DNA of 64,000 nt from an uncultured Clostridia bacterium (GTDB lineage: Bacteria; Bacillota; Clostridia; Oscillospirales; Acutalibacteraceae). Positions 1-64,000 of this stretch are shown here, piece by piece (position 1 is the first letter of the stretch; every line of letters begins with the position of its first letter). A program made the translations under genes and the position numbers. The DNA lies in assembly GCA_944384855.1 (NCBI GenBank), contig CALWUY010000071.1, positions 1 to 64,000 on the forward strand. Reading direction: 5' to 3'. Under the pieces are notes generated by a model that saw only the letters and a list, made by a program, of their open reading frames with translations, was not told the origin of the DNA and did not search any database.

Positions 1-145
1 TAAACGCATCCAGTTGAAAACAAAACTGACACCACTTGAAAAGCGATGCCAGTTCGTTGCTTAAAATTTAATTTCAACTACCATAAAGGCGGTTTTTGTA
101 CTGTCCGCACAAATTGGGGCAGTTCAATTTCCGGGGACGGTTTTT
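1..145. repeat. Gene-free left edge with repeated motifs, possible degenerate IS end
   Basis: No gene is visible here. The stretch carries several related short motifs: CAGTTGAAAAC, CCACTTGAAAAG, GCCAGTTCGTTG and GGCAGTTCAATTTCC. Spaced repeats of AACTGAC/CACTTG type are typical of the multi-repeat ends of IS21-family elements, and the last motif ends about 10 bases from the spoVM stop codon. No transposase is in the window; it would lie to the left. The assignment is inference from pattern only, because no clean terminal TG/CA or target duplication can be seen. Confidence 0.3.
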
Positions 146-151
146 TTATTC

Positions 152-235
152 TTATGTATTCTGTTTTTTTATTCCGAATATCAGTCTTAAAATACCGCTC
201 ATAAATTTAGGACTCTTAAACAATACCACTTTCAT
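152..235 (-). CDS. spoVM: Stage V sporulation protein SpoVM
   Basis: A 27-residue protein starting MKVVLFKSPKFMSGILRLIF and ending GIKKQNT. It matches the SpoVM pattern: short N-terminal strand, a KxPKF motif with the helix-breaking proline at position 9, then an amphipathic basic helix. In Bacillus subtilis the protein (26 residues) recognises the convex forespore membrane and anchors SpoIVA for coat assembly. A strong ribosome site (GGAGGTA) sits five bases before the ATG. Position downstream of prpC-prkC-rsgA matches the B. subtilis order, although rpe and thiN are absent between rsgA and spoVM. It starts 17 bases after the small hydrophobic ORF ends, so the two are probably cotranscribed. 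Confidence 0.9.
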   Translation of the reverse strand: MKVVLFKSPKFMSGILRLIFGIKKQNT

Positions 236-252
236 AAATATACCTCCGAAAA

Positions 253-402
253 TCAGCATCTGCAAGACGACAATCCGAGTATTATAACCCAGATTGACAG
301 CACGGCAACTAAGAACTTAGGCGGACAGAAACAGCTTATAAGCAAGCCCAGCGCAAATGTCAATGCCAGCAAACCTTTATTGACTCCGCGGCGCTGTTTC
401 AT
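253..402 (-). CDS. Small hydrophobic protein upstream of spoVM
   Basis: A 49-residue ORF starting MKQRRGVNKG with ATG ten bases after the start of a GGGGGAAG ribosome site. A basic N-terminus (KQRR, NKG) is followed by two hydrophobic stretches (roughly residues 11-25 and 30-44) separated by CFCPPK, and it ends SSCRC; five cysteines in 49 residues is high. I cannot name a family. The strong ribosome site, the basic-then-hydrophobic layout and the tight spacing to spoVM support a real gene, probably a small membrane protein expressed with spoVM. Function is unknown; a role in sporulation is inferred from context only. Confidence 0.65.
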   Translation of the reverse strand: MKQRRGVNKGLLALTFALGLLISCFCPPKFLVAVLSIWVIILGLSSCRC

Positions 403-480
403 TTTTCTTCCCCCAAACTTATGTTACACTAATATTATATTATCTATACAGCAAAAGGTTACAGGAATATTTAAAATATT

Positions 481-522
481 AAAAAACCTGCTGTACGCTT
501 TAACGACAAAGTGTACAGCAGG
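481..522 (-). terminator. Rho-independent terminator after rsgA
   Basis: Inverted repeat CCTGCTGTAC (487-496) / GTACAGCAGG (513-522), extended by three further A-T pairs, followed on the minus strand by six T. It ends the long yicC-rsgA operon and separates it from the small-ORF/spoVM pair, which should therefore have its own promoter. Confidence 0.88.
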
Positions 523-530
523 TAATATTA

Positions 531-1409
531 TTATTTTCTTGACTGCCACGGTTTAAGATCCTTCATATCCTCAACCATCTGCATATAAGACTGATGACGC
601 GTTATTTGTATCTTGCCGTTATTCACGGCTTTTATTACTGCGCAGCCGGCTTCTTTTGTATGTGTGCATCCCACAAACCTGCAATCTGAAACGAAAGCAT
701 CAAAATCCTGAAAACAATCTGCCAGTTTTTCCTTGAGTGCATAGTCCTGCGTATCAAGCTCAAAGGATGAAAATCCCGGAGTATCAGCAACGAAACCGTT
801 GTTTTCAGTCTTATAAAGTTCGGTATGACGGGTAGTATGCCTGCCGCGTCCTAATTTTTGGCTGACTTCTCCCGTAGCTATATCCATATTCAGAAGTCTG
901 TTTAATATACTGGATTTACCTACACCGGTATTTCCGGTAAATGCGCTTATGCAATTCCCCAACTCCTGCTTTATGCATTCCATTCCCATATTATCCCGAG
1001 CGGAAACCACAAAGGTTTTAAACCCGGATTTTACATATATTTCCCGCCATTGCGAAAAATCACCCATATCACACTTATTAAACACAATAACGGGTTCAAT
1101 ATTATTGAATCTTGCTGCCACAGTCATCTTATCGATAAGCAGACAGTTTGGCGGCGGATTTGTGTATGATGATACAATGAAAAGCTTATCGACATTTGCC
1201 ACAGGAGGACGTTTTACGGCATTTTTCCGTGGCAGTATATCGTTTATCACACCTTCACCGTCGGAAACCCTTTCTATCTGAACCCTGTCGCCGACCAAAG
1301 GGGAGATCCCGCTTTTGCGGAAACTCCCCCTCGCTCTGCATTCATAAACAACACCGTCAACTTCGACGTAATAAAACCCCGACAGCGCCTTTAATATAAT
1401 ACCGAACAT
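531..1409 (-). CDS. rsgA: Ribosome small-subunit-dependent GTPase A
   Basis: A circularly permuted GTPase (292 residues) that helps late 30S maturation. An N-terminal OB fold is followed by the G motifs in permuted order: NKCD (about 111-114), P-loop GNTGVGKSS (158-166) and DTPG (209-212). A C-terminal zinc knuckle (CRFVGCTHTKEAGC, about 243-256) supplies the metal ligands. Length is normal for RsgA/CpgA (B. subtilis YloQ). It is the last gene before the operon terminator, ten bases after prkC. In Bacillus this GTPase is a target of the PrkC kinase encoded next to it. Confidence 0.96.
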   Translation of the reverse strand: MFGIILKALSGFYYVEVDGVVYECRARGSFRKSGISPLVGDRVQIERVSDGEGVINDILPRKNAVKRPPVANVDKLFIVSSYTNPPPNCLLIDKMTVAARFNNIEPVIVFNKCDMGDFSQWREIYVKSGFKTFVVSARDNMGMECIKQELGNCISAFTGNTGVGKSSILNRLLNMDIATGEVSQKLGRGRHTTRHTELYKTENNGFVADTPGFSSFELDTQDYALKEKLADCFQDFDAFVSDCRFVGCTHTKEAGCAVIKAVNNGKIQITRHQSYMQMVEDMKDLKPWQSRK

Positions 1410-1418
1410 TTTGAAATC

Positions 1419-3452
1419 CTATTCTGTAAACTCAATATCACTGTTGTCTCCGTCACTCGGTTCGGAATCAATATCGGAAGAGTCAGAATACTTAGGATAA
1501 TCAGTATAACGCTTTGTTATCCTTACTCTCGCATCCTTATTGTCGACTGTAATGTCAAACAGATCATATTCCTTATTTCCGTCGCTGGATATTTTGACTG
1601 TAAAGTCAACTGTCGTTTCATTGCTCACGACTCCGTCAAAAGTATATACCGAAAGCTCGGATGAGTTGATCTTATCACCCTTATCAATCATTTTACCGTT
1701 TTGCCAGAGGGTCAGATAATAAGACTCAGTCTCAAAATCAAACGGCAGCTCATCAATTTCAATATCGAATTTATAGCCGGTACATACGGAAATTTTCACC
1801 TTAGTACCCTCAGGCACCTGTTTTGAACTGCTCTGAGGATCCTGATTCACAACATACCCTACGGGATAATATTTATCTTCAAAGGTTATCTGCACCTCGG
1901 TGATTTCGCATACCAGATCCTGTGCTTCAAGTGCCTTTTGAGCAGCTTCCTTTGTCATTCCCACAACATCCGGGACATCGACATTTTTAGTCGGTTTTCC
2001 AGAACTTACATAAACGGTTATTTTCTCGCCTTCCGCGACCACCTGAGTGCGCTGCGGATCTGTTCTTACAACTAATCCGGCTTCAACATCCTCACTCGGT
2101 TCCTCGGTTACCACGGTTGTAAATCCGTTGGACTTAAGTTCTGTCACTGCGGCCGATTCGGTCTTACCGTAAACATCGGGAACTTTTTTGGTCAGCTGGC
2201 CCATACTCACATAAAGTGTTATTTCGGCATCTTTCTTGAGCTTTTTGCCCTCAGTTTCGGACTGTTCATAGATTACGCCGTAAGCATAATCGGAATTATT
2301 GTCCCATTCATCCTTGAAATTGAAATTGTCAGTATATTCTTTATTGGCGAGTACCTCTTCAAGAGTTTTACCCACAAAATTCGGACAGTCAATTTCCTCA
2401 CCTGTACCTGAAAAAAGCTTAGGCAGGAAAATTATTGCCAGCACTATTATGGCTATTATCAGCGTAACCGCGATGCCAGCAAGAATAGGTATCATGCTGT
2501 TCTTTTCTTTTACCTCTTCAGCGTCGTCAACACCTACATCTGCAACAGTGTCCGTATTTCCCAATCTGCTTACATACTTTGTCGGAGAACTGTCCACGAA
2601 ATATGTGTAATCAAATGTAACCGAAGGATCTTTTCTGAACTGATCAAGATCACAAAGCATTTCCGCCGCAGACTGATACCGTCTTTCCGGGGTTTTCTGC
2701 ATTGCATGCATAGTAATCTGCTCAAGTCCGAGAGGAATTGACGGATTGATCTCGCTCGGAAGCTGAGGCTCACGCTGAAGCTGCATAATAGCTACCGATA
2801 CCGCGCTTTCCGCCTGGAACGGCATTTTGCCGGTAAGCATTTCATAAAGCATAACGCCGACAGAATAAATATCGGTCTTTTCATCGGTTCTTTCTCCTCT
2901 GGCCTGCTCCGGACTGATGTAATGAACCGATCCTATTGCCTTATCGGTAATCGTGCGCTGATCACTGCGCGCAAAACGTGCAATGCCGAAATCAGTAACC
3001 TTAATGGTACCGTCAGGAAGAACCATTATATTCTGAGGCTTGACATCACGGTGAACGATACCCTTATCATGCGCATGCTGAAGTCCTTTTAGTATCTGAA
3101 GGGTAAAATGTACCGCGTCTTTCCATCTCAGGCTGCCTTCTCTTTCAATATATTCCTTCAGGGTAATACCTTCGATATACTCCATTACAATATACTGAAT
3201 CAGATCTCCGAAGCTGACGTCGTAAACTTTTACTATATTTGGATGCGAAAGCATAGCGATAGCTTTGGATTCATTCTTAAATCGGCGGAGAAACTCCTCA
3301 TTGGAAATAAATTCTTCTTTAAGGATTTTAATAGCTACAATACGGTTTTCCTGATTATCACGCGCCTTGTAGACTACTGCCATACCTCCTACTCCGATTA
3401 TTTCCTGAATTTCGTATCTGCCGTCAAGACGTTTACCTACAAACTTATCCAT
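1419..3452 (-). CDS. prkC: PASTA-domain Ser/Thr protein kinase PrkC
   Basis: A membrane-anchored Hanks-type kinase of about 677 residues that senses muropeptides or lipid II. Kinase motifs: glycine loop GVGGMAVVYKA (20-30), catalytic Lys42, HRDVKPQN (134-141), DFG (154-156). A single membrane helix lies at about 321-343, followed by three extracellular PASTA repeats (about 356-563) and a C-terminal beta-rich extension ending in an acidic Ser/Asp tail. The ATG at 3452 is preferred over a TTG three codons upstream because that TTG directly abuts the AGAAAGGA ribosome site. It follows prpC by 20 bases; the two form the usual phosphatase-kinase pair controlling dormancy exit, cell wall synthesis and translation. 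Confidence 0.96.
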   Translation of the reverse strand: MDKFVGKRLDGRYEIQEIIGVGGMAVVYKARDNQENRIVAIKILKEEFISNEEFLRRFKNESKAIAMLSHPNIVKVYDVSFGDLIQYIVMEYIEGITLKEYIEREGSLRWKDAVHFTLQILKGLQHAHDKGIVHRDVKPQNIMVLPDGTIKVTDFGIARFARSDQRTITDKAIGSVHYISPEQARGERTDEKTDIYSVGVMLYEMLTGKMPFQAESAVSVAIMQLQREPQLPSEINPSIPLGLEQITMHAMQKTPERRYQSAAEMLCDLDQFRKDPSVTFDYTYFVDSSPTKYVSRLGNTDTVADVGVDDAEEVKEKNSMIPILAGIAVTLIIAIIVLAIIFLPKLFSGTGEEIDCPNFVGKTLEEVLANKEYTDNFNFKDEWDNNSDYAYGVIYEQSETEGKKLKKDAEITLYVSMGQLTKKVPDVYGKTESAAVTELKSNGFTTVVTEEPSEDVEAGLVVRTDPQRTQVVAEGEKITVYVSSGKPTKNVDVPDVVGMTKEAAQKALEAQDLVCEITEVQITFEDKYYPVGYVVNQDPQSSSKQVPEGTKVKISVCTGYKFDIEIDELPFDFETESYYLTLWQNGKMIDKGDKINSSELSVYTFDGVVSNETTVDFTVKISSDGNKEYDLFDITVDNKDARVRITKRYTDYPKYSDSSDIDSEPSDGDNSDIEFTE

Positions 3453-3472
3453 AACATACAATCCTTTCTAAA

Positions 3473-4198
3473 CTAACAAACAAGTGTTACAACCGTTATA
3501 TTGTCACCGCCGCCGGCGGAATTTGCAAGTTTTATAAGTTCTTTGGGAACTTTCTCGGGGGATTTGTCTTTAAATACTTTAAAAATATCCGGTTTATCAA
3601 CGTAGCTGCTGAGTCCGTCCGTACACAAAAGCAATACACTTCCATCTTTCAGATCGACCGCGGAAGTATCAGCGATAATGCTTTTTTCAGTACCCAAAGC
3701 GCGCGTAATCACATTTTTCCGTGGATGAACTTTAGCATCCTCAGGAGAAATCTTGCCGCTTTCTATAAGCGACTGAACCACCGAGTGGTCTCTCGTCAGC
3801 TGTGATATATCTTCGTCTATAAGATAGATTCTGCTGTCGCCCACATTTGCTATAATCGCCTTGCCGTTTTGAATCAAAGCAACCACAGCAGTAGTTCCCA
3901 TTCCGATATATTCCTCTTTTGAGGAAGAAAGCTCATAAATTTGGAGATTTGCATTTTCGATTGCGTTTTTAAGCATTTTTTCAATCTCGAACTCATTCAT
4001 ACCTATTCTGTATGACCTTAAAATATAATCAGAAATAACTTTTACAGCAGTTTCGCTTGCAACATTACCGGCATTTGCGCCTCCCATACCGTCGCAAACT
4101 ATCCCGAATGCGGCGCCGTTTTCAAGTTCACCGGCAAAAAAAGCATCCTGATTTGAACTTCTGACTTTGCCCACATCGGTTTGACTGAATATTTTCAC
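3473..4198 (-). CDS. prpC: PP2C-family Ser/Thr phosphatase PrpC/Stp
   Basis: A 241-residue PP2C phosphatase that reverses PrkC phosphorylation. Metal-binding motifs are intact: RSSNQDA (Asp18), VCDGMGGANAG (Asp36), LLCTDGLSS and GGGDNITVV near the C-terminus. It starts with GTG, whose bases overlap the rlmN stop codon (GTGA), and is served by the GGAGGG ribosome site inside the end of rlmN, so translation is probably coupled. Gene order rlmN-prpC-prkC-rsgA is that of Bacillus and Clostridium. Confidence 0.95.
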   Translation of the reverse strand: MKIFSQTDVGKVRSSNQDAFFAGELENGAAFGIVCDGMGGANAGNVASETAVKVISDYILRSYRIGMNEFEIEKMLKNAIENANLQIYELSSSKEEYIGMGTTAVVALIQNGKAIIANVGDSRIYLIDEDISQLTRDHSVVQSLIESGKISPEDAKVHPRKNVITRALGTEKSIIADTSAVDLKDGSVLLLCTDGLSSYVDKPDIFKVFKDKSPEKVPKELIKLANSAGGGDNITVVTLVC

Positions 4199-5232
4199 AT
4201 ATTTCCCTCCTTCAATTTACGCCTCAACTGTCCGCATGAAGCGTCAATATCTGCTCCCAATGTTCTTCTCACGGTCGCATTTACCCCTAAAGCCTCAAGC
4301 TGTTGTTTAAAAAGCAAGATTTTATTTTTATCCGGTTTTTGGAATGAATTCTCCTTCACCGGATTTGCGGGAATAAGATTCACATGGCACATTAAGCCTT
4401 TAAGTATTTCTGCCAGCCGGCGCGCGCACCGGCTTGTATCATTTACTCCTTCTATCAGCGCATATTCGAACGAAATACGCCTTGTAGTAATCTTCTGATA
4501 CTCTCTGCAGGCATTGAGAAGCTGTTCAATATTCCACCTTCGGTTGACCTTCATCAGACTGCTTCTGATATCATCGAACGGAGCGTGAAGCGATACCGAT
4601 AAAGTTATCGGAAAATTGTATTCTTTAAGTTTTTCTATCCCGCTTACTACACCTGAAGTCGACAGTGAAATATGCCTGAGTCCTATATTAATACCCTTAT
4701 CACAGGATACCAGACGTAAAAACCTTACCGTATTGTCGAAGTTATCAAGCGGTTCTCCCATACCCATCATAACCACATTTGACACACGTATATTGTTATC
4801 CCGCTCAGCTGCTGTTATCTGAGCCAGCATTTCCGAAGCTGTGAGATTTCGCGAAAGACCGTTTATTCCCGAAGCGCAGAAACTGCAGCCCATACGGCAG
4901 CCTACCTGGGTGGAAATACAAACCGTATAACCGTGCACATATTTCATCAATACCGATTCTATATATTCACCGTCATAAAGTTCATACACATACTTAACCG
5001 TATCGTCTGTGCGGGACTTAAGTTTCCTTACAATTTTTACATCCGCAATATAGCAGCTGCGGTCAAGCGCTTCCCTGAGAGAAACCGGTATATCGGTCAT
5101 ACTGTCAAAATCACTTATTCCCGAATGAAGCCATTTGAAAATCTGCCCTGCCCGGAACTTTGGCTGACCCATATCCGTGAGCATTACCGAAAGCTCCTCT
5201 TCGGTCATGGATTTGATATCTGTTTTCTGCAA
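4195..5232 (-). CDS. rlmN: 23S rRNA A2503/tRNA A37 C2-methyltransferase RlmN
   Basis: A radical SAM enzyme (345 residues) that methylates C2 of A2503 in 23S rRNA and can act on tRNA. The CX3CX2C cluster motif is CRMGCSFC (Cys112, 116, 119), followed by GMGEPLDNF, the SAM-binding region. A C-terminal cysteine in ADIDASCGQL is the methyl-carrying residue of the family. No ATG fits; a TTG ten bases after GGGAGG is the best start. It lies 18 bases after rsmB in the housekeeping operon. Confidence 0.95.
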   Translation of the reverse strand: MQKTDIKSMTEEELSVMLTDMGQPKFRAGQIFKWLHSGISDFDSMTDIPVSLREALDRSCYIADVKIVRKLKSRTDDTVKYVYELYDGEYIESVLMKYVHGYTVCISTQVGCRMGCSFCASGINGLSRNLTASEMLAQITAAERDNNIRVSNVVMMGMGEPLDNFDNTVRFLRLVSCDKGINIGLRHISLSTSGVVSGIEKLKEYNFPITLSVSLHAPFDDIRSSLMKVNRRWNIEQLLNACREYQKITTRRISFEYALIEGVNDTSRCARRLAEILKGLMCHVNLIPANPVKENSFQKPDKNKILLFKQQLEALGVNATVRRTLGADIDASCGQLRRKLKEGNM

Positions 5233-5250
5233 AAATGAATTTCCTCCCGT

Positions 5251-6522
5251 TCATCTTTTTTCAAGCAGAGCGCAGTAAAACCCGTCCGTATTATCAGTAT
5301 GCGGCAAAAAGGTATGCTCATAAACCGTTTCGAACTCATTATACTCTTTTTTGAAACGAATTACAAGTTTTTCGTTTTCAGCACTCCTGAGGGTGCAGGT
5401 TGAATAGAGTATTCTGCCGGTATCTTTAAGGTATTCTGAAGCATTGCACAGGATTGCGTACTGTATATCCTCCAGATGAGAAAAATCATTTACGGTTTTA
5501 TATTTCAGTTCCGGTTTGCGTCTTATAACCCCTAATCCCGAACACGGGACATCACATATTACATAGTCGAACAATCCTAATTCAGGATTGAATACAGCTG
5601 CGTCACTGACAGCGGGTTTTATGATACCCAATCCCAGTCTTTCGGCCGAGCTGCGTATGAGCCCCACCCTCTGTTCATATAAGTCACAGGAAATTATTTC
5701 GCCTTTGTTTTCCATTAGGCATGCTGCAGTAAAGCTTTTACCTCCCGGAGCCGCGCACAAATCCAAAACCCGTGAACCCGATTTCGGCGCTAACAGCGAG
5801 ACCGCTTTCTGCGAAGCGTAATCCTGAACATAAAACAGGCCTTTTTTATATAATTCATTCCCCGAAACATCTATTCCTTTTTCGACTGTCAGCGAATCCG
5901 GCATCTCGCCCTCCTGAGCAGATATACCGTTTTCCCGTAATTTGCCAGCCAATTCCCCGCGGGTAATTTTTACAGTGTTTGCCCTCAGCACTACCTTTGG
6001 AGGCTCAAGACTTTTCATGAGCAGATTTTCGGCATTTTCAGTACCGTAATCATCTGTAAAACTTTCTGTCATCCAAAGCGGTGCGGAATATTTTATGCTC
6101 ATTTCCTCAGGCGTATTTCCTTCGGGCAACTTGATTTCATTTCTTGCCGCCGCTCTCAGCACTGCATTTACGAATGCAGCGTTTTTGCTTTCCTTCGACT
6201 GTTTTATATTCTTAACCGCCTCATTAACCGCGGCACTGTGCGGTATTTTGTCCATATACATTATCTGATAAAGTCCGGTACGCAGCACATTAAGGGTAAA
6301 CGGAGACGTTTTGCTGACCGGTTTTTTCATAAATCCGTCCAGAACCCAATCCAGTGTAATTTTCCGGTCAAGCACACCGTAAACCAACGCTGAAAAAAGC
6401 GCTTTATCCTCTTTTGTGAGTGCTGTTTCCTTTAAAAAGCTGTTAATTACAATATTTGAGTACGCCTTGTCGCGTTCTATTTTCGTAAGAGCTTTTACCG
6501 CGAGTTTTCTCGCATCAGCCAT
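5251..6522 (-). CDS. rsmB: 16S rRNA m5C967 methyltransferase RsmB
   Basis: A SAM-dependent rRNA (cytosine-5) methyltransferase of 423 residues. The N-terminal third is a NusB-like RNA-binding domain (ARKLAVKAL onward); the C-terminal two thirds are a Rossmann methyltransferase with DLCAAPGGKS (SAM loop), CDVPCSGLGV carrying a conserved Cys, and STCTL carrying the other conserved Cys. The ATG at 6522 is used; upstream in-frame TTG and GTG codons lie inside fmt. It overlaps the fmt stop by 8 bases, indicating coupled translation. Confidence 0.94.
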   Translation of the reverse strand: MADARKLAVKALTKIERDKAYSNIVINSFLKETALTKEDKALFSALVYGVLDRKITLDWVLDGFMKKPVSKTSPFTLNVLRTGLYQIMYMDKIPHSAAVNEAVKNIKQSKESKNAAFVNAVLRAAARNEIKLPEGNTPEEMSIKYSAPLWMTESFTDDYGTENAENLLMKSLEPPKVVLRANTVKITRGELAGKLRENGISAQEGEMPDSLTVEKGIDVSGNELYKKGLFYVQDYASQKAVSLLAPKSGSRVLDLCAAPGGKSFTAACLMENKGEIISCDLYEQRVGLIRSSAERLGLGIIKPAVSDAAVFNPELGLFDYVICDVPCSGLGVIRRKPELKYKTVNDFSHLEDIQYAILCNASEYLKDTGRILYSTCTLRSAENEKLVIRFKKEYNEFETVYEHTFLPHTDNTDGFYCALLEKR

Positions 6523-7453
6523 TGTTTTCACCCGCAACGGTCCCTATTTCAATACGGTTTCCGTTAAGAAACTGCCTTGCCGTCATCTGCTTTGAACCTT
6601 CAGGCTGCAATACGGTAATTTTAACCGAGCTGCCGTCTGCGCAGGCAATTTCAAGATTATCCTTATTGTCCGCAACGCTGCCCGGCTTAAGAGCGCTGCC
6701 GCCTCCGAGTTCGGCTTTTATGACCTTTATCCGCTTGCCGTTTAAAAAGAAATAGGCGCACGGCCACGAATAATAACCTCTCACCGCGTTATAAACCTCG
6801 CGTGCGGATTTTGAGAAATCAAGAAGCGCCATTTCCTTTCTGATTATAGGCGCATAGCTTGCCTTGCTGTCATCCTGCTTTACAGGGACAATCTCACCTT
6901 TTTCAATGGCTGAAAGCGTTTCGGTCATAAGTTCCGCCGTGAGAACCGAAAGCCTTTCAAACAGCTCCTCAGCAGTCTCATTATCACCTATCCGGACCTC
7001 AGCCGTTTTGAGTATATCGCCTGTGTCCATTCCCTTATCCATCTGCATTACGGTGACTCCGGTCTTTGTTTCTCCGCAGACTATGCACCACTGTATCGGC
7101 GACGCACCCCTGTATTTAGGCAAAAGTGACGCGTGCCCGTTGACACAGCCGTACTTTGCGGCGCTTAGTATATCCTCAGGAAGAATTTTTCCGTATGCTA
7201 CTACAACTATGATATCAGGCTTTATATCCGAAAGTATTCCGGCCGCCCGTCCGTCTCTTAACGTATCGGGCTGAAAAACCGGTATAGAGTGTTTTTGCGC
7301 GCATATTTTTACCGGAGGCGGGGTGAGAATCTGCTTTCTTCCCACAGGCTTATCCGGCTGGGCGAAAACCGCCGCAACATTGTGCCCCGCATTTATAAGC
7401 GCCTCAAGCGTAGCTACTGCGTAATCCGGCGTACCCATAAAAACTATCTTCAT
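6515..7453 (-). CDS. fmt: Methionyl-tRNA formyltransferase
   Basis: Formylates initiator Met-tRNA using 10-formyl-tetrahydrofolate (312 residues). The N-terminal Rossmann domain starts MKIVFMGTPDYA; the catalytic region contains NGHASLLPKYRGASPIQW and the conserved Asp motif MDKGMDTGDIL. The C-terminal domain is tRNA-binding. The ATG at 7453 sits eight bases after AAAGGTGA; a GTG four codons upstream overlaps that ribosome site and is rejected. It follows def by about 20 bases, the usual pairing of enzymes that add and remove the formyl group. Confidence 0.95.
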   Translation of the reverse strand: MKIVFMGTPDYAVATLEALINAGHNVAAVFAQPDKPVGRKQILTPPPVKICAQKHSIPVFQPDTLRDGRAAGILSDIKPDIIVVVAYGKILPEDILSAAKYGCVNGHASLLPKYRGASPIQWCIVCGETKTGVTVMQMDKGMDTGDILKTAEVRIGDNETAEELFERLSVLTAELMTETLSAIEKGEIVPVKQDDSKASYAPIIRKEMALLDFSKSAREVYNAVRGYYSWPCAYFFLNGKRIKVIKAELGGGSALKPGSVADNKDNLEIACADGSSVKITVLQPEGSKQMTARQFLNGNRIEIGTVAGENNG

Positions 7454-7473
7454 CTTAAAAATCACCTTTAAGT

Positions 7474-7929
7474 TTAAAGAATCTTATTTTTCTTGCGTAC
7501 ACGGTCTATATAAAGTATGCCGTCAAGATGGTCTATCTCATGACAGATTGCTCTTGCCTTAAAACCTTCGGCGGATAGCGTGAAGTTATTTCCGCGGCGG
7601 TCCTGGGCCCTTACGGTGATTTTCATTGGCCGCTCTACTTCCTCATAGCGGTCCGGTATCGAAAGACATCCCTCGTTTCCGCACTGCGAACCGCTCTTTT
7701 CGGTTATTACGGGATTTACAAGCTCTATAATCCCGTCACCTACATCCACCACACAGTATCTTCTGAGTATTCCTATCTGCGGCGCGGCCAAGCCTACGCC
7801 TTCCGCCTTGTACATTGTTTCTGCCATATCGTCCAGCGTCTGCGCCAGCTTTTCATCAAAGGACATTTGCGTGCGGCATATTTTTCTAAGCACGTCATCC
7901 CCTATTTTAACTATGTTTCTGAGAGCCAT
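7474..7929 (-). CDS. def: Peptide deformylase
   Basis: A 151-residue iron/zinc hydrolase removing the formyl group from nascent peptides. All three family motifs are present: GVGLAAPQIG (about 44-53), EGCLS with the metal-binding Cys, and HEIDHLDG with two metal His and the catalytic Glu. ATG follows GGAGGAGA. The length is slightly shorter than E. coli Def and typical of clostridial enzymes. It lies between priA and fmt in the operon. Confidence 0.96.
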   Translation of the reverse strand: MALRNIVKIGDDVLRKICRTQMSFDEKLAQTLDDMAETMYKAEGVGLAAPQIGILRRYCVVDVGDGIIELVNPVITEKSGSQCGNEGCLSIPDRYEEVERPMKITVRAQDRRGNNFTLSAEGFKARAICHEIDHLDGILYIDRVRKKNKIL

Positions 7930-7956
7930 TTTCTCCTCCTGATAAGCGTTTGAAAT

Positions 7957-10377
7957 TTATATTACGTTTTCCGGATTGATATCTACCGAAACGGCTGAAT
8001 CGCCTGTTAATTTAACATTTACAGCAGATCTCAGCATTTTTCTGAATTCGGTGTTGTTCCTGCATTTTATTATCATACGGAAACGGTACCTGTTGTTCAC
8101 TTTTGATACTGCTGCCGAAGACGGTCCGAGTATTATAAGCTTTACTCCCTTAAATTCACCGTCAAGCAGATTTTTTATATTCTCGAATACTTTATTTAAT
8201 ACCTGCTCAGCCTTCTCTTTCACGGCGGAGGAAGCACTCACAAGACATATATCACAGTAAGGAGGATATACCATAAGCCTGCGGTTCAAAATTTCCTCAT
8301 TGTAAAAACTGTCATAATCCTGATTTTTGGCGAGTTCAATAAGATTGCTTCCGGGATCTGCCGTCTGAATTATTGCCCGCCCCGGACATTCACCTCTTCC
8401 GGCTCTTCCCACAACCTGCGCAAGCAGCGAAAAAGACCGTTCGAAACTGCGGAAATCCTCACTGTACATAGCACTGTCCGCACCGAGCACTCCCACTAAA
8501 GTAACATTAGGGAAATTAAGTCCCTTTGCCACCATCTGGGTTCCTATTAAAATATCATATTTCCCTTCTGCGAAATCATTAAGATATGCGGTATACGAAT
8601 CCCTTGCCGCCGTGCTGTCGGCATCAAGACGCAGGACATTCGCTTTTGGAAAAAGCGCATGCAGTTCCTCTTCCGCCTTCTGGGTACCGAGACCTGTAAA
8701 TTTCATATTTTTATTGCCGCACTCAGGACACGAATCGTCCACTTTTTTAGAATACCCGCAGTAATGGCACATAAGCCGCTTATTTGCCGAATGGTACGTA
8801 AGCGATACGCTGCAATGAGGGCAGGTCTCAACATATCCGCAGCAGGAACATGAGACGTATGTATTATGTCCCCTGCGGTTAAGCAGAAGTATAACCTGCT
8901 TTTTCTGCTGCAAGACATCATTTATCGCCTCATACAGCCGACCGCTTAATACCGCGGTATTTCCGTTTTGAAGTTCGGCCTTCATATCTACCGTTTCCAC
9001 TTCGGGTAAAACTGAATTCCCGTATCGGTTTTCAAGTCTGTATATAGAATAAATACCTTTTTTTGCCATTGTGTAGGTTTCCACCGAAGGCGTTGCCGAA
9101 GAAAGACACAAAAGGCCTTTATGGTATCCGGTGCGGAAACGCGCTATATCCCTTGCGTGAAAACGGGGACTTTTTTCCGATTTATACGTATGTTCCTGTT
9201 CTTCATCTATTATTATTAGCCCCAAATCTGAAAAAGGGGCGAATACGGCGCTTCTGGTACCGATTGCTATAAGGGCTTTCCCCTCTTTTACCTTTTTCCA
9301 TTCATCAAGTCGCCTGCCCATCGACATGGCGCTGTGAAAAACTGCCACCGTGCTCCCGTAACGCGAGGTAAATACCGAAATCAACTGAGGTGTAAGCGAT
9401 ATCTCAGGGACCATAACTATAACCCCGCGATTATCCTGCATTACCCTGTCGGCAAGCTTTAAAAACACCTGTGTTTTTCCGGAACCGGTAACCCCATACA
9501 GCAGTGAGGTCTTAGCCTCGGTATCACTGTAATCAGACATCATACCTTCGTATGCAGCCTGCTGTTCCGGTGTAAGGTTTATTTCGCTGTCATCAATTTT
9601 AGAAACATCCGCCGCAGGGTTTCTGAAAACCTTTTTTTCAAAAGATACCAATACTTCTTTTTTTATCAGAGCTTCTACAACCGAAGCGGAAACCCCTGTA
9701 AAATAGCATATTTCCTTTACTGCGGCTGAACCTATATCACTTAGAAGACTGACTACTTCCTGTTGCCGCTGCGTAAGTCTGGCTGAATTACATTCAAAAC
9801 CCGACAGCCTAACCCATTTCTGTGTTGCGTCCTCCATCTTACGTCTGAATCCGCTTGATTTTACAAGTGCTTCTTTCCGCACCAGATCCTCTAAAAAATC
9901 CGTCGTAACCGAAAAACGCGATTTCAGCTTTGTTTCTTCGGTTTCTCCGTTTTTTTGCAAATAACCGCATACAGCCTGCTGACAGCTGTCCAAAAGCGAA
10001 CTTCCCGCGAACTCCTCATTGTATGAATAATAATTTACCGTTTTCATACCGAGGCCCGCCGGCAGCATAGATGAAACAGCATCATAATAAGTGCAAAAAA
10101 CCGTCTCCTGCATATATACGCAAAGTTTTAAAAGCTCGTCAGACAAAACCGGCTGCGGATCGGTTAATGACACCAGCTGTTTAAGTCCTGTAACATCGGC
10201 TTCGCAAACTCCGAATATCATACCCTGACGGTTAATGTTTCCTTTTCCGAAGGGCACCTGTGCCCTGCATCCGGGTTTTGCCTGAGACCAAAATTTCTCA
10301 GGCACAGCATAGGTATAAAGCTTATCAAAAGAAAAGGCAGCTCCCTGCAGAGCTATTTCTGCTATAAGCCCTTTCAA
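7957..10377 (-). CDS. priA: Primosomal replication restart helicase PriA
   Basis: A superfamily 2 DNA helicase (806 residues) that reloads the replisome at stalled forks. The N-terminal 3'-end-binding domain is followed by Walker A GVTGSGKTQ (about 294-302), the DEEQE Walker B variant, and the zinc-binding insertion with eight cysteines (CSCCGYVETCPHC, MCHYCGY, CPECGN), then helicase motifs QMVAKGLNFP and QVVGRAGRG. Start is TTG three bases after GGGAGGGAGC. It follows rpoZ directly; the coaBC gene that separates them in Bacillus is absent. Confidence 0.96.
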   Translation of the reverse strand: MKGLIAEIALQGAAFSFDKLYTYAVPEKFWSQAKPGCRAQVPFGKGNINRQGMIFGVCEADVTGLKQLVSLTDPQPVLSDELLKLCVYMQETVFCTYYDAVSSMLPAGLGMKTVNYYSYNEEFAGSSLLDSCQQAVCGYLQKNGETEETKLKSRFSVTTDFLEDLVRKEALVKSSGFRRKMEDATQKWVRLSGFECNSARLTQRQQEVVSLLSDIGSAAVKEICYFTGVSASVVEALIKKEVLVSFEKKVFRNPAADVSKIDDSEINLTPEQQAAYEGMMSDYSDTEAKTSLLYGVTGSGKTQVFLKLADRVMQDNRGVIVMVPEISLTPQLISVFTSRYGSTVAVFHSAMSMGRRLDEWKKVKEGKALIAIGTRSAVFAPFSDLGLIIIDEEQEHTYKSEKSPRFHARDIARFRTGYHKGLLCLSSATPSVETYTMAKKGIYSIYRLENRYGNSVLPEVETVDMKAELQNGNTAVLSGRLYEAINDVLQQKKQVILLLNRRGHNTYVSCSCCGYVETCPHCSVSLTYHSANKRLMCHYCGYSKKVDDSCPECGNKNMKFTGLGTQKAEEELHALFPKANVLRLDADSTAARDSYTAYLNDFAEGKYDILIGTQMVAKGLNFPNVTLVGVLGADSAMYSEDFRSFERSFSLLAQVVGRAGRGECPGRAIIQTADPGSNLIELAKNQDYDSFYNEEILNRRLMVYPPYCDICLVSASSAVKEKAEQVLNKVFENIKNLLDGEFKGVKLIILGPSSAAVSKVNNRYRFRMIIKCRNNTEFRKMLRSAVNVKLTGDSAVSVDINPENVI

Positions 10378-10414
10378 TATGCTCCCTCCCGTGTACTGAC
10401 AGTCCGTCAGGCTG

Positions 10415-10594
10415 TCAGTCTTCTATTTCTGACGCCAGTTTGTCTATGGCAATGCTTACAGGTTTCTCGACAATAATTTCACCTTTTTCCTCTGCCTTTG
10501 CCGCAATTTCCCGCGCAGTACGGGCGACATCTATAACAAGACGGTATCTGTTATTGCTGTGCTGTATCAATTTTCCTATATTCGGGTTTAACAT
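10415..10594 (-). CDS. rpoZ: DNA-directed RNA polymerase omega subunit
   Basis: A short 59-residue protein starting [10 protein letters not shown], with NRYRLVIDVARTAREIA (the omega signature region binding the beta' C-terminus) and ending KPVSIAIDKLASEIED, which matches the PVxIAVxEI segment of Firmicute omega proteins. Its ATG overlaps the last codons of gmk by seven bases, so translation is probably coupled. Gene order gmk-rpoZ-priA is as in Bacillus apart from missing coaBC. An imperfect dyad (CTGACAG/CTGTCAG, 10396-10418) lies at its 3' end before priA. Confidence 0.93.
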   Translation of the reverse strand: MLNPNIGKLIQHSNNRYRLVIDVARTAREIAAKAEEKGEIIVEKPVSIAIDKLASEIED

Positions 10595-11196
10595 TTTCTC
10601 AACACCTCATCAATAATATGTTTCTGGTTTTCCACGGTAAGCCGCCGGCTGTTTATCACCGAAATGATATCATCCGCCGCGCAGGATACATCGCGGTTGA
10701 CCACTATATAATCATATTCTTCAGCTCGTCTGATTTCATTCAGAGCGCTTCTGAGTCTTTTTTCGATTACCTCTCTCGGCTCAGTGCCCCTGCATGACAG
10801 ACGCCGCTCAAGTTCTCCGAAAGACGGCGGCATTATAAATATGCTTACCGACTGAGGCATTTTTCTGCGTATCTGAGCCGCACCGTTAACATCCACTTCA
10901 ATAATTATATCTTTTCCGCTTTCGGTAGCCTCTCTGACAGGTTTTGCGGGAGTACCGTAATAATTATCTATATATCTGTTATATTCCAAAAGTTCATTTT
11001 GAGAAATCATTTGCTCAAATCGTTCTTTTGAAATGAAATTATATTTTTCTCCCTCGGTCTCGCCCTCCCGCATCGGTCGTGTTATCGAGGATATTGAAAA
11101 AACTATTTCCGGACGTTTTTTAAATATCTGAGACAATACAGTGTCCTTTCCCGAACCTGAAGGACCTGAAATTATAAAAACCTGTCCCTTATTCAT
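10588..11196 (-). CDS. gmk: Guanylate kinase
   Basis: Phosphorylates GMP to GDP with ATP (202 residues). The P-loop is [10 protein letters not shown] near residue 9, followed by [10 protein letters not shown] and YNFISKERF (GMP-binding), and [13 protein letters not shown]. The ATG at 11196 follows GGAGGAAGAGG; the longer open frame upstream overlaps remA and lacks family similarity. The start overlaps the remA stop by eight bases. Within the operon it supplies GDP downstream of the purine pathway. Confidence 0.95.
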
Positions 11197-11458
11197 CCTC
11201 TTCCTCCATGTCGTCGATGCTGTTATCTTCAGCAATTCTGTTAGCAAGTGTTTCGGTTTGCAGGTATGTGAGTATAATATGGTCGCTGTCGGTAACAATA
11301 ACCGCCCGTGTTCTTCTGCCGTGCGTGGCATCTATAAGACTTCCCCTGTCACGCGCGTCCTGGATTATACGCTTTATCGGTGCCGATTCAGGACTGATAA
11401 TAGCTATCATCCTGTTTGCCGAAACCATATTTCCGAAACCTATATTTACTAATTTCAT
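11189..11458 (-). CDS. remA: Extracellular matrix regulator RemA (DUF370)
   Basis: An 89-residue DNA-binding protein. The N-terminal segment [20 protein letters not shown] and the PESAPIKR and [21 protein letters not shown] segments are diagnostic of RemA. In B. subtilis, RemA forms rings that bend DNA and activates matrix and osmoprotection genes. The C-terminal tail is acidic (DDMEEEDE). It sits between yicC and gmk, as in B. subtilis (yloC-ylzA-gmk). What it controls in this organism is unknown. Confidence 0.94.
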
Positions 11459-11522
11459 TTCAACAACCCCTAAAATCAGATCTTTTACAGATACGGCATT
11501 TCATCTGTTTGGCTGCCGGTAT

Positions 11523-12404
11523 TTATTCTATATTCTGTACCTGTTCGCGGATTTTTTCTATTTCCGACTTAATATCAACAACAATATGGGCGATATCAAT
11601 ATCCTGTGCCTTTGAACCTATAGTATTCGTTTCGCGGTTCATCTCCTGAACGATAAAGTCAAGTTTTTTGCCTATGCCGGAATTTTCGTCCTCAAGCAAT
11701 CGGCAAAGCTGATCTATATGGCTTTTAAGTCTCACCGTTTCCTCATCTACCGCTATCTTATCGGCAAAAATCGCGGTTTCGGTTATAAGGCGCTGCTCAT
11801 CGATATTCGCGTCTGCCAAAAGTTCTCTGATTTTCTGTTCAAGTCTCTCGCGGTATGCTTTTACCGTCTGAGGAGAACGCTGTTCTATACGCTCTACCTG
11901 TGCGAGTATTTTTGACGCGCGGGATAATATGTCATCCTTTAATTTATGGCCCTCGGTTTCCCTCATAAGTACAAAACTGTCTATTGCCTTTTGTGCTGCC
12001 GGCATGACTGCAGCTATGACAGTTTCATCATCTGTCTGGGCGCGTTTCACCTTAAAAATCTCCATATTTCCGGCTAATGACGAAACCTTAATATCATTCT
12101 TCAGTTTATATTTCTCGGACAGATCTTTCAGCGCCGATATATAGGCGCCGGCGTATGCCTCATTTATTTCAAGCGTACCGCTGTTTTCAGAATTATCCTC
12201 AATCATTACCGAAATCTCTGTTTTGCCCCGCACAATGCTTTTCTGACAAAGCGATTTAAGCGGTTCTTCCAAAAACTGATATGCTCTGGGCATCCTGGAG
12301 GAAAACTCAAAGTATCTGTGATTTACCGATTTTATCTCAACCGTGATATCAAGCGTTTCGGTCTTTTCGGAGTACCTTCCGAAACCGGTCATACTTCTGA
12401 TCAT
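11523..12404 (-). CDS. yicC: YicC/YloC-family endoribonuclease
   Basis: A 293-residue protein with the family N-terminus MIRSMTGFGR, central helical region and C-terminal DFIVQEMNRETNTIGSKAQD motif, the conserved acidic/basic segment of the YicC/YloC nuclease family. E. coli YicC acts in RNA decay. The ATG at 12404 lies six bases after GGAAGTG; a TTG six codons upstream is rejected since family members begin close to SMTG. It is the first gene of the operon and lies about 100 bases after a consensus sigma-A promoter. Confidence 0.92.
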   Translation of the reverse strand: MIRSMTGFGRYSEKTETLDITVEIKSVNHRYFEFSSRMPRAYQFLEEPLKSLCQKSIVRGKTEISVMIEDNSENSGTLEINEAYAGAYISALKDLSEKYKLKNDIKVSSLAGNMEIFKVKRAQTDDETVIAAVMPAAQKAIDSFVLMRETEGHKLKDDILSRASKILAQVERIEQRSPQTVKAYRERLEQKIRELLADANIDEQRLITETAIFADKIAVDEETVRLKSHIDQLCRLLEDENSGIGKKLDFIVQEMNRETNTIGSKAQDIDIAHIVVDIKSEIEKIREQVQNIE

Positions 12405-12505
12405 TACATTCACTTCCGACAAGAATATTCACTCTTACACTTACAGGACTTAAACTGCCGGTCATAAACCGCGTATATTCAATACTGTCCCATAATATTC
12501 TTAAT

Positions 12506-12535
12506 ATTATATCAAACATCATATATGTTTGTCAA
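12506..12535 (-). promoter_or_regulatory. Sigma-A promoter of the yicC-rsgA operon with internal dyad
   Basis: TTGACA (12530-12535), 18-base spacer, TATAAT (12506-12511). The spacer holds a perfect inverted repeat, CAAACAT-N5-ATGTTTG (12513-12531), that touches the -35 box. A dyad in this position looks like a repressor operator, but no regulator is identified. Confidence 0.75.
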
Positions 12536-12576
12536 CTTTTTGACATAACTGTAACCTTTTGATCCTGCACGATTTC

Positions 12577-12615
12577 AAAAAGGCTTTTCCGCTTATACGG
12601 CGGAAAAGCCTTTTT
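12577..12615 (-). terminator. Terminator after yebC
   Basis: Perfect 16-base inverted repeat with arms 12577-12592 and 12600-12615 (core AGGCTTTTCCGC / GCGGAAAAGCCT) around a 7-base loop, with flanking A and T runs, so it could work on both strands. It ends the dusB-yebC unit 74 bases past the yebC stop and isolates it from the yicC promoter. Confidence 0.88.
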
Positions 12616-12688
12616 ATAGTATTTGATTCGGCACAGCTTAATACATAAACTGCCGCAATCCGTCACACCGATTTCAAGTCCAGAAAAA

Positions 12689-13420
12689 TCAATCCTGCTC
12701 CCAGTTGTGCCAGACCGCCTGAACATCATCGTTATCTTCCAGCATATCAATAAGCTTTTCCATATTGGCTATGGCTTCCTCGTTGTCAAGCGTCGTCATC
12801 GTGCTTGGAATATACGCCGCTTCAGCTGATATAAAGCTGTACCCTTTATCTTCCAGCGCGTCACGTACTGCTCCGAGCTCATTGGGGCCTGTAAGGATTT
12901 CGTATACATCACCGTCAAAACTGAAATCCTCCGCTCCCGCCTCCAAAGCGGCTTCCATAACAGTATCTTCATCAAGTCCTTCGGCTTCTATCTGGATAAC
13001 ACCCTTACGGTCAAACATAAACATAACCGAGCCTGTCTGTCCTAAATTTCCTCCGCACTTATCAAAATAATGACGCATTTCGCCGGCGGTTCTGTTGCGG
13101 TTATCGGTAAGCGTTTCGACTACCACTGCCACGCCGTTCGGACCGTACCCCTCGTAAACCAGTTCTTCGTAATTGTTGGCCTCACCGTCACCCGCGGCCT
13201 TTTTGATTATTCTTTCAATATTCTCATTCGGAACATTTGCCGCTTTGGCTTTGGCTATTACATCCTTAAGCTTGCTGTTCTCGTTAGGATTTGCTCCTCC
13301 GGTCTTGACTATAACCGAAATTTCCCTTCCTATTTTTGTGAAAACCTTAGCCCTTGCGGCATCGGTTTTTTCTTTTTTACGCTTGATATTATTCCATTTG
13401 GAATGTCCTGACATATACAT
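12689..13420 (-). CDS. yebC: YebC/PmpR-family protein
   Basis: A 243-residue protein with the conserved start MSGHSKWNNIKRKKEKTDAARAKVFTKIG, here preceded by an extra Met-Tyr; either ATG could serve. Mid-protein YEGYGPNGVAVVVETLTDNRNRTA and GSVMFMFDRKG motifs are typical. YebC proteins were first described as transcription regulators; recent work links some members to ribosome rescue at polyproline stretches. It follows dusB by about 30 bases and ends at a strong terminator. Confidence 0.94.
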   Translation of the reverse strand: MYMSGHSKWNNIKRKKEKTDAARAKVFTKIGREISVIVKTGGANPNENSKLKDVIAKAKAANVPNENIERIIKKAAGDGEANNYEELVYEGYGPNGVAVVVETLTDNRNRTAGEMRHYFDKCGGNLGQTGSVMFMFDRKGVIQIEAEGLDEDTVMEAALEAGAEDFSFDGDVYEILTGPNELGAVRDALEDKGYSFISAEAAYIPSTMTTLDNEEAIANMEKLIDMLEDNDDVQAVWHNWEQD

Positions 13421-13453
13421 TCATATCCTTTCAACTATTTACAAATAGAAATT

Positions 13454-14425
13454 TTACCATAAACCCGGATTTTGTTCAAGTGCTTTTTCACAAATTCTTT
13501 CTATGTCCGAAACGGTTTTAATTTCCCCGCATTCCCGCCTGAGCGCTGCGGCGGAGTTAAGTCCCTGCATATACCACGCGGTATGCTTTCTCGCTTCAAG
13601 CATCGCCTTGCGCGGATTCTTATATTTCATCATAAGCTCCACCTGTTCCAAAAGCGCGGAAAAACGCTGTCTTAAATCGGGAGGATCATAGCTTTCCCCC
13701 TTAAGATAAGCGTTAATCTCCTCGAATACAAACGGATTTCCCTGGGCTCCTCTTCCGACCATCACAAAATCACACTCTGTAAGGGAGTACATATTTTCCG
13801 CGGATTTTCCGTCTTTTACATCCCCGTTTGCTATTACAGGTATTTTTACGCTTTTCTTTACTTCGGCTATGGTACGGTAATCTACTCCGGGAGAATACAT
13901 CTGCATACGCGTCCTGCCGTGGATGGTAACCGCCTCGGCGCCGGCCGCCTCACACCTTTTAGCAAGCTCGGGAGCATTGATATGAAGGCTGTCCCAGCCG
14001 GTTCTCATTTTAACGGTCACCGGAACATCTGAAACCTCAACCACAGCGCGTACTATTTTTTCCGCAAGAACGGGGTTTTTCATCAGCGCGCTTCCTCCGC
14101 CGTTGCCCGCCACCTTAGGTGCGGGACACCCCATATTGATATCGATAAAATCCGGATGAAATTCGAGCGCCGTCTTTGCGGCCGCGGCCATAATATCCGG
14201 ATCGCATCCGAAAAGCTGCGACCCTGCCGGACGCTCGTCCTCTCCGCAGAAAAGCAGCTCTGCCGACTTTCTGTCACCCATCGACACACCTTTAGAGCTT
14301 GTAAGCTCACCCACGCAGAAAGAGGCACCGTGTCTCATGCATATTTCCCTCATAGCCCTGTCGGCAACGCCGGCCATAGGCGCCAGAGCGGCAAATCCTT
14401 TAAAATCAATACTACCTATTCTCAT
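13454..14425 (-). CDS. dusB: tRNA-dihydrouridine synthase (DusB type)
   Basis: An FMN-dependent reductase of uridines in the tRNA D-loop (323 residues). The TIM barrel starts FAALAPMAGVADRAMREIC; the catalytic Cys is in INMGCPAPKVAGNGGGSALM; VKMRTGWD, IHGRTR and GNGDV-like (ANGDVKDG) and VMVGRGAQGNP segments bind tRNA and FMN. There is no ribosome binding site before the ATG, and the -10 box lies only 8 bases upstream, implying a leaderless message. It is the first gene of a two-gene unit with yebC, divergent from polA. Confidence 0.93.
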   Translation of the reverse strand: MRIGSIDFKGFAALAPMAGVADRAMREICMRHGASFCVGELTSSKGVSMGDRKSAELLFCGEDERPAGSQLFGCDPDIMAAAAKTALEFHPDFIDINMGCPAPKVAGNGGGSALMKNPVLAEKIVRAVVEVSDVPVTVKMRTGWDSLHINAPELAKRCEAAGAEAVTIHGRTRMQMYSPGVDYRTIAEVKKSVKIPVIANGDVKDGKSAENMYSLTECDFVMVGRGAQGNPFVFEEINAYLKGESYDPPDLRQRFSALLEQVELMMKYKNPRKAMLEARKHTAWYMQGLNSAAALRRECGEIKTVSDIERICEKALEQNPGLW

Positions 14426-14433
14426 AATAGAAA

Positions 14434-14462
14434 ATTATACTTTATTATTTGAAAACTGTCAA
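14434..14462 (-). promoter_or_regulatory. Consensus sigma-A promoter of dusB
   Basis: TTGACA (14457-14462), exactly 17-base spacer, TATAAT (14434-14439). The expected transcription start is near 14427, about two bases before the dusB ATG at 14425. Confidence 0.88.
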
Positions 14463-14480
14463 ATTTTTTCAAAAATTATG

Positions 14481-14509
14481 ATGACAATATAGTATAAATA
14501 TGTTATACT
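14481..14509 (+). promoter_or_regulatory. Likely sigma-A promoter of polA with overlapping dyad
   Basis: ATGACA (14481-14486), 17-base spacer, TATACT (14504-14509). A perfect inverted repeat AGTATAA-N5-TTATACT (14491-14509) ends on the -10 box. This may be an operator or just chance in AT-rich DNA. Confidence 0.6.
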
Positions 14510-14557
14510 ATAAAAGATTATAAGTATGCGGGGAATTATTGTTTTGGAGTTGAGAAT

Positions 14558-17086
14558 TTGAAATTACTTGCGATTGACGGAAACAGCATAATAAACCGAG
14601 CTTTTTACGGCATTAAGCTTCTGACGACCAAGGAAGGAGTCTACACAAATGCGGTTTACGGATTCATCAATATACTGAACCGGCTTTGCGAAAACGAAAA
14701 TCCGGACGGTGTGGCGGTAGCTTTTGATATGAAAGCTCCCACATTCCGTCACAAAGAATATTCAGAATATAAAGCCGGCAGAAAAGGCATGCCGGACGAA
14801 CTGGCGTCACAGCTTCCTTTAGTAAAGGAATGGTTGACTCTTGCGGGTTACAGCTGTATTGAATGTGAAGGCTATGAAGCTGATGATATTTTAGGCACTT
14901 TGGCGGATGTATGCGAAAGCAGCGGCAATGAATGCGTGATATCCACCGGCGACCGTGATTCTTTGCAGCTCATATCAGACAGTACGCGGGTTTTGCTTGC
15001 GTCTACAAAAATGGGCAGACCCGAAATAAAAAATTACACAAAAGCCGCGCTTTTTGAGGAATACGGGCTTACTCCGGAAGAAATGATTGAGCTTAAAGCG
15101 CTTATGGGTGACAGTTCGGACAATATCCCCGGCGTTGCAGGTATAGGGAAAAAAACCGCTTCGGATTTAATAACCGCTTACCACAATATCGATTATATTT
15201 ATGAAAATTTGGACAGCCTTGATATAAAAGACGGGATACGCAAAAAGCTCGAAGACGGCAAGGACAGCGCCTATTTGAGCCGAAAGCTGGGCACTATCTG
15301 CCGAACCGCTCCCATTGACTGCGATATTGAAAAATACAGAACAAGACCTGCCTCAAGGGGCGAACTTGCACGGCTTATGACAAGGCTTGAGTTTTTCAGG
15401 CTTATGGAAAAGATGAATCTTACGACCGAAAATCTGCCTGCAAAAGAAAACACCGCCGTTTCGCAGGCTAAAAAAGTAACGGTCTGTTCTCAGATATCAG
15501 GATTTCACACCGCCGATATTTACATTGAAGGCGACGTTTTCGCTGTAGTATGCGGGGATAAGGTGTTTAAATGCGGCGAGGATGATGCAAAAAAAATACT
15601 TTCTGACAGCGCTGTAAAAAAAAGGGTTTTCGACTATAAAAATCTTTACAAGAAATATACTGATATTTCATCGGTGGTATTTGACGCAATGCTTGCGGGA
15701 TATTTATGCAATCCCTCATCTTCGTCGTATTCGACCGAGAGACTGGCTCAGGAATACGGCGCAGTGCTGCCTCAAATATGCGGTGAGGCGGACGAAATAA
15801 TAAAAAACGCCTGTCTTTTCTCGGATACATGCGACCGGCTTTATAAAGAGCTTGAAAGAACCGGTCAGCTTGACCTTTTTGAAAAAATAGAGCTTCCGCT
15901 GGCGAAAGTGTTAGGCGATATGGAACTTAAGGGTTTCAGTGCAGACAGAGAAGGCCTTATAAAGCTTTCGGCCGAGCTTGCCGAAAAAATAGCCAAATGC
16001 GAGCAGGAGATTTACTCGCTTGTAGGGTACGAATTCAACCTTAATTCTCCCAAGCAGCTCGGAACAGCCCTTTTTGAAAAGCTGGGTCTGCCGGCAAAAA
16101 AGAAAACCAAAAGCGGTTACAGCACAAATGCCGAAGTACTTGAAAGCCTTAAAGGGTATCATCCGGCAATAGAGCTGCTGCTTGAATACCGGCAGATGAG
16201 CAAACTTAAATCCACCTATGCCGACGGACTACAGAGCTGTATCGCAGAAGACGGAAGGATACACACCACATTTAACCAAACCGAAGCCCGCACCGGAAGA
16301 ATAAGCTCGCTTGAGCCTAATTTACAGAATATTCCCGTAAGGACTGAGCAGGGCAAAAAACTGCGTGAGTTCTTTACGGCTCCGAGCGGAAGGGTGCTGT
16401 GCGATGCCGATTATTCACAGATAGAATTACGTGTGCTTGCCAGCATTGCCGGTGATAAAAATATGATAAACGCCTTTTTATCGGGAATGGATATCCACAC
16501 CGCCACGGCGGCGCAGGTATTCGGCATGCCTGCTGACATGGTAACGCCATTAATGCGCAGCCGTGCAAAGGCGGTAAATTTCGGAATTGTTTACGGAATA
16601 AGCGCTTTTTCCCTTTCAAAAGACATAGGGGTCACCCGATCGGAAGCCGACAGCTACATCAAAAGCTATCTTGCGACATATCCGATGGTTGCAGAGTATA
16701 TGAAAAACACCATATCCCGCGCCAAAGCGGACGGATATGTGACCACGCTTTACGGCAGGAGGAGATATCTGCCGGAGCTTAGCAACTCAAACGCGAACCT
16801 TCGGGCCTTCGGAGAACGGGTTGCAAGAAACGCTCCTATTCAGGGTACGGCGGCGGATATTATAAAACTTGCCATGATAAAGGTTTTCAACCGTCTTAAA
16901 GCGGAAATACCCACCGCCTCACTTATACTTCAGGTACACGACGAACTCATTGTAGAATGTGACCTTAAAGATTCGGATAAAGTATGCGCGATACTCAAGG
17001 AAGAAATGGAATCTGCCGCGGATATGGCGGTACCGCTTACCGTTGACACGGGATGCGGTGAAAACTGGCTTGCGGCAAAAGGATAA
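14558..17086 (+). CDS. polA: DNA polymerase I
   Basis: Repair and Okazaki-fragment polymerase, 842 residues. Order: N-terminal 5'-3' nuclease (MKLLAIDGNSIINRAFYG, ECEGYEADDILG, STGDRD, MGDSSDNIPGVAGIGKKTA), a 3'-5' exonuclease-like fold (about 310-470) lacking recognisable catalytic acidic motifs, then the polymerase with motif A DADYSQIELR (about 617-626), O-helix RSRAKAVNFGIVYG and motif C QVHDEL (about 792-797). Start is TTG eight bases after GGAG. Loss of proofreading in PolA is known in Bacillus stearothermophilus. It is followed within 4 bases by the phosphatase-RimI fusion. Confidence 0.96.
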   Translation: MKLLAIDGNSIINRAFYGIKLLTTKEGVYTNAVYGFINILNRLCENENPDGVAVAFDMKAPTFRHKEYSEYKAGRKGMPDELASQLPLVKEWLTLAGYSCIECEGYEADDILGTLADVCESSGNECVISTGDRDSLQLISDSTRVLLASTKMGRPEIKNYTKAALFEEYGLTPEEMIELKALMGDSSDNIPGVAGIGKKTASDLITAYHNIDYIYENLDSLDIKDGIRKKLEDGKDSAYLSRKLGTICRTAPIDCDIEKYRTRPASRGELARLMTRLEFFRLMEKMNLTTENLPAKENTAVSQAKKVTVCSQISGFHTADIYIEGDVFAVVCGDKVFKCGEDDAKKILSDSAVKKRVFDYKNLYKKYTDISSVVFDAMLAGYLCNPSSSSYSTERLAQEYGAVLPQICGEADEIIKNACLFSDTCDRLYKELERTGQLDLFEKIELPLAKVLGDMELKGFSADREGLIKLSAELAEKIAKCEQEIYSLVGYEFNLNSPKQLGTALFEKLGLPAKKKTKSGYSTNAEVLESLKGYHPAIELLLEYRQMSKLKSTYADGLQSCIAEDGRIHTTFNQTEARTGRISSLEPNLQNIPVRTEQGKKLREFFTAPSGRVLCDADYSQIELRVLASIAGDKNMINAFLSGMDIHTATAAQVFGMPADMVTPLMRSRAKAVNFGIVYGISAFSLSKDIGVTRSEADSYIKSYLATYPMVAEYMKNTISRAKADGYVTTLYGRRRYLPELSNSNANLRAFGERVARNAPIQGTAADIIKLAMIKVFNRLKAEIPTASLILQVHDELIVECDLKDSDKVCAILKEEMESAADMAVPLTVDTGCGENWLAAKG

Positions 17087-17089
17087 ATT

Positions 17090-17956
17090 ATGAATATTTT
17101 ATTTGTTTGTACGGGCAACACCTGCCGAAGTCCTATGGCGGAAGCCTATTTAAAATCCAAAGACCTGCCAAACTTGGAAGTAAAAAGCCGTGGCATTTCG
17201 GCCGACGGGTCTGCAATCAGCAAAAACGCCGCTGCGGTAATGGCGGAAATCGGCATAGACATATCCGGAATGGTATCAGAGCAGCTGGAGCTTTGCGACC
17301 TTGCCTGGGCGGATAAAATACTGTGTATGTCGGCTTCGCACGGCACGGTGCTCAAAATGTATGCTGACAGCAGTAAAATTTTTATTTTAGGGGGAGGAAT
17401 ATCCGACCCTTACGGTCAGAACGAAGAGATATACCGTCTGTGCCGCGATGAAATAATTAAAGCCATAGACAGCCTGGCAGAAGAAGGATTTTTCAGTGAA
17501 ATAGAAATTATGTCTATAAAGCGGGAGCATCTTAAACCGATAGCCGAGCTTGAAAGCATTTGCTTTTCAGAACCCTGGAGTGAAGAAAGTATTTCAGACG
17601 CCTACAAAAACGGCACAAAATTCTTCGTTGCGGAAAAAAACGGATGTGTAACCGGTTACGCGGGAATAAACTGTATTCTGGACGAAGGATATATTACTAA
17701 CATAGCAGTATTCCCCCAGTACAGAAAAAGCGGAATAGGCACAGCGCTTATAAAAAGGATTTTTTCACTGGCCAAAGATACGGGACTTTCGTTTGTTTCG
17801 CTTGAGGTAAGACAATCAAATCTGGAAGCAATTTCCCTGTATAAAAAGCTGGGATTCAAACAAGAAGGCACACGCCGCAGTTTTTACCGCAACCCGACAG
17901 AAGACGCGTTAATAATGACAAAAAGGTTTGAAGAAAATGAAAATATTAGCAATTGA
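17090..17956 (+). CDS. Fusion: low-molecular-weight protein phosphatase + RimI N-acetyltransferase
   Basis: A single 288-residue frame joins two enzymes. Residues 1-137 are a low-molecular-weight phosphatase: the CX5R loop CTGNTCRS (Cys7-Arg13), followed by PMAEAY, and the acid motif SDPYG near 106. The threonine in CTGNT is the residue that favours phospho-arginine in B. subtilis YwlE, so an arginine phosphatase is possible. Residues 140-288 are a GNAT acetyltransferase resembling RimI: FSEPWSEESI, acetyl-CoA loop QYRKSGIGTALI, and SLEVRQSNLEAISLYKKLGF. RimI acetylates ribosomal protein S18 N-terminal alanine. The stop overlaps tsaD by 20 bases. An internal start at Met140 has no nearby ribosome site. 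Confidence 0.9.
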   Translation: MNILFVCTGNTCRSPMAEAYLKSKDLPNLEVKSRGISADGSAISKNAAAVMAEIGIDISGMVSEQLELCDLAWADKILCMSASHGTVLKMYADSSKIFILGGGISDPYGQNEEIYRLCRDEIIKAIDSLAEEGFFSEIEIMSIKREHLKPIAELESICFSEPWSEESISDAYKNGTKFFVAEKNGCVTGYAGINCILDEGYITNIAVFPQYRKSGIGTALIKRIFSLAKDTGLSFVSLEVRQSNLEAISLYKKLGFKQEGTRRSFYRNPTEDALIMTKRFEENENISN

Positions 17957-18941
17957 AAGTTCATGTGACGAAACTTCTGCCGCAGTAGTTGAAAAACGTA
18001 CAGTCCTTTCAAATATTATTGCCACTCAAATCGAGGAACACCGTATTTACGGCGGTGTAGTACCGGAAATCGCATCCCGGCGTCACACCGAAGCAATATC
18101 CCGTGTATGTGATCTGGCGGTGGAAGAAGCCGGCATAAAATACACTGACATAGACGCCGTGGCAGTGACATTTGCTCCCGGACTTATAGGTTCGCTGTTG
18201 GTAGGTGTAAATTTTGCGAAAGGGCTTTCGGCCGCGCTCGAAGTGCCGCTTATCCCGGTTCACCACCTGAGATCCCACATAGCTGCGAACTACCTTGTAC
18301 ACAAGGAGCTTGAGCCGGAATTTCTATGTCTGCTGGTATCCGGAGGCAACACGGTCATAGCCGAGGTTACCGATTACACAAAATTTAAAATTTTGGGGCA
18401 AACTAACGATGATGCAGCCGGAGAATGTTTTGACAAAACCGCCCGCTGCATGGGGCTTTCATATCCGGGAGGAGTAATGCTTGACAAAATAGCGACCATA
18501 TCGGATACACAAAAATATCCTCTTCCCTTTCCAAAATGTTCAAAAGAGTATGATTTCAGCTTTTCCGGTCTCAAAACAGCGGTTATAAACACTGTTCACA
18601 ATGCCGGGCAAAAGGGTGAAGAAATAGACATACCGGTACTTTGTGCCACTGTAAGACAGCGGGTATGTGATATGCTGATTACAAATACCATAAAAGCGGC
18701 AGAAGACTATGGATACAGAAAAATAGCTGTTGCGGGAGGAGTTTCGGCAAACAGTGAGCTGAGAAAACGAATGGTCGAAGAATGCCGTAACAAAGGATTT
18801 TCACTGTATTTTCCGCCGCTTGAATACTGCAGTGACAATGCGGCGATGGTAGGAGCGCAGGGATATTACGAATATTTATCCGGCAACACTGCGGATTTTT
18901 CGCTCAACGCCGTCGCGACACTTGACATCAATTACGACTGA
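17937..18941 (+). CDS. tsaD: tRNA N6-threonylcarbamoyladenosine transferase subunit TsaD
   Basis: Transfers the threonylcarbamoyl group from the TsaC product to A37 of ANN-reading tRNAs, with TsaB and TsaE (334 residues). ASKHA-fold signs: AIESSCDETSAAVV, VPEIASRRH, the metal motif HLRSH (near 110), LVSGGNT, and DDAAGECFDKTARCMGL. The ATG at 17937 is used; the TTG three codons upstream is less likely. It overlaps the RimI-domain gene, the widely conserved tsaD-rimI association; tsaB and tsaE are not in the window. Confidence 0.95.
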   Translation: MKILAIESSCDETSAAVVEKRTVLSNIIATQIEEHRIYGGVVPEIASRRHTEAISRVCDLAVEEAGIKYTDIDAVAVTFAPGLIGSLLVGVNFAKGLSAALEVPLIPVHHLRSHIAANYLVHKELEPEFLCLLVSGGNTVIAEVTDYTKFKILGQTNDDAAGECFDKTARCMGLSYPGGVMLDKIATISDTQKYPLPFPKCSKEYDFSFSGLKTAVINTVHNAGQKGEEIDIPVLCATVRQRVCDMLITNTIKAAEDYGYRKIAVAGGVSANSELRKRMVEECRNKGFSLYFPPLEYCSDNAAMVGAQGYYEYLSGNTADFSLNAVATLDINYD

Positions 18942-18957
18942 AAAGGTAGTGAACAAA

Positions 18958-19851
18958 ATGCCTGAAAAAAAACTTTTATTAATTGTAAATCCGTGCTCGG
19001 GAAAAGCAAAAATGCGGACCCAGCTTTTGAAAGTAGTGCAAATTTTTTCAGCTGCCGACTATGCGGTAACGGTTTATCCCACAAAATGTCAGGGAGACGC
19101 TACAGTGCGCACTTCAAAACTGACAAACGGTGAATTTGACCTGATAGTTGTATGCGGGGGAGACGGCACACTGAACGAAGCGATTTCGGGAATAATGAAA
19201 TCGAAGACAGAGTGCAAACTGGGGTATATCCCATCAGGAACGCTTAACGAATGGTCTTCGGGACTGAATATTTCAAGACTGATTCCCCAGGCCGCAAAGG
19301 ATATAGTAACCGGCAATGAAATTTTTCTTGATATAGGCAAATTCGGTGATAAGTATTTTTCATACACCGCATCTTTCGGAGCATTTACATCGGCGTCATA
19401 TTCCGCGCCGCAGGATGTCAAAAACGTACTGGGTCAGGCGGCATACGTATTTGAGGGAGTAAAAAGTCTGGGCAATATAAAGCCGGTCCACTTAAAGTTC
19501 GAAGCTGACGACCGCAGGATTGAAGGCAACTTTTTATTCGGATGCGTATCCAACTCCCTGTCTGTTGGGGGAATCGTAAAATTCGATGAAAATTCAGTAA
19601 AACTCAATGACGGTCTGCTGGAAGTTTTTCTTATAAGAAATCCCGACAACATACTCAAGCTTCAGCCGCTGATAGACGGTATTTTAAGGAAAGAATTCGA
19701 CCGTGAAGGCATGGAATTTTTCCACACCAAGCAAATCACGGTATACAGTGAAGAAAACATACCCTGGACGCTTGACGGAGAATATGCCCCGGGGGAAGAA
19801 AAAATAAAAATAAGCAACATTCACAATGCAATAAAATTCATAGTTCCGTAA
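18958..19851 (+). CDS. Diacylglycerol/lipid kinase family protein (YegS/DgkB-like)
   Basis: A 297-residue soluble lipid kinase of the DAGK catalytic family. The phosphate-binding start KLLLIVNPCSGKAKM, the ATP-loop VCGGDGTLNEAISG and GYIPSGTLNEWSSGL (in place of the usual GTxNDFA) are visible, and the C-terminal half has the beta-sandwich with WTLDGEY. It may recycle diacylglycerol or phosphorylate another lipid; the substrate cannot be read from sequence. ATG at 18958 follows AAAAGG; earlier in-frame codons overlap tsaD. It stands just ahead of mreB. Confidence 0.85.
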   Translation: MPEKKLLLIVNPCSGKAKMRTQLLKVVQIFSAADYAVTVYPTKCQGDATVRTSKLTNGEFDLIVVCGGDGTLNEAISGIMKSKTECKLGYIPSGTLNEWSSGLNISRLIPQAAKDIVTGNEIFLDIGKFGDKYFSYTASFGAFTSASYSAPQDVKNVLGQAAYVFEGVKSLGNIKPVHLKFEADDRRIEGNFLFGCVSNSLSVGGIVKFDENSVKLNDGLLEVFLIRNPDNILKLQPLIDGILRKEFDREGMEFFHTKQITVYSEENIPWTLDGEYAPGEEKIKISNIHNAIKFIVP

Positions 19852-19888
19852 ATATTAAAAGTAATAACTTTAAGAAAGAGAGAAAAAT

Positions 19889-20908
19889 ATGTTTACAAGA
19901 GATATAGGAGTTGACTTAGGTACCGCAAATACCTTAGTATGTCTCAAGGGAAAGGGAATAATTATGCGGGAGCCCTCGGTAGTGGCTTATGATATAAGAA
20001 ACGACGCGGTACGAGCCGTAGGAACCGAAGCTAAGGAAATGATCGGAAGAACTCCGGGGTCTATCGTAGCGGTAAGGCCGCTTAAAGACGGGGTAATCGC
20101 CGATTTCGGAGTTACGGCGGCAATGCTTAAAAGATTTATAAATCAGGCGCTCAGAGGCTCGCTGTTTTCGAGGGTAAGGATGGTAGTCTGTATTCCCGCA
20201 GGAATAACAGAGGTTGAAAGCCACGCGGTTTATGATGCTGCCAAACAGGCAGGAGCGTCGGATATAGTGCTTGTAGAGGAACCGATGGCGGCTGCGGTAG
20301 GAGCAGGACTTCCGGTAGCAGACGCTTCAGGAAGCATGGTTGTCGACATAGGCGGAGGCACAAGCGAAGTAGCCGTAATATCTCTCGGGGACATAGTTAC
20401 CGCTCAGTCGATAAGGACAGCGGGAGACGATCTGGACGAAGCGATTATAAATTATATTAGAAGAAAGCACAATCTGCTTATAGGGGAACGTACAGCTGAA
20501 CAGATAAAAATAGAAATCGGCTCGGCAAAACCCTACGAGAATGAAACAAGCATTGAAATAAAGGGAAGAAACCAGGTAGACGGTCTTCCGAAAAATGTAG
20601 TAATTTCGTCTGAGGAAGTGAGAGAAGCTATGGCAGACCCGATTTCCCAGATAATAGACACTATACGTGTAACGCTTGAGAAAACCCCGCCGGAATTAAG
20701 TTCAGATATTATTGAACGCGGCATAACAATGACCGGAGGAGGAGCGCTTCTGAGAGGATTGGCTGAGCTTATAGCGGAGGAAACCGGCATACCGGTAACA
20801 GTTGCGGCAAATCCGCTTGACTGCGTAGTATTAGGAACAGCCAAGCACCTTGAAGGCGATGAAGCATTCAGGAATTATGTATTCCGCAGAGGCAAAAGAT
20901 TCAGGTAG
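19889..20908 (+). CDS. mreB: Rod-shape actin homologue MreB
   Basis: A 339-residue bacterial actin that organises lateral wall synthesis. Phosphate loops IGVDLGTANTLV and MVVDIGGGTSEVAV, the hinge VEEPMAAAVGAGLP and ITMTGGGALLRGL are intact. The C-terminal tail is basic (RNYVFRRGKRFR). Ribosome site AAGAAAGAGAG precedes ATG. It begins an mreB-mreC-mreD-PBP2 set, the elongasome cluster. Confidence 0.96.
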   Translation: MFTRDIGVDLGTANTLVCLKGKGIIMREPSVVAYDIRNDAVRAVGTEAKEMIGRTPGSIVAVRPLKDGVIADFGVTAAMLKRFINQALRGSLFSRVRMVVCIPAGITEVESHAVYDAAKQAGASDIVLVEEPMAAAVGAGLPVADASGSMVVDIGGGTSEVAVISLGDIVTAQSIRTAGDDLDEAIINYIRRKHNLLIGERTAEQIKIEIGSAKPYENETSIEIKGRNQVDGLPKNVVISSEEVREAMADPISQIIDTIRVTLEKTPPELSSDIIERGITMTGGGALLRGLAELIAEETGIPVTVAANPLDCVVLGTAKHLEGDEAFRNYVFRRGKRFR

Positions 20909-20980
20909 ATAACGCAGTCATATATATGCTGAACAGCATACACAGCTAAAAATGACGTTTATTATAACGGGAGGACAGTA

Positions 20981-21838
20981 ATGCGATTTTTCTTTCGCAG
21001 CAGACAGTTCAAGGTAATACTTGGTATAACGGTCTGCTTAATTGCAATATCACTGATATGTTTTTTTGTGGGAGGCAGGCTTTCGCCGCAGTCGGATATA
21101 ACCGGCACGTTAGCGGCGCCGTTCAGAGCTGCCTTCACGTATGTTTCCAACGGCATATCTGACATTGCCGCCGCTCTGAGCGACGGTAACGAAGCCATGA
21201 TAAAGAATGCCGATCTTGAAAATGAAATCAGCGAGCTGAGAGAAAAGCTTGCCGACTATGAAAAAGCGGTTGCCGAAAACGATTTTTACAAGGATTACCT
21301 TGAGATAAAAGACAATAATCCGGATTATGAATTCTGTCCGGCTACGCTGATATCAAGAGACAAGAACGATCCTTACGGAAGTTTCGTAATAAATAAAGGT
21401 TCGGCAGACGGAATAAAAAGTCACGATCCTGTGATAAGCGAATCGGAGCTTGTAGGTTACGTTACAGATGTCGGGCTTACTACATCTAAGGTAGTAACTA
21501 TTTTAAGTCCGGATATAACGCTTGGAGCGCTTGACAACCGCACAAACGACTCCGGGGTAGTTTCAGGCACACTGGAATTTGCCGAAGACGGTCAGACCCG
21601 GTTTTACAATCTTTCGCGCTCCTGCAATGTAGCCATAGGGGATTACGTGGTTACTTCAGGTGAGGGAATTTTCCCGTCGGGGCTTCTCATAGGCACTGTC
21701 ACTTCAATAGGCAGCGACGAATACAATACTTCGATATACGCGGCTGTCGAGCCGTTTGCCGATATCGACAGTCTCAGGAATGTAATGGTAATAACAAATT
21801 TCGAAGGCAAAGGCGGACTTAATCCCGACGGCGAATAA
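20981..21838 (+). CDS. mreC: Rod-shape-determining protein MreC
   Basis: A 285-residue bitopic membrane protein: one N-terminal helix (about 12-32), a coiled coil (about 68-105, ENEISELREKLADYEKAV), then two beta-barrel domains (RDKNDPYGSFVINKGSADGI, VGYVTDVGLTTSKVVTILSPD). It scaffolds PBP2 and MreB. ATG follows GGGAGGACAGTA. The C-terminus is short and an overlapping +1 frame stays open for about 50 codons past the stop; see findings. A perfect 16-base palindrome (TATGCTGAACAGCATA) lies at 20925-20940 between mreB and mreC. Confidence 0.93.
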   Translation: MRFFFRSRQFKVILGITVCLIAISLICFFVGGRLSPQSDITGTLAAPFRAAFTYVSNGISDIAAALSDGNEAMIKNADLENEISELREKLADYEKAVAENDFYKDYLEIKDNNPDYEFCPATLISRDKNDPYGSFVINKGSADGIKSHDPVISESELVGYVTDVGLTTSKVVTILSPDITLGALDNRTNDSGVVSGTLEFAEDGQTRFYNLSRSCNVAIGDYVVTSGEGIFPSGLLIGTVTSIGSDEYNTSIYAAVEPFADIDSLRNVMVITNFEGKGGLNPDGE

Positions 21839-21995
21839 AAGAGTAACTGCCGACCCGTATCTGAAGGAAACGGTTAAACCGCCGTTTACCCTGTATACCG
21901 GCACCTATACATATAAAAACTCAAAATTTATTGCAGACTGACATTTTTTACGATTACAGGCCGGTATTCAAAGCGGCAGAAGGGAGAGCAGAACT

Positions 21996-22505
21996 GTGCA
22001 GAAAAAGCATCATCCGTTTTTGGCTTTAGCAAACATACTTATATTTGCTGCCGTAATAGTTTTTCAAACATCAGAGCTCTGCGATATCAGTATAAGAACT
22101 GCTTCTCCGATGCTGCTGCTGCCGCTGTTATGCTCATACGCGTTTTTTTCCGATATAAAGCGCTGTGTGGCTGCCGGAATGATATCGGGAGCATTCATTG
22201 ACAGTATAAGCCAAGGTGCATACTGTTTTAACACTATAATATTAATGCTTTTAGCCGTCGGGGTCTGCCTTGCGGCCAACAACCTTTTCAACAAAAACAT
22301 ATTTGCGGCTTCGGTATTATCACTGATGATTTCGCTGATATATTATATATTTTTATGGCTGTTTTTTTATTTATCAGGAAGCGACATGGAAAGCAGCGTC
22401 GGATACCTGCTTAAATATGCGATACCGTCGGCAGTGTACAGCGCAGTTTTCGTATTTCCATTTTATTTTATATACAATCGTTTTAGAAAAATCAAAGAAC
22501 ACTGA
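21996..22505 (+). CDS. mreD: Rod-shape-determining membrane protein MreD
   Basis: A 169-residue integral membrane protein with about five or six hydrophobic helices and few charged residues, located between mreC and the class B PBP as in other Firmicutes. Sequence conservation is weak in this family, so the call leans on position, size and topology. It starts with GTG nine bases after GGGAG. Confidence 0.85.
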   Translation: MQKKHHPFLALANILIFAAVIVFQTSELCDISIRTASPMLLLPLLCSYAFFSDIKRCVAAGMISGAFIDSISQGAYCFNTIILMLLAVGVCLAANNLFNKNIFAASVLSLMISLIYYIFLWLFFYLSGSDMESSVGYLLKYAIPSAVYSAVFVFPFYFIYNRFRKIKEH

Positions 22506-22522
22506 TATTCGGAGGGTTAACA

Positions 22523-24502
22523 TTGCCTTTTAAGAAAAAGAGTCAAACAAAGCTGACATTTTTATCCTGCCTGCTTATTGTTACAATATTGCTATTCTCA
22601 TTCAAAACATATTCGATACAGGTAACAAATGCTGCCGAGTACACAGATAAAAACGACGGTGCGTCATCTGTGCTTACAGCGGTTTTAAAAGCTCCGCGCG
22701 GAGAAATACTGGACTGCTACGGAAGACAGATAGCAATAAACCGTGACGGATACAATGTAGTATTCAACAAAGCATACGTAAAAGATAATCTGAATGATAT
22801 AATACTTACGCTCATCAATCTTTTGCAGCAAAGCAAGGTTGAATGGAAGGACGAGCTTCCTATGTCTCCGGCAGAGCCGTACGGATATACCGATGACGGC
22901 GATACCGAACGGTTAATAGAGGTTTTGGAGCTTTCGCACTATGCTACAGCTGAGAACTGTTTTGACGCGATGGTTTCAAAATATGAGCTCGAAGATTATA
23001 CCAAAGATGAGCAGAGAAAGATAATGGGCGTCAGGTACAGTATGGAAATAGCCGATTTTTCAATATCCTATCCATACACATTTGCCGAAGACATTCCGAC
23101 CGAACTTATGAGAAAAATATCTGAGTCGTCATTTATGCTTAACGGGGTTACGGTGGAAGTGGTACCGTTCAGAGAATATACCGACACCACGCTTGCGGTA
23201 AATCTAATAGGTACAGTAGGTCCAATTTACAAGGAAGACTGGGAAGAATACAAAGCCAAAGGATATTCATACGATGACAAAGTAGGCAAAAGCGGAATAG
23301 AAAGATGGGGAGAAGAATACTTAAAGGGAACTGACGGAGAAATAACATACCGTTTGGATGCCAAAGGAAATATTATTTCAAAGGAAGTTACAAAAGAGCC
23401 TGTGGCGGGAAAGACCATAATGCTGACATTGGATAAGGTTATGCAGCAAAGCGCCCAGAAATCGCTTGAAACGGTTATAAAAAATCTTCAGTCTGAGGAC
23501 AGCACTGTAACTGCCGGAGCGGCAGTCGCGGTAAGAATTGACTCAGGGAGCGTTATCTGTGCTGCAAATTATCCTACTTACGATTCTGCTACCATGAACA
23601 AAAACTACGAATCTCTTGCGGCAGATCCCACAAAACCGCTTACAGACCGTGCATTTCAGGGTGTATACCCCATAGGCTCGACAATCAAGCCGATTGTTGC
23701 AATAGCGGCGCTGGAAACCGGTAAATATCAATTAGGTGAGACTATTTTCTGCTCGCAGACATACCGTTATTTTTCGGACTATCAGCCGAAATGCATGCAC
23801 TATCACGGAACAATGACGCTTAAGAATGCACTTTCAAAGAGCTGTAACTACTTTTTCTTTGATTTAGGAAGAAGAGTCGGTGCTGTAGACCTAACCGAAT
23901 ACTTCAAGCAGTTCGGTTTAGGGGTTGAAACGGGAGTTGAGGTAGACGATTCATCGGGAATACTGTTGGAGCCCAAGTCCAACGGAATGGGAGGAGACAC
24001 ACTGCAGATTTCCATCGGACAGCTAAACGCGTTTACGCCGCTTCAGCTTGCAAACTATACGGCTACTCTTGCAAACGGCGGAACGCATTACAGAGCAAGC
24101 CTTATAGAAAAAATCGTATCCTATGACATTTCGGAGATTTATGAGGAAAGAGAGCCGGAAGTACTGAACACCGTCAAAATGAGCGATAAGAACCTCAATG
24201 CCGTAAAGGAAGGAATGCTTTCGGTTACTGAGGACGGTACCGGACGGGCGGCATTGGGAGATTATCCTATAAAGGTAGGAGGAAAAACCGGAACATCGCA
24301 GGTATTGAACCAGGCGGATCACAGCGTATTCGTAGCCTTCGCGCCGTTTGACAATCCGCAGATAGCAATTTCGGTAGTGCTTGAACACGGTGATTCGGGA
24401 TACTCAGCCGGTACAATTGTAAGAAACATACTCGACACCTACTTTTTCACTGATAATACTGCTCAATCCACAGAAGATATGCCGTTTACCGTATTAGATT
24501 GA
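22523..24502 (+). CDS. mrdA: Class B penicillin-binding protein (PBP2/MrdA-like transpeptidase)
   Basis: Crosslinks peptidoglycan during elongation (659 residues). A short cytoplasmic basic N-terminus and one membrane helix (about 11-30) precede the dimerisation domain (RGEILDCYGRQIAINRDG). Transpeptidase motifs: SxxK in GSTIKP (about 383-388), SxN in SKSCNYF, and KTGT in GGKTGTSQV (about 587). Start is TTG six bases after GGAGGG. The partner RodA is not in the window. Confidence 0.93.
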   Translation: MPFKKKSQTKLTFLSCLLIVTILLFSFKTYSIQVTNAAEYTDKNDGASSVLTAVLKAPRGEILDCYGRQIAINRDGYNVVFNKAYVKDNLNDIILTLINLLQQSKVEWKDELPMSPAEPYGYTDDGDTERLIEVLELSHYATAENCFDAMVSKYELEDYTKDEQRKIMGVRYSMEIADFSISYPYTFAEDIPTELMRKISESSFMLNGVTVEVVPFREYTDTTLAVNLIGTVGPIYKEDWEEYKAKGYSYDDKVGKSGIERWGEEYLKGTDGEITYRLDAKGNIISKEVTKEPVAGKTIMLTLDKVMQQSAQKSLETVIKNLQSEDSTVTAGAAVAVRIDSGSVICAANYPTYDSATMNKNYESLAADPTKPLTDRAFQGVYPIGSTIKPIVAIAALETGKYQLGETIFCSQTYRYFSDYQPKCMHYHGTMTLKNALSKSCNYFFFDLGRRVGAVDLTEYFKQFGLGVETGVEVDDSSGILLEPKSNGMGGDTLQISIGQLNAFTPLQLANYTATLANGGTHYRASLIEKIVSYDISEIYEEREPEVLNTVKMSDKNLNAVKEGMLSVTEDGTGRAALGDYPIKVGGKTGTSQVLNQADHSVFVAFAPFDNPQIAISVVLEHGDSGYSAGTIVRNILDTYFFTDNTAQSTEDMPFTVLD

Positions 24503-24503
24503 T

Positions 24504-24532
24504 TTGACAAAAATGTATCAATATGGTAGAAT
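24504..24532 (+). promoter_or_regulatory. Sigma-A promoter of minD-mgsA-hisS-aspS
   Basis: TTGACA (24504-24509), 17-base spacer, TAGAAT (24527-24532), beginning right at the stop codon of the PBP gene. It gives this unit its own expression separate from the mre genes. Confidence 0.78.
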
Positions 24533-24580
24533 ATCTATCATGATTTACACATATCACAACGAAAGGTTACGGTAATTAAA

Positions 24581-25312
24581 ATGAGCAGAATATTTGCTGT
24601 TACCTCCGGCAAAGGCGGCGTCGGAAAATCGACCGTAGCGGTAGGGCTTGCATCGGCTTTTGCGGCAAGAGCTGACAAAGTGCTGCTTGTTGATATGGAC
24701 GAAGGATTCAGATGTCTGGACCTCATGCTCGGAATTGACTCAAAGACTGTATTTGATCTTTCAGACATACTTGGCGGAAAGGATATTGATGACGCAGCAT
24801 ACGCATGCGACAGCGTACAAAACCTGTATCTCATACCGGCCGCCTCAAAACAAGGTCTTATAGATATTCAGCAGTTCAAAGAATTCGCCCTGAAAGCGGC
24901 CTGCAGTTTTGATATTATAATATTTGATTTCCCGGCAGGAATTAATCCTGAGCTTTACTGCGCGCTGCCTGAGGACACACTGTTTTTAGCCGTAGCAGTA
25001 CCGGATCCGGTATCTATAAGAGATGCATATCAGATAAGCCGCATGCTAAGCGAATACAGCCTTCCGGCAAGGCTTATAATAAACCGTTTTATTCACAGTC
25101 AAAGCCGCAGAACCGGCTTTAAAAATATAGACAATATAATAGATTCTTCCGGGATCAGACTGTTAGGGATCATACCGGAAAGTGAAGAACTGGCAATGCT
25201 GTCAGTTACCCACAAGCTCAAAAAGCACTGCCGCGCTCTTTTGGCATTCAAGAGGATAGCCGCCAGGCTTTCGGGAGAGCAGCAGCTGCTTCCAAAACTA
25301 AAAAAAATCTGA
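24581..25312 (+). CDS. minD: MinD/ParA-family septum-site ATPase
   Basis: A 243-residue deviant Walker ATPase: VTSGKGGVGKST (about 8-19), VDMDEGFRCLDLMLG (switch I), and FDFPAGI in place of the usual DxPAG Walker B. Position after mreBCD-PBP and before mgsA matches clostridial minD, but minC and minE, which normally flank it, are absent. The C-terminus (RLSGEQQLLPKLKKI) could form a short amphipathic membrane-targeting helix. The usual role is polar inhibition of FtsZ; without MinC/E here, that role is uncertain. Confidence 0.82.
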   Translation: MSRIFAVTSGKGGVGKSTVAVGLASAFAARADKVLLVDMDEGFRCLDLMLGIDSKTVFDLSDILGGKDIDDAAYACDSVQNLYLIPAASKQGLIDIQQFKEFALKAACSFDIIIFDFPAGINPELYCALPEDTLFLAVAVPDPVSIRDAYQISRMLSEYSLPARLIINRFIHSQSRRTGFKNIDNIIDSSGIRLLGIIPESEELAMLSVTHKLKKHCRALLAFKRIAARLSGEQQLLPKLKKI

Positions 25313-25327
25313 AAGGATGTTTATATA

Positions 25328-25729
25328 ATGACAATTGCTATTATCGCGCATGACGCCAAAAAAGAACTTATGGTTCAGTTTTGCATCGCCTACTGCGGAA
25401 TTTTAAGTAAATACAATCTTGTAGCCACGGGTTCCACCGGAAAGATGGTCGCGGAAGCCACAGGACTCAATATAATACAGTTTTTAGGCGGTTCTCAGGG
25501 AGGGGCGCAGCAGATAGCCTCAAGAATAGGCTGTGATGAAATCGACATGCTGCTTATGTTCCGTGACCCGCTTAATCCGAAAGCCGGCGAGCCGGATGAA
25601 CATGCGCTTCTGCGTTTGTGCGATGTTCATAACATTCCGGTTGCCACCAATATCGCCACAGCGGAAATGCTGATACACGGTCTTGAAAGAGGAGATCTCG
25701 ACTGGCGTGAAATTGTTAAAAAAGGATAA
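25328..25729 (+). CDS. mgsA: Methylglyoxal synthase
   Basis: Converts dihydroxyacetone phosphate to methylglyoxal, a bypass of lower glycolysis when phosphate is short (133 residues). Motifs: IAHDAKKELM at the N-terminus, the phosphate loop ATGSTGKM, GGSQGGAQQI, and the catalytic MFRDPL region with the active-site Asp. The minD-mgsA neighbourhood is usual in clostridia. ATG follows GAAAGGATG. Confidence 0.95.
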   Translation: MTIAIIAHDAKKELMVQFCIAYCGILSKYNLVATGSTGKMVAEATGLNIIQFLGGSQGGAQQIASRIGCDEIDMLLMFRDPLNPKAGEPDEHALLRLCDVHNIPVATNIATAEMLIHGLERGDLDWREIVKKG

Positions 25730-25735
25730 GGTAAA

Positions 25736-27040
25736 ATGGCAGAAATAAATCGCGCCGTAAAGGGCACCAACGATGTTTTACCCTCTGAAAGCCACAAGCT
25801 GCAGTTTGTTGAGGGAAAAATGCTCGAAGTAGCGGGTCTTTACGGTTACAACGAAATCCGTGTGCCTGTTTTTGAGCACACGGAGGTATTTTTACGCAGT
25901 GTCGGCGACACTACGGATGTTGTGCAGAAAGAAATGTACACATTTGACGATAAAGGCGGACGGTCAATCACACTGCGGCCCGAGCTTACCGCGGGAGTAG
26001 TGCGCAGCGCCATTGAAAAGGGTCTGGTAAACGGCGCTTTGCCGGTAAAGGTCTGTTATATAGGAGGCTGCTACCGTTACGAGAAACCGCAGGCGGGCAG
26101 GCTCAGAGAATTTCATCAGTTCGGAGTAGAATGTATAGGAGCGGCGTCGCCGAATGCTGACGCCGAGGTAATATCACTTGCGCGCCAGGTGCTGATGAGC
26201 GTTGGAATTGAGAAAATATCGCTTGAGATAAACTCGATAGGCTGTCCCGAATGCCGCAAGGACTACCACAAGGCGCTTAAAGAATATTTCACGGCCAATA
26301 CGGACAGGCTTTGTGACACATGTCTTGAACGGCTTGAGAGAAATCCCATGAGGATACTTGACTGCAAATCACCGGTATGTTCCGAAATAGCTGCGGGAGC
26401 TCCGGTAGTGACCGACTATTTGTGTGAAGAATGCAGGGAACATTTCGAGGGTGTCAAAGCAAACCTTGAAGCCATGGGGATATCATACACAGTCAATCCG
26501 CACATAGTCAGAGGTCTTGACTATTATACGCGTACTGTATTTGAGTTCATATCTGGAGATATAGGGGCTCAGTCGACAGTCTGCGGTGGCGGCAGATATG
26601 ACGGACTCATATCACAGATGGGCGGTCCGAAAACAGCGTCATTAGGTTTTGCGATGGGAATAGAGCGGCTTATGCTGGTACTTGAAAACCAGAAAATAGC
26701 ATTGCCCGAAGCTGCGAAAACAGATTTGTATATAGCGCCGTTAGGGGATAAAGCTCAGCTGACGGCTTCATCGCTCTGCGCGAAACTCAGGGGCGACGGA
26801 TTCAGAGTTGAAACAGATATATGCGGCCGGGGACTTAAAGCCCAGATGAAATTCGCGGACAAAACCGGAGCGAAATTCACCATGGTTATCGGTGATAACG
26901 AAATCGCAAGCTCAGGCGCCGAGCTTAAAAACATGCGGACAGGTGAGGCTTTTCCGGTCAAATTTGACAGCCTTTCAGACGAGCTGTATAAAGCAATCAA
27001 CAAATCTGCCTTTGACGATCTTGCAGAGGCAATACTATAA
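25736..27040 (+). CDS. hisS: Histidyl-tRNA synthetase
   Basis: Class II synthetase of 434 residues. Motif 2 is in GGCYRYEKPQAGRLREFHQFGVE; the HisA signature RGLDYYTRTVFEF and motif 3 (ASLGFAMGIERLML) are present. An insertion carrying CPECRKDY, CDTCLER and CEECREH cysteines (about 170-240) probably binds zinc, as in many clostridial HisRS. The C-terminal anticodon-binding domain follows. It is 6 bases after mgsA and 14 bases before aspS; no T-box leader is present. Confidence 0.95.
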   Translation: MAEINRAVKGTNDVLPSESHKLQFVEGKMLEVAGLYGYNEIRVPVFEHTEVFLRSVGDTTDVVQKEMYTFDDKGGRSITLRPELTAGVVRSAIEKGLVNGALPVKVCYIGGCYRYEKPQAGRLREFHQFGVECIGAASPNADAEVISLARQVLMSVGIEKISLEINSIGCPECRKDYHKALKEYFTANTDRLCDTCLERLERNPMRILDCKSPVCSEIAAGAPVVTDYLCEECREHFEGVKANLEAMGISYTVNPHIVRGLDYYTRTVFEFISGDIGAQSTVCGGGRYDGLISQMGGPKTASLGFAMGIERLMLVLENQKIALPEAAKTDLYIAPLGDKAQLTASSLCAKLRGDGFRVETDICGRGLKAQMKFADKTGAKFTMVIGDNEIASSGAELKNMRTGEAFPVKFDSLSDELYKAINKSAFDDLAEAIL

Positions 27041-27054
27041 AGAGGTGTCTTGAT

Positions 27055-28854
27055 TTGAAATTAGACAGAATGGACGGATTAAAGCGCACCCGGTACTGCG
27101 GTACGCTGAGAACTGAGGATGCCGGCAATTCGGTTACCGTATGTGGCTGGATTCAAAGACAGCGTGATTTAGGCGGACTTATATTTGCCGATTTAAGGGA
27201 CAGAACCGGTATCGTGCAGCTGGCATTTGACGATAATACCGACAGGGATATTTTTGAGAAAGCATCGGCCCTCAGATCTGAATATGTTGTTATGGCAAGC
27301 GGAACCGTAAGACAGAGGTCCTCGGTAAACAATGATATCCCTACCGGAGAAATAGAAATAGAGGTCACCTGCCTTAAGATACTGGGAGTTTCCCAGACTC
27401 CCCCGTTTGAAATCCTCAACGATTCCAACGCCAACGAGGAGCTCAGACTGCGTTACAGATATCTTGACCTGAGACGTCCCAATCTGCAAAAAAACATAAT
27501 GCTCCGGCATAAGGTAACCAAAGTCACCAGAGATTATTTTGATGAAAACGGATTTATAGAGATAGAGACACCTACCCTTATCAAATCCACACCCGAAGGC
27601 GCGCGTGATTATCTTGTACCCTCGCGCATACACAAGGGAAGCTTTTTTGCACTTCCGCAGTCACCTCAGCTTTACAAGCAGCTGCTTATGCTGTCAGGGT
27701 TTGACCGTTATATGCAGATAGCCCGCTGTTACCGCGATGAGGATTTAAGAGCAGACCGTCAGCCGGAATTTACTCAAATAGACCTTGAAATGTCCTTTGT
27801 GGAGCCGGAAGACATATATTCAATAGCCGAAGGGTATATAAAAAGACTTTTTAAAGAAGTTTTAAATGTTGATATCTCTACCCCTCTGCCGCGCCTTACT
27901 TATACCGAAGCCATGAACGACTACGGTTCTGACAAACCTGACACAAGGTTTGATATGAAAATAAGGGATATTTCGGATATAGCGGAAAGCTGCGGGTTCG
28001 GGGTATTCTCTGATACAGTAAGGAACGGGGGCACCGTAAGGGCGATAAACGCGAAAAACGCCGCAGGAGTATATACCCGCAAGGAAATCGATAAGCTGAC
28101 AGAAGAGGCGAAAGGCATAGGAGCAAAGGGACTTGCGTTTATGAGATGGGCAGAAGAAACCCCGACCTGCTCATTTGCCAAATTCATGACAGACGAAGAA
28201 ATGAATGCTATATACGAGCGGATGGATTTTGAAAAAGGTGATGTAGTGCTTATAGTTGCCGACCGCAAAAAGACCGCACTCGCGGTACTTGGAGCGCTGA
28301 GACTCACCGTTGCCAAACGGATGGGAATAATTCCGGAAGGCAAATACAATTTCCTTTGGATCACCGAATTCCCGTTTTTTGAGTACAATGAGGACACCGG
28401 CAGCTGGGACGCTATGCATCATCCTTTTACCGCGCCTCTGGATGAATGTATACAGTACCTTGATTCCGCACCGGAAAAAGTTTTCGCCAAAGCTTACGAC
28501 TTAGTTCTTAACGGGATAGAGCTTTCAAGCGGATCTATAAGAATAACCGATCCTGAGCTTCAGTCACGTATGTTTAAAGCGCTGGGGCTTTCGGAGGAAG
28601 AAGCGCATGAGAAATTCGGATTTTTAACCGACGCCTTCAAATACGGCGCTCCGCCGCACGGAGGAATGGGCATAGGTCTCGACCGTCTTGTAATGCTGAT
28701 GTGCGGATGTGACAGTCTGAGGGACATAATAGCGTTTCCGAAAGTCTCAAATTCGAGTGAGCTTATGTCAGGCGCTCCGTCTGAGGTTGACAGTTTACAG
28801 CTTGCGGAGCTTGCGATATCTTTGACTGATGCCGCGAAACCCGAACAACAATAA
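27055..28854 (+). CDS. aspS: Aspartyl-tRNA synthetase
   Basis: Bacterial-type class II synthetase of 599 residues: N-terminal OB anticodon-binding fold (VTVCGWIQRQRDLGGLIFADLRDRTG), motif 1, motif 2 (FDRYMQIARCYRDEDLRADRQPEF), the bacterial GAD insertion (about 290-420), and motif 3 (GIGLDRLVML). Start is TTG seven bases after AGAGGTG. hisS-aspS pairing is common in Firmicutes. Whether it is discriminating or also makes Asp-tRNA(Asn) cannot be told here. Confidence 0.96.
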   Translation: MKLDRMDGLKRTRYCGTLRTEDAGNSVTVCGWIQRQRDLGGLIFADLRDRTGIVQLAFDDNTDRDIFEKASALRSEYVVMASGTVRQRSSVNNDIPTGEIEIEVTCLKILGVSQTPPFEILNDSNANEELRLRYRYLDLRRPNLQKNIMLRHKVTKVTRDYFDENGFIEIETPTLIKSTPEGARDYLVPSRIHKGSFFALPQSPQLYKQLLMLSGFDRYMQIARCYRDEDLRADRQPEFTQIDLEMSFVEPEDIYSIAEGYIKRLFKEVLNVDISTPLPRLTYTEAMNDYGSDKPDTRFDMKIRDISDIAESCGFGVFSDTVRNGGTVRAINAKNAAGVYTRKEIDKLTEEAKGIGAKGLAFMRWAEETPTCSFAKFMTDEEMNAIYERMDFEKGDVVLIVADRKKTALAVLGALRLTVAKRMGIIPEGKYNFLWITEFPFFEYNEDTGSWDAMHHPFTAPLDECIQYLDSAPEKVFAKAYDLVLNGIELSSGSIRITDPELQSRMFKALGLSEEEAHEKFGFLTDAFKYGAPPHGGMGIGLDRLVMLMCGCDSLRDIIAFPKVSNSSELMSGAPSEVDSLQLAELAISLTDAAKPEQQ

Positions 28855-28870
28855 TACAGTATAAAATTAT

Positions 28871-28910
28871 AAGCTGCCGCAGGTAAATAACACCTGCGGC
28901 AGCTTTATTT
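28871..28910 (+). terminator. Terminator after aspS
   Basis: AAGCTGCCGCAGGT (28871-28884) pairs with ACCTGCGGCAGCTT (28892-28905) around a 7-base loop, followed by TTATTTTT. The aspS operon (+) and the transporter operon (-) converge here, so it may serve both. Confidence 0.88.
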
Positions 28911-28925
28911 TTAAATATTGATTTT

Positions 28926-29906
28926 TTATCTTTCCTCGCGGAAATAAGAGAGACCCAGACTTTCAGGCGGCTGATTTTCTTTTTTGTTGCGCATACTTAC
29001 AATTATAAGAACAATAAGCGTAACGATATACGGAGCCATCTTGAAAAGCTCCTGAGCCGACATTCCGAGATTTTCGAAATAATTGTGTATAATGAAAAGT
29101 CCGCCGAAGAGTATAGAGCCTATTATACTTATATTCGGTCTCCAGACAGCAAATATTACAAGCGCTATCGCGAGCCATCCCCTGTCTCCGAAGGCATCAT
29201 TTGACCAGATACCGCACGCATAGTCCATTACATAGTAAAGTCCTCCGAGGCCTGCAACCATGCTGCCGATACATGTGGCGAAATATTTGTATCTGTTCAC
29301 ATTTATGCCTGCAGCATCCGCAGTGGCGGGGTTTTCACCCACCGCGCGCAGATTAAGTCCGGCACGGGTATTCTTGATAATATATGAAGCCAGCAGCGCT
29401 ATGATTATCGCCGAATATGCCAGAAAGCTGTATGACAGAAATATTTCCCCGAACCAGCCTAAGTTATCGGCAAAAGGAAAAGTTTTACTGAAATAAGAAC
29501 TTGTTTTGCTAAGGGTTATGGAAGGCATATCGGTATCGACAAGCTTTATCAGAGAGCCGCCGAAGAAGTTGCCTATTCCGACACCGAAAGTGGTCAGCGC
29601 CAAACCGGTAACATTCTGATTTGCTCTTAAAGTTACCGTAAGGAAACAGTAGATAAGACCCATAACGAGCGAACCCAAAAGCGAAGACAATAGCGGTATT
29701 GCTATTATAAGGAAGGGATTAGGATCACCGGCCAAGTTATGTTCATACAGAAAGGCGCCTATAACACCGGAAATACCGCCCACATACATAATACCGGGTA
29801 TACCGAGATTAAGGTTACCGCTCTTTTCGGTAATAATTTCTCCGGTAGAGCCGAACAAAAGAGGTATACCCTGCATTACAGCACGGTGAATAAAGGTAGC
29901 AATCAT
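28926..29906 (-). CDS. Nucleoside ABC transporter permease (BMP system, second permease)
   Basis: A 326-residue permease of the BPD_transp_2/NupQ type, with about eight to nine membrane helices and the family segments GEIITEKSGNLNLGIPGIMYVGG and RAVGENPATADAAGINVNRYKY, the site that contacts the ATPase. It overlaps the preceding permease by four bases (ATGA) behind AAGGAGG. It ends the xpt operon. Substrates of the family are purine and pyrimidine nucleosides. Confidence 0.92.
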   Translation of the reverse strand: MIATFIHRAVMQGIPLLFGSTGEIITEKSGNLNLGIPGIMYVGGISGVIGAFLYEHNLAGDPNPFLIIAIPLLSSLLGSLVMGLIYCFLTVTLRANQNVTGLALTTFGVGIGNFFGGSLIKLVDTDMPSITLSKTSSYFSKTFPFADNLGWFGEIFLSYSFLAYSAIIIALLASYIIKNTRAGLNLRAVGENPATADAAGINVNRYKYFATCIGSMVAGLGGLYYVMDYACGIWSNDAFGDRGWLAIALVIFAVWRPNISIIGSILFGGLFIIHNYFENLGMSAQELFKMAPYIVTLIVLIIVSMRNKKENQPPESLGLSYFREER

Positions 29907-31015
29907 TGTTTGTCCGCCTCCTTGTCACGAAACTTTATGGAATAATTAAGGAAGAACTCGCAACCGATAATGAAGAAAATAATAATACCTGTAATAATTT
30001 CGGAGAACGAGTCATTAAGTCCGCATGAAGTGGAAATCTGAACGGCTCCCCTCTCAAGAAATACAATTAGCAGAGAAGTAAGCACCATATACAGCGGATT
30101 GAACTTTGCAAGCCAGGAAACCATTATAGCGGTAAATCCGCGTCCCGCTACGGTATCGCGGGTTATTGTGTGGTCTGCCCCGGCAACAAGCAAAAATCCT
30201 GCTATACCACAGATCGCACCGGAAATTATCATTGTACGTATAATTACTTTTTTTACACTGATGCCGACATAACGGGCTGTATTCTGAGATTCACCTACCA
30301 CCGATATTTCATAGCCTTGCTTGCTGTATTTAAGGTAAATATACATAATTACGGTTATAACTGCCACTGTTATCACGCTGAGCAGATATTTCTGATTGCC
30401 TATTACCGGCAGCCATCCGGCCTGGGTATCGCCGTTAATAACACCTATCTTGCCCGAACCTTTAGGCACTGCCCATTCGCTTGCAAAGAACGAAACTATC
30501 TGTATAGCTATGTAATTCATCATGAGTGTGAACAGCGTCTCATTTGTGTTCCACTTTGCCTTGAAAAGCGCAGGTATAAGCGCCCATATACTTCCGGCGA
30601 GCACGCTTGCAATAAACATCAGCGGCAGCAGTACCCCATAGGGAAGCTTATCGCCGAGCTGTATCATACAAGCCGCGGTAGCCATACCTCCTATAAGAGC
30701 CTGTCCTTCCGCGCCTATATTCCAGAATTTCATTTTAAAGGCGGGTGTTACCGCGAGCGCCACACATAAAAGCATAGCCGTATTCTGTATTAAGAACCAA
30801 AACCTTCTTGAAGTACCTATTGCCCCGTCAATAAGACTTGAAAATACATCCAGCGGATTTTCTCCCGTGAGAAAAACTGTAAGCACTGCCGACACCAGAA
30901 GCGCCGCAACAATAGCAGCCGCTCTTATGAGCCAGGCTTTCCACCAGACGATTGCATCGCGTTTTACTATGTGGAAAATAGGTTCACGCGGATTAGCTTC
31001 CTTTTGTTTCATCAT
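29903..31015 (-). CDS. Nucleoside ABC transporter permease (BMP system, first permease)
   Basis: A 370-residue membrane protein of the NupP/YufP type. Typical segments are FKMKFWNIGAEGQALIGGMATA and SVVGESQNTARYVGISVKKVI (ATPase contact), with about nine helices. Translation is coupled to the ATPase gene upstream by an ATGA overlap after GGAGG. Works with the ATPase, the second permease and the BMP lipoprotein. Confidence 0.92.
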   Translation of the reverse strand: MMKQKEANPREPIFHIVKRDAIVWWKAWLIRAAAIVAALLVSAVLTVFLTGENPLDVFSSLIDGAIGTSRRFWFLIQNTAMLLCVALAVTPAFKMKFWNIGAEGQALIGGMATAACMIQLGDKLPYGVLLPLMFIASVLAGSIWALIPALFKAKWNTNETLFTLMMNYIAIQIVSFFASEWAVPKGSGKIGVINGDTQAGWLPVIGNQKYLLSVITVAVITVIMYIYLKYSKQGYEISVVGESQNTARYVGISVKKVIIRTMIISGAICGIAGFLLVAGADHTITRDTVAGRGFTAIMVSWLAKFNPLYMVLTSLLIVFLERGAVQISTSCGLNDSFSEIITGIIIFFIIGCEFFLNYSIKFRDKEADKQ

Positions 31016-32559
31016 ACGGCGTCCTCCCCTCTGCCGGATTTAACGGATTTTGTCATAAGCAGACCTATTTCTTCTTTTGTAGCGGTTTTGCCGTCTACAA
31101 TACCCGTAACAGAACCCGAACCTATGACCATGATCCTGTCGCAAAGTTCGATAAGCACATCAAGGTCTTCTCCGACAAATATAACTGCCACTCCCTTTTT
31201 CTTTTGGGCGTTCAGAAGATTGTAGATTGTATAGCTTGAATTTATATCAAGACCCCTCACTGGGTAAGCCGCCATTAAAACGGTAGGTGAAGCGGCGATT
31301 TCACGCCCTACAAGCACCTTTTGAACATTTCCGCCCGAAAGTCTTCTTACCGGAGTGGTAGCCCCCGGCGTCACAACCTCCAGATCCGCTATAATATGTT
31401 CTGCCAGATCCTTCGGAGCCTTTCGCTCAAGGAATACCGATTTCCCCTTTTTATAAGAGCGGAGCATCATATTGTCAATAATATCCATATTTCCTACAAG
31501 GCCCATTCCGAGACGGTCTTCGGGAACAAATGAAAGCCTAACTCCGAGCTCCCTTATCTGCATAGGGGTTTTATCCCTGAGATTGTCCTGCAAGCCTGTT
31601 TTAGGGTTATTATACAGTATTTCGCCCTCATCGACCTTTTGCAGACCGGCAATAGATTCAAGCAGTTCACGCTGTCCGCTGCCGGCAATGCCTGCTATAC
31701 CCAATATTTCACCCGACCGCGCGGTAAAGGAAATATCATTAAGTATCTTTACACCTTCGCGGTTGACACAGTTAAGATTTTTAACGGTAAGTCTGTCTTC
31801 AGTATTCACCGGCTCGCTTCTTTCGATATTAAGCGATATCTTAGCGCCAACCATCATTTCGGTAAGGCTTGACTCATTGGTCTGAGATGTTATAACGGTG
31901 CCCACATACTCGCCCTTTCTCAGCACGGCAACTCTGTCAGAGAGAGAGAGCACCTCGTGAAGCTTATGGGTTATAATAATTATTGCCTTTCCGTCTTCCT
32001 TCATACGTCTCAGTACAGCAAACAGCTTTTGTGTTTCCTGAGGAGTAAGCACGGCGGTGGGTTCATCAAGGATCAATATGTCCGCGCCTCTGTACAGTAC
32101 CTTTATAATTTCAACAGTCTGTTTTTCCGAAACCGACATTTCGTGTATTCTTTTAAACGGATCGATTTCGAATCCGTACCTCTCGCTTATCTCCTTGACA
32201 CGTTTTGCCGCATCTTTTATATTGTATCTTCCTTTTTCCTTAAGTCCCAAAACGATATTTTCGGTAGCGGAAAATACGTCTACCAGCTTAAAATGCTGAT
32301 GTATCATACCGATTTTGTATTTGAATGCATCTTTCGGCGAGCGTATAACGACCTCTTCGCCGTCGATAAAAATCTGACCGTGATCAGGAAAATAAATACC
32401 CGAAAGAATATTCATAAGAGTAGTTTTCCCGCTGCCGTTTTCGCCCAGAACCGAGAGTATTTCTCCGCGGTTGACCGTTAGACTTATATCCTTATTTGCT
32501 ACGACCTCACCAAAGGTTTTGGTAATGTTCCGCAGCTCTATTGCCGTTTTTTCTGCCAA
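31012..32559 (-). CDS. Nucleoside ABC transporter ATPase with two nucleotide-binding domains
   Basis: A 515-residue tandem ATPase of the sugar/nucleoside type (YufO/NupO). First half: Walker A GENGSGKTT (about 35-43), signature MSVSEKQ, Walker B ILILDEPT. Second half: degenerate Walker A GIAGSGQRE, signature LSGGNVQKV, and a Walker B reading VLMAAYPVRGLD in place of the usual DEPTRGLD, so the second site is probably non-hydrolytic. Start is TTG eight bases after GGAGG. It energises nucleoside uptake with the two permeases downstream. Confidence 0.93.
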   Translation of the reverse strand: MAEKTAIELRNITKTFGEVVANKDISLTVNRGEILSVLGENGSGKTTLMNILSGIYFPDHGQIFIDGEEVVIRSPKDAFKYKIGMIHQHFKLVDVFSATENIVLGLKEKGRYNIKDAAKRVKEISERYGFEIDPFKRIHEMSVSEKQTVEIIKVLYRGADILILDEPTAVLTPQETQKLFAVLRRMKEDGKAIIIITHKLHEVLSLSDRVAVLRKGEYVGTVITSQTNESSLTEMMVGAKISLNIERSEPVNTEDRLTVKNLNCVNREGVKILNDISFTARSGEILGIAGIAGSGQRELLESIAGLQKVDEGEILYNNPKTGLQDNLRDKTPMQIRELGVRLSFVPEDRLGMGLVGNMDIIDNMMLRSYKKGKSVFLERKAPKDLAEHIIADLEVVTPGATTPVRRLSGGNVQKVLVGREIAASPTVLMAAYPVRGLDINSSYTIYNLLNAQKKKGVAVIFVGEDLDVLIELCDRIMVIGSGSVTGIVDGKTATKEEIGLLMTKSVKSGRGEDAV

Positions 32560-32619
32560 GGCATTTACCTCCGATTTATTATTTTGTTTAACAAACCCAT
32601 TATGAGCTGATATGAAAGC

Positions 32620-33012
32620 TTATTTTTCTTTAATGAAACAGCACCCGAAAGTCCCCGCCAAAAGCAGAACTATTATAAAACCGACAGGGGTCATATAACG
32701 GACACCGAACATTAAAGGCAAAAGCGCCGCTGCGGCCGCGAATCCCGAAACATTCATAATCGCAATATTCAGTCCTCTGCTGTATTTAAAACAGGCGATA
32801 ACCGCAAGAAGCAACAGCAGACAGGTCAGAATTGCCGTTATAAACGGACCGAAATCAGCATATCCGAAGGGTACTAAGCTGAAATATGAATAGGTTTCTC
32901 TGAAAGGTTCGCCGTCGGGATTTCCGAAATACAGCACTGCGCTTTCGGGTAAAATTTCGAGAACGAGCGCTGCAAGCGGCAGACATATACTTAAAATTCT
33001 TTTAATTTTCAT
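32620..33012 (-). CDS. Hypothetical four-helix membrane protein in transporter operon
   Basis: A 130-residue protein with a basic start (MKIKRIL) and four hydrophobic helices (about 7-24, 56-76, 84-103 and 107-126), the last ending in FGCCFIKEK. I do not recognise a family. It lies between the substrate-binding lipoprotein gene and the ATPase gene, in the same direction. It could be an accessory part of the transporter, or unrelated. A ribosome site (GGAG) is about ten bases before ATG. Confidence 0.7.
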   Translation of the reverse strand: MKIKRILSICLPLAALVLEILPESAVLYFGNPDGEPFRETYSYFSLVPFGYADFGPFITAILTCLLLLLAVIACFKYSRGLNIAIMNVSGFAAAAALLPLMFGVRYMTPVGFIIVLLLAGTFGCCFIKEK

Positions 33013-33035
33013 ATACGTTTTTCTCCATAATCACT

Positions 33036-33067
33036 CAAAAAAAGCCGCTTTTTAAGTGGCGTTTTTT
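33036..33067 (-). terminator. Second hairpin between BMP gene and downstream transporter genes
   Basis: On the minus strand GCCACTT-AAA-AAGCGGC is followed by seven T; one A.C mismatch weakens the stem, but flanking A and T runs extend it. Probably a partial terminator lowering expression of the membrane and ATPase genes relative to the binding protein. Confidence 0.55.
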
Positions 33068-33075
33068 CAGCAATT

Positions 33076-33110
33076 AAAAACACTTCAAGGCGGAGCTTGC
33101 GCCCCGCCTT
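33076..33110 (-). terminator. Attenuating hairpin directly after the BMP gene
   Basis: On the minus strand AAGGCGGGGC-GCAA-GCTCCGCCTT forms a 10-bp stem capped by a GNRA tetraloop, followed six bases later by five T. It lies 20 bases past the BMP stop and could protect the upstream message or end most transcripts there. Confidence 0.7.
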
Positions 33111-33129
33111 TCTGCATTGCAAACTAAAA

Positions 33130-34341
33130 TCAGAATTTTTCGTTAAGAGTTGTTATACCGTCTATTCTTACATCAAAATACGGAGCAGAACGATATTCTG
33201 ACTCATGGAAGTAACCGTCCGAAATAGCTTCGGTATCGGGTTCATATTCAGCATCGGTATTAACATCTGCCATATAGGATTCAAGCTTCTTGCCGTCTAC
33301 GGTAAATGTATTTATATCAAATACATGAAGCGAACCGTCAGCCAGTTTAGCCTTTGCTTCATCGATAGCGGCCTGTGTGCCTTCGGCAGCTACATTTTCA
33401 TTTACCTCGGTAAGGGCAACAGAACCGTCTTCAATACCCTTGCACCAGTCAACATCGATCTTGCCGCCGTCGGCTACAGTGTTGATAATGTACTCAAAGT
33501 AAGGAGTCCAGTCTATTCTTGACGAAACAATAAAGGTGTTGGGGCATGCGGAAATTGTGCTGCCGTTGTATGATACGTTGGGTACGTTAGCAGACTCGCA
33601 GGCAGTAGGAGCACCCATGGAGTCAGCATGCTGGCTTATAAGTTTTGCGCCCTTGCTGATAAGGATTTCAGCGGCCTCTTTTTCAAGCGCCTCGTCATAC
33701 CATGAACCTGTGAACTGAACATCCATGGTAACGGTCGGGCATACAGATTTTGCTCCGAGATAGAAAGAAGTATATCCAGAGATAACCTCAGCGTAAGTAA
33801 ACGCGCCAACATATCCCATTTTAGCTTCTTCTGCAGTGAATTCTCCGGCTTCAATCATTTCATTGAGTTTCATACCTGCGGCAATACCCGCGAGATAACG
33901 TCCCTCGTAAATGGAAGCAAACGCATTGTGATAATTGTCAAGGTTTTCGGTGTGAGCCTTTGTGCCGGTTGCGTGGCAGAACTGAACATTCGGGAATTCC
34001 TTAGCAGCCTGGATTATAAAATCCTCATGGCCGAAGCTGTCCGCGAATACGATGTCACAGCCCGAATCAGCCAGATCGGCAGCGGCTTCGTAACATTCGT
34101 TTGACTCAGGTATATTGGTCTTCATGATAACCTGATCTTCGGTAAGTCCTAATTTTTCAACAGCGGCCTTAGCTGCGTTTATAAAGTTAAGGTCGTAGGT
34201 AGAGTTCTCGTCATGCAGGAAAATAAAACCTACCTTAACGTCTTTGCCGCCGGCAGCTCCGCTGTCGGTATCAGCTGAGCCGCATGCCGCAAAGCTGAAC
34301 AGCATTACAGCTGCCATAAGAATTGCCAATAATTTTTTCAT
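33130..34341 (-). CDS. BMP-family nucleoside-binding lipoprotein
   Basis: A 403-residue substrate-binding protein with a lipoprotein signal peptide: MKKLLAILMA, hydrophobic core, lipobox FAAC with Cys20 as lipid anchor. Mature-domain segments VKVGFIFLHDENSTYDLNFINAAK, DIVFADSFGHEDFI and YEGRYLAGIAAGMKLNE match the BMP (PnrA/Med) family, which binds purine nucleosides. It is unusually acidic and begins 35 bases after xpt, suggesting purine uptake feeding salvage. Confidence 0.93.
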   Translation of the reverse strand: MKKLLAILMAAVMLFSFAACGSADTDSGAAGGKDVKVGFIFLHDENSTYDLNFINAAKAAVEKLGLTEDQVIMKTNIPESNECYEAAADLADSGCDIVFADSFGHEDFIIQAAKEFPNVQFCHATGTKAHTENLDNYHNAFASIYEGRYLAGIAAGMKLNEMIEAGEFTAEEAKMGYVGAFTYAEVISGYTSFYLGAKSVCPTVTMDVQFTGSWYDEALEKEAAEILISKGAKLISQHADSMGAPTACESANVPNVSYNGSTISACPNTFIVSSRIDWTPYFEYIINTVADGGKIDVDWCKGIEDGSVALTEVNENVAAEGTQAAIDEAKAKLADGSLHVFDINTFTVDGKKLESYMADVNTDAEYEPDTEAISDGYFHESEYRSAPYFDVRIDGITTLNEKF

Positions 34342-34375
34342 TACAAATTCCTCCTAAAATTTATGTAAAATTTAA

Positions 34376-34951
34376 TTACACACTGCGAAAAATAATACCG
34401 GTATCATCCATACTGTCTACAATTGCCAGGGATTCCACCCTGATACCCTTGCGCCTTATATCGTCGCCGCCGTTTTGGAAGCCCTTTTCTATGGCGCAGC
34501 AGCAGCCCGCGAGCGAGGCACCGGCTTGTCCGACAATATCGATCAAACCTTCCAAAGCTTTTCCGTTTGCGAGAAAGTCGTCTATAATAAGCACATTATC
34601 CTGGCTGCTTATATATTCCTTACTCACAACCACCGTATAGTCCGTACCGTGAGTATAAGAATGTACCACGGTTTTATAAAGCTCTCCGCTTAAATTTCCG
34701 GTTTTATGTTTTTTAGCAAAAACAACCGGAACATGCATTGCCGCCGCTGCTGCAACAGCAATTGGAATTCCGGATGTTTCGATAGTAAGTATATTGGTAA
34801 CCTTTTCATCTGAAAACAGGCGGGCGATTTCCCTGCCCATTTCCATAATAAAGTCTACATCTATCCTGTGGTTTAAAAAAGAGCCTACCTTAAGTATATT
34901 GCCCGGTAAAATTTCTCCTTCGTTTAAAATTTTATCTTCAAGGGCTTTCAT
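34376..34951 (-). CDS. xpt: Xanthine phosphoribosyltransferase
   Basis: Salvages xanthine to XMP using PRPP (191 residues). The PRPP-binding loop is NVLIIDDFLANGKALEGL, and VVFAKKHKTGNLSGELY plus IAVAAAAAMHVPVVFAKK are typical of Xpt. The ATG at 34951 lies ten bases after AAAGGAG; the longer frame begins upstream of that site. It leads the nucleoside-transporter operon behind a sigma-A promoter. In Bacillus the gene has a guanine riboswitch leader; none is visible here. Confidence 0.93.
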   Translation of the reverse strand: MKALEDKILNEGEILPGNILKVGSFLNHRIDVDFIMEMGREIARLFSDEKVTNILTIETSGIPIAVAAAAAMHVPVVFAKKHKTGNLSGELYKTVVHSYTHGTDYTVVVSKEYISSQDNVLIIDDFLANGKALEGLIDIVGQAGASLAGCCCAIEKGFQNGGDDIRRKGIRVESLAIVDSMDDTGIIFRSV

Positions 34952-34994
34952 AAAAGGCGGTCTCCTTTCAAAAGACACATTTTAGAATAAATAT

Positions 34995-35023
34995 ATACTA
35001 ACATAAACCGTATTTAAAGTCAA
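34995..35023 (-). promoter_or_regulatory. Sigma-A promoter of the xpt-BMP operon
   Basis: TTGACT (35018-35023), 17-base spacer, TAGTAT (34995-35000), about 45 bases before the xpt ATG. The leader is too short for a purine riboswitch. Confidence 0.6.
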
Positions 35024-35087
35024 TATAATAATCGACAATTTTCTTGCTGTTTTTGAACGGATTTTCATTCTATCAGAACAAAATATT

Positions 35088-36956
35088 TTATTTTGCAAGG
35101 TAAATCAGAAGCACCGAAACATCTGCCGGACTGACACCGGAAATACGGGAAGCCTGCGCAATGTTGGCAGGACGTATCTTTGCGAGTTTCTCAACCGCTT
35201 CAAGCCTGAGTCCTTTGATACTTTTGTAATCCGTATCCTCAGGGATGAGCTTGCCCTCAAGCCTTAACATTTCATTAACCTGAGCGAGCTGCCTTGTAAT
35301 GTATCCCTCGTATTTTATTTCGATTTCGACCTTTTCCTTAACGCTTTCGGGAAGCGGCGGACGCTGTGTATCAAACGGTGCCAGCATTTCGTAACTGAGC
35401 TGGGGGCGTTTTATAAGATCGGATAACCTCATTCCTGTGGTCAGAGGAGCCGTTCCTTTTTCCTCAAGCATACAGTTTAAATCCGCGCCCGGCGCGATAA
35501 ATGTGTTTTTTACTCTTTCTATTTCGGATTCTTTGAGTTCTTTTTTACGCAGAAACTCAGCATACTGCTCTTCGGATATCAGTCCCAGCTTATATCCCGT
35601 CGGCATTAAACGCTCATCGGCGTTGTCCTGACGCAGCAAAAGCCGGTACTCGCTTCGGGAAGTCATCATCCGGTAGGGGTCCATGCAGCCCTTGGTGACA
35701 AGATCGTCGATAAGAGTCCCTATATATGAAGAGGCGCGTGATAATATGAGCGGAGGTTTTCCCTGTATTTTAAGGGCGGCGTTTATTCCGGCAACCAGTC
35801 CCTGCGCGGCCGCTTCTTCGTACCCCGATGAGCCGTTAAACTGCCCCGCTCCGTACAGTCCCTCAAAATCCTTCATCTCAAGCGTGGCTCTCATGGCAAG
35901 CGGATCTATACAGTCATACTCAATAGCATACGCGTTTCTCATTATCTTTACATTTCTGAGACAGGGTATGGTTTTGTAAAGCTTTATCTGGACTTCTTCG
36001 GGAAGCGATGATGACAATCCCTGAAGATACATTTCCTCTGTGTTTTCCCCGCACGGTTCTATAAAAAACTGATGCCGCTTTTTATCGGAAAACCTTACTA
36101 TTTTATCCTCGATGCTCGGACAGTATCTGGGACCTATGCCTTCGATAACCCCCGAATAAAGCGGAGACCGGTCTATATTTTCAAGTATTACCCGCTTGGT
36201 GTCATCATTTGTGTACGCAATGTGACATACCACCTTATTTTCAGGCGGAACAGCGGTTGAGAAACTGAAAGGTACAGTCTTTTCGTCACCCGGCTGAACC
36301 TCAAGCTGAGAAAAGTCTATACTGTCCCGCGCTACTCGCGCCGGGGTTCCGGTCTTGAACCTTCTTAATGGAAGTCCCAATTTTTTAAGCGACTCTGACA
36401 GCGCGTTTGCCGGAAAGGAGCCGTCAGGTCCTGCCGAATAATTGATCTCGCCTACATATATTCTTCCGCCTAAAAACGTACCGGTGGCAAGTATTACCGC
36501 TTTCGCCTCAAATACCGCTCCCAAAGCTGTGGTACAGTACCAAAGCCCGTCCTTTTTGCAGATATCCACAATTTCGCACTGTTTTACGTCCAGGCCCTGC
36601 TGAAGCTCCACCGCATGCTTCATATAGCCGCTGTATGCCCTGCGGTCAACCTGCGCCCTCAGCGAATGAACGGCAGGACCTTTGCCTAAATTCAGCATTC
36701 TGCTCTGAAGCGAATTCTTGTCTGCGGCTTTTCCCATTTCGCCGCCGAGTGCATCCAGCTCTCTGACCAGATGTCCCTTTGCCGTGCCTCCGATAGACGG
36801 ATTACACGGCATATTGCCTATCCAGTCAAGGCTTACCGTAAAAATTATAGTGCTGCACCCCAGCCGCGCGCCTGCCAAAGCGGCCTCTATACCCGCGTGT
36901 CCCGCGCCTATAACCGCAATGTCGTAAGACCCGGCATCGTAACTTTTTATAGCCAA
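35088..36956 (-). CDS. mnmG: tRNA uridine-5-carboxymethylaminomethyl synthase subunit MnmG (GidA)
   Basis: FAD-dependent partner of MnmE that modifies the wobble uridine of several tRNAs (622 residues). FAD loop [22 protein letters not shown] (about 12-33), the GidA signatures [15 protein letters not shown] and [24 protein letters not shown], and the MnmE-binding C-terminal domain are all present. Start is TTG five bases after AGAGGGA. mnmE is not in the window; it lies 31 bases after the DnaC-like gene. Confidence 0.96.
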
Positions 36957-36987
36957 AAAAATCCCTCTTTTAACAATGTGCTCGGTA

Positions 36988-37965
36988 TTATTTTATGCTT
37001 TCCATCTTCTTCTGCTGCCGTATGTCCTTACCCAGGAATTTATATCCCTCATAATTTCCTATCAGCCTTGAAGATACTCTCGGAGTATAGCGTTCCTCGA
37101 GCTGTTTCATGGAAAGATTGGTATTGATTATTGTAGGTCTTCTGATTAAAATACGCGTATTTATGATATTGTAAAGCACCGATTTTGTAAACGAAGTAGC
37201 AAGTTCGGTTCCCAGGTCATCTATTACAAGCAGATCGCAGTTAAGGACAGAGTCGTATACACCCTTCCCTTCCGACTGGAATTTTTCATTTTCTATTGCC
37301 GAAAACAGATTTCCCGCCGACGCGTAAACCGGCATATACCCTTTTTCTATAACCGCAGAAACCACGGCAAGGGTAAGATGTGTCTTTCCGAGACCCGCAT
37401 CCCCCATAAACAGCAGGTTACAGGACGTTTCCGGCGAAAAACCGATAGCGTACTCACGGCACAGCTTAAATACCGCAGTCATTCTCCGTCTCGGGTTCTG
37501 ACCGTCGGCGCCGTCTTTATCCGAATAATACTTCAGGTCAAAATTATCAAACCTGCAGCTTTGAAGCGGCATTTCGCGGGACAGCTCAGCTGTCATTACC
37601 GCTGCTGCCTCCCGCTTTACGCAGCCGCATATTTTGCCCGATGCATACCCTGTATCTTTGCATACACTGCAGTTATAACTGATTTCAGGCACCTGTGCTT
37701 TTTTCAGCAGCATTTTTTTCTCCTCAGCTAAAGCAGACGCTTTTTTCTGAAGCTGTTCCACCCCGTCTTTGCCCTCTGAAAGTGCGGTTACAGCAATATC
37801 CGCCCCTGTTCTGGAAAGCAGCATGTCTATCTCTGAAAGCCTCGGATTTGCTTTATAAGCGGCTGAAAGCATTAAATCTCTCTGCGCCTGTTTTTCGGAA
37901 AGAGTTTTTCTTATGTTTTCAAAAGCTTTTTTATATGTATCCTCTTTAGTAAGCATATTTTTCAC
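36988..37965 (-). CDS. DnaC/DnaI-like replicative helicase loader
   Basis: A 325-residue AAA+ ATPase. An N-terminal helical part is followed by a zinc motif ([17 protein letters not shown], near 100-116), Walker [11 protein letters not shown] (near 188), Walker B LLVIDDLG and sensor 1 TIINTNLSM. This layout matches Firmicute helicase loaders DnaI/DnaC that place the replicative helicase on DNA. It starts with GTG overlapping the last base of the DnaD-domain gene, so the two replication proteins are translationally coupled. Confidence 0.88.
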
Positions 37966-38879
37966 TAATCCTTTGAGTTAAGCAGTTTTTCATACAAATC
38001 AAGGTCATAGGCAGCGCCGTCCGTCCTGTCGGCCTTATCATTTTTTGACTTAATAAGGTCATTTACGGTTCTGATACCTTTCAAATACCAGTTTTCAATA
38101 ATTTTGGCGGTATATGCGAAAGAAAACTTTGATTTTTTATTCACACATTCATCATAGGCTTCCGTAAGCAGTTCTTTCGGAAGTTCCCACTCCGCAATCC
38201 ATTTGTATGACAGTTCCTCTTCCTTTTTGCTGGGTTTTCGCTTTTCAATTCCGAACGCCGCGCATACAGCGTTCCAGCACTGCTGCGTGCGGGAAAGTTT
38301 TACGAGCTCCTTTTCGGCTCCGTCTATGGTATCTATCCCGCGGTTTGCCCAGTCAACCGCCGTAGCCTCGATAAAATTCATATTAATCCTTTTTATGTCG
38401 ACCGCGTACTGTACAATAAACAGAATTATCGATACATCCAGCCCCAAATCATCATACATCCATACTAAAGACGCGGTTTCGTTGCTTTTAAGGTTTCTGC
38501 CGAATTTCAACTGTGTTTCTCTCAGAAGATAGGCAATTTTTGAATCCTCGCCGCCTCTTTTCACTACATCCGAACGCGAAGGTTTCTGCATCCTTACCGA
38601 TGCCTTAGGCTTTTCAGGCACCGCCTCTGCCGAGGTATTTTCCTTTGGCAGCAGAATTCCCGTATCCGCCCAGTAGAGCAGCGCTTCCTTAACATCATAC
38701 TCATTCACTCCGGTATATTCTGAAATTTCACTTACAGGTATATCGGCAGTCATTTTTCTGAATATGTAAATCAGCACTTTGACATGTTCGGCCTTTGCAA
38801 ATTTCAAATACCTGTCTGCCACCGCAGCCGGGATCGGAACGGAAGACGCCAGCTCGGCAGGATTTATCAGATAATCCAT
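37965..38879 (-). CDS. DnaD-domain replication initiation protein
   Basis: A 304-residue protein with an N-terminal winged helix (about 30-80, PVSEISEYTGVNEYDVKEALLYWADTGIL), then two DnaD/DnaB-type helical domains (about 115-190 and 210-280) containing the YxxxIxxxW-like segment YTAKIIENWYLKGI. Such proteins (B. subtilis DnaD, DnaB) open DNA and recruit the helicase loader. ATG follows AGGGG by seven bases. The partnership with the downstream loader gene supports a role in chromosome replication, not phage. Confidence 0.88.
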   Translation of the reverse strand: MDYLINPAELASSVPIPAAVADRYLKFAKAEHVKVLIYIFRKMTADIPVSEISEYTGVNEYDVKEALLYWADTGILLPKENTSAEAVPEKPKASVRMQKPSRSDVVKRGGEDSKIAYLLRETQLKFGRNLKSNETASLVWMYDDLGLDVSIILFIVQYAVDIKRINMNFIEATAVDWANRGIDTIDGAEKELVKLSRTQQCWNAVCAAFGIEKRKPSKKEEELSYKWIAEWELPKELLTEAYDECVNKKSKFSFAYTAKIIENWYLKGIRTVNDLIKSKNDKADRTDGAAYDLDLYEKLLNSKD

Positions 38880-38915
38880 CACTTTACCCCTGTTTCAAAA
38901 CTATATTAACAATTA

Positions 38916-38944
38916 ATTATAACAATTAATACGGTTATTGTAAA
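38916..38944 (-). promoter_or_regulatory. Sigma-A promoter of the dnaD-like/loader/mnmG unit
   Basis: TTTACA (38939-38944), 17-base spacer, TATAAT (38916-38921), 37 bases before the ATG and just after the proS terminator. Confidence 0.7.
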
Positions 38945-38957
38945 TAGGCAAAATTTC

Positions 38958-38986
38958 ATAAAAAAAGGAGACTGTTTCCAGTCTCC
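38958..38986 (-). terminator. Terminator after proS
   Basis: On the minus strand GGAGACTG-GAAA-CAGTCTCC, an 8-bp stem with a GAAA tetraloop, is followed by a run of seven T. Confidence 0.9.
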
Positions 38987-38993
38987 CCTGATA

Positions 38994-40427
38994 TTAATAA
39001 GCTTTTCCCCAGTAAAGCATATACTTTGCCTCTTTGCCGCAGCATACACATTTATCGGATATTCTTTCCTGTTCAAACGGTATGCAGCGCGAAGTTACAC
39101 CGGCGTCTTCCTTAAGTTTGTCCTCGCACTCGCGGCATCCGCACCACATAGCGCGGATAAACCCGGGTTTGTTATCGGCAATTTCTTTTAATTCATCGAA
39201 ATCGTGAGCGTCATAAGTCATGCTGTCTCTGCGTTCCAGCGCTTTTTTGTACAATCCGTCATGCACCGCTTTTAAAAGCTGAGGTATAGCTTCTTCAATC
39301 TTATCCAGAGAAACCGACGTCTTTTCTCCGTTGTCCCTGCGTACAACCACACAGGAGTTATTTTCTATATCCTTGGGTCCCAGTTCTATTCTCAGCGGAA
39401 CACCTTTCATCTCATATTCTGCAAACTTCCATCCGGGCGTCTGATCGCTTGCATCAAGCTTTGCGCGGCAAATATTTTTGAGCTTTGCCAGCACTTCGTT
39501 TGCCTTTTCCATAACACCTGGCTTATGCGAAGCAATAGGTATCAATATTGCCTGTATCGGAGCCACCGCCGGCGGAAGAACCAGACCGCTGTCATCGCCG
39601 TGGGTCATTATTATTGCTCCTATAAGCCTTGTCGTAGTTCCCCATGAAGTCTGGAAAGGATTTACTAAATTATTGTTTTTATCGGTGTACTGAATATCGA
39701 ACGCTTTGGCAAAACCGTCGCCGAAATAATGAGACGTACCGCTCTGAAGCGCTTTTCCGTCATGCATAAGCGCTTCTATCGTGTATGTAGCCTCCGCGCC
39801 GGCAAAACGCTCTTTTTCTGTCTTGATACCCTTTACAACCGGCATTGCGAGATACTCCTCGGCAAACTTTGCATAAACATTAAGCATCTGTATGGTTTCT
39901 GCCTGCGCTTCTTCTGGGGTTGCATGAAGCGTATGGCCTTCCTGCCAGAGAAATTCGCGTGACCTTAAAAACGGGCGTGTAGTTTTTTCCCAGCGCACAA
40001 CATTGCACCACTGATTATAAAGTTTGGGCAAATCCCTGTAAGAATGCACAATATTTTTAAAATGGTCGCAGAAGAGGGTTTCTGAAGTAGGACGCACGCA
40101 CATTCTTTCTTCCAGCTCCTCCTCGCCGCCGTGAGTCACCCAGGCAACTTCCGGAGCAAATCCCTCCACATGATCCTTTTCTTTCTGCAAAAGGCTTTCG
40201 GGAATAAAAAGCGGCATATAAACATTTTCATGTCCCGTTTCCTTGAACAGCGCGTCCATCTGACGCTGAATATTCTCCCAGATAGCATATCCGTATGGAC
40301 GTATTATCATACAGCCCTTAACCGAAGCATAGTCAATAAGTTCGGCTTTTAAGCAAACATCCGTATACCATTTGGCGAAATCCTCCTCCATGGAGGTTAT
40401 AGATTTTACAAGTTTATCCTTTGCCAT
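38994..40427 (-). CDS. proS: Prolyl-tRNA synthetase (type without editing insertion)
   Basis: Class II synthetase of 477 residues of the eukaryote/archaeal-like ProS type, which lacks the bacterial INS editing domain. Motif 1 region [18 protein letters not shown], motif 2 [22 protein letters not shown] and motif 3 are seen, with a C-terminal zinc domain ([17 protein letters not shown]). Family members start MAKDK-like, favouring the ATG at 40427; a GTG ten codons upstream abuts AAAGG. In Bacillus proS lies between rseP and polC; here it has moved and ispG occupies that place. Confidence 0.94.
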
Positions 40428-40495
40428 ATCATCAGGTGCAGACGCACCCTTGTCCACCTTTCGTTTCAGAAGACTGAATTTTTACATACTTAATT

Positions 40496-40524
40496 ATTAT
40501 AAAATAACTTTTTATATTTTGCAA
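40496..40524 (-). promoter_or_regulatory. Sigma-A promoter of proS
   Basis: TTGCAA (40519-40524), 17-base spacer, TATAAT (40496-40501). The leader of about 60 bases has no T-box elements. Confidence 0.7.
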
Positions 40525-40592
40525 CAATTTTTGATAGATTCAGTATTCTCCGTTAATTTTTTTTAAAATATTGTAAAAAATATAAAAAAATA

Positions 40593-40621
40593 TTGACAAA
40601 TTACAGTTTTGAACATATCAT
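40593..40621 (+). promoter_or_regulatory. Sigma-A promoter of acpP
   Basis: TTGACA (40593-40598), 17-base spacer, TATCAT (40616-40621), about 80 bases before the acpP ATG and divergent from the proS promoter. Confidence 0.68.
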
Positions 40622-40700
40622 TTGATTAAGGCATTTCTTAATTGCAGTGCTTCAAGCCGGCGGGTATACACCTTACGGTAAATTTTCAGGAGGAATATTT

Positions 40701-40928
40701 ATGGTATTTGAAAAAGTAAAAGAACTTTTAGCCAACCAGTTAGGTGCAGACGAAGAACTTATGACTATGGACACAAATATAGCTTCGGATTTAGGTGCTG
40801 ACAGTCTGGATGTTGTTGAGCTGCTTACTGATATTCAGGATGAATTCCAGATTGAAATTCCGGACGAGGAGATTGAAAACATAAAAACAATAGGAGATCT
40901 CACGGAATATATACAGAATAATATTTAA
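40701..40928 (+). CDS. acpP: Acyl carrier protein
   Basis: A 75-residue acidic four-helix carrier for fatty acid synthesis. The phosphopantetheine serine is in GADSLDVVE (about Ser37), followed by FQIEIPDEEIENIKTIGDL. ATG follows AGGAGG by seven bases; the frame is open upstream but that part is not coding. It stands alone between its own promoter and terminator, not next to other fab genes. Confidence 0.95.
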   Translation: MVFEKVKELLANQLGADEELMTMDTNIASDLGADSLDVVELLTDIQDEFQIEIPDEEIENIKTIGDLTEYIQNNI

Positions 40929-40931
40929 TTT

Positions 40932-40960
40932 AAAGCTGTGGCAAACCCACAGCTTTTTTA
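40932..40960 (+). terminator. Terminator after acpP
   Basis: GCTGTGG (40934-40940) pairs with CCACAGC (40946-40952) around a 5-base loop, extended by A and T pairs and followed by six T. Confidence 0.88.
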
Positions 40961-40979
40961 TTTGTTAATATAATTTTAA

Positions 40980-41008
40980 TTGACTTTAAGAGGCTTATGG
41001 AGTAAAAT
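40980..41008 (+). promoter_or_regulatory. Sigma-A promoter of the pyrH-polC operon
   Basis: TTGACT (40980-40985), 17-base spacer, TAAAAT (41003-41008), about 31 bases before the pyrH ATG. Confidence 0.68.
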
Positions 41009-41039
41009 AAATACAAAATAATACAGTGGAGTGAATGGA

Positions 41040-41744
41040 ATGAAACCGATTTATAACAGGGTGCTTCTGAAACTCAGCGGCGAAGTGCTTGCAGGAGAAA
41101 AAGGTTCGGGAATTGATTTTGACAAAGTGCTTGAGATTTGTGAACGAATAAAGACCTGTGCAGAAATCGGGGTGCAGATAGCAATAGTTGTAGGCGGAGG
41201 GAACTTCTGGCGCGGCCGTTCGAGCGGCAAGATGGACCGCACGCGCGCCGACCACATGGGTATGCTTGCGACGTCAATAAACTCACTGGCTTTGGCGGAT
41301 GCGCTGGAGCAGCTCGGGGTAACGGCGAGGGTACAGACGGCAATAGAGATGCGTCAGATAGCGGAGCCGTACATCAGGAACAGGGCAGTCCGGCATCTGG
41401 AAAAAGGCAGAGTGGTAATTTTCGGCTGCGGAACGGGCAACCCGTTTTTTTCAACCGACACTGCCGCCGCTCTGCGAGCTGCCGAAATAGGTGCAGACGT
41501 AATATTCAAAGCCACGAATGTCGACGGTGTATACGACAGCGACCCGAAAACGCATCCGGATGCCAAAAAATATGATACGTTATCACATTTAGAAGTTTTA
41601 AAGCAGGGCTTAAACGTTATGGACAGTACGGCGGCATCGCTGTGTATGGACAACAATATAAAGATACTTGTATTCAACCTTAAAAATCCGGACAATATAG
41701 TTTCCGCGGTATTGGGAGAAGCTATAGGTACGGTAATAAAATAA
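41040..41744 (+). CDS. pyrH: UMP kinase
   Basis: Phosphorylates UMP to UDP (234 residues, amino acid kinase fold). Motifs: [13 protein letters not shown] at the N-terminus, [11 protein letters not shown], the UMP site [39 protein letters not shown] and [14 protein letters not shown] at 41040 follows GGAG by eight bases. First gene of the conserved pyrH-frr-uppS-cdsA-dxr-rseP run. Confidence 0.95.
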
Positions 41745-41766
41745 CAAACAGCGAAGGAGAATTTGC

Positions 41767-42321
41767 ATGAACGAACTCATTAAAAATACCGAGGAAAAAA
41801 TGAATAAAACAGTCGCGGTTTTAGAGCGTGATTATAAATCGGTAAGAGCGGGGCGGGCAAACGCGGCAATACTGGACCGTATAAACGTTGATTATTACGG
41901 CGTACCCACACCGATTCAGCAGATGGCTGCGGTATCAGTTCCGGAACCGCGGATTCTCATGATACAGCCGTGGGACGCGTCTTCATTGAAGGCCATAGAA
42001 AAAGCCATACTGACTTCAGATATAGGAATAAATCCTCAGAATGACGGAAGAGTAATCCGGTTATCATTTCCGCCTTTGACAGAAGAACGGCGCAGGGAGA
42101 TAGTGAAAGAGGTTAAAAAACTTGCGGAAGACAATAAGGTTGCGATTCGCAACACGCGCCGTGACGCGCTTGAGAAACTCAAAGGACTTAAGAAGGCTAA
42201 CACAATAACAGAGGACGATGTAGCTGACGGTGAAAAGAAGATTCAGAATCTTACCGACAGGTTCTGCAAGGAAATTGATGAGCTTGCAGGGATAAAGGAA
42301 AAAGAAATTCTGGAAATTTAA
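41767..42321 (+). CDS. frr: Ribosome recycling factor
   Basis: Splits post-termination ribosomes with EF-G (184 residues, the standard length). Family segments: SVRAGRANAAILDRINVDYYGVPTPIQQMA, ILMIQPWD, GINPQNDGRVIRLSFPPLTEERR, and VAIRNTRRDALEKLK. ATG follows GAAGGAG. Cotranscribed with pyrH, 22 bases apart. Confidence 0.97.
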   Translation: MNELIKNTEEKMNKTVAVLERDYKSVRAGRANAAILDRINVDYYGVPTPIQQMAAVSVPEPRILMIQPWDASSLKAIEKAILTSDIGINPQNDGRVIRLSFPPLTEERRREIVKEVKKLAEDNKVAIRNTRRDALEKLKGLKKANTITEDDVADGEKKIQNLTDRFCKEIDELAGIKEKEILEI

Positions 42322-42340
42322 TTAAGATAAATACTGATTA

Positions 42341-42372
42341 TCGGGCGGATGCCGTTTTATCCGCCCGATTTT
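42341..42372 (+). terminator. Hairpin between frr and uppS, likely partial terminator
   Basis: TCGGGCGGAT (42341-42350) pairs perfectly with ATCCGCCCGA (42359-42368) around an 8-base loop, followed by TTTT. The T tract is short, so read-through into uppS is expected; it may set a step in expression. Confidence 0.6.
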
Positions 42373-42392
42373 CGCACAAAAATACAACGGCG

Positions 42393-43115
42393 GTGAAGGA
42401 CTTGAAGCTATTGAATCGGGAAGAAAAAAAGCGGATTCTGCCGCGGCACATTGCCATAATAATGGACGGCAACGGGAGGTGGGCGAAGAAACGCTCTCTG
42501 CCGAGAACGGCGGGACATATAGCGGGTGCCAAAACATTCAAAACGATTGCGAGATACTGCAATAAAATCGGTCTTGAATATCTTACTGTTTACGCTTTTT
42601 CCACTGAAAACTGGAAACGTCCGAAAGAAGAAGTAGAAGGTATAATGGATTTATTGAGGGACTACCTTAAAGACGCGGAAAATTTCAAGGATGAGAACAT
42701 AAGGGTAAGGTTTATAGGAGACCGCACACCGCTTGCCGAAGATATTAAGGCGCTAATGGTAAAGAACGAGGAAGGCTCTGAAAACGCCACGGGGCTTAAC
42801 CTTAATATCGCGATAAACTACGGAGGAAGAGATGAGATTACCCACGCGGTAAAAAAAATCATAAATTCCGGCATTTCGGCAGAGGATATAACCGAGCAGA
42901 CTATAAGCGACAATCTATATACAGCTGGATGTCCCGATCCGGATTTTATTATACGTCCTAGCGGTGAATACCGGCTCTCAAACTATCTTATATGGCAGTC
43001 GGCATATTCTGAATACTGGTTTTCAGATATTTTATGGCCCGACTTCAAGCCGAAACACCTTGAAAAAGCGATTGAAGATTATAACCAAAGAAACCGCAGA
43101 TTCGGAGGAATATAA
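42393..43115 (+). CDS. uppS: Undecaprenyl diphosphate synthase
   Basis: cis-Prenyltransferase making C55 undecaprenyl diphosphate for peptidoglycan (about 234-240 residues). Motifs: HIAIIMDGNGRWAKKRSLPRTAGH (catalytic Asp), TVYAFSTENWKRP, and FIIRPSGEYRLSNYLIWQSAYSEYWF. The start is uncertain: GTG at 42393 has a weak ribosome site, whereas a TTG at 42411 lies ten bases after AAGGA. Followed closely by cdsA. Confidence 0.95.
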   Translation: MKDLKLLNREEKKRILPRHIAIIMDGNGRWAKKRSLPRTAGHIAGAKTFKTIARYCNKIGLEYLTVYAFSTENWKRPKEEVEGIMDLLRDYLKDAENFKDENIRVRFIGDRTPLAEDIKALMVKNEEGSENATGLNLNIAINYGGRDEITHAVKKIINSGISAEDITEQTISDNLYTAGCPDPDFIIRPSGEYRLSNYLIWQSAYSEYWFSDILWPDFKPKHLEKAIEDYNQRNRRFGGI

Positions 43116-43118
43116 ACT

Positions 43119-43979
43119 ATGAAAACTCGCATAATTTCGGGAATAGTATTATTTATTATAGTAGCGGCGGTATTGGCGGCGGGCATATTTATAAGCCCTG
43201 TCATTGTATCCTTTTTTATAGCTCTTATTTCGGCTAATGCCGTATACGAGCTGCTTAAAAACGCCGCCGGAATAAAGTCGAATACAGCACTGATCGGCAG
43301 TATGGTCTACAGCTTTTTAAATGTGTTTTTGCTGAACTGGGATTATAAAAATGTCCCTGATTTTTTAAATGTTTCATCACCTGTCGATTATAACGAAATC
43401 GCGCATTTCAGATCATCGCTGATACTTGGCACAGTTTATTTTATTTTTGCGGCGGTTATATGCCTTATTAAGCATAAAGACTTTAACCTTTCGCAGATAG
43501 CTGTACTATGTGCCATGCCGATTGCTGTTTCCTATGCTTTCAGCAGCCTCGGCACTATTTTAAATCATGACAGCGGAATATATTACCTGCTTCTGCTTAT
43601 CAATTTTTCATCTGTATGCGACATGGGAGCATATTTCACCGGAGTCACAATAGGCAAGCACAAGCTTTGTCCTGAAATCAGCCCGAAAAAGACGGTTGAA
43701 GGCGCAGTCGGCGGCATAATATCCAGTATAATAATTTCAGTCGTTATCATTTTATGTTTCGGACAGACGGGAAAAATGCTTATAACCCTATTGCTTACCG
43801 TTCCGTTCTGCATATTAGGAATGATCGGCGATTTATTTGCTTCTGTCATCAAGCGCTCGGTAGGGATCAAGGACTACGGAAATTTAATTCCGGGTCACGG
43901 CGGAATACTTGACAGGTTTGACAGCATATTAATGATTGCACCCTTATTGTATATATTTATAATTTTAGGTATACTGTGA
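43119..43979 (+). CDS. cdsA: Phosphatidate cytidylyltransferase
   Basis: Makes CDP-diacylglycerol from phosphatidate and CTP (286 residues). Integral membrane protein with about seven helices and the C-terminal signature, here SVGIKDYGNLIPGHGGILDRFDS, which carries the catalytic Asp residues. ATG follows GGAGG. Its stop overlaps the dxr start by one base (TGATG). Confidence 0.94.
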   Translation: MKTRIISGIVLFIIVAAVLAAGIFISPVIVSFFIALISANAVYELLKNAAGIKSNTALIGSMVYSFLNVFLLNWDYKNVPDFLNVSSPVDYNEIAHFRSSLILGTVYFIFAAVICLIKHKDFNLSQIAVLCAMPIAVSYAFSSLGTILNHDSGIYYLLLLINFSSVCDMGAYFTGVTIGKHKLCPEISPKKTVEGAVGGIISSIIISVVIILCFGQTGKMLITLLLTVPFCILGMIGDLFASVIKRSVGIKDYGNLIPGHGGILDRFDSILMIAPLLYIFIILGIL

Positions 43980-45133
43980 TGAAAAAACTATGTATTTTAG
44001 GTTCTACCGGTTCAATAGGAACTCAGGCTCTCGAGGTTGCCGAGAGGAACGGCTATACCGTAACTTCGCTGGCAGCCGGCAGCAATACAGCGCTTTTAGA
44101 AGTTCAGGCAAGAAAATTTTCAGTCAAATCGGTCGCCGTTTTCAACACAGAGAGAGCTAAAGAATTAAAGCTTAAATTGGCGGATACCGATATTAAAGTT
44201 TTATCAGGCGCAGAAGGGGTTTGCGAAATCACCCGCGACGACAGCGATATAGTGCTTAACTCCATTGTAGGTATCGCGGGGCTTCGTCCGACTCTTTCAG
44301 CCATTGAAGCCGGAAAAACAATAGCGCTTGCAAATAAAGAAACCCTGGTTACCGGCGGCGAAACAGTAAACCGGAAAGCAAATGAAAAAGGTGTAAAAAT
44401 AATCCCCGTAGACAGTGAACATTCCGCTATTTTCCAGTCCCTTCAGGGAGCGCCGGAAAAAAGCCTTAAAAAAATACTTCTTACCGCCTCAGGCGGTCCG
44501 TTTTACGGCAAAACAAGAGAAGAACTGGAGAATGTAACCATAAAACAGGCGCTTAACCATCCGAACTGGTCAATGGGAGCGAAAATAACGGTTGATTCGG
44601 CCACCATGATGAATAAAGGTCTGGAAGTTATAGAAGCGGTACATCTTTTCGGAATTACGGCCGATAATATAGAGGTACTGATACACAGACAGAGCATACT
44701 TCATTCCGGTGCGGAGCTCAGCGACGGCGCTGTGATAGCGCAGCTTGGAACGCCGGATATGCGGCTTCCGATACAGTACGCCCTGACATATCCCGACAGA
44801 AGCGACTTCGCGTTTGAACGTTTGAGTCTTGCAGATATAGGAACGCTTACCTTTGCGCGTCCGGATAATCGAACCTTCCGCTGCCTTCCGCTTTGTATTG
44901 AGGCGATAAAACGCGGCGGGCTTGCCCCGGCGGCGGTAAACGGCGCCAACGAGGAAGCTGTGCGCATGTTTCTTGAAGGCAGGATAAAGTTTTTGCAGAT
45001 TGCGGATTTTGTCGAAAAAGCGCTTGAATGCGTGAACAATAAAAAAGAATATACTCTTGAGGATATTTTTGAGACTGACAGAACATCAAGATTACTTGTG
45101 AAAAACAGTTCAAAACAAACTTCAAAACTTTAA
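43979..45133 (+). CDS. dxr: 1-deoxy-D-xylulose-5-phosphate reductoisomerase
   Basis: First committed enzyme of the MEP isoprenoid pathway (384 residues). NADPH loop LGSTGSIGTQAL (about 6-17), ALANKETLVTGG, metal/active-site VDSEHSAIFQ, TASGGPF, and HPNWSMGAKITVDSATMMNKGLEVIEA. ATG at 43979. With uppS and ispG in the same operon, three steps of isoprenoid and lipid carrier supply are grouped here. Confidence 0.96.
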   Translation: MKKLCILGSTGSIGTQALEVAERNGYTVTSLAAGSNTALLEVQARKFSVKSVAVFNTERAKELKLKLADTDIKVLSGAEGVCEITRDDSDIVLNSIVGIAGLRPTLSAIEAGKTIALANKETLVTGGETVNRKANEKGVKIIPVDSEHSAIFQSLQGAPEKSLKKILLTASGGPFYGKTREELENVTIKQALNHPNWSMGAKITVDSATMMNKGLEVIEAVHLFGITADNIEVLIHRQSILHSGAELSDGAVIAQLGTPDMRLPIQYALTYPDRSDFAFERLSLADIGTLTFARPDNRTFRCLPLCIEAIKRGGLAPAAVNGANEEAVRMFLEGRIKFLQIADFVEKALECVNNKKEYTLEDIFETDRTSRLLVKNSSKQTSKL

Positions 45134-45136
45134 AAA

Positions 45137-46201
45137 GTGGTGATAAATATTTCTTCGTTTTTAAATTTTCTCAACAATGTCTGGCCCTATTTGGTAGCGG
45201 TGCTTTTATTTTTGCTTCTGATTTTAATCCATGAATTCGGTCATTTTATAAGCGCTAAGCTTTTCAAGGTAAAAGTAAACGAGTTTGCGGTAGGTTTCGG
45301 ACCCAAGCTTTTTTCAAAAAAGGCAGGAGAAACCGTATACTCGGTAAACCTGATTCCTTTGGGCGGCTACTGTGCCATGGAAGGAGAAGACGAAAACAGC
45401 AGTGACAGCAGAGCATTCTGCAACAATGCGGCGTGGAAGCGTTTTATAATAGTAATAATGGGAGCGGTTTTCAACATTTTGTTAGGACTTTTGATTATTG
45501 CCATAATTTTAGCTCCCGAAAAAGCTTTCACCTCTACCACGATAGCTGAGTTCGAACCAAATGCTTTAAGTCAGCAGACCGGTCTTGCGGTAAATGACGA
45601 AATAATTAAAGTTGACGGCAGAAAAATTTACACCACCTACGATTTGAGTTATGCATTTACGAATATTGATGACGGTAAAATAGATATTACCGTTATGCGC
45701 GACGGCGAGAAAGTATTGCTCAAAGACGTCACCTTTGAAACCGAAGAAGAAAACGGAATCAGTTATTTAACGGTAGACTTTACGGTTTACGGAATTGAAA
45801 AGACATTCGGTTCATATTTGCGTCAGACCGTGGACACAGCGTTTTCATATTGTTCTGTAATATGGCGCAGTCTTTTTGATCTTATAGGCGGAAAATACGG
45901 TATCAGCGCGGTTTCCGGACCGGTCGGAGTAACGGTGGCGATAGGTCAGGCGGCAAAGCAGAGCCTTCTTAATATTTTACCGATAATGGCGCTTATAACT
46001 ATAAACCTCGGTCTTTTCAATCTGCTGCCGATTCCCGCGCTGGACGGCGGAAGGCTTTTGTTCATACTCATAGAAATGATATTCCGCAAGCCTGTTCCGC
46101 AGAAATACGAAGCCGCGGTACACACAGCAGGCTTTATATTGCTTTTTGCCTTTATGCTGCTGATATCGGCAAAAGATATATGGTCACTTATTGTCAATTA
46201 G
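45137..46201 (+). CDS. rseP: Site-2 intramembrane metalloprotease RseP/RasP
   Basis: A 354-residue M50 protease that cleaves anti-sigma factors and signal peptide remnants within the membrane. Zinc motif HEFGH in the first helix (about 32-36), a PDZ domain (about 130-200, NALSQQTGLAVNDEIIKVDG), and the third metal ligand in LLPIPALDGGRLLF. About four membrane helices. It begins with GTG without a strong ribosome site, three bases after the dxr stop, suggesting coupled translation. Confidence 0.94.
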   Translation: MVINISSFLNFLNNVWPYLVAVLLFLLLILIHEFGHFISAKLFKVKVNEFAVGFGPKLFSKKAGETVYSVNLIPLGGYCAMEGEDENSSDSRAFCNNAAWKRFIIVIMGAVFNILLGLLIIAIILAPEKAFTSTTIAEFEPNALSQQTGLAVNDEIIKVDGRKIYTTYDLSYAFTNIDDGKIDITVMRDGEKVLLKDVTFETEEENGISYLTVDFTVYGIEKTFGSYLRQTVDTAFSYCSVIWRSLFDLIGGKYGISAVSGPVGVTVAIGQAAKQSLLNILPIMALITINLGLFNLLPIPALDGGRLLFILIEMIFRKPVPQKYEAAVHTAGFILLFAFMLLISAKDIWSLIVN

Positions 46202-46225
46202 AACAAGGAAGCAGGAAACAATTTG

Positions 46226-47278
46226 ATGTATACCAACGATAAAACCGTTAAGGTAAAAGCAGGAAACGTTTTTATAGGCGGAGGAGCGCCGGTAACGGTG
46301 CAGTCTATGCTAAGCGTCCCGGCGCATGATACCGAAGGCAATGTTGATCAGGCGAGGCGTCTTGAGGCCGCCGGATGCGACATCATAAGGGTTACCGTAC
46401 CGGACATTGAGGCGCTCAAAACGGTAGAGGCGCTTAAAAATAATATTTCGGTACCGATAGTTGCCGATATTCATTTTGATTACCGTCTTGCTGTCGAAAG
46501 TGTGGCGGCAGGAGTCGACAAGGTGCGGATAAACCCGGGCAATATAGGCTCTGACGAAGGAGTCAGACAAGTAGCCGAAGCCTGCAAGAGAAAAAATGTT
46601 GCGATAAGGATAGGGGTAAATTCCGGATCGCTTGAAAAACATATTCTCTCAAAATACGGCGGAGTCACCCCCGAAGCCATGGTTGAAAGCGGACTTTACC
46701 ATATATCTCTGCTTGAAAAATATGATTTTAACGATATTGTGCTGTCGCTTAAGTCCTCCGATACAGCGACGATGTACCGTGCCTACGAGCTGGCAGCGCA
46801 GAAATGCCGGTATCCCCTGCATTTAGGGGTAACGGAAGCCGGAACCGAAAGCTCCGGAATTATAAAATCCGCCGCGGGAATAGGCGGACTGCTGCTGAGA
46901 GGCATCGGCGATACGATCCGTATATCCCTTACAGACGATCCCGTAAAGGAAGTTGAGGCGGGAATTAAACTGCTCAAAGCCATAGGGGTAAGAAAAAGCG
47001 GTCCGGTGCTTGTATCCTGCCCTACCTGCGGCAGAACTAAAATCAATCTTATAGACATCGCAAAGGAAGCCGAAAAAAGGCTTGAAAAAACCGATAAAGA
47101 CATTACCGTAGCAATTATGGGATGCGCGGTAAACGGTCCGGGAGAAGCATCTGCCGCGGACATAGGCATCGCGGGAGGCGACGGCTGCGGAGTGCTTTTC
47201 AAAAAAGGCGTGATAATCAGGAAACTGCCTGAGGAAAAGCTGTTAGACGCATTATTTGAAGAAATAGAAAAAATGTGA
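46226..47278 (+). CDS. ispG: 4-hydroxy-3-methylbut-2-enyl diphosphate synthase IspG (GcpE)
   Basis: Iron-sulfur enzyme of the MEP pathway (350 residues). TIM-barrel part starts VTVQSMLSVPAHD; the [4Fe-4S] ligands are CPTCGRTK and GCAVNGPGEA with the conserved Glu downstream. ATG at 46226 lies eight bases after AGGAA; a TTG one codon earlier is possible. Occupies the place held by proS in the Bacillus operon. Confidence 0.96.
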   Translation: MYTNDKTVKVKAGNVFIGGGAPVTVQSMLSVPAHDTEGNVDQARRLEAAGCDIIRVTVPDIEALKTVEALKNNISVPIVADIHFDYRLAVESVAAGVDKVRINPGNIGSDEGVRQVAEACKRKNVAIRIGVNSGSLEKHILSKYGGVTPEAMVESGLYHISLLEKYDFNDIVLSLKSSDTATMYRAYELAAQKCRYPLHLGVTEAGTESSGIIKSAAGIGGLLLRGIGDTIRISLTDDPVKEVEAGIKLLKAIGVRKSGPVLVSCPTCGRTKINLIDIAKEAEKRLEKTDKDITVAIMGCAVNGPGEASAADIGIAGGDGCGVLFKKGVIIRKLPEEKLLDALFEEIEKM

Positions 47279-47298
47279 ATTCATGGAGTTGAAAAAAT

Positions 47299-50200
47299 TT
47301 GGGCAAGGCATTGCTGTCAGAATTATTCGGAACATATCTTACAGATTCGCTTGACGAAACCGCAGGCAAAGCTGTTGTTGAAAAATGCAGGCTTGATATT
47401 GAGAACCGTACGCTTGATATGGAGCTGTATTCGGAGAATTACATAGACCGCAAAACACTGAGTGATACCGAAAACGCTATAAAGACTGCGTTAAAATTAA
47501 ATGAACTTTCCGTCTGCTGCCGTTTTGACGGAGAATCGCTGTGCGGCAAAGCCTGCGCGGAGCTGGCGGCCGAACTGAAAATAAAGAATGCCGCATTAAA
47601 CGGTTATTTCAGCGACGCCGACTATCTGCTTACGGACGGCACGGTCAAAATAACCCTCAAACACGGCGGTTACAGAAAAATATGCGAGCTTTCCTTTAGT
47701 GAAAAATTCATCGCACTTGTAAAGGACCGTTTCAGCAAAGATATAAATGTTACCTTTGACGGACAGCTTGACGATGTTGAAATCGAGCTTCCCAAACCCG
47801 AAGTTCTGCAGCATACTTCTCACCAAAAGCCCAAAGTTTCAAAGGAATCAAACAGCAAAAAAGAAATAGTATTTGAAAAGCGAAAAGACAAGCCGCAAAA
47901 CTCACTGGTATATCTTGACGACCCCAAACTCTTTTACGGCAAAAAAATAGACAACCGTACAAAGCCTATGATAGAGGTTACGGGCGAAGACAGCGAAATA
48001 TGCTGCTGGGGAGAGGTTTTTGAAACCGAGATGCGCACTATAAACACAAGACGCGGCGAAACCAATATTTTCACATTTTCTTTCAGCGACCACACTAATT
48101 CGCTTACCGCCTCTATGTTTGTTGACCCTAAGCGCACACGGGAACTGGCGCCGGTCAAAGAAGGTGCTTTTATACTTGTAAACGGAAGTTATGAATTTGA
48201 CAACTATAAAAAAGAATTTACAGTAAAACCTTATTCTATCGCCCTGCTTCAGAAATACACCGATACCGACAGTTATGAAGGTGAAAAGCGCGTAGAGCTT
48301 CACTGTCACACCAATATGTCGGCAAAAGACGCTGTATCTTCCGCCGGGGACATTATAAATCAGGCGTACAGATGGGGGCATAAAGCAGTAGCAATCACCG
48401 ACCACGGAGTTGTGCAGGCATATCCGGCGGCAGCTCAGGCGGTTAAGAAAATACGTAAAAGCGGCGGCGAATTCAAGGTTATTTACGGCGTTGAAAGCTA
48501 TTTTGTAGACGATATAAGAAACGATATATCGTCTCTCAGCGCCAAGCAGATAGCAAAAATGCGCCATCATCAGATTATACTGGTAAAAACGCTTGAAGGT
48601 CTTAAAAATTTATATAAGCTTGTATCCGAAGCGCATCTTCACGATTTTCACGGCAAACCCATAACCCTGAGAAGCAAGCTTGACGCATTAAGAGACGGGC
48701 TGATCATCGGTTCGGCCTGCGAGCAGGGCGAGCTTTACAGCGCAATAATCGACGGAAAAGACAAAGAAGAACTGCTTAAAATAGCAGAATATTACGACTA
48801 TCTTGAAATACAGCCGTTAGGCAATAATGCTTTTATGATAAGGGAGTCCTCATTCCCGGACAAAAAAGATAAAAAGACCGGCGCGGTCATACCTAACCGT
48901 TTCCGGAATATAACCGATCTTGAAGCTATAAAAGATTTAAACCGCAAGGTTGTTGAACTGGCGGACGAGCTCGGAAAACCGGTTGTAGCAACAGGCGACG
49001 TACATTTTCTCAGGAAAGACGACGAAATAATCCGCAAAATACTGATGGCAGGTCAGGGATTCGACGATTTTGACAACCAGGCGCCCCTCTACCTTAAAAC
49101 TACCGAAGAAATGCTTGAAGATTTCAGCTATTTTGGTGACAGGGCTAAGGAGTTTGTAATTGATAATCCGAATAAAATTGCCGGCATGATAAGCGGTGAT
49201 ATAATTCCGGTGCCTGAGGATAAATATCCTCCGGTAATAGAGGGCTCAGACCAGCTGCTGAGGGATATCTGCTGGGGCAACGCGCACAGAAAATACGGTG
49301 AAACTCTTCCCGAAGTCGTGGAGAAACGGCTTGACAAGGAGCTTAATTCCATTATAAACAACGGATTTTCCATAATGTATATTTCCGCTCAGAAACTGGT
49401 TGCATACAGCGAAGAAAACGGATATCTTGTAGGCTCGCGTGGTTCGGTAGGCTCTTCGTTTGTAGCCACTATGGCCGGCATATCGGAAGTCAACCCGCTG
49501 CCGCCCCATTATGTATGCCCCAAATGTCACCACAGTGAATTCTTTACAAAAGGCGAAGTAGGTTCCGGATTTGACCTGCCCGAAAAAAAATGTCCTCACT
49601 GCGGAGAGTTTATGCTGCGCGACGGGCACGACATTCCGTTTGAAACCTTCCTCGGCTTTAAGGGTGACAAAGTGCCGGATATTGACCTCAACTTTTCGGA
49701 CGAATTCCAGACACATGTACAAAAATACACCGAGACCCTCTTCGGCAGCGAAAATGTTTTCAAGGCAGGTACAATATCTACCGTTGCGGAAAAAACCGCA
49801 TACGGTTTTTCAAAAGCCTATGCCGAGAAAAAAGGAATAACTCTCAGCAACGCCGAACTTAACCGATTGGCAAAACTGGTAGAAAAGGCTCAGATAAAAC
49901 AAACTACGGGTCAACACCCGGCAGGCATGATAGTTGTGCCCCGGGACAAGACAATATATGATTTCTGTCCGGTGCAGCACCCGGCCGACGATGTGAATTC
50001 CGATGTGGTAACCACTCACTTTGATTTTCATTCCATACATGATACCATTTTAAAGCTGGACGAACTCGGACACGTTATACCTACTACATATAAATACTTA
50101 GAGGAATATTCCGGCATATCCGTGAACGATGTCTCCATGAGCGACGAAAAGGTTTACAGTCTTTTCACTTCGACCGAAGCGTTAGGTGTGACGCCCGAGG

Positions 50201-51126
50201 AGATAGATTCCCAGACTGGTACATACTGCATTCCGGAATTCGGAACCTCATTTGTCCGCGGAATGCTTATAGACTGCAAACCCAGAAATTTTTCAGACCT
50301 TTTGCAGATTTCAGGGCTTTCTCACGGTACGGACGTTTATCTCGGCAACGCAAAAGATCTGATTGAAAACGGCACCTGCACCATTTCAGAAGTTATCGGA
50401 ACTCGTGACAATATAATGGTTTATCTTATACACAAGGGCATGGATGAAAGCAGAGCTTTCAAAATCACCGAAACCGTACGAAAAGGACTGGTAGCCAAAG
50501 GCAACGTTTCCAAAGAGGACTGGCAGGCCATGGAAGACGATATGCGCGCGGTGAATGTTCCGGAATGGTATATTAAAAGCTGTGAAAAAATAAAGTACAT
50601 GTTTCCGAAAGCTCATGCCGCGGCGTATGTTATATCGGCGCTGAGGGTAGCATGGTACAAAGTCTACCGTCCGCTTGAATTTTACTGTGCATACTTTACC
50701 GCGAGACCCGAAGATGTTGACGTGCCTGTAGTTATGCAGGGCAGAGAAGCCGTAAGAAGATACCTAAGCAATATTAAGGCGAAGGGCAAGGAAGCGACCA
50801 AAAAGGAATTGGATGTATATAACAATATGCTCATATTCAATGAGATGATGGCCCGTGGAATAGAAGTTTTACCTATAGACCTTAAGAAATCGCATGCGAT
50901 GAAATATATTCCGGAGGACGGGAAAATGCGGCTGCCTTTCGGAGCGCTGAGCGGAGTAGGTGAAAAGGCGGCATATTCGATATATGAAGCCGCGCAAAAA
51001 GGCAATTTTGTATCGAGAGAAGATTTTCAGATTGAATCAGGCGTTTCCAAAACAATTATACAGAACCTTTGGGATCTGGGTGCTATGAACGATCTGCCCG
51101 ACACAAATCAAATTTCTATGTTTTAA
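47299..51126 (+). CDS. polC: PolC-type DNA polymerase III alpha subunit lacking the exonuclease insertion
   Basis: The main replicative polymerase of Firmicutes. Order: N-terminal domain, OB fold (about 220-325), PHP start VELHCHTNMSAKDAVSS (from about 333), PHP remainder, polymerase with GSRGSVGSS, zinc module CPKCHH/CPHCGE, catalytic KVPDIDLNF and a helix-hairpin-helix C-terminus ending QISMF. At 1275 residues it is about 160 shorter than B. subtilis PolC (1437). Directly after GVESYFVDD (about 402-410), where other PolC proteins continue into VVFDVETTG and the rest of the DnaQ-type exonuclease, this one goes straight to HHQIILVKTLEGLKNLYKLV, the PHP part beyond the insertion. PHP metal residues (HCH, TDHG, HH, GDVH) appear intact. 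Confidence 0.94.
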   Translation: MGKALLSELFGTYLTDSLDETAGKAVVEKCRLDIENRTLDMELYSENYIDRKTLSDTENAIKTALKLNELSVCCRFDGESLCGKACAELAAELKIKNAALNGYFSDADYLLTDGTVKITLKHGGYRKICELSFSEKFIALVKDRFSKDINVTFDGQLDDVEIELPKPEVLQHTSHQKPKVSKESNSKKEIVFEKRKDKPQNSLVYLDDPKLFYGKKIDNRTKPMIEVTGEDSEICCWGEVFETEMRTINTRRGETNIFTFSFSDHTNSLTASMFVDPKRTRELAPVKEGAFILVNGSYEFDNYKKEFTVKPYSIALLQKYTDTDSYEGEKRVELHCHTNMSAKDAVSSAGDIINQAYRWGHKAVAITDHGVVQAYPAAAQAVKKIRKSGGEFKVIYGVESYFVDDIRNDISSLSAKQIAKMRHHQIILVKTLEGLKNLYKLVSEAHLHDFHGKPITLRSKLDALRDGLIIGSACEQGELYSAIIDGKDKEELLKIAEYYDYLEIQPLGNNAFMIRESSFPDKKDKKTGAVIPNRFRNITDLEAIKDLNRKVVELADELGKPVVATGDVHFLRKDDEIIRKILMAGQGFDDFDNQAPLYLKTTEEMLEDFSYFGDRAKEFVIDNPNKIAGMISGDIIPVPEDKYPPVIEGSDQLLRDICWGNAHRKYGETLPEVVEKRLDKELNSIINNGFSIMYISAQKLVAYSEENGYLVGSRGSVGSSFVATMAGISEVNPLPPHYVCPKCHHSEFFTKGEVGSGFDLPEKKCPHCGEFMLRDGHDIPFETFLGFKGDKVPDIDLNFSDEFQTHVQKYTETLFGSENVFKAGTISTVAEKTAYGFSKAYAEKKGITLSNAELNRLAKLVEKAQIKQTTGQHPAGMIVVPRDKTIYDFCPVQHPADDVNSDVVTTHFDFHSIHDTILKLDELGHVIPTTYKYLEEYSGISVNDVSMSDEKVYSLFTSTEALGVTPEEIDSQTGTYCIPEFGTSFVRGMLIDCKPRNFSDLLQISGLSHGTDVYLGNAKDLIENGTCTISEVIGTRDNIMVYLIHKGMDESRAFKITETVRKGLVAKGNVSKEDWQAMEDDMRAVNVPEWYIKSCEKIKYMFPKAHAAAYVISALRVAWYKVYRPLEFYCAYFTARPEDVDVPVVMQGREAVRRYLSNIKAKGKEATKKELDVYNNMLIFNEMMARGIEVLPIDLKKSHAMKYIPEDGKMRLPFGALSGVGEKAAYSIYEAAQKGNFVSREDFQIESGVSKTIIQNLWDLGAMNDLPDTNQISMF

Positions 51127-51133
51127 CTATACA

Positions 51134-51170
51134 AGACCGAAGGAAAAAATTCCCTCGGTCTGTATTTTTT
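51134..51170 (+). terminator. Terminator after polC
   Basis: AGACCGA (51134-51140) pairs with TCGGTCT (51155-51161), with further pairing inside, followed by GTATTTTTT. Ends the pyrH-polC operon. Confidence 0.85.
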
Positions 51171-51210
51171 ACATAAATTTTAAAAAAATGAAAAAAATAT
51201 TACAAAAAAG

Positions 51211-51240
51211 GTTGCAATTTTGTAACCTTTTTGTTATAAT
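51211..51240 (+). promoter_or_regulatory. Promoter of the M23 hydrolase with WalR-type box
   Basis: TTGCAA (51212-51217), 17-base spacer, TATAAT (51235-51240). Within it, TGTAAC-N5-TGTTAT (51221-51237) fits the WalR/YycF consensus TGTWAH-N5-TGTWAH at every position and overlaps the -10 box. A near-perfect 13-base inverted repeat (51205-51232) also covers the -35 region. Confidence 0.6.
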
Positions 51241-51279
51241 AGGATTCATAGTTATTACAAAATGTAACTTTTCAAGGGA

Positions 51280-52545
51280 GTGACATTTATTTTTAAGTAT
51301 TTTGATATAAAACCATATATCAGAAAATTCACCCGCAGTAAATTTGCAAATAAAGTTTTCGGATTTGTAAAAGCAAATCGTGTATTAGTAAAAATTTCCT
51401 GCTATGCACTCGTGGGGCTTTGCGCATTGATAATAAGTTTTGTTTCGGTGGGTATAACCGTAGGATTCAAAGTAAACTATTCCGGTAAGGTTATTGCTAC
51501 AGTGAGCGACGCTTCGGTTTTCGACAGCGCAAAGGATATAGCTGTTAAAAATATAAGCGGGACGAACGCCGATAAAGCATTAGAAAAACCTGTATTCATT
51601 ATGACGCTGACAGTTGCGGACAAACTGTGTTCTGCAGACACGCTGGCAGATGCGATAATAGAAAACACAAACGATATCTCACAGGGTACGGCTCTTGTGG
51701 TAAACGGTGAAATCAAAATCTGCACGCAGGGGGAAGGCTTATCGGACATGCTTGAGGCACGTCTTACCCAGTATTATGTAGACGGAGCGGAAAACACCTC
51801 ATCTTTCACAGACAAAGTAGAACTGGTTGACGGTTACTATTTAAATGAAGATTTAAAGAATGTTTTTGATGCTCAGACAATAATAGATGATTTAGATGTA
51901 AAAACCGTGTCAACAACCGTAACGGAGAATACAGTTACCTACTCGGTTAAAAAAATAAAAACAAGTTCTTACGAAACAGGATATCATAAAATATATAAAG
52001 AAGGACAAAACGGAGTTACGCGTACGACAGTCGTGAGTGAGACCGTAAACGGCACCCAGTCATGTGAGAATAAGGTATCGAAGGAAACGATTTCAGAGCC
52101 TTCCGAGCAGGTAGAAATCATAGGCACGGCCGCGCCCAAGGTATCGGCGACCGAACGCGCAGAAGCTTCATCCGAAGGATTTATATTCCCGCTCAACCGC
52201 GGTACGTACCAAATCACTTCATATTACGGCGACGGAAGAAATCACAAAGGCATTGATTTAGGTGCAAATACCGGAACTGCCATTTTTGCCGTATCTGACG
52301 GCACCGTAACCTATGCCGGATATGACGGTGATTACGGATATAATGTGGTGGTTGATCACGGAAACGGTATCCAGACCCGTTATGCGCACGCAAGCGCGCT
52401 TTGCGTCTCAAAGGGAGACAAAGTATCCCAGGGAGATATGATAGCAGCGGTGGGAAATACCGGATGGTCTACCGGAAGCCATCTTCACTTTGAAGTTATA
52501 GTGAACGGGGTAAGGGTAAATCCCGCTCCTTATATTGGATTATAG
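51280..52545 (+). CDS. Membrane-anchored G5/M23 peptidoglycan endopeptidase
   Basis: A 421-residue cell-wall hydrolase: basic cytoplasmic N-terminus, one membrane helix (about 37-63), an extracellular region with a G5 domain (about 205-285, with GYHKIYKEGQNGVTRTTVV), and a C-terminal LytM/M23 domain (about 315-421). Zinc and catalytic residues are seen in HKGIDLG, RYAHAS and HLHFEV. The start is uncertain: GTG at 51280 overlaps the AAGGGAG ribosome site, while an in-frame ATT nine bases later has ideal spacing. It is transcribed alone, with a WalR-type box in its promoter. Confidence 0.9.
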   Translation: MTFIFKYFDIKPYIRKFTRSKFANKVFGFVKANRVLVKISCYALVGLCALIISFVSVGITVGFKVNYSGKVIATVSDASVFDSAKDIAVKNISGTNADKALEKPVFIMTLTVADKLCSADTLADAIIENTNDISQGTALVVNGEIKICTQGEGLSDMLEARLTQYYVDGAENTSSFTDKVELVDGYYLNEDLKNVFDAQTIIDDLDVKTVSTTVTENTVTYSVKKIKTSSYETGYHKIYKEGQNGVTRTTVVSETVNGTQSCENKVSKETISEPSEQVEIIGTAAPKVSATERAEASSEGFIFPLNRGTYQITSYYGDGRNHKGIDLGANTGTAIFAVSDGTVTYAGYDGDYGYNVVVDHGNGIQTRYAHASALCVSKGDKVSQGDMIAAVGNTGWSTGSHLHFEVIVNGVRVNPAPYIGL

Positions 52546-52565
52546 AATTATAAAAAACAATGATA

Positions 52566-52604
52566 AAAAACGCGCGAGTTTTAAAAAACTGGCGCGTTTT
52601 TATA
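52566..52604. terminator. Bidirectional terminator between M23 gene and dut
   Basis: AAAAACGCGC-G-AGTTTT pairs with AAAACT-G-GCGCGTTTTT; A and T runs flank both sides, so it can stop the M23 gene (+) and dut (-). Confidence 0.85.
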
Positions 52605-52614
52605 TTTAATGCAT

Positions 52615-53055
52615 TTATTTTTTTCCGGTAGACCCGAAACCGCCGTCGCCTCTTACCGTATCCGACAATTGCTGTGTTTCGTTAAACTCTGCAGTCAGGA
52701 AAGGTGTTATCACAAGCTGGGCTATACGCTCGCCGTCAGCAATAGTCTGCGGTTGTGATGAGTGATTATAAAGAGATACCATAATTTCACCGCGGTAATC
52801 GGCATCTATAACCCCTACCTTATTGGCCGGCGCAAGTCCCCTTTTGGTTGCTATTCCGCTGCGCGCGTAAATAAGACCGGCATAACCTTCGGGTATTTCA
52901 AGCGCCAGTCCCGTATGTATAATTCTGGTTTCTCCGGGATTGACCGTAACTTCACCGCCCTCACAGGCATAGAGATCGGCTCCTGCCGCATACTGTGAAC
53001 CGTATGCAGGCTTTACCGCCTTTTCATTAAGCTTAATAAAATTAACTTTTACCAT
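52615..53055 (-). CDS. dut: dUTP diphosphatase
   Basis: Hydrolyses dUTP to dUMP, preventing uracil in DNA and feeding dTMP synthesis (146 residues, trimeric type). Motifs in order: AAGADLYA, GLIYARSGIATKRGL, GVIDADYRGEI, GERIAQLVI and the C-terminal arm RGDGGFGSTGK. It lies 12 bases after nrdG, so deoxynucleotide production and clean-up are cotranscribed. Confidence 0.96.
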   Translation of the reverse strand: MVKVNFIKLNEKAVKPAYGSQYAAGADLYACEGGEVTVNPGETRIIHTGLALEIPEGYAGLIYARSGIATKRGLAPANKVGVIDADYRGEIMVSLYNHSSQPQTIADGERIAQLVITPFLTAEFNETQQLSDTVRGDGGFGSTGKK

Positions 53056-53067
53056 ATCTTACCACCC

Positions 53068-53628
53068 TTATTCGTATATATCCTCAGAACCCATTTTACG
53101 CTGCCACTTGCCTTCAAGCCAGATCACATTCCCGCTTTGAAGTGATTTCCTGACATCTATTATCCGCTGGTTTGAAGAACCCCGGAAAATAAGATCGGGA
53201 CTTTTAAGTTCTTCTACAAATTTGCCGTCCACCAAAACGTCAATATTTGAAAGAATTTCTTTCACCGCATCCCCGTTTCCTACCGCACCCACAAGCAGCT
53301 GCGTGTCATACAGAAACCCGGTATAACACCATATATCCTTATCCGGCAGCCTACTGCGGATTTCTTTTAAAAGTCTGCATATTCCATCCTGATTTTCAGG
53401 TTCAAACGGTTCCCCTCCGAGCAGCGAAAATCCCTGAATGTACGCCGGTTTAAGTGCGCTTATTATTTCTTCGGCAGTGTCGTCTGTAAACTCGCTTCCG
53501 TAAGAAAAATCCCATGCTTCGCTGTTGAAGCAGTTTTTACACCTGTGCCGGCATCCGCTTACGAAAAGCGATACCCGTACGCCCGGACCGTTTGCAATAT
53601 CAAATTTTTTTATAACTGCATAGTTCAT
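53068..53628 (-). CDS. nrdG: Anaerobic ribonucleotide reductase activating protein
   Basis: Radical SAM activase that installs the glycyl radical on NrdD (186 residues). Cluster motif CRHRCKNC (CX3CX2C) in VSGCRHRCKNCFN, followed by SLLGGEPFEPENQ. The ATG at 53628 follows AGGA by seven bases; the longer frame upstream lacks similarity. It is separated from nrdD by a hairpin. Confidence 0.94.
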   Translation of the reverse strand: MNYAVIKKFDIANGPGVRVSLFVSGCRHRCKNCFNSEAWDFSYGSEFTDDTAEEIISALKPAYIQGFSLLGGEPFEPENQDGICRLLKEIRSRLPDKDIWCYTGFLYDTQLLVGAVGNGDAVKEILSNIDVLVDGKFVEELKSPDLIFRGSSNQRIIDVRKSLQSGNVIWLEGKWQRKMGSEDIYE

Positions 53629-53702
53629 TACAAAATCCTGCCCCTGCAGCTGTCTGACAAAGTCACGCCGCAATAAAAATTATTTTAAATTTCTGTACTA
53701 AA

Positions 53703-53735
53703 ATATTCGGAGGGGTAGTAAATCCCTCCGAATAT
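53703..53735 (-). terminator. Hairpin between nrdD and nrdG
   Basis: Inverted repeat ATATTCGGAGGG / CCCTCCGAATAT (12 bp) followed on the minus strand by TTTTAG. Probably a partial terminator or RNA-stability element giving more NrdD than NrdG. Confidence 0.6.
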
Positions 53736-53756
53736 CTGCACTTTAACGGAAAATTA

Positions 53757-55943
53757 TTATAGATGAAGCACTCTTTCCTTTATTTCCTGCGTTCTTCCCT
53801 GATTCCAGAACTGTGTACCAATATAACCGCAGGTTCTTCTCGCAACATTCATCTTATCCTGATCGGTGTTGCCGCAGTTAGGACATTTCCAAACAAGTTT
53901 TCCGTGTTCATCTTCCTCAATACCGATTTCACCGTCATATCCGCACTCGTGACAGTAATCACTCTTAGTATTAAGTTCTGCGTACATAATGTTGTCATAA
54001 ATGAACTGCATTACAGAAAGCACCGCATCGATATTATTCTGCATATTGGGAACTTCTACATAAGAAATTGCTCCTCCGGGAGACAAAAGCTGGAATTTGG
54101 ACTCCAAAGCCAGCTTGTCGAAAGCATCGATAGGTTCTCCTACATGAACATGATAGCTGTTGGTAATATAATTCTTATCGGTAACTCCCTTAATCACGCC
54201 AAACCGTTTCTGCAGACATTTGGCAAACTTATAGGTAGTGCTCTCAAGCGGAGTTCCGTAAAGCGAATAATCAATGTTTTCAGCTTTCTTCCACTTTGCA
54301 GTATATTCATTAAGCTTTTTCATTATCTCAAGACCGAGCTCTTCTCCTTCAGGCTCGGTAAGCTTTTTGCCGTTCATGCTGTAAACACATTCCCAAAGTC
54401 CCGCATAACCTAAAGACAGCGTGGAATAACCGCCGTGAAGATATTTATCTATAGTTTCGCCCTTTTTGAGCCTTAACAGCGCTCCGTACTGCCAAAGGAT
54501 AGGCGCAGCATCGGAAACAGTACCGGTCAGTCTCTCGTGACGGCTCTGAAGAGCTCTGTGACAAAGCTCCATACGCTCATCGAATATCTTCCAGAATTTA
54601 TCCATATCCTTATCTGCCGAAAGACCTATATCAACAAGGTTTACCGTAACGACACCCTGATTGAATCTGCCGTAATATTTAGGCTTGCCGTTTTCGTCAA
54701 CATAAGGCGTAAGGAAACTGCGGCATCCCATGCAGGTATAGCAGTGACCTTCACCGTTTTTATCTATCTTGTTCTCAAGCATCATTTTCTCGGAAATATA
54801 GTCGGGCACCATGCGCTTGGCAGTACACTTGGCAGCGAGCTGTGTCAGATACCAGTATTTTGTTCCCTCTTTTATATTGTCTTCCTCAAGCACATAAATA
54901 AGCTTTGGGAAAGCCGGAGTTATCCAGACTCCTTTTTCATTTTTAACTCCCTGATACCGCTGCTTGAGTACCTCTTCGATTATCATTGCAAGATCCTGTT
55001 TTTCCTGCTCGTTCTCAGCCTCGTTAAGATACATAAATACCGTTACGAAAGGAGCCTGACCGTTTGTGGTCATAAGGGTTACAACCTGATACTGTATAGT
55101 CTGCACACCCTTGCGCACCTCTTCCCTGAGACGCTTTTCGGCGATCTGCTTTATGCTCTCATCGTTTATTTCCACACCGGCGGACTCAAGTTCGGCTTTA
55201 ACATCATTATACAGCTTTTTGCGGCTTATATCCACAAAAGGAGCAAGATGTGTAAGGCTTATACTCTGTCCTCCGTACTGGCATGAAGCTACCTGCGCTA
55301 TAATCTGAGTCGCTATATTGCAGGCTGTGGAAAACGTATGCGGCTTTTCAATGTACGTGCCGCTGATAACCGTTCCGTTCTGAAGCATATCCTCAAGATT
55401 TACCAGATCGCAGTTATGCATATGCTGCGCGAAATAGTCGGCGTCATGAAAATGGATAATTCCCTGTTCATGAGCCTCTACTATATCGGGAGCCAGAAGA
55501 ATACGTTTAGTAATATCCTTGCTTACCTCACCGGCCATATAGTCGCGCTGAACACTGTTTACCGTAGGATTTTTATTTGAATTTTCCTGTTTTACCTCTT
55601 CGTTGTTGCATTCGATAAGGCTTAAAATCTGTTCGTCCGTGGTGTTGGATTTTCTCACAAGCGCGCGGTTATACCGGTAGGTTATATACCGGCGCGCAAC
55701 ATCAAAGGCGCGCTGATTCATGATTTGGTCTTCTACCATATCCTGTATTTCCTCTACGCTCAGCGAGCGGTTAATGTTGGCTGCCGCGCTTTCCACGTCC
55801 TCCGCTATACGCTTTATCTGCACCTCAGACATACGTGCGCTCGGAACCACGCTTTGATTGGCTTTTGTAACGGCTATAACAATTTTTTCGGGGTTGAATT
55901 CTACCTCTGCACCGCTTCTCTTGATTATTTTCATTTTTTGCAT
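53757..55943 (-). CDS. nrdD: Anaerobic (class III) ribonucleoside-triphosphate reductase
   Basis: Oxygen-sensitive glycyl radical enzyme making dNTPs (728 residues). An N-terminal ATP cone (about 1-95, KIIKRSGAEVEFNPEKI) gives allosteric activity control. The catalytic body includes HDADYFAQHMHNCDLVN and AQVASCQYGGQS. C-terminal zinc Cys pairs are CHEC and CPNC, and the glycyl radical site is RRTCGYIG (Gly about 706). A NrdR-type box lies just after the predicted transcription start. Confidence 0.96.
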   Translation of the reverse strand: MQKMKIIKRSGAEVEFNPEKIVIAVTKANQSVVPSARMSEVQIKRIAEDVESAAANINRSLSVEEIQDMVEDQIMNQRAFDVARRYITYRYNRALVRKSNTTDEQILSLIECNNEEVKQENSNKNPTVNSVQRDYMAGEVSKDITKRILLAPDIVEAHEQGIIHFHDADYFAQHMHNCDLVNLEDMLQNGTVISGTYIEKPHTFSTACNIATQIIAQVASCQYGGQSISLTHLAPFVDISRKKLYNDVKAELESAGVEINDESIKQIAEKRLREEVRKGVQTIQYQVVTLMTTNGQAPFVTVFMYLNEAENEQEKQDLAMIIEEVLKQRYQGVKNEKGVWITPAFPKLIYVLEEDNIKEGTKYWYLTQLAAKCTAKRMVPDYISEKMMLENKIDKNGEGHCYTCMGCRSFLTPYVDENGKPKYYGRFNQGVVTVNLVDIGLSADKDMDKFWKIFDERMELCHRALQSRHERLTGTVSDAAPILWQYGALLRLKKGETIDKYLHGGYSTLSLGYAGLWECVYSMNGKKLTEPEGEELGLEIMKKLNEYTAKWKKAENIDYSLYGTPLESTTYKFAKCLQKRFGVIKGVTDKNYITNSYHVHVGEPIDAFDKLALESKFQLLSPGGAISYVEVPNMQNNIDAVLSVMQFIYDNIMYAELNTKSDYCHECGYDGEIGIEEDEHGKLVWKCPNCGNTDQDKMNVARRTCGYIGTQFWNQGRTQEIKERVLHL

Positions 55944-55975
55944 CCCCTAAATATATGAATTATTCTTTTATGTTT

Positions 55976-55991
55976 ACACCATATATTGTGT
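55976..55991 (-). promoter_or_regulatory. NrdR-type operator of nrdD
   Basis: ACACCATATATTGTGT fits the NrdR box pattern (acaCwAtATaTwGtgt) with a near-perfect dyad. It lies from about +3 to +18 relative to the predicted transcription start, a place where bound NrdR would block RNA polymerase. Only one clear box is seen; tandem boxes are more usual. Confidence 0.75.
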
Positions 55992-56000
55992 CTGAATTAT

Positions 56001-56028
56001 ATTATATCACAACCGTTGAATAAATCAA
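56001..56028 (-). promoter_or_regulatory. Sigma-A promoter of nrdDG-dut
   Basis: TTGATT (56023-56028), 16-base spacer, TATAAT (56001-56006). Confidence 0.6.
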
Positions 56029-56232
56029 GTGCTTTTTTTAATAATGTCGGTTTTTTTATTTTTTTCGGTATTTTCGACATATACTAAACTTAAATTTAAA
56101 TATTTTCAACAAAATTTCAACATTATTTTCCATATATTTACTTAAAATAAGGAAAATAAACTCATATTTTATTTTTATATTCTACTTCGGCAAAATACTC
56201 GTAAAAAAATAAGCAATCCGGCTGTATCCATC
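56029..56232. other. AT-rich gene-free stretch
   Basis: About 200 bases between the nrdD promoter and the pqqD-like terminator. It is strongly AT-rich with T and A runs and stops in all frames. A loose TGTCG/CGACA pair (about 56045-56079) is visible. I see no gene or clear RNA structure. Confidence 0.5.
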
Positions 56233-56268
56233 AAAAAACCGAACTGTAAAAACACAGTCCGGTTTTTT
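56233..56268 (-). terminator. Terminator after the PqqD-like gene
   Basis: AAAAAACCGAACTGT pairs with ACAGTCCGGTTTTTT (14 of 15 positions) around a 6-base loop, ending on the minus strand in six T. Confidence 0.88.
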
Positions 56269-56295
56269 AATTGCCGTGATATTCTCAAACGGCCG

Positions 56296-56562
56296 TCAGG
56301 CAATCAGATTATTTTTTTTGAGCTCTGAAATGAAATCGGTTATCGTGTCGCGTGCCTCTTCTTCAGTAGCCTCCGGATGCTTTGCCAGCATTTTTTCGAT
56401 CACCTGTTCAATGGTAACATCTTCTTTTAAAATTTCAAAAATTTCAGCGCCGATATCATTCATTTTTATAAACCCATTGAATTCGCTCATTCCTTCATTT
56501 ACAGCAACGGCAACCAACTGTCCCGCCACTTCATTAATAATAAAATCATATTTCAGTTTCAA
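56296..56562 (-). CDS. Stand-alone PqqD-like protein
   Basis: An 88-residue protein starting MKLKYDFIINEVAGQLVAV (TTG start six bases after GAGGGTG), with FNGFIKMNDIGAEIFEIL and a helical C-terminal half ending SELKKNNLIA. This is the PqqD/RiPP-recognition-element pattern: small winged helix with the xNxxGxxIxxxL motif. Such domains bind leader peptides for radical SAM or other modifying enzymes. Here it stands alone between its own promoter and terminator, with no peptide-modifying enzyme or obvious precursor nearby, so the function is open. Confidence 0.8.
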   Translation of the reverse strand: MKLKYDFIINEVAGQLVAVAVNEGMSEFNGFIKMNDIGAEIFEILKEDVTIEQVIEKMLAKHPEATEEEARDTITDFISELKKNNLIA

Positions 56563-56608
56563 TCCCAACACCCTCGCCTCATGATAAATATATACCTCTT
56601 TTGAAAGT

Positions 56609-56637
56609 ATTATATCAAATATTTTACATAAAATCAA
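56609..56637 (-). promoter_or_regulatory. Sigma-A promoter of the PqqD-like gene
   Basis: TTGATT (56632-56637), 17-base spacer, TATAAT (56609-56614). It supports separate transcription from the GH13 gene upstream. Confidence 0.65.
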
Positions 56638-56693
56638 GATGATATTAAGGACAAACCGACTATTCAATTAAAAGTTTTTTCAAAACCGGTTTT

Positions 56694-58565
56694 CTATTTT
56701 TTATTATTATTCAAAATCACGCTGAAACTTAACGGACCTAAAGTGAGTTTTGATTTATCAGGACTCACGCCCAAATCCGCAGTTTTTGTATTTGAAAACT
56801 CATAAGGCAGGTCTATCTGCGAAACACAGTCACCGCAGTTAACCGCGATAAACGCGGCAGCGCTGTCCTTTTTCCTGATATAGGCAATAACACTGCCTCC
56901 TGAAGCAAACGGAATGAAGTCTCCCGAACAAAACGCTTTGGAACCCCTGCGTATTTTGCCTAATTTTCTGTAAAATTCAAGAATTTCGGCATCTTCCTTT
57001 CCCCACGGATAAAAAGCTCTGCAAAACGGATCACCAAAGCCCTGCATACCTGCTTCATCTCCGTAGAAAACCGAAGGGACACCCGGCAGTGTATATTGAA
57101 TTACCGCCGCCGATTTCAAAAGAATTACCGCCCTTTTATACTGCTCCTCACTTAAAACGAAACTTGCCTGTTTTTCTCTGTCACCGCCGAAAGTTTCGTC
57201 TGTTCCAAGCCTTGTGAGTATACGTGCGGTATCATGGGTGCCTATATGATTCATAAGCAGTTTTACCGCCTGAGGCGGATAATTCTCGGTAATATCAAGC
57301 ACGCAGTTCATAAGCGCCCTGCTGTCAGCTCCCTTTACGAAGTCAATTATTGCGTTCGAAAAAGGATAGTTCATCACCGAATCAAGCTGTCTGCCGCGCA
57401 AAAACTTTCTGCGGCAGCCATAGCTGATTTTATTTGTAGCGTCTTCCCATACCTCACCTAAAAGAAAATTGTCTTGTCCCTCATTTTTCACGGCAAGACG
57501 TATTTTATATAAGAATTCATCCGGCAGTTCATCGGCGACATCAAGTCTCCAGCCTTTGACTCCCATTTTAAGCCAATACCGCAGTATCCCGTTTTCCCCT
57601 GTAATAAAAGAGGAAAATGACAAATCATTTTCGTTTGTTTCCGGCAAAGTTTCAATCCCCCACCATGACGAATACTTATTTGGATACTCCGTAAACTTAT
57701 ACCAGCTGAAATAAGGAGAACTTTTTGACTGATATGCTCCCTGTGATTCATACCTTGAGTACTTGTTAAAGTAAACACTGTCATCTCCTGTATGAGAGAA
57801 GACTCCGTCAAGTATAATATATATACCTTTTTCTTGCGCTTTTTTAACAAGGGAACGCAAATCATCTTCATTGCCCAAAAGACTGTCAATCTTAGTATAA
57901 TCGGCAGTATTGTAGCGATGGTTTGAATGGGCTTCAAACACAGGATTCAGATATATGCAGTTTACTCCCAGTGAAGCTATATAGTCGAGCTTTTCTTCTA
58001 TACCTTTTAAATCCCCGCCGTAATAGTCGTTTCCCATGCGCAGCTTCCGGTCAGGTGAAAATCTGTATTCAGGCTGTTTTGTCATATCTCCGCATATATA
58101 TCTGTCCTGCGGCACACCTTCTTTTACTTTTTCGGATTTAAAAAATCTGTCGGGGAAAATCTGATAGATTATTCCTCCGTCAAGCCAGTCCGGCGTACTG
58201 AAATTACTGCTGTAAACCGTCTGCTGCCACCAGTTGCGGTCATACGAGACTATTCCTAAAGAAGTATCTGTTTTGGAAACAAAAAACTCTCCGTAATCGC
58301 TGGTATACCTGAAGCTGTACCAATATAGCCCCTCGTTAAGATTTATCTCACACTGATAACATCTGTAAGCTTCGATCTGTCCGGAATACTGCATAGTTAT
58401 TTCTCTGACAGTATCCGTCCCGTCAAGTTTCAACGAAAGATATGCATTCCATACCTTTGCATCATTATGCAGCAAAAGCCTTAGCCGAAGAGTTTCCCCC
58501 TCGGCTAAGGCTCCTATCTTATCTCTGTACAAACGGTTTCTTGAATCAAAGGGATAATACTGCAT
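56694..58565 (-). CDS. GH13 alpha-glucan hydrolase (neopullulanase/cyclomaltodextrinase-like)
   Basis: A 623-residue enzyme with an N-terminal beta-sandwich (about 1-120), then the GH13 barrel starting IIYQIFPDRFF. Conserved regions: DGVFSHTG (I), GWRLDVADE with the nucleophile Asp (II), LLGEVWE with the acid Glu (III), and MNHIGTHDTAR with the stabilising Asp (IV), followed by a C-terminal beta domain. No signal peptide is present, so it is cytoplasmic and probably trims glycogen or maltodextrins. It begins 3 bases after glgP, in one operon. Confidence 0.9.
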   Translation of the reverse strand: MQYYPFDSRNRLYRDKIGALAEGETLRLRLLLHNDAKVWNAYLSLKLDGTDTVREITMQYSGQIEAYRCYQCEINLNEGLYWYSFRYTSDYGEFFVSKTDTSLGIVSYDRNWWQQTVYSSNFSTPDWLDGGIIYQIFPDRFFKSEKVKEGVPQDRYICGDMTKQPEYRFSPDRKLRMGNDYYGGDLKGIEEKLDYIASLGVNCIYLNPVFEAHSNHRYNTADYTKIDSLLGNEDDLRSLVKKAQEKGIYIILDGVFSHTGDDSVYFNKYSRYESQGAYQSKSSPYFSWYKFTEYPNKYSSWWGIETLPETNENDLSFSSFITGENGILRYWLKMGVKGWRLDVADELPDEFLYKIRLAVKNEGQDNFLLGEVWEDATNKISYGCRRKFLRGRQLDSVMNYPFSNAIIDFVKGADSRALMNCVLDITENYPPQAVKLLMNHIGTHDTARILTRLGTDETFGGDREKQASFVLSEEQYKRAVILLKSAAVIQYTLPGVPSVFYGDEAGMQGFGDPFCRAFYPWGKEDAEILEFYRKLGKIRRGSKAFCSGDFIPFASGGSVIAYIRKKDSAAAFIAVNCGDCVSQIDLPYEFSNTKTADLGVSPDKSKLTLGPLSFSVILNNNKK

Positions 58566-58568
58566 AAA

Positions 58569-60971
58569 TTACTCCACCGGTTTTATATGCCAGATATTAT
58601 CGGCGTACTCCTTAATCGCGCGGTCGGCGGCGAAAATACCGGATTTCGCGATGTTGGTAAGTGACATTCTGTTCCACTTTTCCTTATCCGCGTAAAGCGC
58701 TCTTGCCTTTTTCTGAGCGTTGCAGTAATCCGCATAATCCGCAAGCGCCATATATCTGTCATTATTTTTAAGCGTGCTGTAAATATTATCAAACGGCTGA
58801 CCGGCCAGTCCCTTGCCCATAAAATCGAGCGCGGCGCGGAGCTCGGCATTATTGTTGTAATACTGAACAGGTGAATAGCCGTGCTTTTGCAGTGACAGCA
58901 CTTCGGGAGTCTGCATTCCGAAAATAATGATATTATCGTCTCCCACCGCCTGATGTATCTCAACATTCGCACCGTCTTCAGTACCTAAGGTAACTGCGCC
59001 GTTCATCATAAGCTTCATATTTCCGGTACCGCTGGCCTCGGTGGACGCGAGGGAAATCTGCTCGCTTATATCGGCAGAAGGAATCATAAGTTCAGCCAGA
59101 CTGACCTTGTAATCCTCCAGAAACAGTACCTTAAGCTTATCGTTTACAGATCGGTCATTGTCAATCACGCAGGACAGTTTGTATATCATCTGAATAATTT
59201 CCTTGGCAAACAGATATCCTGCGGCAGCCTTTGCGCCGAAAATGTAGGTTTTAGGAATAAACTCCGCGTTAGGATTATTTTTCAGATACAAATACTCACT
59301 TATGATATTAAGAGCGTTAAGATGCTGACGCTTATATTCGTGAAGTCTCTTTACCTGCATGTCAAATATTGAATCCGGATTTAAAGTTATGCCGATCTTA
59401 TCTTTCACATAATCTGCAAACCGCACCTTATTGGAACGCTTTATCTCCGCCAAGCGTGATAAAACTTCCTTGTTATCTTTAAACTTAATAAGTTTTTCCA
59501 GTTCAGACGCGTCATTTATAAATCCGTTTCCTATAATCTCGGTCAGATACTGAGAAAGTTCAGGATTAGCCTGACAGAGCCATCGCCTGTGAGCGATACC
59601 GTTAGTAACCCCGGTAAATTTTTCGGGTGTCATTGCAGCATAATCCCTGAAAAGCTCATCGACAAGTATTTTACTGTGCAGCTTTGAAACTCCGTTTACC
59701 GTATGACAGGCAGCTACACAGAGATTTGCCATGCGTATTACACCGTTGCTTATTATTGCGGTGCGCTCGGCAAGTGTAAAATCGCCGGTTTTCGCGATTA
59801 CCTCTTCTCTGTAACGGCGGTCTATTTCCTTTATTATCTGATAGATCCTGGGGATACGCTGTCTTATAAGATTTTCCTGCCAGCATTCAAGGGCTTCCGC
59901 CATTATGGTGTGATTGGTGTAAGCGACTGTTCCCTTTACCAATTCCCAGGCTTTTTCCCATCCGTATCCGCACTCATCCAGCAAAAATCTCATAAGCTCA
60001 GGTATACAGAGAGTGGGATGTGTATCGTTTATATGAATAGCCACCTTTTCAGGCAGATTCTCAAGGGTATTATATTGATTAAGATGCCGCTTGAGTATAT
60101 CCTGAACTGAAGCCGATACAAGAAAATACTGCTGTCTGAGCCTCAGAGACTTTCCTTCAGGATGATTATCTTCCGGATACAGCACCTTAGAAATGGTTTC
60201 TGCAGTCGCGCGGGTTTCCATAGCTCTCACATAATCGCCCTGGTTAAAAGCCGACATATCAAAATCCTGACACTCGGCGCTCCACAAACGCAGAGCGTTT
60301 ACGGTTTTGCCGTCATGCCCCGCAACCATAAGGTCATACGGCACAGCACGTACCGTCTGATAACCTGTATGCTCAATATGGTGATAGCTGCCGTCCCACC
60401 ATTCGTTGATTTTACCGTCAAAATTAACGTTGACAGCGCTCTCCGGTTTTTCCTCAAGCCATACCGCCCCTCCCGGAAGCCAGAAATCCGGCATTTCGGT
60501 CTGCCATCCGTCAACCAGCTTCTGACGGAAAATTCCCAGTTCATAGCGGATACAGTAGCCCATTGCCGAATATCCGCCGGAAGAAAGAGAATCAAGGAAA
60601 CAGGCGGCAAGCCTTCCCAAACCGCCGTTGCCCAAACCCGCGTCCGGCTCAAAATCATAAAGCTTATCAAGTTTCACCTTGAATTTACTCAGCGCGCCGC
60701 TCATTGCGTCGGTAAGCTCAAGATTAAACAGATTATTTTTCAGAGAACGTCCCATCAGAAATTCCATACTCATATAATAAACTGTTTTTACTTCCTGTTC
60801 GGACGCAGCCTTTTTAAACTCAGCTCTGCGCTCATTCATTATTTCAAGAAGCACCAGAACACACGCTTTATAAAAAAGCTCATCCGAAGCCAATTCAGGC
60901 GTAACCCCGAAATTATGTGATAATTTTTTTTCAATCATTGAAGCCAAAACGGCGCTTGTATATTTTTTCAT
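58569..60971 (-). CDS. glgP: Glycogen/maltodextrin phosphorylase
   Basis: PLP enzyme releasing glucose-1-phosphate from alpha-1,4 glucans (800 residues). N-terminal VYYMSMEFLMGRSLKNNL, mid KVAIHINDTHPTL, and the PLP-lysine region EASGTGNMKLMMNGA followed by LGTEDGANVEI. ATG at 60971 lies eight bases after GAGGAG. With the GH13 enzyme downstream it forms a cytoplasmic alpha-glucan breakdown pair. Confidence 0.96.
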   Translation of the reverse strand: MKKYTSAVLASMIEKKLSHNFGVTPELASDELFYKACVLVLLEIMNERRAEFKKAASEQEVKTVYYMSMEFLMGRSLKNNLFNLELTDAMSGALSKFKVKLDKLYDFEPDAGLGNGGLGRLAACFLDSLSSGGYSAMGYCIRYELGIFRQKLVDGWQTEMPDFWLPGGAVWLEEKPESAVNVNFDGKINEWWDGSYHHIEHTGYQTVRAVPYDLMVAGHDGKTVNALRLWSAECQDFDMSAFNQGDYVRAMETRATAETISKVLYPEDNHPEGKSLRLRQQYFLVSASVQDILKRHLNQYNTLENLPEKVAIHINDTHPTLCIPELMRFLLDECGYGWEKAWELVKGTVAYTNHTIMAEALECWQENLIRQRIPRIYQIIKEIDRRYREEVIAKTGDFTLAERTAIISNGVIRMANLCVAACHTVNGVSKLHSKILVDELFRDYAAMTPEKFTGVTNGIAHRRWLCQANPELSQYLTEIIGNGFINDASELEKLIKFKDNKEVLSRLAEIKRSNKVRFADYVKDKIGITLNPDSIFDMQVKRLHEYKRQHLNALNIISEYLYLKNNPNAEFIPKTYIFGAKAAAGYLFAKEIIQMIYKLSCVIDNDRSVNDKLKVLFLEDYKVSLAELMIPSADISEQISLASTEASGTGNMKLMMNGAVTLGTEDGANVEIHQAVGDDNIIIFGMQTPEVLSLQKHGYSPVQYYNNNAELRAALDFMGKGLAGQPFDNIYSTLKNNDRYMALADYADYCNAQKKARALYADKEKWNRMSLTNIAKSGIFAADRAIKEYADNIWHIKPVE

Positions 60972-61025
60972 CACTGAAACTCCTCAAAATGCAATATAAA
61001 ATCATAATAATATTATTTACTTACT

Positions 61026-61054
61026 ATAATACAATATTCTTTAATTTTTTTCAA
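61026..61054 (-). promoter_or_regulatory. Likely sigma-A promoter of glgP
   Basis: TTGAAA (61049-61054), 17-base spacer, TATTAT (61026-61031), about 55 bases before the ATG. Confidence 0.55.
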
Positions 61055-61298
61055 GTGCTATATATTAATATCTGTATACTTAAAACTTATTATTTTTGTA
61101 TATATTAAATAATTTTTTTAAATAATACTAAGCTATCAAAAATTTTTTTAGTAAATTGATACAATTTTAGCTGTTTTTTCTTACTAAGTAATACTCTTCC
61201 TATGAACTTAAAATCCGGACGTTACGCTATTAATCCGTTATAATAAGGCAAAAAAAGGCAATATTAATAATGATTATAATTTCTTACAGGAGAATATC
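61055..61298. other. AT-rich region between divergent glgP and ypeB
   Basis: No gene. CTTACTA (61180-61186) resembles a sigma-G -10 box and would suit the forespore gene ypeB, but the -35 match is poor. A short direct repeat AAGGCAA lies at about 61247-61262. The ribosome site of ypeB (ACAGGAG) is at the right end. Confidence 0.35.
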
Positions 61299-62624
61299 AT
61301 GAAGAAAAAAAATATAATTAGAATTATTTCATTTTTAGGAGCGGTAACAGTGGTATCCGCCGGATTTTTGATTAAATCGGAGCAAAAAAATATGCGTTAC
61401 AAATTAGCGCTTGAAAATGTTTATTCCAAAAATTTAGATGATTTCAGCACAGCAATCAATAATATTTCATCCACACTTAATAAAGCCCGTTTTGTCACTA
61501 CCCCCAAGCAGCTGAGCAGTATGTCGGCAAAACTTCTGGCGGAAGCCGAACTTTCGAAATCCGCGCTTTCACAGCTGCCCCAGTCAAAAGAGCTCACTTC
61601 TCTAAACCGGTTCCTGTCGCAGGTAGGAAATTATGCCATGTCAGTAACAAAAAATCTGATTTCAGGTGAAAGTCTTAACGCCGATCATGTAACCAACATT
61701 GAAAAGCTGAGCGAAGCTGCGAATAAAATATCCCAGCTTGTATCCGAATCACAAATCACATATAATAATGCTGATTACTGGGCAAAAGAACTTGAAAACA
61801 AAGTAAATCAAATAACTGACGAAACTACCCTTGCCGATTCTCTCAGCGAATTGGAAGACGAAATATCGGACATGCCGTCTTTGATATATGACGGTCCTTA
61901 TTCAGATCATATACTGGAAAAGGAACCGTCCATGATAAAAAACGCCGCTGAGGTAAGCGAGAGCGAGGCATTAAAAACTGCGGCCAGAATTGCGGTATGC
62001 GATGAATCCGAGCTTAAATCAGACGGATTTATTGACGGAAGTATACCGTCATACCGGTTTTCAAGCGATACCGTAACGGTAACCGTCAGTAAAAACGGCG
62101 GATACGGAGTAAATATGCGCAAACAGACTGAAAGCGGGAATACCGAACTTACGTACGATCAGGCCAGGGAAAAAGCGAAAAGATATTTGTCACTAATTGA
62201 TATGAACGGATTCAGAGAGACCTATTATTTCGCGAGCGAGGGCGTATGTACGATAAATTTTGCCTATATTGACGGCGAAACCATTTGCTATACGGATCTG
62301 GTAAAAGTGGGAGTGGCAATGGACAGCGGAGATATAGTATTTTACGAAGCGAGCGGATATCTTTCCAACCACAAGACGCGTGCGTTCAAATCTCCTGGCC
62401 ACACCGCAGAGGAAGCGCAAAAATCAGTCAGCAGCAGTCTTACGGTAAAAAGCACGGCGCTTGCGCTCATCCCGACACAAGGCGGAGACGAAGTAAGATG
62501 TTACGAGTTTTCCTGTATATCATCAGACAAACAGGAAATATTAATTTATATAAATACTGAAACACTCGAAGAAGAAGACATACTCATACTTCTTAAGACA
62601 GACGGCGGAACATTGGTAAAATAA
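61299..62624 (+). CDS. ypeB: Spore germination protein YpeB
   Basis: A 441-residue protein with an N-terminal membrane helix (about 7-24), a long helical part (about 30-190), the family-typical MPSLIYDGPYSDHI, then repeated PepSY-like domains (about 230-435). In Bacillus, YpeB is made in the forespore and stabilises the cortex-lytic enzyme SleB, with which it forms an operon. No sleB is next to it here. ATG follows ACAGGAG. Confidence 0.9.
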   Translation: MKKKNIIRIISFLGAVTVVSAGFLIKSEQKNMRYKLALENVYSKNLDDFSTAINNISSTLNKARFVTTPKQLSSMSAKLLAEAELSKSALSQLPQSKELTSLNRFLSQVGNYAMSVTKNLISGESLNADHVTNIEKLSEAANKISQLVSESQITYNNADYWAKELENKVNQITDETTLADSLSELEDEISDMPSLIYDGPYSDHILEKEPSMIKNAAEVSESEALKTAARIAVCDESELKSDGFIDGSIPSYRFSSDTVTVTVSKNGGYGVNMRKQTESGNTELTYDQAREKAKRYLSLIDMNGFRETYYFASEGVCTINFAYIDGETICYTDLVKVGVAMDSGDIVFYEASGYLSNHKTRAFKSPGHTAEEAQKSVSSSLTVKSTALALIPTQGGDEVRCYEFSCISSDKQEILIYINTETLEEEDILILLKTDGGTLVK

Positions 62625-62630
62625 ACGTCA

Positions 62631-62659
62631 GCCCCTGAATGAATTATTCATTCAGGGGC
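62631..62659. terminator. Bidirectional hairpin between ypeB and amidohydrolase gene
   Basis: A perfect 13-bp inverted repeat GCCCCTGAATGAA / TTCATTCAGGGGC with a 3-base loop. Neither side has a long T tract (GTGATTTTA on +, TGACGTTTATTTT on -), but the convergent position fits a shared terminator. Confidence 0.75.
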
Positions 62660-62665
62660 GTGATT

Positions 62666-63460
62666 TTATAACTGAATATTCAGTAATTTTACAGCGTTTT
62701 TAAAAGTAAGCCTGTCCAGCTCCTGCGAGGACAGCTCCAGTGTATTTAAAAGTCTCATTTCCATTGCGGCGGTATGCCACGGACTGTCAGTGCCGAAAAG
62801 TACTTTTTCCGTTCCGTGCTTTTCCAGTATTTTCTGCGCGTAATACTTAGGCATACAGGCATAACCGAACGATGTATCAATATAAATATCACTGCCGCAC
62901 AGCAGATCAAGCACTCCCTGCGCGCAGTCCAGTCCTCCCCAATGGGCGGCTACTACCGGAGAATCAAAATATTTTAAAATTTTTGCCATTCTTTCAGGCG
63001 TTGCATGGTATGGGGGAGGAAAGCCGTAATCAAAACCGGCATGAAACACCGTTATAAGTCCGAGTTCCGAGATTTTCCTGTAAATAGGTATCATTTTTTC
63101 ATCGTCCACAAAAAATCCCTGATAATCCGGATGGAACTTTACTCCCTTAAGTCCCATACTTTTAATGCGGCAAAGTTCTTCCAGAACGTCCTCGCTGTCA
63201 GGGAAAACCGAACCGAAACTTATAATATTGCCTCCGTTTATTGAAGCGGCAAAATCGTTTACGCTTTTCTGCTGATGCGCGTTTGTAGATATATTAAGCA
63301 CTACTGATATATCTGTGCCGTATTTTCGCATCGACTCCTTTAACCCCTCAAGACTGCCGTCGTAATGAGGTTTGAGTCCTCCCGATGCAAACGACAGCTT
63401 GTTTATTGCCCTTTCGGCAATTTTCTGAGGGAAACAATGGGTGTGAAAATCTATTATCAT
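62666..63460 (-). CDS. Amidohydrolase family protein (Amidohydro_2)
   Basis: A 264-residue TIM-barrel metal hydrolase. Metal ligands are seen in IIDFHTHCFP (N-terminus), TVFHAG and AAHWGG (barrel His residues), and the final Asp in LFGTDSPW. The family includes decarboxylases and hydrolases of varied substrates, and the sequence does not reveal which. It has its own sigma-A promoter and is not part of a pathway cluster. Confidence 0.85.
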   Translation of the reverse strand: MIIDFHTHCFPQKIAERAINKLSFASGGLKPHYDGSLEGLKESMRKYGTDISVVLNISTNAHQQKSVNDFAASINGGNIISFGSVFPDSEDVLEELCRIKSMGLKGVKFHPDYQGFFVDDEKMIPIYRKISELGLITVFHAGFDYGFPPPYHATPERMAKILKYFDSPVVAAHWGGLDCAQGVLDLLCGSDIYIDTSFGYACMPKYYAQKILEKHGTEKVLFGTDSPWHTAAMEMRLLNTLELSSQELDRLTFKNAVKLLNIQL

Positions 63461-63488
63461 TTGCTTAGCACTTACCTTTCATTAGCTT

Positions 63489-63517
63489 ATTATACCGCTG
63501 ATTTATCTGTTTTTCAA
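63489..63517 (-). promoter_or_regulatory. Sigma-A promoter of the amidohydrolase gene
   Basis: TTGAAA (63512-63517), 17-base spacer, TATAAT (63489-63494), about 28 bases before the ATG. Confidence 0.7.
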
Positions 63518-63540
63518 TAGTAACAAAAATAACACATATT

Positions 63541-63571
63541 ATAAAAAGCGTGCGTTTTGAAGCACGCTTTT
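63541..63571 (-). terminator. Terminator after spoVAD
   Basis: AAAAGCGTGC (63544-63553) pairs with GCACGCTTTT (63562-63571) around an 8-base loop; on the minus strand the stem ends in five T. It closes the spoVA transcription unit about 80 bases after the spoVAD stop. Confidence 0.85.
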
Positions 63572-63651
63572 CGACAATTGCCTTTCTTAAAAACCTGTCT
63601 GACACAAAGCAGGGCACCGCTATGCCTGCAGCATCTCAAAATCCGATGAAT

Positions 63652-64000
63652 TTATACCGATTTTATATTAACCAGATGCGCGATTCCAGGCACGCTTTCT
63701 CCCTGAAATGAAGAAGTGGGTGACATAAGCGCCCCGGTAGACATAAACAAGATATTTTTAAGTTCACCTTTTTCCATCCGGTGCATAATATACGAGCATA
63801 ATACCGAAGCACTGCAGCCGCAGCCCGAGCCGCCTGCGTGCACATCCTGCTTTTTACGGTCAAAAATAAGTGTTCCGCAGTCAGTATGCCTGCAGCGTAT
63901 ATTAACGCCCATACCCGCGCACAGCTCATAAAGCGCCTGAGTTCCTATATACCCCAAATCCCCTGTAAATATAATATCATAGTCCTCAGGGCAGGTACCG
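63652..64000 (-). CDS. spoVAD: Stage V sporulation protein AD, C-terminal part (cut by window edge)
   Basis: The frame is open to the window edge, giving about 115 C-terminal residues. DYDIIFTGDLGYIG, DCGTLIFDRKKQDVHAGGSGCGCSAS and TGALMSPTSSFQGESVPGIAH are diagnostic of SpoVAD, a thiolase-fold protein of the SpoVA channel that binds and moves dipicolinic acid into spores. The rest, including the start, is outside the window. No spoVAE follows; the next downstream element is a terminator. Confidence 0.94.
   Translation of the reverse strand, partial: GTCPEDYDIIFTGDLGYIGTQALYELCAGMGVNIRCRHTDCGTLIFDRKKQDVHAGGSGCGCSASVLCSYIMHRMEKGELKNILFMSTGALMSPTSSFQGESVPGIAHLVNIKSV

Follow-up and report, generated by a model that had tools for sequence, protein, structure and literature searches.

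The window analysed here, a 64,000-nucleotide stretch of DNA from an uncultured Clostridia bacterium, carries a polC gene without the DnaQ-like exonuclease domain found in its relatives, which raises the question of what, if anything, proofreads the polymerase it encodes.

A PolC lacking its exonuclease domain

An earlier note on this DNA, made from the letters alone, described an otherwise complete PolC without the exonuclease, and our results agree. The polC open reading frame (47299..51126, + strand, TTG start) is intact over 1275 amino acids, which fits the note's clean removal rather than decay. The protein scored above cut-off against both NCBIfam PolC equivalogs (NF001688, 1391.7 bits against 873; TIGR01405, 1268.8 against 1043.45), with the best-matching stretch starting downstream of the exonuclease position. 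A Pfam search matched PHP, DNA_pol3_alpha, finger and HHH_6, and gave no RNase_T (PF00929) at E<=0.001. The AlphaFold model (residues 215-1275) matched Geobacillus kaustophilus PolC 3f2c with TM scores of 0.88/0.94, the best Foldseek match being the 3F2B/C/D construct.

By profiles, alignment and model, the N-terminal, OB, PHP, Pol3 and HhH parts are all present, and all lie on the + strand. An approximate N-terminal domain region (47299..47900), placed only by alignment to the N-termini of other PolCs, is followed by an OB-fold region at about residues 225-324 (47971..48270), seen as a beta-rich block in the model with OB-fold structural matches. The first part of the PHP domain (residues 330-405; 48286..48513) holds ligands H335, H337, D344, H369 and E399. 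An 18-residue linker (residues 406-423; 48514..48567) stands where relatives have a DnaQ-like exonuclease of about 190 residues, and the second part of the PHP domain (residues 424-574; 48568..49020) holds H424, C474, D567 and H569. The polymerase core and fingers (49021..50538) include PDIDLNF at residue 793, KLDELGH at 919 and a Cys4 module (C740, C743, C765, C768, counted from the sequence). A helix-hairpin-helix region and the C-terminal QISMF, which we take to be clamp-binding-like, complete the protein (50857..51123). From the intact motifs and the fold, polymerase function is predicted to be normal. Relative to the polymerase core, the OB region (window 47971-48270 and relatives) evolves faster in the exonuclease-less genus, with ratios of 2.43-2.49, than in exonuclease-bearing relatives, with 1.91-2.35, at like divergence.

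We measured the junction as the spacing between PHP ligands 5 (Glu) and 6 (His), the loop in which the PolC exonuclease sits. This spacing is 25 in the window PolC (E399 to H424) and 20-25 in 42 sequences of its genus, against 213-215 in 14 exonuclease-bearing members of the same family. Two exonuclease-bearing members of family f17 had a spacing of 200, and ten other exonuclease-less PolCs had 12-40. Published residue numbers give 23 for Taq DnaE (E72 to H95), 14 for E. coli DnaE and 215 for G. kaustophilus PolC (PMC3666897). The alignment comprised 68 PolC rows, including 39 of 48 loci from named public assemblies (frames over 1250 aa; nine shorter ones were dropped), and the gap falls at the identical place in the 14 exonuclease-less rows shown. 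The motif GVESYFVDD does precede the junction, as the note had it, at residues 397-405 rather than about 402-410, and is followed by HHQIILVK, whose second His is residue 424. The note also equated the length deficit (1437 against 1275 residues) with the lost domain; the deficit is near the domain's size, with about 190 residues missing and small insertions elsewhere offsetting part of them.

The window genome is a draft of 2.69 Mb in 96 contigs (97% complete), so an assembly or binning artefact had to be considered, as did a non-replicative paralogue. Both are refuted in practice. Among the matches listed, 58 of the 61 genomes of the genus (each at least 80% complete; drafts of 10 or more contigs) carried the same junction within a single open frame; the exonuclease-less PolC was full-length in 51 of them (frames of 1272-1308 aa) and partial in seven. 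For the other three (G197, G205, G250), these matches included no PolC stretch covering the junction. The insertion was found in 0 of the 44 named loci that cover the junction, the remaining four of the 48 (L042, L047, L048, L049) starting past it. The window gene lies at the canonical polC locus, marked by the conserved upstream neighbours dxr, rseP and ispG (43976..47278, + strand; names by eye), which stood beside polC in 17/17 loci checked, exonuclease-bearing and exonuclease-less alike. The window genome has no second full-length PolC, nor any other PolC, and a single DnaE.

Two further observations concern the surroundings of polC and its homologues. Two ORFs of 201 and 728 aa (53068-55943, - strand) resemble by eye an anaerobic ribonucleotide reductase and its activase. 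A second, divergent PolC-like gene occurs in at least five genomes of the genus (L157:5808-8006 in G224, L156:3082-5811 in G220, G245:C139, G246:C3 and G198:C31); the two examined, those of G224 and G220, gave no RNase_T match. The neighbour of the G220 gene encodes a DnaB-like helicase, a hint of a mobile element.

Repeated loss of the exonuclease

The exonuclease-less state is derived, with at least four changes on the PolC tree. In a tree of 29 PolCs built with the exonuclease columns left out, four state changes are needed, forced by the starred branches, and the count was 4-4 across bootstrap trees, although some branches are long (G101, G120). A single clade for the ten exonuclease-less rows of families f1 and f17 was rejected (p-AU 1.5e-64). 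The exonuclease-bearing G130 of genus g8 groups with the window genus g1 (support 96/95), and the domain is present in both genomes seen of this sister genus (G130 and G370). A second tree of 37 rows, which used 8 of the 39 aligned named loci (the 29-row tree used none), was concordant. We read the direction as loss because PolCs of 18 other families of the order are exonuclease-bearing: their listed rows have PolC frames of exonuclease-bearing size, and the domain was confirmed within the PolC frame in 64 genomes from these families, chosen by hand for a long PolC frame. The note's alternative of an ancestral exonuclease-less state is rejected by the PolC trees and these families, exonuclease-less PolCs having arisen at least four times among exonuclease-bearing ones.

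Excision of the exonuclease into a gene of its own was also considered and is unsupported: a branch (98/93) separated 22 PolC exonucleases from 20 stand-alone proteins. Family f9, of the same order, presents a separate case. Of its ten genomes (G008, G029, G043, G056, G069, G081, G092, G103, G113, G123), nine matched the PolC query with DnaE-like sequences only, and the tenth, G081, had PolC-like pieces containing stop codons; this family may have lost PolC.

Stand-alone exonucleases

The earlier note had suggested that a separate DnaQ-like protein proofreads in trans, an idea that proved unsupported for the window genus while stand-alone DnaQ-like genes do occur in some other exonuclease-less lineages. 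No stand-alone DnaQ/epsilon gene was found in the window genome (97% complete draft; PF00929 at E<=0.1), and PF13482 had no match there. The single PF00929 protein returned is a 305-aa exonuclease (C53:125101-125565) with a zinc-ribbon-like C-terminal stretch, adjoining a typA-like gene (by eye). Its best NCBIfam match is KapD, yet it scores below the KapD cut-off and far below those of DnaQ; we describe it as KapD/ERI-1-like.

Across the 61 genomes of the genus, a search with PF00929 at E<=1 gave a match above the cut-off in 57. Setting aside shortened matches and those in the KapD-like range, a label that for the ~300-aa proteins of the genus means size and profile range (the sequences read being those of the window genome and G130), only three remained: G225 (182 aa), G218 (523 aa) and G208 (617 aa). 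A profile made from nine DnaQ and Exo domains agreed with this picture, within which a very divergent exonuclease could escape the profiles in draft genomes. The G225 contig may be foreign because its DnaE part shares 54-60% identity with two DnaEs from the genus, and those two are 67% identical to each other (whole length). The G208 protein, at the end of contig C29 (L155:5325-7175), joins in one frame a terminase-like piece (by eye), an exonuclease and part of an exonuclease-bearing PolC, a chimera that is probably a misassembly. The G218 protein (L162:1306-2874) continues at length beyond its DnaQ-like exonuclease, into a C-terminal extension that is BRCT-like by eye, and a 332-aa protein of G078 looks similar.

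A KapD-like protein is also found in the exonuclease-bearing sister G130 (306 aa, read by eye), and the exonuclease-bearing G034 and G062 have PF00929 matches of KapD-like size and profile range, judged from range rather than sequence; it is therefore no replacement for the lost exonuclease. Outside the window genus, 16 of 17 exonuclease-less genomes carried a DnaQ-like gene (PF00929, E<=1e-17), comprising 10/10 in f2, 3/3 in genus g33 of f17 and 3/4 in f1; one exonuclease-less genome with zero PF00929 matches, G164, has a PolC divided between two contigs. These counts do no more than suggest compensation in trans, because 22/64 exonuclease-bearing genomes of the 18 other families have a second match at the same threshold. 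In f1 and f17 the same holds for 5/16 exonuclease-bearing genomes, with KapD-like sizes in three of these five. In an independent pairs test (four pairs, KapD-size matches excluded), an average of 2.7 pairs favoured the association, 0.0 opposed it and 1.3 were tied, with a median p of 0.25.

The stand-alone proteins are of more than one kind. Eight of the ten f2 matches used form one clade, and G121 and the first G022 match lie elsewhere on long branches (the second G022 match was left out of the exonuclease tree). The DnaQ type of G182, G120 and G188 also occurs in the exonuclease-bearing G110. On two contigs, one exonuclease-less (L138 of G111) and one exonuclease-bearing (L125 of G110), a stand-alone DnaQ-like gene lies ~8-11 kb from polC. 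In a family-wide search of 140 genomes, 79 by hand count had a PF00929 match in a frame of at least 1300 aa, and in five further ones the frame looks shortened by contig ends. No PF00929 match at E<=1e-16 was found in 38/140, a count from this search alone and apart from the PolC genes, so the DnaQ-poor state may extend past the window genus.

The PHP site and possible proofreading without DnaQ

The earlier note's statement that the PHP metal ligands look intact was borne out for all nine. They read HHDHEHCDH in the window PolC, matching the full set HHDHEH[C/H]DH, and are the same in 68/68 aligned PolCs, exonuclease present or not; this pattern fits the PHP motif counted as active in PMC12926913. 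The one PolC PHP for which we found an activity report, that of G. kaustophilus, is inactive (PMC3666897); its sole ligand difference is an Asn at position 8, a change to which PMC5636811 attributes the lack of activity. The window PolC has Asp567 at this position. For DnaE, PMC5636811 reports exonuclease activity of the Taq PHP and inactivation of the Mycobacterium tuberculosis PHP exonuclease by mutation of D23 or D226. The DnaE of the window genome shows the same PHP motifs (by eye), and a MutS_I domain was found in 59/61 genomes of the genus.

We looked for added constraint on the PHP domain after exonuclease loss and did not clearly see it. Ratios of PHP to polymerase divergence in the genus and in exonuclease-bearing family members were alike within spread: across three bins of divergence the genus gave 1.49, 1.37 and 1.18, and the exonuclease-bearing members 1.83, 1.44 and 1.19, with just 7 exonuclease-bearing pairs behind the 1.83. 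Since the ligands are equally conserved in exonuclease-bearing PolCs and the ratios are alike, there is no sign that the PHP domain took over new work.

On present evidence, the window protein would be the replicative PolC orthologue of the genus, from whose PHP loop the inserted DnaQ-like exonuclease has been lost. The loss leaves a short loop, DnaE-like in length, beside the PHP metal centre. Removal of errors would most likely fall to mismatch repair and the PHP sites of the two polymerases, PolC and DnaE, because the protein has no DnaQ domain and nearly all species of the genus have no stand-alone DnaQ-like gene beyond the KapD-like one, within the limits of the draft genomes and profiles used. 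Of the proposals in the earlier note, proofreading by the PHP site is accordingly the one that fares best, as a prediction from sequence. We think it probable, with real reservations, that this PolC works as a replicase and that any proofreading is done by its own PHP site and that of DnaE. More tentatively, this may be a PolC replisome without a DnaQ-type proofreader in cis or in trans, edited by the PHP metal centre, in an order of gut Clostridia that dropped the DnaQ exonuclease several times because a working older proofreader persisted.

The main competitor, distinctly less probable, is that replication goes without proofreading, fidelity resting on polymerase selectivity and mismatch repair while the PHP ligands serve a structural role or some other hydrolysis. 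Conservation of the ligands with or without the exonuclease, the unchanged PHP constraint, the retained MutS and the inactive G. kaustophilus PHP (PMC3666897) count in its favour, but the window PHP site is complete, including the Asp missing in G. kaustophilus. Somewhat less likely again is a stand-alone DEDD exonuclease acting in trans, whether the KapD-like 305-aa protein, the only PF00929 protein of the window genome and the one generally seen across the genus, or an unrecognised one. The stand-alone genes of 16/17 exonuclease-less genomes elsewhere speak for it; against it stand the KapD-like proteins and second matches of exonuclease-bearing genomes, the low NCBIfam scores of the 305-aa protein and the pairs test. 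Editing by the PHP sites remains our preferred reading, and the genus offers a natural test of whether a PolC PHP domain proofreads: either PolC edits through its PHP site or a replicase lives unproofread in a genus apparently without a DnaQ proofreader. At the same locus, for example, g1 lacks the exonuclease domain and g8 has it, and g33 and g44 of family f17 form another such pair.

The architecture itself was described in 2013 and is less surprising than the earlier note assumed. According to Timinskas 2013 (PMC3919608), 6% of PolCs have no Exo insertion (16% in the PolC+DnaE1 group), and these are restricted, one exception aside, to Clostridia and Negativicutes. The window PolC corresponds to this variant in NTD, OB, PHP, Pol3 and HhH, with no Exo insertion, a PHP domain otherwise whole, a clostridial host and one DnaE alongside. 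One survey of PolC in gut bacteria retained only proteins with an RNase_T insertion (PMC11963600), and exonuclease-less PolCs would therefore be missing from it. In the literature on exonuclease-less PolC that we found, including the available parts of PMC3919608 and PMC12926913, no paper maps the losses or asks what compensates for them. Where the parts of the 2013 paper at hand neither map events nor treat replacement, the genus here also has no recognisable DnaQ-type substitute, and this is the part that we have not found in print. Most Clostridia have three active proofreaders, the PHP of PolC, the PHP of DnaE1 and the DnaQ of PolC (Timinskas et al. 2026, PMC12926913); of these, the window genus would retain the two PHP sites. 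In the G. kaustophilus crystal construct (3F2B/C/D) the exonuclease was removed for crystallisation (PMC12592400), whereas the deletion in the window PolC is natural, and position 8 of the PHP site is Asn there and Asp here. With the PHP-proofreading DnaE of M. tuberculosis and Thermus (PMC5636811), the window PolC shares a PHP centre of nine ligands and, at the position of the PolC exonuclease, a loop of short to medium length; those are DnaE polymerases with reported activity, and in the window PolC the activity is predicted.
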